DNA of 40,511 nucleotides from Rhodospirillales bacterium (GTDB lineage Bacteria > Pseudomonadota > Gammaproteobacteria > Nevskiales > Nevskiaceae), in assembly GCA_903970615.1 (NCBI GenBank), contig CAJCJH010000104.1, forward strand, positions 1 to 40,511. Reading direction: 5' to 3'. Under the pieces are notes generated by a model that was not told the origin of the DNA, did not search any database, and saw only the letters and a program-made list of their open reading frames with translations. The translations under genes and the position numbers were made by a program. Below are positions 1 through 40,511 of the stretch, piece after piece. Positions within the stretch are counted from its first letter, which is position 1. Every line of letters begins with the position of its first letter.

Positions 1-98
1 GCGTTGGGCCTGTAGAAAAACCCCATCAATGGCACATAAGTAAAAGTAGGTTGCGCAGGCTTCATCTGCCCACGCTGCTGCCTGATCCGCGAGGGCCG

Positions 99-1586
99 AT
101 GATGCCTGCCGCCATCCTGATTCCGTCTCGTTCAATGTTCCGGTTGCTCTCCACCGCCGTGCGTACCGAAGTCCGCGCCAACTTTGCCTTGGCCGGGCCG
201 CTGATTGCGGCGCAGATTGCGGCGGTGGGCATGGGTGCGATCGATACGATGTTCGCCGGCCGGCTCGGGGCGCAGGCTTTGGCGGCGGTAGCGGTGGCGG
301 TGAATTTCAACATCCTGTTCTTCGTGATGGCGATGGGCCTGTTGATGGCCTGCTCGCCGATCGTGGCGCAGATGCGCGGTGCGGCGCGCAGTGCGGAAGA
401 CATCGGCGGCTTCATGCGGCGCGTGCAAGGCTTTGCGGTGGGGGTGGCGCTGGCGTGGTTCGTGGCGGTGAATGCGGCGGCGGAACCGGGCTTGCGGCTG
501 TTCGATCTGGATGCGGCGACGACGCGGCTGGCGGTGCATTTCCTGCGGTATCTCTCCGGCAGTGCGTTCGGGTTTTCGATCTGCTTTGCGCTACGTTCCT
601 GTGCGGAAGGGGCAGGTGTTACGCGCTCGATTCTGGTCGCGGGGATTGCGGGCCTGGCGGCCAACGCGGCGCTCGATTGGCTGCTGGTGTTCGGGCATCT
701 CGGGGTGCCGGCGGTGGGTGCGATCGGTTGCGGTATCGCCACCACCATTTCCAGTGCGCTGATGGCAGCGGTGCTGGCGGGGTCGTATCGCTACGAGCCG
801 CGGTTGAGGATTTATCGGCAGGCTCGTCGAGCTGAAGATCGGCCCGAATATCGGTTTGATTATCGACCTCACGATCGGCCTGATGATCGGCGCGATTCAC
901 TCGATTCGCTTGGGCTGATTCCCGCTGCCGGCCGCGAAGGCATGCGGGCGATTCTGCGGCTCGGTGCGCCGATCGCGCTGATGATGCTGGCCGAAGCCGG
1001 GCTGTTCGTGCTCACTGCGTTCCTGATGGCGCGCTTCGGCGATGCGGTGGTGGCGGCGTATCAGGTGGCGATCAACTTCGCCTCGCTGCTGTTCATGATC
1101 CCGCTCGGACTGGCGCAAGGCACGGCCGTGCGGGTGGGCCTCGCGGCGGGTGCCGGCGATTACGCGGCGGCGCGATTTCGGGGACTGGTCGGCATCGGCC
1201 TGGGGCTGGCCAATGCGCTCTCCAATGCGGCGATCATGCTGCTGTTCGGCGGCGTGATCGTGGCGATTTATACGCGCGATGTTGCGATCGCCGCGCAGGC
1301 CACGCACTTCCTCGTGCTGGCCGCGGCGTTCCAGTTTTTCGATGGCGTGCAGGTCACCGCCAACAGCGCCTTGCGCGGCGTCAAGGACACGCGCCTGCCG
1401 GCTACGATCACGCTGATCGCATACTGGCTGGTCGGTTTGCCGGTGGCGTGGTCGCTCGCATTCCACCTCGGCGCCGGGCCGGACGGTTTATGGTGGGGAC
1501 TCACCGCCGGGCTGGGCATCGCGGCGTGCGGGCTGTGGTGGCGCTTCGTCCACAACGTCGGCGCGAGGCTGCGGTCTATGCGGTGA
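99..1586 (+). CDS. MATE family multidrug/cation antiporter
   Basis: Inner-membrane exporter of the multidrug and toxic compound extrusion family, which uses Na+ or H+ gradients to expel cationic compounds. The conserved opening (LAGPLIAAQ, then GAIDTMFAGRLG) and a second homologous half starting near ILRLGAPIALMMLAEAG give the two pseudo-symmetric six-helix bundles of the family; about 495 aa is slightly long for it. The extra length sits in the cytoplasmic loop between the halves, where a run of Arg/Asp/Pro tetrapeptides is encoded by a 12-bp tandem repeat (listed separately). The start is uncertain: ATG codons occur at 99, 102 and 135, and a GAGGG stretch just upstream favours 99 or 102, while family similarity begins only after 135. 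The substrate cannot be told from sequence. Confidence 0.9.
   Translation: MMPAAILIPSRSMFRLLSTAVRTEVRANFALAGPLIAAQIAAVGMGAIDTMFAGRLGAQALAAVAVAVNFNILFFVMAMGLLMACSPIVAQMRGAARSAEDIGGFMRRVQGFAVGVALAWFVAVNAAAEPGLRLFDLDAATTRLAVHFLRYLSGSAFGFSICFALRSCAEGAGVTRSILVAGIAGLAANAALDWLLVFGHLGVPAVGAIGCGIATTISSALMAAVLAGSYRYEPRLRIYRQARRAEDRPEYRFDYRPHDRPDDRRDSLDSLGLIPAAGREGMRAILRLGAPIALMMLAEAGLFVLTAFLMARFGDAVVAAYQVAINFASLLFMIPLGLAQGTAVRVGLAAGAGDYAAARFRGLVGIGLGLANALSNAAIMLLFGGVIVAIYTRDVAIAAQATHFLVLAAAFQFFDGVQVTANSALRGVKDTRLPATITLIAYWLVGLPVAWSLAFHLGAGPDGLWWGLTAGLGIAACGLWWRFVHNVGARLRSMR
838..897 (+). repeat. 12-bp tandem repeat, five units, inside MATE gene
   Basis: Five consecutive 12-bp units begin at 838, 850, 862, 874 and 886, each starting ATCG with a loose consensus ATCGGCCTGATN. 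In frame they encode DRPE-YRFD-YRPH-DRPD-DRRD in the loop between the two halves of the transporter. Because 12 is a multiple of 3, copy-number change would keep the frame. A related three-unit array is found in metW at 24039-24074. Confidence 0.8.
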
Positions 1587-1675
1587 TGCGAGTGGATGTT
1601 CTGAGCATATAGCGCAAAGAATGCTCTGCAAGCGTCAAACTGATCGCGTTAAAAAACACATGGAGAGGACAACTT

Positions 1676-2314
1676 ATGGCAATCCAACTCGGCGATATCG
1701 CGCCCGATTTTGAAGCGGAAACCACGCAAGGCAAGCTCAAGTTCCACGAGTGGCTCGGCAGTTCCTGGGGCGTGCTGTTTTCGCATCCGAAGAATTACAC
1801 GCCGGTATGCACTACCGAACTCGGCTACACCGCCAAGCTCAAGCCGGAGTTCGACAAACGCAATGTGAAGGCGATTGGTCTTTCCGTGGACAAGCTGGTG
1901 GACCACGAAGGCTGGAGCAAGGACATCGAAGAAACGCAGGGCACCGCGCTGAATTTCCCGCTGATCGCCGATGAGGAACGGAAGGTGGCGACGCTGTACG
2001 GCATGATCCATCCGAACGCCAGCGACACGCTTACCGTGCGCAGCGTGTTCGTGATCGACCCGAATAAAAAGATCCGCCTGACGCTGACTTACCCCGCCAG
2101 CACCGGCCGCAATTTCGACGAAATCCTGCGCGTGATCGACTCGCTGCAACTCACCGACAAGCAGCGGCTGGCAACACCGGTGAACTGGAAGCCTGGCGAG
2201 GACGCGATCATCGTGCCGGCGCTGAAGGACGAAGAGGCGAAGAAGCTGTTCCCGCAAGGCTGGAAAACGCTGAAGCCTTATCTGCGCATCGTCAAGCCCA
2301 ACGCCGGGCCCTGA
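1676..2314 (+). CDS. 1-Cys peroxiredoxin (Prx6 type)
   Basis: Thiol peroxidase that reduces hydrogen and organic peroxides in the cytoplasm. The peroxidatic site is NYTPVCTTEL, with Cys45 and the conserved Thr42 and Pro43; the active-site Arg is likely in STGRNFDE. There is no other cysteine in the 212 residues, so no resolving Cys: a 1-Cys mechanism needing an external thiol. The length and the C-terminal part (NWKPGEDAIIVP onward, ending LKPYLRIV) are those of the Prx6 subgroup rather than the shorter AhpC/2-Cys group. The start ATG has a good ribosome site (GGAGAGG, about 8 nt upstream). It is a single-gene unit, followed by a clear terminator. Confidence 0.95.
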   Translation: MAIQLGDIAPDFEAETTQGKLKFHEWLGSSWGVLFSHPKNYTPVCTTELGYTAKLKPEFDKRNVKAIGLSVDKLVDHEGWSKDIEETQGTALNFPLIADEERKVATLYGMIHPNASDTLTVRSVFVIDPNKKIRLTLTYPASTGRNFDEILRVIDSLQLTDKQRLATPVNWKPGEDAIIVPALKDEEAKKLFPQGWKTLKPYLRIVKPNAGP

Positions 2315-2328
2315 TCGGCGGTACTGTC

Positions 2329-2363
2329 AAACCGGCCCCGCAGGCCTGCGAGGCCGGTTTTTT
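2329..2363 (+). terminator. Rho-independent terminator after peroxiredoxin
   Basis: A 9-bp stem (AAACCGGCC at 2329-2337 with GGCCGGTTT at 2352-2360) encloses a second self-complementary segment, CGCAGGCCTGCG, and is followed by a run of T to 2363. It lies 15 bp after the peroxiredoxin stop codon. Confidence 0.9.
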
Positions 2364-2463
2364 ATGACGATGGATTGATCTGCATCACGGCCTGGCGAAG
2401 CGATCGCGCGCGAGTTTAAGAAGTGCCGCCGAAGCTTCGATCGCCCCGGGTTGGGCGCATGAA

Positions 2464-3786
<1,323 letters not shown>

Positions 3787-5034
3787 ATGCGCAGCGCCCA
3801 GCCACCCGAGAATGATGACCGTCGTTTCGATGAACTCGAAGCGCAAGTGATGGCGCATCGCTGGCGCCTGTTCTCATTGGTGACGGCGCTGATCATCACG
3901 CTCACCGAGCCGGCGGCGCTGCTGCTGCCGAACCAGTTTCCGCCAGGGCTGCTGCAAACGATGGCTATGGATGCGGTGTTATTCGGCATGTATTTCCTCG
4001 CGCGTATCGCGCCGCCGCGGCCGGTGATCGGCGCGGCAAGCTGCATCACCGCTATTTTCGGCAGCGCCTATGTCGCCGGCGCGTGCGCAGAGCGTGGCGG
4101 GTTCGCCTCGCCCGATACCTTGGCGATGGCTGTTGTCATCGCGCTGATGCCAGGCATCCTCGCGCTCAGCGCTACCGAATCGGTGGTCACGCTCGCCGGC
4201 AGTCTCGGCGTCTGGATCGCGGTGAATTTTTTCTATCCCGGCGCGCCATCGCCCGATCTCGATGCGATGTTCACCAACCTGATCTACCTGATCTTTCTCA
4301 GCGTGGTCACGTTCATCACGGTCGTTCGTAACCGCAAGCTGCGCTACGCCGAATTCCGTACGCGCCGCGAAATCGAGCGTCTGCATAAATTCACCGTCGA
4401 GGAAGTGTTGTATCGGCATTTGCCGGCGCCTTATGTGCAACAGGTTTTATCGGGCGCACGCACGGTGGATCAACCCGCCGAACGCCGTTTGATCACCGTG
4501 GTGTTCGCCGATATCGTCGGATTTACCGCGCTTTGCGAACGGCTCGCGCCGGATGAACTCGGCGGCGTGCTCACGGGTTTTTACGATCTGATTTCCACCG
4601 CCGCGCTGGAACAGGGCGCCACGCTCGATAAATTCATCGGGGATGCTGCAATGGCTTTTTTCGGCGCGCCAGCGTCGATGCACACGGACGAACAGGCGCG
4701 TCGCGCAGTGGCGATGGCTTGCGAATGGCATCGCGGCATTGCGCAGCTTTATGCCGGCCCAACGCCGCTTTCACTGCGCATCGGCATTCATCAGGATTGG
4801 GTCACGGTCGGCAGCTTCGGCGGACGCGCGCGCATCGATTACACCGCGTTCGGCCGCGGCGTGAACATCGCTGCACGGTTGGAAAACCGCTGTGCGCCGG
4901 GCCGCATTCTCGTCACCAACGAAGTGCGGCGCGCGCTCAACGCCGAATATCCGGCAACCGCACTCGGCGAAACCGAATTGCGCGGCGTAGCGCTGCCGGT
5001 ATCGATATTCGAGATCGATCCGGTAATGATTTAG
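3787..5034 (+). CDS. Membrane-bound class III adenylate cyclase
   Basis: Makes cyclic AMP from ATP. The N-terminal half holds about six hydrophobic segments (starting at WRLFSLVTALIITLTE and ending near FLSVVTFITVV), then a helical linker, then a class III cyclase domain. The two metal-binding aspartates are in VFADIVGFT (Asp242) and KFIGDAAMAFFGAP (Asp286). Lys282 is the adenine-selecting lysine, and RIDYTAFGRGVNIAARLEN supplies the second purine-contact Thr plus the transition-state Asn and Arg, so the site looks complete and adenylate- rather than guanylate-specific. The usual GDxVN loop reads GRGVN. ATG 3787 is chosen (AAGG just upstream, though close); a TTG at 3736 would extend it without adding recognised sequence. 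The sensory signal is unknown. Confidence 0.9.
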   Translation: MRSAQPPENDDRRFDELEAQVMAHRWRLFSLVTALIITLTEPAALLLPNQFPPGLLQTMAMDAVLFGMYFLARIAPPRPVIGAASCITAIFGSAYVAGACAERGGFASPDTLAMAVVIALMPGILALSATESVVTLAGSLGVWIAVNFFYPGAPSPDLDAMFTNLIYLIFLSVVTFITVVRNRKLRYAEFRTRREIERLHKFTVEEVLYRHLPAPYVQQVLSGARTVDQPAERRLITVVFADIVGFTALCERLAPDELGGVLTGFYDLISTAALEQGATLDKFIGDAAMAFFGAPASMHTDEQARRAVAMACEWHRGIAQLYAGPTPLSLRIGIHQDWVTVGSFGGRARIDYTAFGRGVNIAARLENRCAPGRILVTNEVRRALNAEYPATALGETELRGVALPVSIFEIDPVMI

Positions 5035-5213
5035 TGCTACTGAAAAAGACTTCAAAAGGTCCTGATTCAAGTGTTGCCGGAATAGTCGTCGCAAGACATC
5101 GGCGCAAAAAATACTGCGAAAAATGATGCGGAACATCACCGCAATCCGGTAGTCGCAATAACGGTCGGGCTCACAACAGCCGATCGCACATTTGCAAACC
5201 AAGAGGTTCCGTT

Positions 5214-5795
5214 ATGTCTATTGAAAAACTCAAAGGAAAGAAAATCGCCATCCTCGCCACCGATGGCTTCGAGCAGTCCGAACTCACCGAGCCGAAGCGC
5301 CTGCTGGAAAAAGCCGGCGCCGAAGTCAGCGTGATCGCGCCCAACAACACGCAGAAGCCCGGCGAAATACGCGGCTGGAATATGAAGGAATGGGGCGAAT
5401 CGGTGAAAGTGGATGTCTCGCTCGATAGCGCCAAGGCGGAAGCTTACGACGGCCTAGTGCTGCCGGGCGGCCAGATCAACCCGGACAAACTGCGGCTCGA
5501 ACCGAAAGCCATCGCCTTCATCAAAGCCTTCGGTGCCGCCGATAAACCGATCGCCGCCATCTGCCACGGCCCGTGGACGCTGATCGACGCTGGCCTCGTC
5601 AAAGGCAGGCAAGTGACGAGCTGGCCCTCCCTCAAAACCGATCTCACCAACGCTGGCGCGAGATGGCAAGACGCTCAGGTGGTCCTCGACGGCCGCATCA
5701 TCACCAGCCGCAAACCGGACGATATTCCGGCGTTCGTCGATGCGTTGATCGGGCAGTTGACAGACTCATCCAGACACGAACGCGAAGCGGCTTGA
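5214..5795 (+). CDS. DJ-1/PfpI family protein (YhbO/protease I-like)
   Basis: Member of the class I glutamine-amidotransferase-like DJ-1/PfpI group, 193 aa, cytoplasmic. The nucleophile elbow is AAICHGPWTL with the reactive Cys followed by His, and the acidic partner is in the N-terminal GFEQSELTEP segment. Members are reported as stress proteins with peptidase, chaperone or deglycase activity; which applies here cannot be told. The start at 5214 has an AGAGG-type ribosome site. It is the last ordinary gene before the lower-G+C CRISPR remnant. Confidence 0.9.
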   Translation: MSIEKLKGKKIAILATDGFEQSELTEPKRLLEKAGAEVSVIAPNNTQKPGEIRGWNMKEWGESVKVDVSLDSAKAEAYDGLVLPGGQINPDKLRLEPKAIAFIKAFGAADKPIAAICHGPWTLIDAGLVKGRQVTSWPSLKTDLTNAGARWQDAQVVLDGRIITSRKPDDIPAFVDALIGQLTDSSRHEREAA

Positions 5796-5860
5796 AGTCG
5801 GAGGTTAATTGGACTGGATGACTCAATGTCCGGACTACGACGACACTCTTTTTGGAAAAC

Positions 5861-5904
5861 GTGGATCGCCGATCCACTGCCTTCGCCGCGCCCCCTAGCG
5901 GGGC
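5861..5904. other. Two hairpins upstream of the CRISPR repeats
   Basis: A perfect 7-bp inverted repeat (GTGGATC / GATCCAC, 5861-5877) is followed by a 5-bp GC-only hairpin (GCCCC / GGGGC, 5890-5904). They lie between the PfpI gene and the first CRISPR repeat. They could end the upstream transcript or belong to a leader; no T-run follows, so the role is open. Confidence 0.4.
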
Positions 5905-6557
5905 ACGACAACAGCTAGAGGTTCCGATACCCCACCATCGGAAAGCTTGATACGCTCGCGAAGGATCTTTGACCGACGAAGGCACAGGTTCCGATACCCC
6001 ACCATCGGAAAGCTTGATACGCCCAGATAGCGATAGTTCAGGTATTGCCCAAGCGTAAGACGAACTGACATCTTCAAATCGTTTTGAGCCGCGAGCATGG
6101 CATTATCTAACTCGCTGATGCCGCTTTGTACTTCGCCAGCCTCTTTACGTGCGCGGAACCCGCCGGAATAACCACGGCGTTTGGACATTTTCAAAAATAT
6201 GCGCAGTAGATCGTCAAGGCCGACCGGCTGAGCAGCGGCTCGTGCTCGAATAGCATGGAGATGCTGCCCATCGTCAGCACTTACTTTGTCTGCGCTGATT
6301 CCGAGCATCGCAGTCAGATGCGCAATTTCTATCAACCTCTCTGCTCTGCGCGTGATTTGCCGTTGCAAGCGAAGCGCTTTGCCGCGCACGCTCCGATTAC
6401 TCGCACCCGCGCCATCGTTTTCACCTTTGTCGATGGACTCGTCAAAAATGACCACTACATGGTGAACGATTTTTTGAGGCTGGCCATGTTCATCAAGCAG
6501 GAATACAACGATGGCCAAAGAAGCAGTTCCGACATCAATGCCAAGCCGATAGCGCAT
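5895..6557 (-). pseudogene. cas9: Truncated cas9 (type II-C like), N-terminal fragment
   Basis: Residues 1-178 are a Cas9 N-terminus. RuvC-I is RYRLGIDVGTASLA with the catalytic Asp8. The arginine-rich bridge helix follows at about 58-78 (RGKALRLQRQITRRAERL), and the start of the recognition lobe contains IFLKMSKRRGYSGGF, a conserved type II signature. The gene has a strong ribosome site (GGGAGGG) before ATG 6557. From codon 179 the frame enters the CRISPR repeat and reads through repeat-spacer-repeat to a TAG at 5895, adding about 42 residues that are not Cas9. Roughly 850 or more residues (rest of REC, HNH, RuvC-II/III, PAM-interacting domain) and cas1/cas2 are absent, so nuclease activity is not expected. 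Hand-counted 60-base lines in the gene run 43-53% G+C, against about 65% in a line of ilvD. Confidence 0.88.
5919..6022 (+). CRISPR. Minimal CRISPR array: two repeats, one spacer
   Basis: Two identical 37-bp copies (5919-5955 and 5986-6022) surround a 30-bp unique spacer (5956-5985), giving a 67-bp period close to the 66 bp usual for type II arrays (36-bp repeat plus 30-bp spacer). The repeat begins AGGTTCCGATAC and ends AGCTTGATACGC. The plus strand is taken as the crRNA sense because the tracrRNA at 6590-6699, whose own direction is set by its terminator, carries the matching anti-repeat. The right-hand repeat abuts the truncated cas9 coding sequence directly, so the array was cut on that side. 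No further repeat was found to the left. Confidence 0.85.
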
Positions 6558-6589
6558 ATTCCCTCCCTAATCGTTTTGTTGTAGTGTAG

Positions 6590-6699
6590 CGCTCGTATCA
6601 AGCTTTCCGATGGTGGGGAAACTATCGGCAACCAAAGTCGGGAGTAAAATCTCGACAGATCGATACAAACGAACGGCTACTTCGGTGGCCGTTTTTTTT
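6590..6699 (+). ncRNA. tracrRNA of the type II CRISPR remnant
   Basis: Positions 6594-6618 are the exact reverse complement of the 3' 25 bases of the CRISPR repeat. A 4-nt AAAC bulge (6619-6622) follows, then TATCGG (6623-6628), one bulged C and AACC (6630-6633), which pair with the repeat 5' end (GGTT-CCGATA). This upper stem / bulge / lower stem pattern is the standard crRNA:tracrRNA duplex. Next comes a nexus-like hairpin (GTC..GAG / CTC-GAC, 6637-6656) and a terminator hairpin with a T-run ending at 6699. It is divergent from cas9, only 37 bp from the cas9 start codon. The transcription start is a guess; TAGTGT at 6582-6587 is a weak possible -10. Confidence 0.82.
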
Positions 6700-6876
6700 G
6701 TCCACTGTTTGCTGCCTCGCAATTCGTCGCATCTCCACGCGCTCTTTTCGTTGACGCTCCGCCTTTGAGACTGCGAATGCAAGCGTGCGATTAACGGCTT
6801 CGCTTTTGGAGGAGACGCCCAAAAGCTGCACCACCTGCGAAAGTAGCTGAGGATCGATGTCGATAGTTGTCCGCAC
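6622..6876 (-). pseudogene. VapB-like antitoxin relic (ribbon-helix-helix)
   Basis: Reading leftward from a GTG at 6876, the frame gives VRTTIDIDPQLLSQVVQLLG followed by VSSKSEAVNRTLAFAV, which is the N-terminal ribbon-helix-helix pattern of VapB-type antitoxins (beta strand RTTIDID, then helix-turn-helix ending in EAVNRAL). About 84 aa in all, ending at a TAG inside the tracrRNA anti-repeat. There is no ribosome site at the GTG, the C-terminal tail (after about residue 60) is antisense to the tracrRNA and looks non-native, and no VapC toxin follows. I read it as a decayed or orphan antitoxin cut by the CRISPR locus. A short intact orphan is possible. Confidence 0.5.
6672..6699 (+). terminator. 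tracrRNA terminator
   Basis: A 9-bp stem, AACGGCTAC with GTGGCCGTT (one T-G wobble), capped by a stable TTCG tetraloop and followed by eight T. It fixes the direction of the tracrRNA as rightward. Confidence 0.9.
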
Positions 6877-6951
6877 GATATTCGTAAGTTTCGATAAAGC
6901 GCTTAGGTGGTTTATGCTCGCGCACCCCAAGCCATCAAGCAAGCTGAAACG

Positions 6952-8631
6952 ATGACCAACCCGCTCAACAAACGCTCCAAAACCATCACTGGCGGCATTG
7001 CTCGTTCGCCGAATCGCGCGATGTTGCGCGCGGTCGGTTTTGGCGATGGCGATTTCGATAAACCGATCGTTGGCATTGCCAGCGGGCATTCGACGATGAA
7101 CCCTTGCAACGCGGGTATTGGCGCGCTGGTGCAGCGCGCGGATGTAGCGCTGAAAGCGGCCGGTGCGATGCCGCAGACCTTCGGATTTCCCACGGTGACC
7201 GATGGCATCGGCATGGGTACCGAGGGCATGAAGTATTCGCTGGTATCGCGCGAAGTGATTGCGGATTCGATCGAGACTGCGGTGCAAAGCCAGAGCATGG
7301 ATGGCGTGCTGGCGATCGGCGGCTGCGACAAGAACATGCCCGGCGCCTTGATGGCAATGCTGCGCATCAATGCGCCGGCGATTTTCTGTTACGGCGGTAC
7401 CATCAAGCCGGGCAACTGGAAAGGCGTTGCGCTCACAGTCGTCTCGCCGTTCGAGGCTGTCGGCGCGTATGGCGCGGGCAAGATGAGCAAGGAAGATTTC
7501 GACGGCATAGAGAAAAATGCCTGCCCGAGTTTCGGCGCCTGCGGTGGCATGTTCACCGCGAATACGATGTCGAGCGCGATCGAAGCGCTTGGCATGTCGC
7601 TGCCGTTTTCATCCACCGAAGCCAACCCCGATGCCGAGAAAGGCGATTCGGTGGCGCGCTCGTCGGCGACACTCGTGGCGGCGATCAAGGCGGATTTGAA
7701 GCCGCGCGATATCGTCACCAAAAAATCCATCGAGAATGCGATCGCAGTGGTGATGGCGATCGGCGGCTCGACCAATGCGGTACTGCATTTTCTCGCCATC
7801 GCGCATGCCGCCAAGGTGCCGTGGACGATCGACGATTTCGAGCGCGTGCGCCTGAAAACACCGGTGCTGTGCGATCTCAAACCCAGCGGCAAATATGTGG
7901 CGACCGATCTGCACAAGGCCGGCGGCATTCCGCAGGTAATGAAGATTTTGCTTGAAGCCGGCTTGCTGCATGGCGATTGCGTAACGATCAGCGGCCAGAC
8001 GGTTGCCGAAACGCTGCGCGATATTCCGGCTCAGCCGCGCGCGGATCAGGATGTGATCCGGCCGATTGACAATCCGATGTATGCGCAAGGCCATCTCGCC
8101 ATTCTCAAGGGCAATCTTTCGCCGGAAGGCAGCGTTGCGAAAATCAGCGGGCTGAAAAATCCGGTCATCACCGGGCCGGCGCGCGTGTTCGATTCCGAAG
8201 ATGCGGCGATGGCCGCGATCATGGCGGACAAGATCAATCACGGCGACGTGCTGGTGATCCGCTACGAAGGTCCGCAAGGCGGCCCTGGCATGCGCGAAAT
8301 GCTGGCGCCGACGGCGGCGCTGATCGGCAAGGGTTTCGGCGAAAGCGTGGGCCTGATTACCGACGGCCGATTCTCCGGCGGCACCTGGGGCATGGTGGTC
8401 GGGCATGTCGCGCCGGAAGCGTTCGTTGGCGGGTTGATCGCGCTGGTGCAGGAAGGCGACAGCATCACCATCGATGCGCATCGGCAACTGCTCGAACTCA
8501 ATCTCGATGCCAGCGAAATCGCCAAACGCAAAGCTGCGTGGAAACAGCCCGCGCCGCGTTACACTACCGGCGTGCTCGCGAAATATGCGCGGCTGGTGAG
8601 CACCGCGAGCCTTGGTGCGGTGACCGACTGA
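6952..8631 (+). CDS. ilvD: Dihydroxy-acid dehydratase
   Basis: Third enzyme of isoleucine and valine synthesis: dehydrates dihydroxy-isovalerate and dihydroxy-methylvalerate to the 2-oxo acids, cytoplasmic, Fe-S and Mg2+ dependent. 559 aa, normal length. The family opening ([13 protein letters not shown], then [14 protein letters not shown]) is intact, and the three cluster-binding cysteines are in [19 protein letters not shown] and [12 protein letters not shown]. The C-terminal [19 protein letters not shown] motif is also conserved. ATG 6952 is chosen over an upstream in-frame GTG/ATG region because the family begins here. It stands alone, with ilvA about 18 kb away, and its upstream region borders the CRISPR/antitoxin remnant. 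Confidence 0.97.
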
Positions 8632-8649
8632 CCGGCGTAGAAGCCAGTA

Positions 8650-9426
8650 TTACAAGGGCTTCAGACGGATTTCCGCGCTGATCGGCAGATGATCCGATAA
8701 GCGCAGGTCCAGCACGGAACTGCGCAAGACGTCGACATCTGAAGTCGCCAGCAGATGATCGATCGCACGTCGCGGCTGCCAGCTCGGGAACGTCGCGCCG
8801 AAATCGATCGCGCGCAGTCCGCGCTGCCGCAGCGTCGGATGAGATTCGAGTTCCTGCAGCGTGCAATTGAAATCACCGACGAGAATTGCGTCGGTGTCGT
8901 CGATCAATTCGCCGAGGAATTCGAGCTGGCGAAAACGCGCGCTGCGGCTCAAGGCCAGATGCACGATGAACACCCGCAAGGGCACGAATCCTGGCTTGGT
9001 AATTTCAACTTCGAGTACGCCGCGTCCGGGCAGTCGTCCGGGCAGTATGTGATGTCGAACCTGCTGCAACGGCCAACGCGAAAGGCAGCCGAGACAATGC
9101 TGCGCGAACGGGCCAAGATTGCGATTGATCGCGGCGTAACGATGCGCAAAGCCGGCGCGCGCGGCGACATAAGCCACCTGGTCGAGTTGCGCCGTGCGCA
9201 GGCTGCCGGCATCGGCTTCCTGCAAGGCAACGAGGTCGTAGTGCCGCGCCAGATCGGCAATCGCATCGAGCGTTTCGCGCACGCCGCGTGAAGGCAGCAG
9301 ATGACGCCAGGCCTGCGTCACATAATGCCGGTAGCGCGAGGAATTGAGGCCGACCTGGATATTCAGGGATAGCAGGCGCAGACTCGAATCGTCGTGGATA
9401 TCAGCAGATACTGGCATCGGCGTCAT
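8650..9426 (-). CDS. Endonuclease/exonuclease/phosphatase family protein
   Basis: EEP-fold metal-dependent phosphoesterase (258 aa). The family landmarks occur in order: LLSLNIQVG (metal/His-side Asn), VALQEAD (metal-binding Glu), HLALS (catalytic His region), AILVGDFNC (Asp and Asn) and LSDHLPISAEI (terminal Asp-His). The DNase, sphingomyelinase and inositol phosphatase branches share these, so the substrate is open. No signal peptide is visible, which suggests a cytoplasmic protein. The frame is open to a TTG at 9438; ATG 9426 is preferred, but neither has a ribosome site. It converges with ilvD, with an 18-bp gap. Confidence 0.88.
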   Translation of the reverse strand: MTPMPVSADIHDDSSLRLLSLNIQVGLNSSRYRHYVTQAWRHLLPSRGVRETLDAIADLARHYDLVALQEADAGSLRTAQLDQVAYVAARAGFAHRYAAINRNLGPFAQHCLGCLSRWPLQQVRHHILPGRLPGRGVLEVEITKPGFVPLRVFIVHLALSRSARFRQLEFLGELIDDTDAILVGDFNCTLQELESHPTLRQRGLRAIDFGATFPSWQPRRAIDHLLATSDVDVLRSSVLDLRLSDHLPISAEIRLKPL

Positions 9427-9496
9427 ATCAAGTATCAAAGTCCGGTTACGAGGTCGGCGCTGCCAACAGTCGGAAGGAAGTTGATGTTCGTGACGA

Positions 9497-10408
9497 TTAT
9501 CGCGTTAAAGTCTTCGCAGCAATCGCCGCTTTGATAGCCGGCACGGCGGCGAGGGCGGCGCGCTCGCCTTGCAGGATCGAACGCTGCTTGCTGTCGAAAT
9601 CGGCCGAACCGACATCGCGCACATCGGGTGTGATCACCACATCCGCCAGCGGCAATTCCGCTGCGCTGAGTGCGTGGCCCATGATGTTGAAGGTTTTCAA
9701 AACGCTCTTCAGCGTGCTGTCGTCGCCTTCCTCGTCGATCGAAGCGGAGACGTTCACGGCGATCACCACCTGCGCGCCGAGTGCCTGCGCAAAGCGCACC
9801 GGTACCGGGCTGACGGTGCCGCCATCGACATATTCTTCGCCGTCGATTACCGGTGGCTCGAAGATGCCGGGAATCGCCGACGATGCGCGCACGGCGAGGC
9901 CGACATCGCCAGTGGTGAACAGCACCGGTTCGCCAGTGCGCAACTTCGCCGCGACGCAGGCGAAGGGCTTTTTCAATTGCTCGATCCTGACGCCGCCGAC
10001 GGCCTTGTTCACGTAGTCCTGCAAGGCCTGTCCTTTCAATAGTCCGCGGCCGAACCAGTGCCAGTCGGCGAAGGCTTTTCGGTCGAGATCGAAGGTCATT
10101 TCCTGCAATTGAAAGCCGTTCAGGCCGGACGCATAGAGCGCGCCGACCACGCTGCCGGCGCTGGTGCCGACGATCAAATCCGGCACGATGCCCTGCGATT
10201 CCAGCATCTTGATGACGCCGACATGCGCGAAGCCGCGCGCCGCGCCGCCGCCGAGCACGAGTGCCACGCGCGGCGGCAAAGGCGCTGCGACCGGCGTCTG
10301 CAAAATCGGTTCGCTGCGGCAGCCGCCGAGCATCAGCAGCGGTAGCAGCATCAGCGCGGTTGCAAGGTGGCGCGCCGCGCGATGGAGATTCATTCGAGTC
10401 GGGTTCAT
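9497..10408 (-). CDS. Patatin-like phospholipase lipoprotein (RssA/YlaK-like)
   Basis: Serine lipid acyl hydrolase of the bacterial patatin family. An N-terminal signal with lipobox LMLGGC predicts a lipoprotein. The oxyanion loop is ALVLGGGAARGFAHVGV, the nucleophile motif GTSAGS and the dyad aspartate lies in VDGGTVSPVPV, so the catalytic Ser-Asp dyad is complete. 303 aa from the ATG at 10408; a second ATG at 10393 would give a shorter signal. It is divergent from the S53 peptidase gene (168 bp between start codons). It likely acts at an envelope membrane on phospholipid; the natural substrate is unknown. Confidence 0.92.
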   Translation of the reverse strand: MNPTRMNLHRAARHLATALMLLPLLMLGGCRSEPILQTPVAAPLPPRVALVLGGGAARGFAHVGVIKMLESQGIVPDLIVGTSAGSVVGALYASGLNGFQLQEMTFDLDRKAFADWHWFGRGLLKGQALQDYVNKAVGGVRIEQLKKPFACVAAKLRTGEPVLFTTGDVGLAVRASSAIPGIFEPPVIDGEEYVDGGTVSPVPVRFAQALGAQVVIAVNVSASIDEEGDDSTLKSVLKTFNIMGHALSAAELPLADVVITPDVRDVGSADFDSKQRSILQGERAALAAVPAIKAAIAAKTLTR

Positions 10409-10575
10409 TTGCGAGAGTCTAGCGAGGTCGCTGGCTGCGCTGCTGGGTAGTACGCGGCATCCATGAAAATTCCACAATAATTTCCGTGGGAAATTTCAAC
10501 CAGGTCGAGATTGCTAGAGTACGGCTCTGCCGGATCGTTTTGAAAGACCGGTCGTCACGAAAACAGGAGCGAGTC

Positions 10576-12138
10576 ATGGCGAAGAAAACGAAGCCCGCCG
10601 CAATCCCTGCGATCCCGCTTGCGGGCAGTGAGCGCAAGCCGATTGCCGGTGCGCGTCTGGTCGGGCCGGTGCCGAAGCATGAAACCATCAGTGCAACGCT
10701 GGTAATGCGCCGGCCGATTGCATCGGCATCGTCTCCCGTATGGCTTGAAGGCGAGGTGCTATCGCGCGCCGCGTTCGCGGCAATGCATGGCGCGGATGCT
10801 GAAGATATCGCGGCAGTCGAAGCCTTCGCGCACGAATACGGGCTGACCCTCGTTGCGACCACACCTGCTGCGCGCAGCATCACGCTGAGCGGTTCGGCGG
10901 CGCAGATGCAAATGGCCTTCGGCGTCGAACTGAAGCATTACAAACAGCCGCGCAAAACCGAACTGATCCGCTGCCGCAGCGGCACCCTCAGCTTGCCGCA
11001 GGATCTGCATGCGCGCGTGGTCGCCGTGCTAGGGCTGGATAGCCGCCCGGTGGCGAAGCCGCACTTTCGCCGCGTCCGCGCGAATGCCAGCAAGCCGACT
11101 TCGTTCACGCCGCCGCAATTGGCGCAGCTGTATGGATTTCCAGGCGGCGTCAACGGCGCCGGCCAGACCATCGCGATCATCGAACTCGGCGGCGGCTATC
11201 AAACGGCCGATCTGAATGCTTACTTCAGCGCGCTGGGTCTGGCGTCGCCAGCGGTTGCGGCGGTCGCGGTCGATGGCGGCAAAAATCAGCCCGGCTCGGA
11301 TGCCGATGGCGAAGTGATGCTCGATATCGAAGTCGCCGGCAGCATCGCCAACGGCGCAAAAATCGCGGTGTATTTCGCGCCGAATACCGACCAGGGTTTC
11401 CACGATGCGATTACCACCGCGATACATGATGCGGTGCGCAAACCTTCCGTGCTTTCGATCAGCTGGGGCGGCCCGGAAAATTCCTGGACAGCACAGGCGC
11501 GCGATGCGATGAACGCCGCCTTGCAGGATGCTGCCATGCTCGGCGTTACCGTCACCGTTGCGGCTGGCGACAACGGCTCCGGCGATGGCGCCACCGATGG
11601 CAGCCTGAACGTCGATTTCCCCGCATCCAGTCCTTACGCGCTGGCTTGCGGCGGCACCACTCTGAAAGCCGCCGCCGGCAAGATCACCTCCGAAACGGTA
11701 TGGAACGAGACTAAATTCAACGAAGGCGCAACCGGCGGTGGCGTTAGCCAATACTTCGCCTTGCCGGCTTATCAAAACAAGGCCGGCGTGCCGGCGCAGC
11801 CGACGACGAAGTTCGCCGGTCGCGGCGTGCCGGATGTCGCCGGCGATGCCGATCCCACCACCGGTTACGCGGTGCGCGTCGATGGCAAGGATCAGGTGAT
11901 CGGCGGTACCAGCGCGGTTGCGCCGCTGTGGGCGGCACTGGTCGCGCTGCTGAATCAGCAGGCCGGCAAACCGCTGGGCTTCATCAATCCGCAGTTGTAT
12001 GCGCTCGGCGAATCCGCATTCAACGACATCATCAAAGGCAATAACGGCAAGTACAAAGCCGGCAAGGGCTGGGATGCCTGCACCGGCTTGGGCAGTCCGA
12101 AAGCTGCGGTCTTGAAGTCGGGACTCAAAGCCGGATAG
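10576..12138 (+). CDS. S53 family serine peptidase (sedolisin/kumamolisin type)
   Basis: Acid-active serine-carboxyl peptidase. The order is pro-domain (about residues 15-165), then the catalytic domain beginning near FTPPQLAQLYGFP. The Glu and Asp of the triad are in DADGEVMLDIEVAG, the oxyanion Asp in AAGDNGSGDG, and the nucleophile in GGTSAVAPLWAAL. The C-terminal Ca2+ site is FNDIIKGNNG with GKGWDACTGLG. 520 aa from ATG 10576, which has GGAGCGA upstream; the reading frame extends further but without a ribosome site. No Sec signal peptide is visible although the family is usually secreted, so export by another route or an intracellular role is possible. Confidence 0.94.
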   Translation: MAKKTKPAAIPAIPLAGSERKPIAGARLVGPVPKHETISATLVMRRPIASASSPVWLEGEVLSRAAFAAMHGADAEDIAAVEAFAHEYGLTLVATTPAARSITLSGSAAQMQMAFGVELKHYKQPRKTELIRCRSGTLSLPQDLHARVVAVLGLDSRPVAKPHFRRVRANASKPTSFTPPQLAQLYGFPGGVNGAGQTIAIIELGGGYQTADLNAYFSALGLASPAVAAVAVDGGKNQPGSDADGEVMLDIEVAGSIANGAKIAVYFAPNTDQGFHDAITTAIHDAVRKPSVLSISWGGPENSWTAQARDAMNAALQDAAMLGVTVTVAAGDNGSGDGATDGSLNVDFPASSPYALACGGTTLKAAAGKITSETVWNETKFNEGATGGGVSQYFALPAYQNKAGVPAQPTTKFAGRGVPDVAGDADPTTGYAVRVDGKDQVIGGTSAVAPLWAALVALLNQQAGKPLGFINPQLYALGESAFNDIIKGNNGKYKAGKGWDACTGLGSPKAAVLKSGLKAG

Positions 12139-12156
12139 CGCTAAGCGGTTGCGGAC

Positions 12157-12966
12157 TCACTGCGTTTGATTGGCGCGGATTCCGAAGAAGCGCTCGGCAT
12201 TGGCGCTGGTCTGCGCGGCGAGCGCGCTCGCATCTTCGCCACGCGCCTGCGCAACGCGCTGCAATACCCACGGCAGAAACGCCGGTTCGTTGCGGCGATG
12301 TTTCGGTGCGGGTTTCAGGTTGCGCGGCAGCAGGTAAGGCGCGTCGGTTTCCAGCAGCAGGCGATCGGCAGGAATGCACTTCACGGCGTCGACCAGATGC
12401 ATGCCACGGCGTTCGTCGCAAATCCAGCCGGTGATGCCGATGTGGCAATCGAGCGCGAGGTAATCATCGAGCGCGGCCGTAGTGTCGGTGAAGCAATGCA
12501 CCACGCAGGCAGCCAGCGCCGTTCGATATTCGCGCAGGATCGCCAGAAAATCCGCATGCGCTTCGCGCTGATGCAGGAACACTGGTTTGCCGGCCGTAAT
12601 CGCCAGTTCGAGCTGCGCGCGAAACGCCAACTGCTGTTGCGCACGCGGGGTCAGATCGCGGAAATAATCGAGTCCGCATTCACCGATGGCGACCACTTGC
12701 GACGCCTTTGCCAACTCAGCAATGCGTTCACCGAGAGCAACACTCCAAGCGTCAGCATGATGCGGATGCAGGCCGGCGGTTGCGAATAATTGACCGGGAT
12801 GGGTGAGCGCCAGCGCGAGCGCGGCTTCGTTGCTGACGCGGTCGGCGCCGGTGACGATGATAGTCGCAACGCCAGCGGCCATCGCGCGGGAAATCACCGC
12901 ATCTCTATCCCCATCAAAGCTGTGGTGCGCGAGATTCGCGCCGATATCGATCAAGGCCGGCGACAC
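12157..12966 (-). CDS. tatD: TatD family metal-dependent hydrolase
   Basis: Cytoplasmic TIM-barrel metallohydrolase; E. coli TatD is a 3'-5' DNA exonuclease linked to DNA repair. The protein (269 aa) follows the E. coli TatD pattern closely, including the N-terminus IDIGANLAHHSF, where most paralogues have a metal-binding HxH but true TatD does not. Metal ligands are present in VAIGECGLDYFRD (Glu), PVFLHQREAH (His), VVHCFTDT (His) and LLLETDAPYLLPR (Asp). It begins 4 bp after the HTTM gene ends, so the two are probably co-transcribed. It converges with the S53 gene, with an 18-bp gap. Confidence 0.95.
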   Translation of the reverse strand: MSPALIDIGANLAHHSFDGDRDAVISRAMAAGVATIIVTGADRVSNEAALALALTHPGQLFATAGLHPHHADAWSVALGERIAELAKASQVVAIGECGLDYFRDLTPRAQQQLAFRAQLELAITAGKPVFLHQREAHADFLAILREYRTALAACVVHCFTDTTAALDDYLALDCHIGITGWICDERRGMHLVDAVKCIPADRLLLETDAPYLLPRNLKPAPKHRRNEPAFLPWVLQRVAQARGEDASALAAQTSANAERFFGIRANQTQ

Positions 12967-12970
12967 GCAA

Positions 12971-14845
12971 TTACGGCTTCGGCGCAGGCGCGCTGGAGAA
13001 ACATTCGTGATTCCACAGCACGCGCTGCTCGACGTGCGGCGTCTGGCCGTGCGGCACCGACATTTCCAGCATGTAGATGATGCGGAAGGTCTTCAACTGT
13101 TTGTTGCCTTCGTGACTGCCATTCCATTGCCGGCACAGATAGCGGCCGTAGTAAAGGCGATTGTTGGAGAACTCGGCAGACCAGATACGTTCCAGATATT
13201 TGTGCCAGCGGATATTCGGCCATTCGCTGGAAACGTATTCGGGTTTGTCGTAAGTGAGCGTGGTGCGCTCGGGGTGAAACACATCCACTTGCGTGCCATC
13301 GATCAGCTCGCCGGGAATCACGAACCAGCCATCTTCCTTCGATGGAAACGGCGCGAACATATCCCACAGTTGATCGATGCGCAGGATGCGGAATGGCGGC
13401 GTCAACTGCGCATAGAGCGGCTGGATCATGGCCTGATAAGCCGGCTTCAGCAGCACGTTCAGTGTGCATAGATTCCAGGCAATGACGGCGAAAACCGCGA
13501 CGCCAGCGATCGCCTGCACAAACCGGCCCGTCTCCAATGAGCGCGCGTGAAACGGCATGAATTTGCCGGTGAACGTGCCGAAAGCCGCGCGATGGCTGCC
13601 GACGAAGTCGTAGCAGAAATTGCCCGGACGTACCGCCCATTCGCCTTGTAACAAAAAGCCGAGCCAGAAAAATAGCGGCGAGCGCCGCAGCAATTGCACG
13701 AACGCCGGCCACTTCAGATAAGCGCGATCATCGTGGTCGATCACCACCCAGGAATAATTCGCTTCGAGCAGCGCCTTCGCGCGCGGCGTGTCTTGCGCGG
13801 GTGCGATCTGCGCGCGCGGTAGAATCAAAAAAGTCTGGCACAGCAGGCAGGTTTTCAGGCAGAAGCCGCAGTCGCGGTCGTAGAAAATCCGCAAGCCCAA
13901 TTTGCCTGCCTGCGTCTGGCGGCGCTGATCGAAACGATCCAGCGCATCCCAGATCCAGCCGCCGGCGAGTACGGTAAGCGACGTCAGGCTGATGAACGGG
14001 AACAGGCCGAGTTTCAGGCAGAACAGGAAACCGACGTGCATCGACATCAGCAGCAGCATGGTGATGAAACGCAGCGGCCGGTTGTAGATCGGCATCAGCA
14101 CCAGAATCGGACCGAGCAGCTCCAGCAGCCAGACGAAGTAGGTGAGCGCGTGCGTCAGCGGATAAAAACTGCGCAGCCAGACACCGATCGCCGAGGCATA
14201 GCCATCGATCTGCAGGGCGTAATCCACCGCCGTGCCATCGGGCCACCATTCGCGGCCGCTCTTCAGGAACGCGCTGTAAAAATAGGTGGAAAGCACTTGC
14301 AGGGTGAGTCCGGCGCTGGCCCAGGACAGATGCGGATTGCGCAACGTCGGCTTCGGATCGGCCAATGTGAAATCCACACTCCAGCGCGCGGCCAGCGGCA
14401 GGAACATGCTCCAGAACAGCAGGCACTGGATCAGGATATCGGCGCCGAGTAGCACCATCTGGTCGCGGTTCAGCAGCGAGCCGTGCAACACGAACAGCGC
14501 GACTGCGGCGATGCGCGCGCGCCAGCCGAGCATCAGCGCCAGCGCGCAGATCATTTCCACGCCGAACAGCAGGCTGACGAACCAGGTTTCGCCGTTGACC
14601 GAATACAGGCTGATGCGCCACAGCCCATTCATCTGGATCATCCAGTCGCGCGGCATCACACCGGCATCGGTGTAGAAGGTGCGCAGGTCGAGCGCGCGCT
14701 GGATCAGATCGACGAATACGAAAAAGCCGAGCAGCGCGCGGAACAAGGCCAGCGTGCGCAGATCGACACTGAAGACCCGATCGATCGCGGATTGAACGGC
14801 ACTGGGTAAACGCGGCATGGCGATGTCGGATCGAATGAACGGCAT
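12971..14845 (-). CDS. HTTM membrane protein fused to DCC (DUF393) domain
   Basis: A 624-aa integral membrane protein. Residues about 25-310 form the horizontally transferred transmembrane (HTTM) domain related to vitamin K-dependent gamma-carboxylase (LRTLALFRALLGFFVFVDL, FYTDAGVMPRD, then several TM helices). Residues about 325-420 form a DCC/DUF393 domain with YDRDCGFCLKTCLLC, matching the DxxCxxC motif of this thioredoxin-like group. A hydrophobic helix and a soluble C-terminal region (WDMFAPFPSKEDGWFVIPGE) follow. HTTM and DUF393 genes are often neighbours, and here they are one protein. No carboxylase activity can be claimed. The start may instead be the ATG at 14818. It is followed by tatD. 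Confidence 0.88.
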   Translation of the reverse strand: MPFIRSDIAMPRLPSAVQSAIDRVFSVDLRTLALFRALLGFFVFVDLIQRALDLRTFYTDAGVMPRDWMIQMNGLWRISLYSVNGETWFVSLLFGVEMICALALMLGWRARIAAVALFVLHGSLLNRDQMVLLGADILIQCLLFWSMFLPLAARWSVDFTLADPKPTLRNPHLSWASAGLTLQVLSTYFYSAFLKSGREWWPDGTAVDYALQIDGYASAIGVWLRSFYPLTHALTYFVWLLELLGPILVLMPIYNRPLRFITMLLLMSMHVGFLFCLKLGLFPFISLTSLTVLAGGWIWDALDRFDQRRQTQAGKLGLRIFYDRDCGFCLKTCLLCQTFLILPRAQIAPAQDTPRAKALLEANYSWVVIDHDDRAYLKWPAFVQLLRRSPLFFWLGFLLQGEWAVRPGNFCYDFVGSHRAAFGTFTGKFMPFHARSLETGRFVQAIAGVAVFAVIAWNLCTLNVLLKPAYQAMIQPLYAQLTPPFRILRIDQLWDMFAPFPSKEDGWFVIPGELIDGTQVDVFHPERTTLTYDKPEYVSSEWPNIRWHKYLERIWSAEFSNNRLYYGRYLCRQWNGSHEGNKQLKTFRIIYMLEMSVPHGQTPHVEQRVLWNHECFSSAPAPKP

Positions 14846-15130
14846 GAAAGGAAAGCCGGCGGCTTTCCGAAAGGTTCTGGAAATGTCCCAACTCCCGTCC
14901 TGTCGAAACTATAGGGGCGGCGCGCACGCAGTGGCAAGCCGGCGCGCGCAGCCATTGCCGCTTGCAAAATCGCTGCCGTTTCTCGTGCGCAACGTGTGCG
15001 CGCGCGGCGGTTTGTCGATCCTGCCGGTCTCGATAAACGCCGCAAAACGACGGACGAATATCGTGCGGCTACGCATCGGCAGCCGCAGGACTGTCGCGGA
15101 ATCATCGCCGGCAGAATTAAACTGCCGCTT

Positions 15131-15802
15131 ATGAACGATTTCACAGCCGAGTTGCCCGCGCCGGGCCGTCACGCACAAGTGTTGGTGCAAGGTCCTGCGG
15201 GCCGGCTGGAAACGCTGGTGTCGATGCCGAAGGAAGCCGTGCAGGGTCTGTGCGTGGTGTGTCATCCGCATCCATTGTTCGGCGGCGCGATGACCAACAA
15301 AGTGGTTTACACGCTGGCGTCGAGTGCGCTCAAGGCTGGCATGGCGACGCTGCGATTCAATTTTCGTGGTGTCGGCAAAAGCATGGGTTTATACGATGAA
15401 TCCCGCGGCGAAACCGACGATGCGCTGGCGCAGGTCGCTTGGCTGCGTGCGCAATTTGCAGATGCCGAATCGTTGCCGTTGACGCTGGCCGGTTTTTCGT
15501 TCGGCGCGTATGTAGCGCTCAAGGCGGCGGGCCGATTGCAGCCGCGGCGGCTGGTGACAATCGCGGTTCCATTCGGCCGTTATGTCGATGGCGCCGTGGC
15601 GCCGCCGCATCCGCATTGCGACTGGCTGGCGGTGCACAGTCACGATGACGAAGTAGTGGAATTCGCTGCCACGCAGGCGGCGTTGCAGGCTTATCAACCG
15701 CCGCCGCGTCTGGTGGAATTCGATGGCGCCGGCCATTTCTTCAACGGTCGCCTCACTGAATTGCAGGACGTGGTGCTGCCGTTCCTGCAGCAGCCGCTCT
15801 GA
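15131..15802 (+). CDS. Alpha/beta hydrolase, COG2945 family
   Basis: Small cytoplasmic alpha/beta hydrolase (223 aa) of the COG2945 group. Diagnostic segments are VVCHPHPLFGGAMTNKVVYTLA, RFNFRGVGKSMG, and the nucleophile elbow LAGFSFGAYVALK. The acid is likely in the HSHDDEVV region, and the catalytic His in GAGHFFNGRL. The substrate is unknown. The frame is open upstream to 14996, but family similarity and the divergent HTTM promoter region support ATG 15131. A perfect palindrome follows 3 bp after the stop. Confidence 0.9.
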   Translation: MNDFTAELPAPGRHAQVLVQGPAGRLETLVSMPKEAVQGLCVVCHPHPLFGGAMTNKVVYTLASSALKAGMATLRFNFRGVGKSMGLYDESRGETDDALAQVAWLRAQFADAESLPLTLAGFSFGAYVALKAAGRLQPRRLVTIAVPFGRYVDGAVAPPHPHCDWLAVHSHDDEVVEFAATQAALQAYQPPPRLVEFDGAGHFFNGRLTELQDVVLPFLQQPL

Positions 15803-15805
15803 ATT

Positions 15806-15829
15806 GCCCGCGGCTGCGCAGCCGCGGGC
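15806..15829. terminator. 24-bp perfect palindrome after hydrolase gene
   Basis: Twelve bases (GCCCGCGGCTGC) are followed at once by their exact reverse complement. It is a very stable hairpin placed right after a stop codon, which suggests transcript end protection or termination. No T-run follows, so it is not a textbook intrinsic terminator. Confidence 0.55.
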
Positions 15830-15870
15830 GGGCTTGATATGCTGAGCATTCATCTCGGGGAGGGGATCGC

Positions 15871-16578
15871 ATGAAACGACTATTGTTGTTGGGACTATTG
15901 GCGCCTGCGCTGCCGGCGGCGGCACTCAATTTCACGATCGATTCGCCCGCCAGCCAGGCGGATTTTCATGCGGTCGCCAGCGACATGACCGCAGCATTCG
16001 ACTACAAACCGCTGGAGCCTTCCGATGCCGGCGGCATCACCGGCTTCGCGGCCGGCGTGTATGGCTCTTATGCGCCGACGCACAGCGCTGGGTCCTGGTC
16101 GCGGCTCACCGGTGACAAGGCCGAACAGGTCAGCGTAGCTGGCATCAACGCGCGCAAAGGCCTGCCGTTTGGCGTTGATGTCGGCGCTTTCTACGCTGCG
16201 GTGCCGACCACCGACGCGCACGTGTTCGGTGGCGATGTGCGCTACGCCGTGCTCGACGGTTCCGCCTTGACGCCGGCCGTCGCACTCCGCGCCAGCTACA
16301 CCGGCAGCAGCAATCTCGGCAATTTCGACTATCGCTCGTATGGCGTGGATGCTTCGGTGTCGAAAGGCTTTCCGTTCCTGGCGCCGTACGCCGGACTGGG
16401 TTACGTCTGGTCGAAGGTCAAGGCCGACGGCGAGTTCGCGCTGCACGAGGAGAGTGTCGATCGCGTCAAGGCGTTCGCGGGCTTGCGCTTTTCGCTCGGG
16501 CCATTTGAAACCACTGGTGAATACGAACGTCTTGGCAGCAACAATGTCTACGATCTTCGATTGGGCCTTTCCTTCTGA
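15871..16578 (+). CDS. Outer-membrane beta-barrel protein (YfaZ/Ax21-like)
   Basis: A 235-aa exported protein with a clear signal peptide (MKRLLLLGLLAPALPAAA) and an alternating amphipathic pattern ending in the phenylalanine-terminated strand YDLRLGLSF, the typical signal for outer-membrane barrel assembly. Residues 50-235 give about eight candidate strands. It resembles the YfaZ/Ax21-type proteins of Xanthomonadaceae, but I cannot confirm the subfamily. The ribosome site is strong (GGGGAGGGG). It is followed 30 bp later by the TerB-like gene. Confidence 0.75.
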   Translation: MKRLLLLGLLAPALPAAALNFTIDSPASQADFHAVASDMTAAFDYKPLEPSDAGGITGFAAGVYGSYAPTHSAGSWSRLTGDKAEQVSVAGINARKGLPFGVDVGAFYAAVPTTDAHVFGGDVRYAVLDGSALTPAVALRASYTGSSNLGNFDYRSYGVDASVSKGFPFLAPYAGLGYVWSKVKADGEFALHEESVDRVKAFAGLRFSLGPFETTGEYERLGSNNVYDLRLGLSF

Positions 16579-16608
16579 TTCTCACACCGGTTTTCACGAC
16601 TTTCCCCG

Positions 16609-17070
16609 ATGTTTGATCGCCTGCGCAGTTTGTTGAGCGAAGGCGCTGCCAGCGGCCGCGCAGCGCCTTCGCAAGCCTTGTCCACCGCGTTCCTGTTGAT
16701 GGAACTCGCGCGTGCGGATTTTGAGATCGCCGAGGTCGAGCGCGAACGCGTGCGCGCTTTGCTGGCGCAGCATTTCAGCCTGGAGCCTTCCGCGGTCGAA
16801 CAGTTGATGCGCGATGCGGAAGCAGAAGTCGAACATGCAGTGTCGCTGCACGACTATCTGAAAACGCTCAACGCCGATCTCGACGCCGCAGGCAAACGCC
16901 GCCTGATCGAAATGCTGTGGCAAGTCGCCTATGCCGATTCACGGCTGGATAAATACGAAGAGCAGCTGCTGCGCAAACTCGCTGATCTGCTGAATATCCC
17001 GGAAAAGGATTTCATCGGCGCCAAGCTCGGCGTGCTGGAGCGAATCGCGCCCGCGCCTGCGCAGCAGTGA
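16609..17070 (+). CDS. TerB-like domain protein
   Basis: A 153-aa all-helical cytoplasmic protein of the TerB/DjlA-N superfamily (COG4103-type). The paired acidic helical motifs are LLMELARADFEIAEVERERV in the first half and VAYADSRLDKYEEQLLRKLA in the second; in TerB such residues bind divalent metal. Despite the family name, no ter operon is present, so tellurite resistance should not be inferred. It ends 7 bp before the hybrid kinase gene and may be co-transcribed with it. Confidence 0.85.
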   Translation: MFDRLRSLLSEGAASGRAAPSQALSTAFLLMELARADFEIAEVERERVRALLAQHFSLEPSAVEQLMRDAEAEVEHAVSLHDYLKTLNADLDAAGKRRLIEMLWQVAYADSRLDKYEEQLLRKLADLLNIPEKDFIGAKLGVLERIAPAPAQQ

Positions 17071-17077
17071 ACCGCGC

Positions 17078-20000
17078 ATGATGAAGCCGCGAGAGGAACC
17101 GCCAGATCGCCTGAGTTCCTGGATCGAGGATCAGCCGATCCAGATCAAGATGCTGCTGGCGTTCGGCGTGATCGTCGCCCTGTTCGCCATCGCCTGCGGC
17201 GTGATTTTCCGCACGCTCGATGCGCAGACCGAAGCGCGCGACTGGACCATCCACACTTACGAAGTGATTCAGCAAGACACCGCCGCGGTGCTGGCCTTGC
17301 GCGAACAACAGATCGGCGTGCGCGGCTTCCTGATCGATGGCGACGAAGGCGAACTGCAGTTGCACGATGCCGCAAAACAGGATTTCGATCGCCATCTGGC
17401 GAGACTGCGCAGCCTGACTTCCGATAACCCGATCCAGCAGACGCGGCTCGATCGCATTCGGGAAATCAAGGACGACTGGCAAAGCGGAATCGCCGATGTC
17501 GCGGTGGCGTCGATGCGCGAGGCGGTGCGCAGCGGCGATCGGCGCGCCGAGCTTGCCGCTCTTGCGGGCCGCACTTATTTGAACGGCGTCAACAGTCGCT
17601 TGTCGGTGGCGTTCAAGCTGTTCGATGAGATCAACGATACCGAAACCGCGCTGCTGCAGCATCGCAGTGAGCGGTTGCAGCAAACCGTGGCGCTGTCGCG
17701 CGACACTACCTGGGCGGCGCTACTGGCGGATGTGATCTTCGGCGCGCTCGCGCTGTATCTGGTGTCGCGCCTGCTGACGCGCCCGATCCGCGAACTCACG
17801 CAAGGGATGACGCAGCTGGCGGCGGGCGATCACACCATCGCAGTGCCGCGGCAGGCGCGGCAGGATGAAGTCGGTGCGATATCGCGTGCGCTGCAGGTGT
17901 TCAAGCAGATCACCATCGACGCCTTCGACCGCAACTGGGTGAAGTCGAACGTCGGCGAAGTTTCCAGCGAGTTGCAGGCGATGCAGTCGCCGCGCGCGTT
18001 CGCCGCCAGGCTGGTCAGCACCACGGCACCGCGTCTCGGCTGCGCGCTCGCCGTGTTTTACCTGTATCGAGAAGACACCGGCCAGCTGGAGCGGCTCGGC
18101 AGTTACGGGCTGACGGAGATCGGCGCGGGCAGTGCTTGCATCAAACTGGGCGAAGGTCTGGTCGGCACCTGCGCGCAGGAACGCAAGCCGATCGTGTTGC
18201 AGGACGTGCCGGCGAATTATTTCCGCATTGCTTCGGGTCTCGGCGACACGCTGCCGCGCAGCCTGATGCTGCTACCGGTAATCAACAACGAACGGCTGCT
18301 CGGCGTGATCGAACTGGCATCGATACGGCCATTCTCAGCGGTGCATCAAAACTTCCTCGACGAGCTGCTGCCGGTGCTGGGTCTGGCGCTGGAAAATCTG
18401 CTGCGTGCCGCCAGAACCCAGCAATTGCTGGAAGAAACGCAGGCACAGTCGGAGGAATTGCAGTCGTCCGAAGAAGCACTGCGCGTGCAGCAGGAAGAGT
18501 TGCGCGCGATCAACGATGCGCTGCAAGCCAACAGCACCGAACTCGAGCAGCAGTCGGCGCGGCTGCGTTCATCGGAAGAAGAACTGCGCGTGCAGGCCGA
18601 GGAATTGCAGGCCTCGAACGAGGAATTGCGCGAAAAAAGCGAGCGTCTGAATGCGCAGAAAGACGTGCTGGAAGCCTTGCAGAAAGACACGCAGGAAAAG
18701 GCCGACGAACTGGCGCGCGCAAGCCAGTACAAATCGGATTTTCTGGCCAATATGTCGCACGAATTGCGCACGCCGCTGAATAGCCTGCTGATTCTCTCTC
18801 GTGGTCTGGCCGACAACGAAGACGGCAATCTGAACGATGAGCAGATCGAGTCCTCGCGCATCATCCATGAATCCGGTTCGAGTCTGCTGCGGCTGATCAA
18901 CGACATTCTGGATTTGTCGAAAGTCGAAGCCGGCAAAATGGAAGTTGCCGAAGAGCCGGTGCCGCTGGATGGATTCGCCACCGCGCTGTTGCGAAATTTC
19001 CGTCATGTCGCCGCGGAAAAAATGCTTGAATTTGTGGTTGAAATCGAACCCGGCTTGCCGGCGTCGCTGCATACCGATGCCGGCAAGCTCGACCAGATCA
19101 TCGGTAATCTGCTGAGCAACGCGTTCAAGTTCACCAAGCAAGGCGCGGTGCGCGTGAAGATTGCGCGGCCGTCGGCGCAGATGCGCTTGCCGGCCGGTGC
19201 GAGCGCACACAACAGCCTCGCGTTCGCGGTACAAGACACCGGTATCGGTATTCCGGCGGACAAGTTTGCGAAGATTTTCCAGGCGTTCGAGCAGGTGGAC
19301 ACCCGCACCAGCCGCGAGTATGGCGGTACTGGCCTGGGGCTTTCGATCGCGCGCGGCATGGCGCACCTGCTCGGCGGAGATATCTCGATGTCGAGCGAAG
19401 CCGGCAAGGGCAGCGTGTTCACACTGGTGCTGCCGGAACGCGCTTCGGCGAGTCTGTCAGGTGGACTGTCGTCGGCTGCAATCGCTCACCTCAGCACGCC
19501 GGTTGCCGCGAGCAGCGCCTTCAATGTCTCCGGCGAAAATGCGCCGCCGCGCGCCGCCAGCACCACGCCGCCGGTTTTGCCGCTGGCGCCTTTCATTGTC
19601 GACGACCGCGATCAAATCACCGCCGGCGATACCGTGATTCTGGTGATCGAGGACGATCCCGCGTTCCAGCGCATTCTCGGCGAGATGATCCGCCGCAAGC
19701 ACTTCAAGGTGCTGGCTGCGAGCGATGGCGAATCCGGTTTGGCTTTGGCGAAAACGCACAAGCCCACTGGTATTCTGCTCGATGTGATGCTGCCCGGCAT
19801 CGACGGCTGGACAGTGATGGACCGGCTTAAATCGGACATCGCCACGCGCCATATCCCGGTGCATTTCATTTCCGCGCTCGACGAACACGGCCGCGGTCTC
19901 GGCATGGGCGCGGTCGGCTTCCTGACCAAGCCGGTCAGCCGCGATGCGATCGGCAAAGCGTTCGAGCGCCTGCTGCACTTCGCGCCCGGCACGCCGCGCC

Positions 20001-20776
20001 GCGTGCTGGTGATCGATGACGATGCCAACGCGCGCGCCGCCGTGCGCAAACTGGTTGCGGATAACGACACCGACTGCATTGATGCGGCGAGCGGCGAAGA
20101 TGCGCTGGTGCGGCTCGCAGGCGGCAAGATCGATTGCATCATCCTTGATCTTGGCCTGCCCGGCATGGATGGTTTTGAATTTCTCGAACGCGCCAACGCG
20201 CTCGGTTCGGTACCGCCGGTGGTGGTCTATTCGGGACGCGAACTGACGCGCGACGAAAATCTGCGGCTGCGGCAGTACACCGACAGCATCGTCATCAAGG
20301 GCGCGCGTTCGCCCGAGCGGCTGCTCGATGAAGTGAGCCTGTTCCTGCACAGCATTCGCGCCCGGCCGTTGGCGCCTACCGCGCCACGCGATATCGATCC
20401 GCAACTGTCCGGACGCACCGTGCTGGTGGTCGACGACGACATGCGCAATATTTTTGCGCTGTCGAAAGCGCTGCGCAATCGCGGCCTCAAAGTGTTGATG
20501 GCGCAGGACGGCGCCAAGGCTCTGAAGCAGCTGGGCGACAACGTGGAAATTGCTGTGGTGCTGATGGATATCATGATGCCCGGCATGGATGGCTACGAAA
20601 CCATGCGCGAAATCCGCAAGCAGCCGCAATACCGCGATCTGCCGATCATCGCGCTGACCGCGAAAGCGATGCGCGGCGACCGCGAGAAATGTCTCGAAGC
20701 CGGCGCCAACGATTATCTGTCGAAGCCGATCGATGTCGACAAGCTGTTGTCGATGATGCGGGTGTGGGTGAGCTGA
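17078..20776 (+). CDS. CHASE3-HAMP-GAF hybrid histidine kinase with three REC domains
   Basis: A 1232-aa inner-membrane sensor kinase. Order: TM1 (about 22-45), periplasmic CHASE3 (REQQIGVRGFLIDGDEGE), TM2 (about 210-231), HAMP (TRPIRELTQGMTQLAAGDH), GAF (about 305-450), a long Glu/Gln-rich coiled coil (about 455-550), HisKA with His561 in NMSHELRTPLNSLL, and HATPase (IGNLLSNAFKFT; DTGIGIP; GGTGLGLSIARG). Three receivers start near 850 (VIEDDPAF, phospho-site ILLDVMLPG), 975 (VLVIDDDANA, IILDLGLPG) and 1115 (VLVVDDDMRN, VLMDIMMPG). The last has the usual Lys (DYLSKPI). It heads a cluster with cheR, cheB and a REC-GGDEF gene. The signal is unknown. Confidence 0.95.
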   Translation: MMKPREEPPDRLSSWIEDQPIQIKMLLAFGVIVALFAIACGVIFRTLDAQTEARDWTIHTYEVIQQDTAAVLALREQQIGVRGFLIDGDEGELQLHDAAKQDFDRHLARLRSLTSDNPIQQTRLDRIREIKDDWQSGIADVAVASMREAVRSGDRRAELAALAGRTYLNGVNSRLSVAFKLFDEINDTETALLQHRSERLQQTVALSRDTTWAALLADVIFGALALYLVSRLLTRPIRELTQGMTQLAAGDHTIAVPRQARQDEVGAISRALQVFKQITIDAFDRNWVKSNVGEVSSELQAMQSPRAFAARLVSTTAPRLGCALAVFYLYREDTGQLERLGSYGLTEIGAGSACIKLGEGLVGTCAQERKPIVLQDVPANYFRIASGLGDTLPRSLMLLPVINNERLLGVIELASIRPFSAVHQNFLDELLPVLGLALENLLRAARTQQLLEETQAQSEELQSSEEALRVQQEELRAINDALQANSTELEQQSARLRSSEEELRVQAEELQASNEELREKSERLNAQKDVLEALQKDTQEKADELARASQYKSDFLANMSHELRTPLNSLLILSRGLADNEDGNLNDEQIESSRIIHESGSSLLRLINDILDLSKVEAGKMEVAEEPVPLDGFATALLRNFRHVAAEKMLEFVVEIEPGLPASLHTDAGKLDQIIGNLLSNAFKFTKQGAVRVKIARPSAQMRLPAGASAHNSLAFAVQDTGIGIPADKFAKIFQAFEQVDTRTSREYGGTGLGLSIARGMAHLLGGDISMSSEAGKGSVFTLVLPERASASLSGGLSSAAIAHLSTPVAASSAFNVSGENAPPRAASTTPPVLPLAPFIVDDRDQITAGDTVILVIEDDPAFQRILGEMIRRKHFKVLAASDGESGLALAKTHKPTGILLDVMLPGIDGWTVMDRLKSDIATRHIPVHFISALDEHGRGLGMGAVGFLTKPVSRDAIGKAFERLLHFAPGTPRRVLVIDDDANARAAVRKLVADNDTDCIDAASGEDALVRLAGGKIDCIILDLGLPGMDGFEFLERANALGSVPPVVVYSGRELTRDENLRLRQYTDSIVIKGARSPERLLDEVSLFLHSIRARPLAPTAPRDIDPQLSGRTVLVVDDDMRNIFALSKALRNRGLKVLMAQDGAKALKQLGDNVEIAVVLMDIMMPGMDGYETMREIRKQPQYRDLPIIALTAKAMRGDREKCLEAGANDYLSKPIDVDKLLSMMRVWVS

Positions 20777-20959
20777 TGCAGCAAGCACCGCTCGCTGCAT
20801 TAGCGAACGACCGGATACGAATATCCGGGCCGGGCTTTCCCGAAATCGCTAACGTCTCGCCATGGATGGTAACTCTGAACTCAACAGAGGCACGAGCACT
20901 GATTCGCGCATCAGCTAAAAGCTGGACGATCGGCCGATACGCCTCGCTTCTTGCCGCCG

Positions 20960-21808
20960 ATGCACAATATCCCCATGGCCCGCCCGGAACCCGAAGACGT
21001 TGAAATCGAGCTGTTCATCCGCGCGCTGCAATTGCGCCATGGCTACGATTTTTCGCAGTACACGCGGGCGTCGTTCAAGCGCCGGGTGCTGAACCTGGTC
21101 ACCGCGCAAGGCTTCGGCAGCATCAGCGAAATGACCGGCCGCCTGCTACGCGACGATGCGTTTGTAGCACCCTTGGTGGCCGGCCTTTCGGTACCGGTGT
21201 CGGACATGTTCCGTAATCCCGGCGTGTTCAAGGCGCTGCGCGAAGCCGTGTTCCCGTTGCTGAAATCCTACCCCAATCTGAACATCTGGCAGGCTGGCTG
21301 CGCATTTGGTGAAGAGGTGTATTCGCTGGCGATTCTGCTGCAGGAAGCGGGCTTGTACGAGCGCACGCAAATTTATGCCACCGACTTCAACGATGCTGCG
21401 CTGGCGCGCGCGCAGGAAGGCATTTTCCCGGCACGCGAAGCGCGCACGTATTCGGAAAACTATCTCGCCGCGGGCGGCGCCGGGTCGTTCTCGGATTACT
21501 ATCATGCGCGTTATGAGCACATCAAACTCGACGAACAGTTGAAGCGCAATATCACCTTCGCCAATCACAATCTGGTGGCCGATGGCATCTTCTGCGAACC
21601 GCATCTGATCCTGTGCCGCAATGTCTTGATCTACTTCACCGACACCCTGCAGAATCGCGTCTTGAGTCTTTTCCGCGACAGCCTGATCCGTGGCGGATTC
21701 CTGTGCCTCGGCAACAAGGAAACGCTCGACTTCGCACCGGCCGGCAAAGATTTCGTCGCCGTTGATCGCCGCGCGCGGATTTTTCGGCGGGCTTCCAGTA
21801 ATCAGTGA
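20960..21808 (+). CDS. CheR-type protein-glutamate methyltransferase
   Basis: S-adenosylmethionine-dependent methyltransferase that methylates glutamate side chains on receptors. The N-terminal helical domain is present (HGYDFSQYTRASFKRRV), then the SAM-binding motif WQAGCAFGEEVYSLAILL (usual CSTGEEPYS) and the downstream ATDFND and LILCRNVLIYF motifs. 282 aa, normal for CheR. Starts are possible at ATG 20960 or 20975; neither has a good ribosome site. The 183 bp before it contain only a 7-bp hairpin at 20811-20828. Its stop codon overlaps the GTG of the cheB gene. No chemoreceptor is encoded here, so its target may be the neighbouring sensor kinase. Confidence 0.92.
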   Translation: MHNIPMARPEPEDVEIELFIRALQLRHGYDFSQYTRASFKRRVLNLVTAQGFGSISEMTGRLLRDDAFVAPLVAGLSVPVSDMFRNPGVFKALREAVFPLLKSYPNLNIWQAGCAFGEEVYSLAILLQEAGLYERTQIYATDFNDAALARAQEGIFPAREARTYSENYLAAGGAGSFSDYYHARYEHIKLDEQLKRNITFANHNLVADGIFCEPHLILCRNVLIYFTDTLQNRVLSLFRDSLIRGGFLCLGNKETLDFAPAGKDFVAVDRRARIFRRASSNQ

Positions 21809-22377
21809 GCGACGCCGCGGCCGCCGCGGTCGTCATCGGCTGTTCGGCCGGCGGTTTGCATGCCTTGCGCATCGTGCTTGCCGGTTTGCGCCCACAATTG
21901 CCGGCGGCGTTGGTTGTGGTTTGTCACACAGGTTCTGAGGATGTGGAAATGCTGGTGGGTTTATTGAAACGCGATTGCGCCTTGCCGGTTTCCGAAGCCG
22001 GCGAGCGCTGTCAATTGCTCGAAGGCCAGGTGCATGTCGCGCCTTCGGGCTATCACTTGTATATCGAACAGGAACGGCGCTTTTCGCTGTCGATCGACCC
22101 CAAGGTCTGTTTCGTGCGGCCTTCGATCGACGTGCTATTCGAATCCGCAGCGCAAGCATTTACCTCGAAGCTCGCCGCCGTGGTGATGACCGGCGCCAAC
22201 GACGATGGTGCGCTCGGCTTGCGTGCGGTGCGCGCGCGCGGCGGCCTTGCGATCGTGCAGAACCCGGCCGAAGCATTGGCGCCGGCGATGCCGCAGGCGG
22301 CGCTGAATCTGGCCGGTGCCGATCATGTCTGCCAGCTCGCCGAAATTGCGCCGGTCATCAACCGGTGGTGCGCATGA
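21805..22377 (+). CDS. CheB-type methylesterase, no receiver domain
   Basis: Catalytic domain of CheB (190 aa), which hydrolyses glutamyl methyl esters or deamidates glutamine. The nucleophile is in VIGCSAGGLHAL, the His in VVVCHTGS and the Asp in MTGANDDGALGLRAV; QNPAEALAPAMPQAAL is the conserved C-terminal segment. The N-terminal receiver of chemotaxis CheB is missing, so phosphorylation control would have to come from elsewhere, perhaps the receivers of the kinase. The GTG start overlaps the cheR stop (GTGA) and its own stop overlaps the next ATG (ATGA), so translation is probably coupled. Confidence 0.92.
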   Translation: MSDAAAAAVVIGCSAGGLHALRIVLAGLRPQLPAALVVVCHTGSEDVEMLVGLLKRDCALPVSEAGERCQLLEGQVHVAPSGYHLYIEQERRFSLSIDPKVCFVRPSIDVLFESAAQAFTSKLAAVVMTGANDDGALGLRAVRARGGLAIVQNPAEALAPAMPQAALNLAGADHVCQLAEIAPVINRWCA

Positions 22378-23381
22378 GCGATGAAGTGCCGAAGGTTCTG
22401 GTGGTGGACGATTCGCTGGCGAACCGCGTCGCGCTGCGGCGTCTGCTGGCAAAACTCTCCGTGCAGGTGGTGGAGGCGGACGGCGGCAGCGAAGCTTTGG
22501 CGGCGTGTCTGGATCACGAATTCGCGCTGATCCTGCTCGATGTCAACATGCCCGGCATGGATGGCTTCGAGGTTGCCGCCTGTCTTGGCGCGGAGCCGAG
22601 TACGCGCGATATTCCGATCATCTTCGTCACCGCCGCGTACTCCGACCTGAATCAGTTGCAGGGCTATGGTTCGGGTGCAGTCGACTATATCGCCAAGCCG
22701 ATCAACGAAGCGATTTTATTGTCGAAGGTCAAGATCTTCCTGGAGCTTTACAACAGCAAGGTCCAGTTGAAGGACGCGCTCGAACAGCTCTACGAACGCA
22801 ACCGCGAATTACGCATCGAAGTTGCCGAGCGTCAGCGCGCCGAAGAAGCCGCGCGACATCGCGCCACGCACGATTCGCTGACCGGCCTGGCCAATCGCGC
22901 CTTGTTCATGGATCGGCTGCAGGCCGCGATCGAACGCTATCGGCGGCGTCCGCTGGCGTTCGCGCTGGCTTATCTGGATATCGACAAGTTCAAGCCGGTG
23001 AACGATCAGTATGGCCACACTGCGGGCGATCAACTGCTGATTGCGATTGCTGATCGCATGCGTGAAAACACGCGCGGCAGCGATACCGTCGCCCGGCTCG
23101 GCGGCGATGAATTCGCGGTCATCATGGAAGATGCGCCGAACAGCGAACTGATGGTGCAGCGGCTCATCGAAACGCTGTGCAAGGAGCTGCAGCGGCCTTA
23201 TACGCTGCTGGTCGACGGCCAGCAGATTACGGTTGAAATCGGCACCAGTGTGGGCATCGCCTTGTTTCCGCAGCACGGCAAAAACAGCGATCTGCTGATT
23301 CAAAGCGCCGACAACGCGATGTACGCCGCCAAGCGCAGCGGCAGCAATGGGTTCCTGCTGGCGCTGCCGTCCGCCGATTGA
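22374..23381 (+). CDS. REC-GGDEF response regulator, diguanylate cyclase
   Basis: Output protein of the cluster (335 aa). A receiver domain (VLVVDDSLANR; phospho-Asp in LILLDVNMPG; Lys in YIAKPI) is joined by a coiled-coil linker (LYERNRELRIEVAERQRAEE) to a GGDEF domain that starts HDSLTGLANRALF. The active site is intact (RLGGDEFAV), and an RxxD product-inhibition site (RGSD) sits five residues before it, so it should make cyclic di-GMP and be feedback-inhibited. ATG 22374 overlaps the cheB stop by 4 bp; a longer in-frame opening to 21975 is an artefact of the cheB region. It is the likely phosphoacceptor of the hybrid kinase. Confidence 0.95.
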   Translation: MSDEVPKVLVVDDSLANRVALRRLLAKLSVQVVEADGGSEALAACLDHEFALILLDVNMPGMDGFEVAACLGAEPSTRDIPIIFVTAAYSDLNQLQGYGSGAVDYIAKPINEAILLSKVKIFLELYNSKVQLKDALEQLYERNRELRIEVAERQRAEEAARHRATHDSLTGLANRALFMDRLQAAIERYRRRPLAFALAYLDIDKFKPVNDQYGHTAGDQLLIAIADRMRENTRGSDTVARLGGDEFAVIMEDAPNSELMVQRLIETLCKELQRPYTLLVDGQQITVEIGTSVGIALFPQHGKNSDLLIQSADNAMYAAKRSGSNGFLLALPSAD

Positions 23382-23438
23382 TCGATCTCGAATGCGCACT
23401 TGAATCGGTGCGTTAAATCGCAGCATCAAACCTCAGCA

Positions 23439-24128
23439 TCAAGCGCCAGGCCGCCGCAGTTTATATAGCGCGTTTTCGCAAAAAAGATTCGGTGCCAAGC
23501 CAATCAGCTTGCCGGTGCCGTGGCGCCGGTCGAGCAGCGCGCGCTCCAGCACGGACCAGCCGAATTCGCGGCACAGCGCTTCAAAATCATCCAGCGTGCA
23601 GAGATGGATATTGTCGGTGTCGTACCACTGCGAAGGCAGCGCCGGCGTCAGCGGCATGCGGCCGCGCAGCAGCGCCAGCCGCACGCGCCAGTGGCCGAAA
23701 TTGGGAAAGGTGACGATCACTTCGCGGCCGACGCGCAGCATTTCCGCCAGTACCAGATCGGGCCGCACCAGCGCCTGCAGCGCATGCGTCATCACCACAT
23801 AATCGAACGCGCCAGTGGCGAAATCGGCGAGCCCGTCGTCGATGTCGGCCTGGATCACATTGATACCAGCCTGAATGCAGGCGGCGACATTGTCCGGATC
23901 GATTTCCAGACCATAGCCGCGCACCTGTCGCGTGCGCGCGAGATGTGCCAGCAGCACGCCATCGCCGCAGCCGAGATCAAGAATGCGCGCGCCCGGCGCG
24001 ATCCAGTCGCTGATGCGCGCGAGATCGGGCCGCAATTCGTTCGTACGATTTTGGGGGCGATTATCAGGACGATTATGAGCGCGCTCGACGATGCGCTCGT
24101 TCGCCTGATGACCGATCCGAGCGCTCAT
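23439..24128 (-). CDS. metW: Methionine biosynthesis protein MetW
   Basis: SAM-dependent methyltransferase-fold protein that partners MetX in methionine synthesis. Motif I is [18 protein letters not shown], and the family segments [13 protein letters not shown] and [11 protein letters not shown] are present. 229 aa is longer than the usual 195-210: family sequence begins near [11 protein letters not shown] (about residue 33), and the extra N-terminus contains the tetrapeptides [12 protein letters not shown], encoded by a 12-bp tandem repeat. The ATG at 24128 overlaps the metX stop (ATGA), which supports this start; a TTG next to the LRPDL segment is an alternative that would exclude the repeat. 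Confidence 0.93.
24039..24074 (-). repeat. 12-bp tandem repeat, three units, in metW N-terminus
   Basis: Read on the minus strand, three 12-bp units begin AATCG: AATCGTCCTGAT, AATCGCCCCCAA, AATCGTACGAAC. They encode [12 protein letters not shown] ahead of the conserved MetW fold. The unit length, the ATCG core and the CCTGAT end match the array in the MATE gene at 838-897. Confidence 0.7.
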
Positions 24129-25342
24129 GCCGCAAGCTCTCCGGCAACACGCTGCAAGTAGCCGCGCAGCACCGCCTGATATTCCGGCAGCGGCATCAGA
24201 AAGTCGTCATGACCCAGCGGCGAATCGATTACTGCGTAGCTGACATCGCGGTTCGCAACCACCAGCGCATTGACGATTTCACGCGAGCGTTCTGGCGAAA
24301 AACGCCAGTCGGCATCGAACGCGATCACCAGAAATTTTGCCTGCGCGTGGGCAAATGCTGCGGCGAGATCGTCGCCGTATTCGCGCGCCGGATCAAAGTA
24401 GTCGATCGCCTTGGTCATCAACAAGTAAGTATTCGCATCGAAGCGGTCGACGAAGCTCTGACCTTGATAACGCAGATAGCTTTCGACTTCGAATTCGACT
24501 TCGTAGTTGAACGCGAAACGGCCATCGCCGCCGCCGCGCAAGACGCGGCCGAAACGCGCACGCATCGCATCGTCGGAAAGATAGGTGATGTGGCCGAGCA
24601 TGCGCGCAAGCTTGAGTCCGCGCGAAGGCTTGGCCCCCACGGCCGCATATCTGCCCTCGTGAAAATCCGGATCGGAGATGATCGCCTGCCGAGCGATTTC
24701 GTTGAATGCGATGTTCTGCGCCGATGCGCGCGGCGCAGAGGCAATCACCAGCGCGTGCTTCAAACGGCCCGGACAATCGATCGCCCATTGCATCACCTGC
24801 ATGCCGCCGAGCGAACCGCCGATCACCGCGGCCCAGCAGTCGATGCCGAGTTGATCGGCCAAAAGCGCCTGCGAGCGCACCCAGTCGCGCACGGTAATGA
24901 TCGGAAAATCCGGACCCCAGGCCTGGCCGGTTTCGGGGTTGATCGTGGTCGGACCGGTCGAGCCGCGGCAGCCACCGAGGTTGTTCAGCGCGACCACGAA
25001 AAATTGATTCGTATCGATCGGTTTGCGGGGACCGATGGCGGAATCCCACCAGCCGGGTTTGCGATCGTCCGCGGCGTGAAAACCGGCCGCGTGATGATCG
25101 CCGGACAAGGCATGGCAGATCAGCACCGCGTTGCTGCGCGCGGCGTTGAGTGTGCCGTAGGTCTCGATCATCAAAGAGTGCTGCGGCAGGCTGCGGCCGC
25201 AATCAAGCAGCAAAGGCTGACTGATTTCAATTGCGCGCGGCACGACGACGCCGACGCTGTCGGTCGCAGCTGTCGCGGCATTTGGCGGACTCGAAGCCAG
25301 GCCGCGATCGACCGCCGTGCTCACCTGCGGCAACTCAGACAA
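24125..25342 (-). CDS. metX: Homoserine O-acyltransferase MetX
   Basis: Alpha/beta-hydrolase-fold enzyme that activates homoserine by acylation at the start of methionine synthesis. Signatures: [27 protein letters not shown], nucleophile elbow [12 protein letters not shown], the catalytic Asp near [12 protein letters not shown], and His in LGHDDFLMP. MetX enzymes use acetyl- or succinyl-CoA depending on a few residues, so the donor is left open. The start is uncertain: TTG 25342 or GTG 25324, with no ATG before the conserved region. The gene overlaps yggT upstream by 8 bp and metW downstream by 4 bp. Confidence 0.94.
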
Positions 25343-25892
25343 AGAAGCCGGGCAGCGGCAGCAGACGATACACCACCTGTAGCGCGATCATCACCACCAG
25401 CGGCGAGAGATCGAGCCCGGCAATCGCCGGCAAAATGCGCCGCACCGGCCGCAGCAGCGGTTCGTTCAGGCTCCACAAAACATTCGCCGCCGGGTTGCTG
25501 GTGCCGGGGCCGACCCACGACAGGATCGCCTGCACGAACAGGCTCAGCGTGTACAAACGCAGCAGCATCGCGGCAACTTTGAGCAGCGCAAACCAGGCCG
25601 CCAGTAACAGCGGAATCTGCGCGCTGAGCACGCTGCCGATGGCTTCCACTTCGATCATCGCGAGCAGCAGAACCACCAGCGCGCTGGCGATATCGAAGCG
25701 TTTGTAGCGTGGCAATGCGCGCGTCATCGGAACGATGATCGGCTGCGTCATGCGCCACACCAGTTGCGAGATCGGATTATAGAAATCGGCGCGCACCAGC
25801 TGCAGCAACACGCGCAGCAGGAACAGGCAGACCGCGAGATCGAATACTGCGGAGATCAGGAACAGCAGAGCGTTATTGGTATTGGCACTCAT
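25335..25892 (-). CDS. YggT family membrane protein
   Basis: Integral inner-membrane protein of 185 aa with two copies of the YggT domain. Each has a hydrophobic helix, then an NPxxxxxW-type motif ([18 protein letters not shown] and [21 protein letters not shown]), then a second helix. The family is found next to proC in many proteobacteria and is implicated in osmotic or division-related functions, but the mechanism is unknown. ATG 25892 is preferred because the family begins here; the reading frame runs further only as an overlap with proC. It begins 13 bp after the proC stop. Confidence 0.92.
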
Positions 25893-25905
25893 GGGAGACG
25901 TGGCG

Positions 25906-26769
25906 TTATGAGAGTCGTTCGAGATCGTCGCCGCGTTCGCGCGAGCGTTGCTCAGCGGCGTGCAGGGCGTCGTTGAAAATACGGCCGAGCCCGGCGGATT
26001 CAAGCACCGCCAGCGCGGCCTCCGTCGCACCGCCTTTGGATGTGACCTGGCTGCGCAGCACGGCGACATCTTCGCTCGCGGCGGCCGCCATGCGCGCAGC
26101 GCCGATGAAGGTCTGCTGCGCCAGACGCTTGCTGATACTGGCATCCAGACCGAGTGCCACGCCTGCATCGCGCAAGATTTCCGTCAGCTTGAAGTAATAC
26201 GCCGGGCCGCAACCGGAGACAGCGGTGAGTGCGTCGAGCTGCGCTTCGCTGTCGACCCAGCAGACTTCGCCCGCCGCCGCCAGCAGCGCGTTTGCCTGCG
26301 CGCGCGCGGCTGCGGGCGTTGCCGCGGGCGCATACAAACCGCTGATTCCGGCCTGCAATAACGCCGGTGTATTCGGCATCGCGCGGATGATTGCGCAATC
26401 CGGCAAGCGTTTTATGAAGCTCGCTACGCGTACGCCGGCGGCAACGGAAATCACCGTGGTTCCGGGGGCGAGTTTGAATTGCGACAAGGCTGCCGCCATC
26501 TGCTGCGGTTTCACCGCGAGCACCACGATCGCGGCGTTGGCGGCGGCGGATGCGGCATCGGCAAACACCTGCACCTCAAAGCGAGCGGCGAGGCTGGCGG
26601 CGCGTTCCGCATTGCGTTGTGCAACACGAATGCGGCTGCGATCTAGCCCCGCGGCGATCAAGCCGCCGATCAAACTCGCGGCCATGTTGCCGCCGCCGAC
26701 GAAGCACACGGGCGGCAGATCGGCGGCGGCAATCTCATCGATGGCGGGTGCGGCAGTCACGGCAATCAA
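25906..26769 (-). CDS. proC: Pyrroline-5-carboxylate reductase
   Basis: Last enzyme of proline synthesis; NAD(P)H-dependent, cytoplasmic. The Rossmann motif is VCFVGGGNMAASLIGGL, followed by IVVLAVKPQQM, RAMPNTPAL and the C-terminal signature VTSKGGATEAALAVLE. 287 aa is slightly longer than E. coli ProC because of an N-terminal extension. The start is TTG 26769 or GTG 26760; no ATG is available upstream of the fold. It is first gene of the leftward operon proC-yggT-metX-metW and divergent from ilvA, with 174 bp between their starts. Confidence 0.95.
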   Translation of the reverse strand: MIAVTAAPAIDEIAAADLPPVCFVGGGNMAASLIGGLIAAGLDRSRIRVAQRNAERAASLAARFEVQVFADAASAAANAAIVVLAVKPQQMAAALSQFKLAPGTTVISVAAGVRVASFIKRLPDCAIIRAMPNTPALLQAGISGLYAPAATPAAARAQANALLAAAGEVCWVDSEAQLDALTAVSGCGPAYYFKLTEILRDAGVALGLDASISKRLAQQTFIGAARMAAAASEDVAVLRSQVTSKGGATEAALAVLESAGLGRIFNDALHAAEQRSRERGDDLERLS

Positions 26770-26943
26770 TCTCGGAATCGGCTGAAATGGGCTGCAATCA
26801 GGGTTGCAATCCGTTGTGGAATTTGCGGCAAGGCTTAAAACGCGGCCAAGCGGACGCTATGATACGCGACCCCTCATGGCCCGAATCGTCGTACGAATCG
26901 GGATTGAAGCCGCACCCAAGTCGGCTGTTCCGCCGCCAATCGA

Positions 26944-28530
26944 TTGCGCATTTTTGTGAAACCCAGCGTCGCCAGAAAACGTCCCGCCACCACAGCCGCT
27001 GCGCGCCTGATCGAACGCACCGCGGCGGATATCGATGCGGCGCGCGTCTACGATGTCGCCAACGTAACCGCGCTGGAATTCGCGCCCAAGCTTTCGGTTC
27101 GACTCGGCAACCGCGTGTTGATGAAGCGCGAGGATCAGCAGAGTGTGTATTCGTTCAAGCTGCGCGGCGCTTACAACAAGATGGTGCGCCTGAGCGCGGA
27201 CGCGCGCGCGCGGGGCGTGATCTGCGCCTCGGCCGGCAATCATGCGCAGGGCGTGGCGCTGGCGGCGCGTCAGCTTGGATGTCCGGCGTGGATCGTGATG
27301 CCGCGTACCACGCCGCAGATCAAGGTGGATGCGGTGCGGCTGCTCGGTGGCCGTGCGGTGCTGTTCGGTGATGCGTATGACGATGCCGCCGCGCACGCGC
27401 TCGAACTCGCCGCGCAAAAGGGTTTGACGATGGTGCCGCCTTATGACGATGCGGATGTCATCGCCGGCCAGGGCACGGTGGCAAAGGAAATCCTGCAGCA
27501 GATCGGCAGTGGTCCACTGGACGCTGTTTTCGTCTGTACCGGCGGCGGCGGCCTGCTCGCGGGTGTCGCGGCGTACATCAAGCAGCATCGTCCGGGCGTG
27601 AAAGTCATCAGCGTCGAGCCGGAAGATTCCGATTGCATGGCGCAGGCGCTCGAAGCCGGGCGTCGCGTGAAGCTCGATCGCGTGGGCCTGTTCGCGGATG
27701 GCGTTGCAGTACGCCAGGCTGGTGCGCTGCCGTTCAGGATCGCGCGCGAAACAGTGGATGCGGCGCTGCGCGTGAGTATCGACGAGCTTTGTGCGGCAAC
27801 GCGCGATATGTTCCAGGAAAACCGTTCGCTACCGGAGCCGGCGGGTGTACTCGGCGTGGCTGGTGTCAAGCGCTGGGTGGCCGAGCACGGCGTGCAAGGG
27901 CAGACCTTCGTTGCGATCATTTCGGGTGCGAATCTGAATTTCGATCGGCTTCGCCACATCGCCGAACGCGCCGAATTGGGCGATGGTCACGAGACTTTGC
28001 TGGCGGTAACGATCGCGGAAAAACCCGGCAGTTTCCGTCAATTCCTGAAAGCGCTGGGGCGGCATCCGATCACCGAATTTAATTATCGATACGCCACGCC
28101 GGAGCGGGCGCATGTGTTCGCCGGCATCAAATTTTCGGATGCTGCGGAACGCGATGCGACTATCCGCGGCTTGCGTGCAACCGGTCTCGAAGTGACCGAT
28201 CTGACCGGCGATGAAATGGCCAAAGTCCATGTGCGATACATGGTCGGCGGCCGCGCACCGGGCGCGCACGACGAGCGCCTGTTCCGTTTTGAATTTCCGG
28301 AGCGACCCGGCGCTTGTTTGGAATTCTTGAGCGCGATCGGCAAGCGCTGGAATATTTCGCTGTTCCACTATCGCAATCATGGCGCGGCTTATGGCCGCGT
28401 GCTGTGCGGCTTGCAAGTGCCGAAGTCCGCGCTGGCCGAATGCCGCCGCACACTGGGTGCACTCGGCTATGAATACTGGGATGAATCGGATAATCCGGCT
28501 TACGCGCTATTCCTCGGTACGTCCGCTTGA
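26944..28530 (+). CDS. ilvA: Threonine ammonia-lyase, biosynthetic
   Basis: PLP enzyme converting threonine to 2-oxobutyrate, the committed step to isoleucine. The PLP lysine is in QSVYSFKLRGAYNKM, the substrate loop is SAGNHAQGVAL and the phosphate-binding loop is TGGGGLLAG. Two C-terminal ACT-like regulatory domains (about residues 350-420 and 440-520, with EKPGSFRQFLKAL and ERPGACLEFLSAI) are those that bind isoleucine and valine in long IlvA, so feedback control is expected. 528 aa. The start is TTG 26944 or GTG 26956; neither has a strong ribosome site. Confidence 0.96.
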   Translation: MRIFVKPSVARKRPATTAAARLIERTAADIDAARVYDVANVTALEFAPKLSVRLGNRVLMKREDQQSVYSFKLRGAYNKMVRLSADARARGVICASAGNHAQGVALAARQLGCPAWIVMPRTTPQIKVDAVRLLGGRAVLFGDAYDDAAAHALELAAQKGLTMVPPYDDADVIAGQGTVAKEILQQIGSGPLDAVFVCTGGGGLLAGVAAYIKQHRPGVKVISVEPEDSDCMAQALEAGRRVKLDRVGLFADGVAVRQAGALPFRIARETVDAALRVSIDELCAATRDMFQENRSLPEPAGVLGVAGVKRWVAEHGVQGQTFVAIISGANLNFDRLRHIAERAELGDGHETLLAVTIAEKPGSFRQFLKALGRHPITEFNYRYATPERAHVFAGIKFSDAAERDATIRGLRATGLEVTDLTGDEMAKVHVRYMVGGRAPGAHDERLFRFEFPERPGACLEFLSAIGKRWNISLFHYRNHGAAYGRVLCGLQVPKSALAECRRTLGALGYEYWDESDNPAYALFLGTSA

Positions 28531-28561
28531 AACCAGCGTTCACGGCCGACGCAAATGCGAA

Positions 28562-28622
28562 ACAGCCGCCGGAATTTTAATCCTGCGGCTGTCGCTTGCT
28601 CGGGCTTTGAACGAGAAAGCCC
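28562..28622. terminator. Two hairpins between ilvA and the delta-60 gene
   Basis: Stem 1 pairs ACAGCCGC (28562-28569) with GCGGCTGT (28585-28592). Stem 2 pairs GGGCTTT (28602-28608) with AAAGCCC (28616-28622). They sit between two converging genes and probably end transcription from both sides; T-runs are short. Confidence 0.6.
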
Positions 28623-28632
28623 CCGTGAAATC

Positions 28633-30246
28633 TTAAAGTCGGCGCTGCTTGCGGCGCCACATCAGCAGCAGCGACAAGGCCGCCACACCTGCCGGATCGA
28701 GGCTGCCTGTCCCGCTGCCGCCAGAGCCGCCGCCGGTGGTTGAGCCGTTACTGGTTCCACCTGTTGTAGTGCTGGTGCCGCCGCCGCTGGTCGCGCTGCC
28801 GCCGGTTGTGCCACCTGAGCCGCCGGTGTCGCCGCCACTCGTTCCACCGCCGCTGCTGCCGCCAGTCGTTCCGCCCGTTGTCGAGCCACCGCTGGTGCTT
28901 CCGGTGGTGCTGCCGCTGCTGGAGCAAGTGGCGCTTCCCGCCGTGCTGCTGGGTGTGTAGCCGATGGCGCCGCTGCCGCCGAGTTCGGCCAGCAGTTCGG
29001 CATTGGAACTGGTGTCGCCGGCAAACACGATCTGGCCACTGGCGTTGCTGGTGTAACGATTCGGTTGAAAGCCACCCGGAAAACTGATGGTGCCGGGCTG
29101 CGTGGTCGGGCTGCTGGTATCGGGCACGGCGCCAGTGATTGGGAACTGCACGAAATCGCCCGTATAAGTGCCGTTATTTGCAGTGCCGAATAGCAGATAA
29201 AGATTGTCGGCTGCGCCGCCGCTTTGGGTGATTCTGCCGATCAAGGCTGTGCTGTAGCTGCTGCCGTCGTAACTGGGGTCCACCAGCTCGCCGGTGCCAT
29301 TGAAATTGTTATCCAGGGCGCCGCTGCAACGGTCCAGAGCCACCGCCATTGCAACCTGACCGTTCTCATTGCCGCTGGGATAAGCGTCGCCAGCGATGAT
29401 GATGTCGGCAAAGCTGGACTGATTGCCATTGCCGGCGAAATTGAATGCCTCCGGAATCAGCGAGGTGCCGCCGCTGCTGACGGTAATCTCGGTGATGCCG
29501 TCAGAGCCGAAGCTGGTTTTCATACTGCCGTCGCCGCCGATCTTGGCTACCAGCAGCAGACCGGAGCTCGCACTACAGTTTCCGGTGCAGGTCTGTGGAT
29601 AGGCGTCATCGTCGCCGAACGCATAAATTTCGCCGTTGTTGCCGGCGCCGTCGTTGCTTACTGAGCACGATTTGAATTCGGGATTACTATTACCGCCGGC
29701 TGGGGTCACGGTGACTACACCAGAATTGCCGAAGCTGGTGTCTGCCGCGGCCGTGCCGGAACCCGCCGCAGGCGGCAGCAGGCGCTCCACCACGGCGGTA
29801 TTGCTGCCGTTGTTGGCATTGCCGACCACCACCAGATTGCTGGTTCCCGGATCGATGCAGAGACCGCTGAATTGATAACTGCTATTGCTGCTCTGCGGGA
29901 AGCTGATGACATAGCCGCTGGCGCCGAAGCTGGTATCGATGTTGCCGTTGCTCAAACGCCGTACGATGTAATACGGTCCCTGATAGCCGGATGTGCCGTC
30001 CGGACTGGCCTGCACCAGCGAGTAGATATTCTGGCTGGTGTCACTTTCGCTGATGCTGACGCCGCGCGCATAGCTCTGGCCGCTGCTGGTGGCGCCGGCA
30101 AACGGCTGTGACAGGCCATCGATGCCAAAGCTGTTGACGTCACTGAAGCTAAAGGTCGCGGCCCAAGCGGCCAGCGCGGTGCAAAGGCCGAGAGCAGTGA
30201 TCGCGGTGGCGATCGGATAACTACGGAAGAAACGCTGGCTTCGCAT
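28633..30246 (-). CDS. Secreted delta-60 repeat protein with GlyGly-CTERM-like tail
   Basis: A 537-aa exported protein. The signal peptide runs MRSQRFFRSYPIATAI onward to about AAWA. The body contains delta-60-like repeats of the form DTSFGxSGxV (DTSFGASGYVI, DTSFGNSGVVTV, KTSFGSDGITEI, DNNFNGTGELVD), with intervening predicted beta strands. A stalk of about 75 residues is almost pure Gly/Ser/Thr, followed by SLDPAGVAALSLLLMWRRKQRRL in pieces: a short Pro-containing hydrophobic helix and basic end as in GlyGly-CTERM proteins, which are processed by rhombosortase and exported by type II secretion. ATG 30246 has GGGGAG upstream. It is divergent from the wHTH-kinase gene. Confidence 0.8.
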   Translation of the reverse strand: MRSQRFFRSYPIATAITALGLCTALAAWAATFSFSDVNSFGIDGLSQPFAGATSSGQSYARGVSISESDTSQNIYSLVQASPDGTSGYQGPYYIVRRLSNGNIDTSFGASGYVISFPQSSNSSYQFSGLCIDPGTSNLVVVGNANNGSNTAVVERLLPPAAGSGTAAADTSFGNSGVVTVTPAGGNSNPEFKSCSVSNDGAGNNGEIYAFGDDDAYPQTCTGNCSASSGLLLVAKIGGDGSMKTSFGSDGITEITVSSGGTSLIPEAFNFAGNGNQSSFADIIIAGDAYPSGNENGQVAMAVALDRCSGALDNNFNGTGELVDPSYDGSSYSTALIGRITQSGGAADNLYLLFGTANNGTYTGDFVQFPITGAVPDTSSPTTQPGTISFPGGFQPNRYTSNASGQIVFAGDTSSNAELLAELGGSGAIGYTPSSTAGSATCSSSGSTTGSTSGGSTTGGTTGGSSGGGTSGGDTGGSGGTTGGSATSGGGTSTTTGGTSNGSTTGGGSGGSGTGSLDPAGVAALSLLLMWRRKQRRL

Positions 30247-30430
30247 AAAGACTCCCCTCATTCGGCGCTGTGGAAAAACAAAGTCCCGCCACCCTGAACC
30301 ATCCCCGGCGGCTGCATCCCGGTTGGCGACCCGCGTCGCTACGCGTGTTAAGTGACCTTTACGAATCCGGGCGCTTACAGGCAGTTCAACGTGTGCAACA
30401 ATCTGCGGGCAACAATAAGCAGCCTTCAAC

Positions 30431-30486
30431 CGGAAGTTTTCACGGAACTCGCACGGAATTCGCACGGAATTCGCACGGAAGTTGCA
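30431..30486. promoter_or_regulatory. Tandem 11-bp iterons, probable operator
   Basis: CGGAA recurs at 30431, 30443, 30454, 30465 and 30476. The last four units are spaced exactly 11 bp and read CGGAACTCGCA, CGGAATTCGCA, CGGAATTCGCA, CGGAAGTTGCA. Spacing near one helical turn puts the sites on one face of the DNA, as in arrays bound by winged-helix regulators. They lie 53-108 bp before the wHTH-kinase start codon and about 190 bp before the divergent delta-60 gene. Confidence 0.65.
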
Positions 30487-30538
30487 GCCGCGCCAGCCCC
30501 GGTGCCGATAGGCAAAGCTGCGCGAGCAGGGGAGCGGT

Positions 30539-33259
30539 ATGACTGGATCAGCGGCGTTCATCTGGCGCTTCGGGCAGGCTGAATTTGACGAGGCCCGCTG
30601 GCAGCTTCGTGTCGGTGGAACGCCGCAGGAGCTGGAACCGCGTCCGCTGGAGGTGATGCAGTATCTGCTGCGGCATGCGGGCGAGGTGGTGTCGCGTGCC
30701 GAGCTGATGGAAGCGGTCTATGGCCATCAGCATATCGGTGACGGTGCGCTGGCCAATGCCATCGGCAAACTGCGCAAAGTGCTGGACGACGATGGCCAGA
30801 AGATTATCGCCACCGTGCACCGCGTCGGCTATCGCTTCATCGCACCGGTTACGCGCGTAAATATCGCCGACATCGAGCGACCGCCGCTGTCCTTGAAAGC
30901 CGGCGATGCGGTTCACAAACGCGAGCACTGGAAGTTGCTGCGGCCGCTCGGTAGCGGGCGTGAGACCGAAGTATGGCTGGCCGAACACGACAAGACCCGC
31001 GACCTGCGCGTATTCAAGTTCAGCCCTGACGGCGCGCGCCTTTCGGCGCTGAAACGCGAGGCCACCTTGTTCCGCGTCATCAAGGAGACGCTGGGCGAAC
31101 GCGAGGATTTTGTCCGCGTGCTCGACTGGAATTTCGACGAGATTCCATTCTTTCTCGAATGCGAATACGGCGGTCAGAATCTGATCGAGTGGGCGCAGCA
31201 CATCGGCGGCATTAATTTCCTGCCGCGGCAGCAGCGCATCGAGCTGGCTGCACAGATTGCCAAGGCTGTAGCCGCGGCGCACTCCGCCGGTGTACTGCAC
31301 AAGGACCTGAAGCCCGCCAACGTACTGATGTTCCAGAGCGCGGCAGGTCTGTGGCGCCCGCGCCTGACCGATTTCGGCAGCGGCCGTCTGCTCGAACCGG
31401 AACGTCTCGCCTCACTCGGTATTACCCAGCTGGGTTTCACCCAGACGCAGGCGTTGACAAGCGATTCGCGCACCGGTACGCCGCTATATCTGGCGCCGGA
31501 AGTCATCAATGGCCAAGCGCCGACCGCGCTGGCCGATATCTACGCGCTGGGCGTGATCTTGTATCAGCTTGCGGTGGGCGACCTGCGCCGGCTGCTGGCG
31601 CCGGGTTGGGAGCAGGATGTCGATGACGAGATGCTGCGCCAAGATATTGCCGCCGCTGCCGCTGGCGATCCGTCAAAGCGGCTGACTTCCGCAGCGGAAC
31701 TGAGCAGCCGTTTGCAGAATCTCGATGCGCGCATGGAAGCGCGCGCGCGGGCACGCGCGGCTGCGGAACGCGCCGCGCAATTGCAAGGCCGGCTGGATCG
31801 CGCAAGAACCCGCCGGCCGTGGCTGATCGCGGCGGTTACGGCTCTGATTGCGGGCTTGGCCGCCTCGCTATGGTTTTATCGAACCGCTGTTCGCGCCCGC
31901 GATGAGGCGCGCGATCAGGCCGATATTGCCAACGCGGTGGTTACTTTTTTCAATCAGGACGTTCTTTCCGCGGGGTCGCCATTCACGGTTAGCGACAGTA
32001 ACGGCAAACCCTTGACGGCGCGTGAAACGGTGGATCGCGCGTTGGCCAATCTCGGCAATCGTTTCGCCGCGCGGCCAGCGGTGGAAGCGGCGATACGCGC
32101 CGCCGTCGGCCAGGTTTATGTCGAAGATGGCGACTACGACGCGGCTGAGGCGCAGATTCAGCATGCCGTTGATCTGTATCGCGCGATGCCGGACGCAGAG
32201 GGTGCAGCAGCGTTGCAAGCGGAATACGGACTGGTTTTTGCGCTGACGGTTCAGCAGAAATTCGATCGCGCGCAAGCCCTGCTGAATCATGCGAACGAAG
32301 TGTTTGCGCGGCTGCCGGATGTCGATGCGAAACTGGCGTTGCGACACGATGGAATCAACGGCAATTACTATTTCGCATTGCAGCAATACGATCGCGCACT
32401 TCCTTTCAATCAGAAAGCACTTGTCGATATTCTGGCGGCAGATCCCACGGACATCAGCAAGCTCGTCATCCGGCAGACCAGTCTGGCGCTGAGCTACGCA
32501 CACCTTAATCAGTTTGACGCGGCGATGCCCTTGTTTCGCAATGCCCTTGATGAGGTTGGTGCGGTGGAAAAAAATGGCGGAACCCTGACCGGCACGATAC
32601 AAGGCCGTTACGGAATCGGCTTATTCCTTCAGCGGAAGTACATCGATGCCGAGCGCGTGCTCGGCCAAGCTTATTCAGGCCTGAGTACCGCGATCGGCCC
32701 GAGCGACGGACTCACCGCGGAGTCGCTGACCTACCTCGGCTGGATACAACTTAAACAAGGACATGCTGCGCAAGCGGAAGCGATGTTGCGCAATGCCTAT
32801 GCGGTCGAGCTGAATAATGCCGGGCCGACTCATCCAATGACATTGCGGGCGCACGCCTGTCTGGGCATGGCGGAGTTTGCCAACACCCAACCGGTGGCCG
32901 GTTTGCAGGATCTCGTAGCGGCCGTGCGCGGCTACGATCAGGTGCTGGGAGTTGCTGCTCCGGAAGGCCAGTTATTCAAATTCTGGTTGGCTTTCGATGA
33001 TCTCGCTACCGGCGGGCATCTGGCCGAGGCGGAGCAAATCGTCGGTACCATCGATGCGGAAAAAATAAGGCTGGAAGCACCGGCAGAAGACTGGCCTGCG
33101 CAACTGAAACTGCTGCGTGCGGAATTGGCTTGGACAAAAGGCCAGAGGGACTTGGCAAACCAAAGCGTGCGCGAAGCACTCGACAGCCTGCGCAAGACCG
33201 GTAACCCTGATCCGGCTGAACTTGCTGCGGCGGAAAAAATGCTGGCGTCAGTGCCATAG
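30539..33259 (+). CDS. Winged-helix / Ser-Thr protein kinase / TPR fusion
   Basis: A 906-aa fusion. Residues about 8-105 form an OmpR/ToxR-type winged helix (LEPRPLEVMQYLLRHAGEVV, KLRKVLDDDG, then IATVHRVGYRF). Residues about 120-400 form a Hanks-type kinase: glycine loop LGSGRETEVWLA, Lys in RVFKF, catalytic loop LHKDLKPANVL (HKD instead of HRD), metal motif TDFGSGR, activation segment TGTPLYLAPEV. A basic linker and one TM helix (WLIAAVTALIAGLAASLWF, about 424-442) follow, then about 460 residues of helical TPR-like repeats, presumably periplasmic. A membrane-tethered DNA-binding domain is like CadC/ToxR. The ribosome site is GGGGAG before ATG 30539. Confidence 0.88.
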   Translation: MTGSAAFIWRFGQAEFDEARWQLRVGGTPQELEPRPLEVMQYLLRHAGEVVSRAELMEAVYGHQHIGDGALANAIGKLRKVLDDDGQKIIATVHRVGYRFIAPVTRVNIADIERPPLSLKAGDAVHKREHWKLLRPLGSGRETEVWLAEHDKTRDLRVFKFSPDGARLSALKREATLFRVIKETLGEREDFVRVLDWNFDEIPFFLECEYGGQNLIEWAQHIGGINFLPRQQRIELAAQIAKAVAAAHSAGVLHKDLKPANVLMFQSAAGLWRPRLTDFGSGRLLEPERLASLGITQLGFTQTQALTSDSRTGTPLYLAPEVINGQAPTALADIYALGVILYQLAVGDLRRLLAPGWEQDVDDEMLRQDIAAAAAGDPSKRLTSAAELSSRLQNLDARMEARARARAAAERAAQLQGRLDRARTRRPWLIAAVTALIAGLAASLWFYRTAVRARDEARDQADIANAVVTFFNQDVLSAGSPFTVSDSNGKPLTARETVDRALANLGNRFAARPAVEAAIRAAVGQVYVEDGDYDAAEAQIQHAVDLYRAMPDAEGAAALQAEYGLVFALTVQQKFDRAQALLNHANEVFARLPDVDAKLALRHDGINGNYYFALQQYDRALPFNQKALVDILAADPTDISKLVIRQTSLALSYAHLNQFDAAMPLFRNALDEVGAVEKNGGTLTGTIQGRYGIGLFLQRKYIDAERVLGQAYSGLSTAIGPSDGLTAESLTYLGWIQLKQGHAAQAEAMLRNAYAVELNNAGPTHPMTLRAHACLGMAEFANTQPVAGLQDLVAAVRGYDQVLGVAAPEGQLFKFWLAFDDLATGGHLAEAEQIVGTIDAEKIRLEAPAEDWPAQLKLLRAELAWTKGQRDLANQSVREALDSLRKTGNPDPAELAAAEKMLASVP

Positions 33260-33268
33260 CTGACTGAT

Positions 33269-33288
33269 GCTGCACCGGTCGGTGCAGC
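33269..33288. terminator. Hairpin between converging kinase and EVE genes
   Basis: A perfect 8-bp stem, GCTGCACC with GGTGCAGC, and a 4-nt loop in the 36-bp gap between two converging genes. There is no T-run; a two-way terminator is a reasonable guess. Confidence 0.5.
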
Positions 33289-33295
33289 GAGCCGT

Positions 33296-33760
33296 TCAGC
33301 TATTTTCCAGTTTCAGGATGTAATCCCAATGCTCGTCGCGCAGCGGGATTACCGAGAGCCGCGAGCCTTTCATCAATAGTTGAAAGCCCGGCAGTCGTGC
33401 TTCGTGCTCGCGCAGTTCGGCGAGGCTGATAAGGCGTTTGAGCTTGCGATCGAACTGCACATCTACCAATGACCAGCGCGGTTCTTCGGGCTTCGATGCG
33501 GGGTCGTAATGGTGATGCTTTGTATCGAACTGCGTAGGGTCGGGATACGCCTCGGAGACGACGCGCATCAGCCCGGCGATACCGGGTACGGCGCAATTCG
33601 AGTGGTAGAAAAATATGCGATCGCCCTTTTTCATGCGGCGCATGAAGTTGCGCGCCTGATAATTGCGCACGCCGTCCCAGGCTTCAGTCTGACGCGGCCG
33701 CTTGGCCAGATCATCGATCGAAAAAGTATCCGGCTCGGATTTCATCAACCAGTGGGCCAT
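33296..33760 (-). CDS. EVE domain protein
   Basis: A 154-aa cytoplasmic protein made of a single EVE (PUA-like) domain, a fold related to YTH that binds modified bases in nucleic acid. Family landmarks: the opening WLMKSEPDTFSIDDL, WDGVRNYQARNFMR, GDRIFFYHSN, PGIAGLMRVVSEAYPD and WSLVDVQF. It is the last gene of the leftward fau - lipoprotein - EVE series, 16 bp after the lipoprotein stop. Function in cells is not established. Confidence 0.95.
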   Translation of the reverse strand: MAHWLMKSEPDTFSIDDLAKRPRQTEAWDGVRNYQARNFMRRMKKGDRIFFYHSNCAVPGIAGLMRVVSEAYPDPTQFDTKHHHYDPASKPEEPRWSLVDVQFDRKLKRLISLAELREHEARLPGFQLLMKGSRLSVIPLRDEHWDYILKLENS

Positions 33761-33776
33761 GATCTTATCTGTCGTT

Positions 33777-34409
33777 TTACTGCTCGGCGCCTGGCACGAA
33801 AATCACTGAGTCGTCGGAGCTGGTCGATTGATTGATGTCCTTCAGGAACGACAGCACCACGTCGGTGACGACCGCCTGAAACGCATGACCAGAAGTTTCG
33901 TAGGGACCGCGCAGGCTGGGCGCGCGCGCCTCACCGGTCTGCGTCCAGATCGCATGCTCGTCCTGCGCGAAACGCTCGTGTCCATCCGGCATTTCATAGC
34001 GCAGCTTGAATTCATAACGATCGGTAATGCGGCTGGTGGAGACACTGCCGTAGGTCATGCCCGAAAATAAGTAATCACCTTGCTGGCGTTCGCTTGGATT
34101 GAGGAAATCGAGCACTTCGATATGCAGCACCGCCGTGGCAGCGGGATCGTCCGTGGCGCGCAGCACTGAAGTGGAGTTGAGCGCATTGATGACGGCATGC
34201 CGCAGCTTCGGTTCGGCGCCGGTGATTTCCTGGTTGCCGCGATAGAACTTGACCTCCAGCCGCACTTCAGTCGGCGGTACTTGATCGAGACTGGCAGACG
34301 TAATCAGTTCATGATCGGAGTCGGCAAAATACTGCACCGGCGGCGCGGCGCAGTCGGCCAGTACGGTGCTCACGAGCAAGCCCGCGAGGAGGCGAAAATT
34401 TTTTATCAT
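33777..34409 (-). CDS. Putative lipoprotein
   Basis: A 210-aa exported protein with a lipoprotein-like signal (FRLLAGLLVSTVLADC; the last Cys at residue 20 would be lipidated, though Asp at -1 is unusual). The mature part is mixed alpha/beta, with YEFKLRYEMPDGHERFAQDEH and an alternation suggesting a small beta-sandwich. I do not recognise the family. ATG 34409 has AAGGA 9 nt upstream. It lies between fau (72 bp upstream) and the EVE gene, so may share their transcript. Confidence 0.65.
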   Translation of the reverse strand: MIKNFRLLAGLLVSTVLADCAAPPVQYFADSDHELITSASLDQVPPTEVRLEVKFYRGNQEITGAEPKLRHAVINALNSTSVLRATDDPAATAVLHIEVLDFLNPSERQQGDYLFSGMTYGSVSTSRITDRYEFKLRYEMPDGHERFAQDEHAIWTQTGEARAPSLRGPYETSGHAFQAVVTDVVLSFLKDINQSTSSDDSVIFVPGAEQ

Positions 34410-34481
34410 TTTGAATCATCCTTAAACTTCCAATGCAGTCACGACACGCGAATGCCCGTCATGCGCAAGCCATCTTGCCGC

Positions 34482-35102
34482 TCAATCGCTGCGGCTTGAA
34501 CGCCGCAAACCCGAGGCCATTGCGATGGCGTCGAGTTTTACATCCCAGCTTTCCGCCGCCAACGGCTCAGTCTGTTGCTGTCGGTAAGCATAGCCAAGCA
34601 GCCAGGGCCGTTTGACCACTCGGGTGAACTGCAAGGCCCGATCATAGTAGCCAGCGCCCATGCCGATTCGATTGCCGTGCAGATCGAAACCGACCAGCGG
34701 CATCACGATCAAATCCAGCTGGCGTGCGGAATATCGCGGGCGCCTCGTCAGCGGGGTTTGCATGCCCAGCGCATCAGTGCGAAATTTCCGTTGCTGCTTG
34801 AGTGGAACAAAAACCATTTTTTGATCGTGCCCGACACAAGGTGCAAATACGCGCGCATCGGCTTTCAGCAAACCTTCGATCAAGGGCGCAGTCGCCAGTT
34901 CATCGCGGATCGAGAGATAGACCGCGATGGATCGCGCACGTTGCACGCGCCGTAGACGCAACAATTTTCGCGCCGTGAGCCGTGCAGCAAGACTGCGTTC
35001 CGCGCGCGGGATCAGCCGGCGCAACCAGCGCAGATGCTTGCGAATACTGGCCTTCTGCGCCGCTGCGGAAATCAGAAAAGTGTCTCCCGCCTGTGCCGTC
35101 AT
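34482..35102 (-). CDS. fau: 5-formyltetrahydrofolate cyclo-ligase
   Basis: ATP-dependent enzyme that converts 5-formyl-THF to 5,10-methenyl-THF, linked in bacteria to folate recovery and persister formation. Signatures: SIRKHLRWLRRLIP near the start, VYLSIRDELATAPLI, DLIVMPLVGFDLHGNRIGMG and GAGYYDRAL. 206 aa from ATG 35102. The frame is open further to 35183, but that part lies inside the 6S RNA gene. ATG 35102 itself lies within the last 20 or so bases of ssrS, so the mRNA start region and the 6S RNA 3' stem overlap. The ssrS-fau (ygfA) order is the classical gammaproteobacterial one. Confidence 0.93.
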   Translation of the reverse strand: MTAQAGDTFLISAAAQKASIRKHLRWLRRLIPRAERSLAARLTARKLLRLRRVQRARSIAVYLSIRDELATAPLIEGLLKADARVFAPCVGHDQKMVFVPLKQQRKFRTDALGMQTPLTRRPRYSARQLDLIVMPLVGFDLHGNRIGMGAGYYDRALQFTRVVKRPWLLGYAYRQQQTEPLAAESWDVKLDAIAMASGLRRSSRSD

Positions 35103-35263
35103 TCGTCTTCGACCTTGAGACAGCGTCTCAAGTGGGTGCCGTTCCATGTATTCGGGCTTTCCGCTGACTTCGCGGACCTGCACGCCCTACGCGGGTTTGG
35201 CTCCCTAGGCATAACAATTAGGCTCAAGGGGTTCTAACGAACATCGAACACCGCAGGAGACAG
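35080..35263 (-). ncRNA. ssrS: 6S RNA
   Basis: About 184 nt, the same as E. coli 6S RNA, between zapA and fau as expected. The closing stem pairs GTCTCCTGC (minus strand, 35261-35253) with GCGGGAGAC (35090-35082), continued by GTGTT with GGCAC. Inside are CCCCTTGAGCC near the 5' side and a hairpin ACTTGAGAC / GTCTCAAGG near the 3' side, both resembling known 6S segments. 6S RNA imitates an open promoter and sequesters sigma-70 RNA polymerase in stationary phase. The exact ends are estimated from the stem. Confidence 0.88.
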
Positions 35264-35321
35264 TGATAAGACTAACATATCGAGCTGCGTTCCAAAGCCG
35301 CGGTCCGACAACAAAACAGAC

Positions 35322-35663
35322 TCACTCCGGCGCGTTGAGCGTGCTGTCGATATCGAGGCCCAGTTGCTTGATTTTTTCGATCGCAGCGGCCTGCTGCGGC
35401 GCCAATGCTTCGTGGCCTTTCAGCGCCAGAAAATCGCGCGCGAGATTCAATGCGGCCATCACCGCGATACGCTCGGTTCCGAGCGCTTTGCCGCGCCGGC
35501 GGATCGCGGTCATGCGTTCATTCAAATGATCGGCGGAGGCCACCAGCGCTTCGTGCTCATCGGCGGGACAAGCCACTGAATATTCGCGGCCCATCACGCG
35601 AACAGTGACGGTGAGCGCTTCGTCCTTGCGCGATTTCGAGCTATTGCCAGTGACCAGGCTCAT
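35322..35663 (-). CDS. zapA: Cell division protein ZapA
   Basis: A 113-aa cytoplasmic protein that cross-links FtsZ protofilaments. The N-terminal beta-rich domain (VTVRVMGREYSVACPADEHEAL) and the coiled-coil helix (TERIAVMAALNLARDFLALK) are typical of ZapA. ATG 35663 overlaps the stop of the upstream small coiled-coil gene by 4 bp, so the two are translationally coupled. 6S RNA follows it on the same strand. Confidence 0.95.
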   Translation of the reverse strand: MSLVTGNSSKSRKDEALTVTVRVMGREYSVACPADEHEALVASADHLNERMTAIRRRGKALGTERIAVMAALNLARDFLALKGHEALAPQQAAAIEKIKQLGLDIDSTLNAPE

Positions 35664-35854
35664 GGCGCCTGATCCGTTTCGAGCAGACGAATCCGCTCGA
35701 CCACGCCTTCGATGCGGCGCTTCAGTTCTGCGTTGAGTGCCAGCAGACGGTCGCGCTCCTGCTGCATGCGTTTTTTTTCCAGCCGCAATTGACGATACGC
35801 GGTAACCATGCGCTGGACACGTTCTTCAAGCTGAGCGAGTTCGTCGGCGAGCAT
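35660..35854 (-). CDS. Small coiled-coil protein, TIGR02449 / ZapB-like
   Basis: A 64-aa protein that is almost one continuous coiled coil (LAQLEERVQRMVTAYRQLRL, then LALNAELKRRIEGVVERIRL), matching the TIGR02449 family found directly before zapA in gammaproteobacteria. The size and position suggest a ZapB-like role at the division ring; this is inference. A TATACT -10-like box lies 27 bp before the ATG. Confidence 0.88.
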   Translation of the reverse strand: MLADELAQLEERVQRMVTAYRQLRLEKKRMQQERDRLLALNAELKRRIEGVVERIRLLETDQAP

Positions 35855-35880
35855 CGGCGTTTGCAGAGTAATTTGCGCCG

Positions 35881-35914
35881 AGTATAGCGCAGCCCTTCCG
35901 CGCGGAAGGGCTGC
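35881..35914 (-). promoter_or_regulatory. Hairpin plus -10 box before the zapA operon
   Basis: An 11-bp perfect stem, GCAGCCCTTCC / GGAAGGGCTGC (35889-35914), sits between the Deg protease stop and the coiled-coil gene. On the minus strand it is followed by TATACT (35886-35881), a good -10. It probably ends the protease transcript. The hairpin would overlap the spacer and -35 zone, so termination and initiation are packed together. Confidence 0.5.
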
Positions 35915-35941
35915 TTTTGCATCATCAAAACGATTGGCGTT

Positions 35942-37372
35942 TTATTGCAGGACCAGGAAGAACATGCCGTTGCCGCGCTGCACTTGCAGCAGCATCTGGC
36001 CATCCTTGCTGGCGGTTGCCGCCGAGTTGAAATCGTCGACACTCGCCACCGCCTTGTTGTTGACGCCGACGATCACATCGCCCGGCCGCAAGCCGCTGCG
36101 CGCCGCCGCCGAGTTCGGCTCGATCGCGGTGATTTGCACGCCCTTGGTGTCGCCGTCGGTGACTTCGCCGAGCGTCACACCGGCCAGCTTCGACTTGGTG
36201 ACCTTGCCAGTCGCTGTGGCAACCGCTTTTTCAGGTGTCTTGCCGACTTCGACGGAAATTTCCCTGGGTTCGCCATCACGAATCAGTTTCAGCTTGATCT
36301 TGTCGCCGACACTCAGCACGCCGACCGTGTTGTGAAGCTGCTGCGCATTCTGGATTTCGCGGCCGTTTGCGGAAATGATGACATCCTTCACCTTGATGCC
36401 CGCCTTCGCCGCCGGTGAGCCGGGCGTTACCTGCGTGACCAGCGCGCCGTGCGTATCCTTCAGGCCAAAGGCTTTCGCCAGCTGCGGATTCAGCGGCTGG
36501 ATGCCGATGCCGATGCGGCCGCGATTGACGCTGCCGGTGGCGATCAGCTGCGTCATCACCGACTTCACCAGGTTGGTCGGAATGGCAAAGCCGATACCCA
36601 TGTTGCCGCCGCTGCGCGACAAAATCTGGCTCGGAATTCCGACCAGCTCGCCTCTCAGATTAACCAGTGCGCCGCCGGAATTGCCGGGGTTGATCGAGGC
36701 GTCGGTCTGGATGAAATCCTGAATGCCATCGCCGCCATCCGGCGTGGCGCGGCCGAGCGCGCTGACGATACCGGAAGTCACCGTCTGGTTCAGCGCGAAC
36801 GGCGAGCCGATGGCGACGACGAAATCGCCCACCTGCAATTGATCCGAATCTGCGATGGGCAGCTGCTTGAGATCATCCGCCTTGATTTGCAGGACGGCGA
36901 GATCGCTTTCCGGATCCTTGCCGATCAGCTTGGCGTCGTACTCACGATCGTCGTTGAGCTTGACCTTGATCGAATCGGCCTGGTCGATCACATGATTATT
37001 GGTGATGACATAACCCTTGGCGGCATCGACGATCACGCCAGAGCCGATTGCCTGCGCTTCCTGTTCCTGCGGCTCCTGCTGATCCGGCATATTGAAGAAA
37101 TGCTTGAAGAACGGATCCTGCATCAGTGGATTCTGCACTTCGACCTTGCTGGTCACCGCGATGTTGACCACCGCCGGCAGTACCGTTTTCAGCATCGGCG
37201 CCAGCGAGGGCATCGGGCCGGAGGGCGTCTGCACCTGTCCAAGCACGGTTGGCGGAATATCTGCATGAACTGCCGACGGCGAGGTGGTGCTCAAAATCAC
37301 TGCAGCGCCAGTTGCGCCAAGCGCCAGCAGAGCCGCCGCAGCGGTGGACTTGATTAACATTGTTTTGGACAT
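35942..37372 (-). CDS. Deg/HtrA-type periplasmic serine protease
   Basis: Envelope quality-control protease of the DegP/DegQ group (476 aa). A signal peptide (MLIKSTAAAALLALGATGA region) is followed by a trypsin-like domain with the complete triad: His in VITNNHVID, Asp in DPESDLAVLQIK and Ser in SINPGNSGGALVN. Two PDZ domains follow (about 265-350 and 375-470; RIGIGIQPL, GLRPGDVIVGVNNK). The LA-loop is short and Gln/Glu-rich (DQQEPQEQEAQ), closer to DegQ/MucD than to DegP. ATG 37372 is chosen over the TTG at 37378 because AAAGG precedes it. Confidence 0.95.
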   Translation of the reverse strand: MSKTMLIKSTAAAALLALGATGAAVILSTTSPSAVHADIPPTVLGQVQTPSGPMPSLAPMLKTVLPAVVNIAVTSKVEVQNPLMQDPFFKHFFNMPDQQEPQEQEAQAIGSGVIVDAAKGYVITNNHVIDQADSIKVKLNDDREYDAKLIGKDPESDLAVLQIKADDLKQLPIADSDQLQVGDFVVAIGSPFALNQTVTSGIVSALGRATPDGGDGIQDFIQTDASINPGNSGGALVNLRGELVGIPSQILSRSGGNMGIGFAIPTNLVKSVMTQLIATGSVNRGRIGIGIQPLNPQLAKAFGLKDTHGALVTQVTPGSPAAKAGIKVKDVIISANGREIQNAQQLHNTVGVLSVGDKIKLKLIRDGEPREISVEVGKTPEKAVATATGKVTKSKLAGVTLGEVTDGDTKGVQITAIEPNSAAARSGLRPGDVIVGVNNKAVASVDDFNSAATASKDGQMLLQVQRGNGMFFLVLQ

Positions 37373-37461
37373 TTCCAACCTTTGGGTAAAAGTATTTTCA
37401 GGAATCCTGTACCGGGATACATCGCGGCGATTCGATCAACAACTCGACTGGCCTGAGCGCT

Positions 37462-37490
37462 TTACGACCGTAAAAATGTTGCCGAGTTTC
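37462..37490 (-). promoter_or_regulatory. Possible ECF (sigma-E-like) promoter of the Deg protease
   Basis: On the minus strand GAAACT (37490-37485), a 17-bp spacer and TCGTAA (37467-37462) loosely match the -35 and -10 pattern of extracytoplasmic sigma-E promoters, which often drive degP/mucD genes. It lies about 90 bp upstream of the start codon. Weak, sequence-only evidence. Confidence 0.25.
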
Positions 37491-37540
37491 TGGGCTGTCA
37501 GGAATTTTTTACCTGATCGAGTCGAAATTACCGACCCGAT

Positions 37541-38599
37541 TCAGCGCAACTGCAATAGCTTGCGATGCAGCCCGCTGGTACCGGCGCCCAGCTGGCTCAA
37601 ATTTCCCAGCAGCCATTTGCGCAGGTCGCGCTGAGGCCGCTGGCGCAGCTCGTAGACTTCCATTTTGGCGGCGGATTCGAGCAGCAGGTCGTCGCTGGTT
37701 TTGAGTTCATCGATCAAGCCCAAAGCCAGTGCCTGTGTGCCGTACCAGTACTCGCCGGTACTGACCGGGCCGATCGCCAGTTTGGGCCGGTTTTCGGCGA
37801 CAAACTGCTTGAACAGGCTATGCACCTGCTCCAGTTCTTCGCGGAATTTGGCGCGTCCGGCATCGGTGTTTTCGCCGAACAAGGTCAAGGTGCGTTTGTA
37901 TTCGCCTGCGGTATGAACTTCGTAGTCGATCTTGTTATCGCGCAGCAGGCGGTTGAAATTCGGCAGCTGCCCGATCACACCGATCGAACCGACGATGGCG
38001 AACGGTGCGGCGACGATGTGATCGGCAACGCTCGCCATCAAATAACCACCGCTGGCCGCGACCTTGTCGATTGCAATCGTCAGCCGGAATGAGCGATCGC
38101 GCAGACGCCGCAATTGCGACGCCGCCAGACCGTAGCCATGCACGACGCCGCCGGCGCTTTCGAGACGCAGCAGCACTTCGTCGCCGGGTCGGATCACCTG
38201 CAGCAGCGCGCTGATTTCTTCCCGCAGCGAGTCGACCGACGAAGCTTCGAGATCGCCGTCAAAATCCAGCACGAACAACCTTGCGCCGGCTTCGCCGCGC
38301 GGTTTCTGGCGCGCCTTGTCTTCAGCTTTGCGCTGCTTTTCGTAACGCTTGTATTCCGGGTCGTTGAGCAATTCCGCATTCAGTATGTCGGCGGAATGCT
38401 GCAGGCGCTGGTTGACGTGCTTGATCTCAAGCCGGTCGGAACTGCCGCGGCGTGACTCGCGCAATGCGCCAGCGACGATGACGACAAAAGCAGCCAGTGC
38501 GACGACCAGCGTGATGGTTTTCGCAAAGAATAAACCGTAGTGAAATAAAAAATCGTACAAAGTGCGAGACCATAAATGGAAGCGGGCGCGAATTGTCAC
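37541..38599 (-). CDS. sohB: SohB family inner-membrane peptidase
   Basis: Peptidase family S49, anchored by an N-terminal TM helix (FFAKTITLVVALAAFVVIVAG). 352 aa, matching SohB rather than the longer SppA. The catalytic serine is in KVAASGGYLMASVAD and the general-base lysine in HTAGEYKRTLTLFGENT; ESAGGVVHGYGLA is the conserved oxyanion region. It is thought to degrade signal peptides or membrane-associated fragments. The only plausible start is GTG 38599. It lies 168 bp upstream of the Deg gene on the same strand. Confidence 0.93.
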   Translation of the reverse strand: MTIRARFHLWSRTLYDFLFHYGLFFAKTITLVVALAAFVVIVAGALRESRRGSSDRLEIKHVNQRLQHSADILNAELLNDPEYKRYEKQRKAEDKARQKPRGEAGARLFVLDFDGDLEASSVDSLREEISALLQVIRPGDEVLLRLESAGGVVHGYGLAASQLRRLRDRSFRLTIAIDKVAASGGYLMASVADHIVAAPFAIVGSIGVIGQLPNFNRLLRDNKIDYEVHTAGEYKRTLTLFGENTDAGRAKFREELEQVHSLFKQFVAENRPKLAIGPVSTGEYWYGTQALALGLIDELKTSDDLLLESAAKMEVYELRQRPQRDLRKWLLGNLSQLGAGTSGLHRKLLQLR

Positions 38600-38788
38600 C
38601 CAAATTTCCCGAAAAAGCAGTTAATCATGACCTTCCGCGGCCTCAGCGTCTTGCCGCTTTGCTTACGTCCGTATAATCTAGAAGCGAAGCGGCGCGAAAA
38701 ATGCGAAGCTTACCGCTGCTGGTAGAGCAAGTAGTGAAAGTGATTTATGGGGCGGTCCAACAACAATTCCGTGGCTTAGGAGTAGAAG

Positions 38789-39814
38789 ATGAAGTTGAAG
38801 GCACTATCGTTTTTTGGCGCCGGGGCAACATTCTTGGGTATGTCTTTAGGCATGTCCGGAGTTGCGCAGGCGGATGATGTGGCCATGCGCCCCTACATCG
38901 GCGAAAGCCTGAACTACATCTTTGCGGACAATAGCCGCAAGTCGGATGATGGCCTTGGAGGCACGATCAGCGGCGGCATCCCGCTCAGCCAGCACTTCAA
39001 TATCGAACTTGGCGGTACCTACGCCCATTTCAACCACGATGGTTCCATCGCCGGCAGCGAGCCGTGGAGGGAATATACGGAGCAGTTGGGTGGGCAGTAT
39101 TTCTTCTCGCGCGATTCTGCTTTGGCGCCTTACTTTGGAGTCAATGTGGGTCACAGCACAGAAGTGCTGACGCAAGGCGGCAAGGACAGTACGTTCTTTA
39201 CCGATGCCGGCTTGGGCGCAATTCACTATTTCAAGGTTTTCAACACCGACTTCGGTGTGCGCGCCAGCGCGGCTTATCGCTGGACGTTCGTTGATAGCGG
39301 CAAGTTTCCGAGCAAAGGCGTCAACACGTTCGGCGAGCCGGTGCTTTCGCTTGGCTTGGTGATTCCGATCGGCATCGTCAAGAAGGTTGCAGCGGAAGAG
39401 CCAACGGTTCAGCCGATCCCGACGCCGACCAAGCCGCCGCTCAAGGCGCCTCCGAAAGTCGACGTCAGCCGTCGTTTCGACGACGTTCATTTCGCGTTCG
39501 ATAAATCCACGCTGGATGCTTTTGCACGTTCGAGCCTGGACTCGGACGCGACTGTGATCAACGAGATCGCCGGCAAATATCCGGATGTGAAAGTGGATGT
39601 TTCCGGTCACACCGACTGGATCGGTACGGATGCCTATAACCAGGCACTTTCTGAGCGCCGCGCCAACGCTGTTGAGCAGTATCTGACCGGCAAGGGCGTG
39701 AAGGCGTCCAGCATCCAGATTCATGCTTACGGCGAAAGCAAGCCGGTTGCACCGAACACCACGAAGGCGGGCCGCGCGCTCAACCGTCGTGTCGAGATCA
39801 AGACGCTGCAATAA
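38789..39814 (+). CDS. OmpA-family outer-membrane protein
   Basis: A 341-aa two-domain envelope protein. Signal peptide ending near SGVAQA, then an N-terminal eight-stranded barrel (about residues 30-200; PYIGESLNYIF to PVLSLGLVIPIGI), a Pro-rich hinge (PIPTPTKPPLKAPPK) and a C-terminal OmpA peptidoglycan-binding domain (about 225-341) with VDVSGHTDWIGTDAYNQALS and RRANAVEQYL, ending in the conserved GRALNRRVEI. It ties the outer membrane to peptidoglycan. The ribosome site is AGGAG, and a strong terminator follows. Confidence 0.95.
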   Translation: MKLKALSFFGAGATFLGMSLGMSGVAQADDVAMRPYIGESLNYIFADNSRKSDDGLGGTISGGIPLSQHFNIELGGTYAHFNHDGSIAGSEPWREYTEQLGGQYFFSRDSALAPYFGVNVGHSTEVLTQGGKDSTFFTDAGLGAIHYFKVFNTDFGVRASAAYRWTFVDSGKFPSKGVNTFGEPVLSLGLVIPIGIVKKVAAEEPTVQPIPTPTKPPLKAPPKVDVSRRFDDVHFAFDKSTLDAFARSSLDSDATVINEIAGKYPDVKVDVSGHTDWIGTDAYNQALSERRANAVEQYLTGKGVKASSIQIHAYGESKPVAPNTTKAGRALNRRVEIKTLQ

Positions 39815-39844
39815 ACGTAGTCCTGATCCGCGTTTGATAAATGA

Positions 39845-39876
39845 CCCCCGCCGCACATCGTGCGGCGGGGGTTTTT
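39845..39876 (+). terminator. Rho-independent terminator after the OmpA-family gene
   Basis: An 11-bp stem, CCCCCGCCGCA with TGCGGCGGGGG, a 5-nt loop and five T. Confidence 0.93.
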
Positions 39877-39952
39877 GTTGACAGTCGATCGGGCTTGGTC
39901 GAGCCTGTCGTCTGAATCAAACAGCACAAAGAACCTGAGCAAGACGCGACCT

Positions 39953-40511
39953 ATGGACGACGAGCGCGTAAATGTGCCGAACGGGGGAGTGAAAGCGCTG
40001 AAATCGCCACGGCCGCTGATAGTGCTGCTGCTACTGCTGACCGCAGCCAGTGTTGTCCAAGCGCAATCGCCACCGATGGTCGATGGCGATGCAGATGGCG
40101 TGCCCGACGAAATCGATCTGTGTCCATACACGCCGCCCGGAACTCCTGTCGACAGCACCGGTTGCCCCCTGGCCGCCAATTCCGATGCCGACGGTGACGG
40201 CGTGCCGGATGATCGTGATGATTGCCCTTACACGCCGCATGGCGCGCGCGTCGATGTACATGGCTGCGCAATCGATACGGATTTCGATGGCGTGCCGGAT
40301 GGTATTGACCGCTGCCCGTCAACGCCGTTTGGAGAACGCGTCGATGAGAACGGCTGCGCACGCGGAGAAACGGCTCAGCAGAATTTGCCCGCCAGCCGGA
40401 TAGCCCCCGCATTCCGGCCCGCTCCGGCGCCGATGCCAACTCCCGTGCCGACAACGACAAACCCGGCGCAATCGCCCTCGCCAAAGCCCATTGCTCCACC
40501 GATTGCGCCTG
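39953..40511 (+). CDS. TSP3-repeat envelope protein, 5' part only
   Basis: An open frame that leaves the window without a stop (186 codons seen). A signal-like hydrophobic stretch (PLIVLLLLLTAASVVQA) is followed by three thrombospondin type 3 calcium-binding repeats (DGDADGVPDEIDLCP, DADGDGVPDDRDDCP, DTDFDGVPDGIDRCP), each with a Cys pair, and then a Pro-rich linker (RPAPAPMPTPVPT). This order commonly precedes an OmpA-like C-terminal domain, but that would lie outside the window. The start is uncertain: ATG 39953 here, or a GTG at 39989 next to a GGGGGA stretch. Confidence 0.8.
   Translation, partial: MDDERVNVPNGGVKALKSPRPLIVLLLLLTAASVVQAQSPPMVDGDADGVPDEIDLCPYTPPGTPVDSTGCPLAANSDADGDGVPDDRDDCPYTPHGARVDVHGCAIDTDFDGVPDGIDRCPSTPFGERVDENGCARGETAQQNLPASRIAPAFRPAPAPMPTPVPTTTNPAQSPSPKPIAPPIAP

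Follow-up and report, generated by a model that had tools for sequence, protein, structure and literature searches.

A predicted transmembrane Ser/Thr-kinase receptor with an OmpR-type winged helix and a candidate operator of tandem 11-bp repeats

The window analysed here, a 40,511-nucleotide stretch of DNA assigned to the Nevskiaceae, contains a gene whose product a preliminary description, made from the letters alone, took to join DNA-binding, Ser/Thr kinase and TPR domains in one chain across a membrane. This raises the question of which DNA such a protein would bind, and whether its divergently oriented neighbour may be its output. The evidence tips slightly towards a transmembrane Ser/Thr-kinase one-component receptor, the winged helix of which would sit on an operator array and activate, by way of the kinase, a dedicated divergent gene for an exported protein.

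Domain organization of the receptor

The ORF (Table 1) encodes a single 906-aa chain comprising an OmpR-type winged helix-turn-helix (wHTH), a Hanks kinase, one predicted transmembrane (TM) helix and a TPR superhelix. Matches identified with Pfam were Trans_reg_C (PF00486, E 4.8e-16), Pkinase (E 1.3e-24) and TPR_12 (residues 684-755, E 1.2e-12), with further TPR matches being weaker. One strong hydrophobic segment was found, starting at residue 428 with a 19-residue mean hydropathy of 2.02, a weaker window (1.51) at residue 329 lying within the kinase domain. The AlphaFold model (mean pLDDT 90, pTM 0.57) showed the wHTH, the kinase fold, a single long helix (395-479) spanning the TM segment and helical repeats (494-903) in that order. 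The presence of all three domain types in one chain, as first described, was thereby confirmed by Pfam, hydropathy and the model. No receiver domain was found in the chain, and the best 50 rows of a PDB fold search were kinases, from which nothing further was gained.

Table 1. Positions of the receptor gene, its neighbour and the putative regulatory elements in the window
Feature	Position	Strand	Basis or remark
Two-gene cassette (delta-60 gene and receptor gene)	28531..33295	.	Flanked by convergent ilvA and EVE-domain genes
Divergent gene, 537-aa protein, weak delta-60 repeat match	28633..30246	-	Profile match, translation
-10-like hexamer TATTGT, facing divergent gene	30412..30417	-	Family's fixed offset -27 from array start
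Candidate operator, four head-to-tail 11-bp units	30441..30484	+	In family register, array starts at 30439
Receptor gene, wHTH - Ser/Thr kinase - TM - TPR, 906 aa	30539..33259	+	ORF, Pfam, AlphaFold model
OmpR-type winged-helix domain (Trans_reg_C, residues 28-100)	30620..30838	+	Pfam, model
Recognition helix (approximately residues 66-82) and wing (approximately 93-97, including Arg95)	Within receptor wHTH	+	Pfam, model
Hanks-type kinase domain (residues 132-349); HKD 254-256, DFG 278-280	30932..31585	+	Pfam, residue check
Predicted transmembrane helix (residues 428-446)	31820..31876	+	Hydropathy; falls inside modelled helix 395-479
TPR superhelix (residues 494-903), periplasmic side inferred	32018..33247	+	Pfam, model

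The family to which the receptor belongs was assembled from 128 matches at E<=1e-20, from which L123 and L139 (one end missing) and L124-L128 (without wHTH) were dropped, leaving 121; this first gene set was hand-picked among the matches listed and covers most, not all, of them. The set thus comprises 121 wHTH-kinase genes in relatives, with named records adding Beta- and Alphaproteobacteria and Acidobacteria, and the fusion was found to be retained in distant lineages. Genes of the family were also identified in Solimonas variicoloris and Hydrocarboniphaga daqingensis. The named full-length genes numbered 46, of which 14 were already in the first set, leaving 32 further genes. At the same threshold of E<=1e-20 no plasmid match was found. 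A description of the wHTH-kinase-TM-TPR architecture was not found among the titles and abstracts listed in searches of open-licence PMC papers, which is no proof of its absence from the literature.

A TM segment was identified at the corresponding place in 108 of the 121 members, with starts between 411 and 457. Summed over these 108, Lys and Arg residues around the segment number 548 on its N-terminal side versus 318 after it, a bias that fits a C-terminal part outside the cytoplasm. The TPR superhelix of the receptor is probably periplasmic, judging from the model and by analogy.

The window receptor was found to possess Lys160, Glu174 and Asn261 in addition to its HKD and DFG motifs, and thus carries the residues of a Hanks-type Ser/Thr kinase, for which phosphotransfer activity is predicted. 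Among the 121 members, Lys and Glu were present in all, Asn in 120, HKD in 113 (HRD in 6) and DFG in 110 (DLG in 9). The HKD loop, pointed out previously in place of HRD, is therefore present yet not peculiar to this protein, and the idea that it marks an aberrant or inactive kinase was rejected, HKD being the norm of the family. Many members have a degenerate Gly-rich loop, and so some may be weak kinases.

A tandem array of 11-bp repeats upstream of the receptor gene

In the gap shared by the receptor gene and its divergent neighbour, an array of head-to-tail units was identified (CACGGAACTCG, CACGGAATTCG twice and CACGGAAGTTG), with 54 bp separating its end from the receptor start codon. 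The array pattern had 3 matches in the window versus 0.12 expected. Across the 3.17-Mb genome, the pattern without mismatches was found only at this array, with three other places matching at two mismatches.

Periods of 6 to 30 were scanned upstream of the 121 family genes, and only 11 stood out, being detected in 36 upstream regions at p<=0.02 where 2.4 were expected, followed by period 22 with 8 and then 6 (this count, like the 63/138 and 44/70 below, includes related sequences, and these are not independent events). The same scan of the 32 further named genes gave period 11 in 7 (0.6 expected), with no other period in more than 2. Removal of near-duplicates reduced the 153 upstream regions to 138, 31 of them from the named genes, and these were compared to 330 control regions, each lying upstream of a different kind of gene from these loci. 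A tied three-unit model fitted 63/138 family versus 11/330 control regions, and under cross-validation the array model fitted 18/31 and 30/107, versus 8/330 and 16/330 controls. Some single array calls will be false, as the model also matches the reverse strand (18/138 family regions and 20/330 reversed controls).

Site sequence was then compared with the recognition helix and wing using a partial Mantel test, which handles relatedness by distance and not by tree. Distance in the helix plus wing predicted operator distance once kinase distance and that of the remaining wHTH had been removed (partial r 0.34, p 0.002), while neither the remaining wHTH (partial r 0.03, p 0.28) nor, given the helix, the kinase (partial r -0.06, p 0.79) did so. 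Furthermore, distant lineages such as L158 and L194 were found to share both helix type and site type.

These results indicate, at the level of sequence statistics, that the winged helix of the receptor reads the tandem array between the two genes. In silico, the features of OmpR/PhoB-type recognition were found here, namely tandem direct repeats, an 11-bp period and the involvement of helix and wing.

The divergent neighbour, the promoter-like element and alternative explanations

The preliminary description had the divergent gene encode a surface or secreted delta-60 protein. A signal-peptide-like N-terminus was indeed read from the translation, with the C-terminal part being Gly/Ser-rich, then hydrophobic and then Arg-rich, but the match to the delta-60 repeat TIGR02608 (E 1e-6, 28.5 bits) lies below the curated cut-off of 76.5 and is thus weak. 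Across the family, neighbours were called with a codon-usage heuristic and not with a published gene finder. On these calls arrays were present for 44/70 genes with a divergent neighbour, 7/46 with a co-directional one and 2/5 with none called (Fisher p 3.8e-7). A crude signal-peptide test gave a weak difference, with 26/67 divergent neighbours (67 of the 70 lying within 700 bp and being shorter than 2,500 aa), 203/688 controls and 14/46 co-directional neighbours positive. Of the 65 downstream controls listed, 63 were scanned.

In the family alignment (n=63), an A/T pair was identified ahead of the array, fixed at columns -27 and -23. In the direction of the divergent gene, this pair forms a TAnnnT-like hexamer (two to three of T, A and T) in 30/63 sites, with all three in 7; read towards the receptor gene, it does so in 29/63, with all three in 3. 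The proposal that the element faces the divergent gene exclusively was rejected, as the forward reading peaks too. At a 17-bp spacing, the match to a -35 averaged 2.19 of 6 versus a background of 1.39 in the divergent direction, where the GTC supplying it may belong to the operator, and 1.43 versus 1.37 in the receptor direction. The hexamer counts are from the unselected register and not from the one partly chosen with GTC. A scan of the intergenic gap of the window for consensus sigma-70 promoters found none, a stricter -10 pattern gave no peak on the aligned sites where the looser TAnnnT count does, and for a receptor-facing element located downstream of the array the count was at most 12/63 at every offset between 30 and 60. 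Array starts cluster relative to both start codons, at 62-77 bp for the divergent gene (14/44) and at 129-149 bp for the receptor gene (16/44), which counts against a settled promoter direction. The evidence favours a promoter-like element facing the divergent gene.

This leaves room for the winged helix to act mainly as a repressor, with the signal relieving repression; what it represses would be either the divergent gene or, at a promoter beyond the array, its own gene. That the A/T element reads almost as often as a receptor-facing -10 (29/63 versus 30/63) suits this, as the array would then lie downstream of that -10, and so does the end of the array 54 bp ahead of the receptor start codon in the window. 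Such repression nonetheless appears unlikely, since a receptor-facing -35 is absent at the right spacing whereas the divergent reading is above background, and arrays accompany divergent neighbours. Slightly more doubtful still is a winged helix acting on the operator without control by the kinase, which would have other protein targets while the wHTH only autoregulates and anchors the complex at the promoter. Pleiotropic targets are described for bacterial Ser/Thr kinases (PMC4601284), and it is the receptor's own gene that follows the operator, both in keeping with such uncoupling; against it, the fusion is retained in distant lineages, and within the kinase clan described below the N-terminal place is taken by a wHTH in some members and by a cyclase-like domain in others, as would suit an attached output module.

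Quite improbable is a third reading, in which another OmpR-family regulator binds the arrays, or promoter composition accounts for them, and the receptor wHTH has its targets elsewhere. The genome does encode other OmpR-type domains (9 Trans_reg_C matches, that of the receptor included), and 75/138 family upstream regions have no above-threshold array; however, arrays are rare in control regions and the site sequence tracks the receptor's own helix and wing beyond relatedness, also in the distant lineages named above.

Comparison with characterized systems

The closest characterized layout is that of PknS (XAC4127) of Xanthomonas citri with its sigma factor EcfK, PknS being a cytoplasmic Hanks kinase with one TM and periplasmic TPRs that phosphorylates EcfK (PMC13147305). 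Both PknS with EcfK and PknT with EcfP (ECF43 type) are cases of a kinase acting on a transcription factor (PMC13147305, PMC8999054). The window receptor, which matches the PknS structure 9eed at E 2.3e-9, has kinase, TM and C-terminal TPRs in common with PknS, but has its DNA-binding module fused where PknS acts on a separate sigma factor. No sigma factor was found beside the receptor among the six neighbouring proteins scanned by Pfam, and the cognate sigma factor of the PknS/ECF43 type is thus missing from this set. As a positive control, the TPR kinases L124 and L126 (same order), which fall outside the clan described below, do adjoin an ECF sigma gene.

Regulators of the ToxR/CadC type consist of a wHTH joined to a TM without an enzyme domain. 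The window receptor differs in having a full kinase domain between these two and is for this reason filed as a variant and not as a member of the type. It resembles these regulators in its N-terminal OmpR-type wHTH, predicted single TM and C-terminal part beyond (PMC10269533). The hybrid domains named in the consulted part of a survey of such regulators are two-component domains, and its main text contains no occurrence of 'tpr' or 'tetratricopeptide' (PMC10269533). OmpR/PhoB-family proteins bind direct repeats, and PhoP recognizes 7 bp with a 4-bp spacer, its helix entering the major groove and an Arg of its wing the minor groove (PMC4832192); 7 bp and 4 bp add up to the 11-bp period. The receptor shares the wHTH fold class and tandem direct repeats with PhoP and PhoB, differing from them in having no detected receiver domain, a Ser/Thr kinase in the chain and a predicted membrane location.

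In a quick tree, the wHTH kinases formed one clan (SH-aLRT 100) with kinases from Acidobacteriota, Planctomycetota, Verrucomicrobia and others, in which a class III cyclase-like domain occupies the N-terminus instead of the wHTH. Eight of these cyclase-type kinases were scanned, with 43-50% identity in the best segment. PF00211 was found in at least three of the eight (L199, L208 and L210), with the best 25 of 49 matches covered for L205, and the others were assigned by motif. Among the matches listed, TPRs were found in four of the eight, and C-termini also included WD40 or FGE-sulfatase domains. With either of the two domains standing ahead of it, the kinase looks like an output-swapping chassis.

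Proposed mechanism

We propose that the TPR superhelix, probably in the periplasm, senses an envelope signal, which would alter the dimer state or conformation through the one TM segment and the long juxtamembrane helix. The cytoplasmic kinase, as its intact catalytic residues and PknS suggest, would be switched on and modify the receptor chain itself, probably in cis or across the dimer; the dimer and cis-phosphorylation steps are inferred by analogy. This modification may set the DNA affinity of the attached winged helix, or its contact with RNA polymerase. Bound to the repeats, which it is predicted to read, the receptor would most likely activate the divergent gene, a direction proposed on the grounds that arrays accompany divergent neighbours and adjoin an element that best fits it; it may regulate its own gene too. 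The initial suggestion, that a one-component regulator and a eukaryote-like kinase share one chain and that the divergent gene may be the output, gained support in silico from the array, its recurrence, the divergent link and the covariation; the promoter-like element fits the divergent direction better, though not decisively.

A wider generalization is offered tentatively, as possible rather than probable: a further design of bacterial transmembrane gene control, in which a TPR sensor in the periplasm would act on a Ser/Thr kinase and the kinase would regulate in cis a fused, exchangeable output domain, either winged helix or nucleotide cyclase. In Nevskia and relatives this design would have expanded, so that a genome carries many paralogues; every paralogue would have an 11-bp-repeat operator to itself, fitted to its recognition helix, and would serve a single divergent gene for an exported protein, the two forming an insulated receptor-output pair. 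Paralogue counts are at-least values, with up to 9 candidates scored per genome among the matches listed. If true, the proposed receptor would join one-component transmembrane regulators and Ser/Thr receptor kinases, designs usually kept apart; a group of proteobacterial Hanks kinases would thereby gain a defined output at a promoter, and a simple sensor chassis would become available for engineering. It is also an unusually testable case, as in many members the receptor gene adjoins its likely operator and target, and the paralogues are natural swaps of recognition helix and site.

In the window, the output would be the delta-60 protein, encoded with the receptor in a two-gene cassette (Table 1). 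In three congeners, the ilvA and EVE-domain genes were found to lie 22-33 bp apart.

Receptor architecture and distribution

The genome containing the window is 3.17 Mb in size and 98% complete. The preliminary description had a winged helix (wHTH), a Ser/Thr kinase and TPRs joined in one chain, and this architecture was borne out as real, conserved and intact by its domains, its single predicted TM helix and 121 relatives. The motif HKD replaced HRD in 113 of these 121 family members, with the catalytic Lys and Glu present in all of them. We call the receptor a transmembrane regulator with a Ser/Thr kinase built in. Its structure model had a mean pLDDT of 90 and a pTM of 0.57, the latter leaving the relative placement of the domains unsure.

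Features of the receptor and its upstream region
Feature	Position	Strand	Remark
Receptor ORF	30539-33259	+	906 aa
Trans_reg_C	residues 28-100		Pfam
Pkinase	residues 132-349		Pfam
TPRs	C-terminal part of receptor		Pfam
TM helix	residues 428-446		predicted; sole strong one
Putative operator	30441-30484		between gene starts 30246 and 30539; four 11-bp units: CACGGAACTCG, CACGGAATTCG twice, CACGGAAGTTG
-10-like hexamer TATTGT	30412-30417	-	window counterpart of fixed-offset element

Matches to the receptor at E≤1e-20 were identified in 49 of 100 relatives' genomes searched, with up to at least nine per genome; the family set consists of the 121 genes that encode a wHTH together with a kinase, taken from stretches around most of the listed matches. 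At E≤1e-40, matches were found in 4/369 genomes of a class-wide sample and 4/299 of a phylum-wide sample (the window's own genome counted in each), so the family appears patchy beyond its home group. Among the matches listed from a scan of named genomes (at least 80 loci, some of them without a wHTH), wHTH-kinases occurred in Nevskia, Solimonas, Hydrocarboniphaga, Pseudoxanthomonas, Dokdonella, Rhodanobacter, Rubrivivax, Janthinobacterium, Sphingomonas, Sphingopyxis, Novosphingobium, Bowmanella, Thalassolituus, Amphiplicatus, Granulicella and other Acidobacteria. A record titled Klebsiella pneumoniae MAG (L233) held a Hanks kinase 29% identical to the query, possibly, at a guess, on a mis-binned contig.

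An 11-bp array and its covariation with the wHTH

Upstream of the 121 family genes, a period of 11 was found in 36 cases at p≤0.02 (2.4 expected), the sole clear excess among periods 6-30, and it was seen again in 32 named genes outside this set (7 against 0.6 expected). In 330 control upstreams, drawn from other genes of these loci, period 11 was found 18 times and period 12 16 times, with 6.6 expected. A model of three units with tied columns (consensus CTGACGAAnTn; cut-off at the 99% shuffle level) recognized 63 of 138 non-redundant family upstreams versus 11/330 controls, and on the reverse strand 18/138 and 20/330. Training on one set and testing on the other gave 18/31 and 30/107, versus 8/330 and 16/330 for controls. 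With up to two mismatches allowed, the only mismatch-free occurrence of the operator pattern in the genome was the window array.

Among the 63 site-bearing genes, the identity of base 3 in the unit varied with wing residue 95, being C in 18, A in 7 and G in 5 genes with Arg, G in 28, C in 3 and T in 1 with Gly, and C in the one with Lys. Across all pairs, distance in the recognition helix and wing predicted operator distance (partial r 0.34, p 0.002, kinase distance and remaining wHTH distance removed), while neither the remaining wHTH (0.03) nor the kinase (-0.06) did so. By these comparisons, the array would be read by the receptor's own wHTH. In PhoP, the recognition helix is reported to read a 7-bp motif with a 4-bp spacer, a wing Arg entering the minor groove (PMC4832192).

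Direction of the probable promoter element and the divergent neighbours

Arrays were found for 44/70 family genes with a divergent neighbour, 7/46 with a co-directional one and 2/5 with none called; by the period test alone, the counts were 33/67 divergent versus 1/46 co-directional. This tie to divergent neighbours, together with the private 11-bp-repeat operator and the helix-site covariation, is the novel and best-supported result, and it makes a curious domain fusion into a circuit that can be tested.

Columns aligned on the array were conserved at -27 (A in 36/63) and -23 (T in 32/63). Read towards the divergent gene, these columns gave a TAnnnT-like hexamer in 30/63 (all three letters in 7), with 0-11 at each of thirteen other offsets within -34 to -21; read towards the receptor gene, they gave one in 29/63 (all three letters in 3). 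At 17 bp, the mean -35 match was 2.19 of 6 in the divergent reading (background 1.39) and 1.43 in the receptor-ward reading (background 1.37). The divergent match arises from a GTC adjoining the first unit (28/63; background 1.9% per position), which may also be part of the operator. Distances to start codons clustered on both sides in the 44 arrays (62-77 bp to the divergent gene in 14, 129-149 bp to the receptor gene in 16), so spacing does not decide direction. Taken together, the fixed-offset hexamer and the -35 scores make a promoter element at fixed spacing from the array likely, and favour one facing the divergent gene rather than the receptor gene. In that direction the array occupies the position expected for the site of an OmpR/PhoB-type activator. 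A further short direct repeat, GCAACAAT, with 14-bp spacing (30395-30422), overlaps the -10-like TATTGT proposed for the divergent gene.

The 67 divergent neighbours scanned included Calx-beta (9), HYDIN-type Ig (6), GloVer repeats (6), choice-of-anchor D (6), S8 peptidase (5), OmpA (5), delta-60 (5), DUF5122 (4) and RND (3) proteins. Among 63 downstream controls, Calx-beta and S8 were found twice each, and the other neighbour families were all absent from the best 25 of 92 matches. Exported repeat proteins are thus recurrent partners, though partners are diverse. Sorting-like C-terminal tails occurred in 5/68 divergent neighbours versus 7/529 controls, and a crude signal-peptide test differed little (26/67 versus 203/688). 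The end of the window's delta-60 protein (28636-28720) is Gly/Ser-rich, then hydrophobic, then Arg-rich, a tail resembling (in resemblance only) GlyGly-CTERM sorting signals.

The delta-60 and receptor genes lie in a 4.8 kb gap (28531-33295) between convergent ilvA and EVE-domain genes, each found in 17/18 genomes of the genus and on the same contig in 15. This gap is 33 bp in relative G006 (IlvA 90% identical; no receptor match at E≤1e-20), 22 bp in G002 and G010 and 167 bp in G017. Such near-empty slots indicate that the pair was gained or lost jointly at this site, which supports their linkage. Across the genus (L243-L251) the slot is variable, nearly empty in some loci and with large ORFs in L243-L247; these ORFs had no tblastn match to either gene, and some resemble, by eye, diguanylate cyclase/EAL proteins.

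The kinase clan and a possible mechanism

Close kinases without a wHTH carried a cyclase-like domain instead (PF00211 in at least three of eight scanned). In a quick, midpoint-rooted tree, wHTH and cyclase kinases formed one group against other kinases (SH-aLRT 100; cyclase group 96). This exchange within one clan suggests that the kinase serves whichever output module is attached, wHTH or cyclase-like. The kinase-TM-TPR layout is shared with PknS of X. citri, reported to phosphorylate the sigma factor EcfK, with its periplasmic part suggested by the authors to modulate PknS phosphorylation (PMC13147305). By analogy with PknS/EcfK, the target of the receptor kinase would be the wHTH in its own chain.

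An ECF sigma gene (PF07638) lies directly upstream of two TPR kinases, L124:5941-9258 (window's order) and L126:4042-6947 (window's genus). Same-clan Hanks kinases of loci L198-L212, mostly bearing a class III cyclase-like domain at the N-terminus, have TPR, WD40 or FGE-sulfatase C-terminal parts, and two are adjacent in Sulfidibacter corallicola (L202:3471-5297 and L202:5227-9396).
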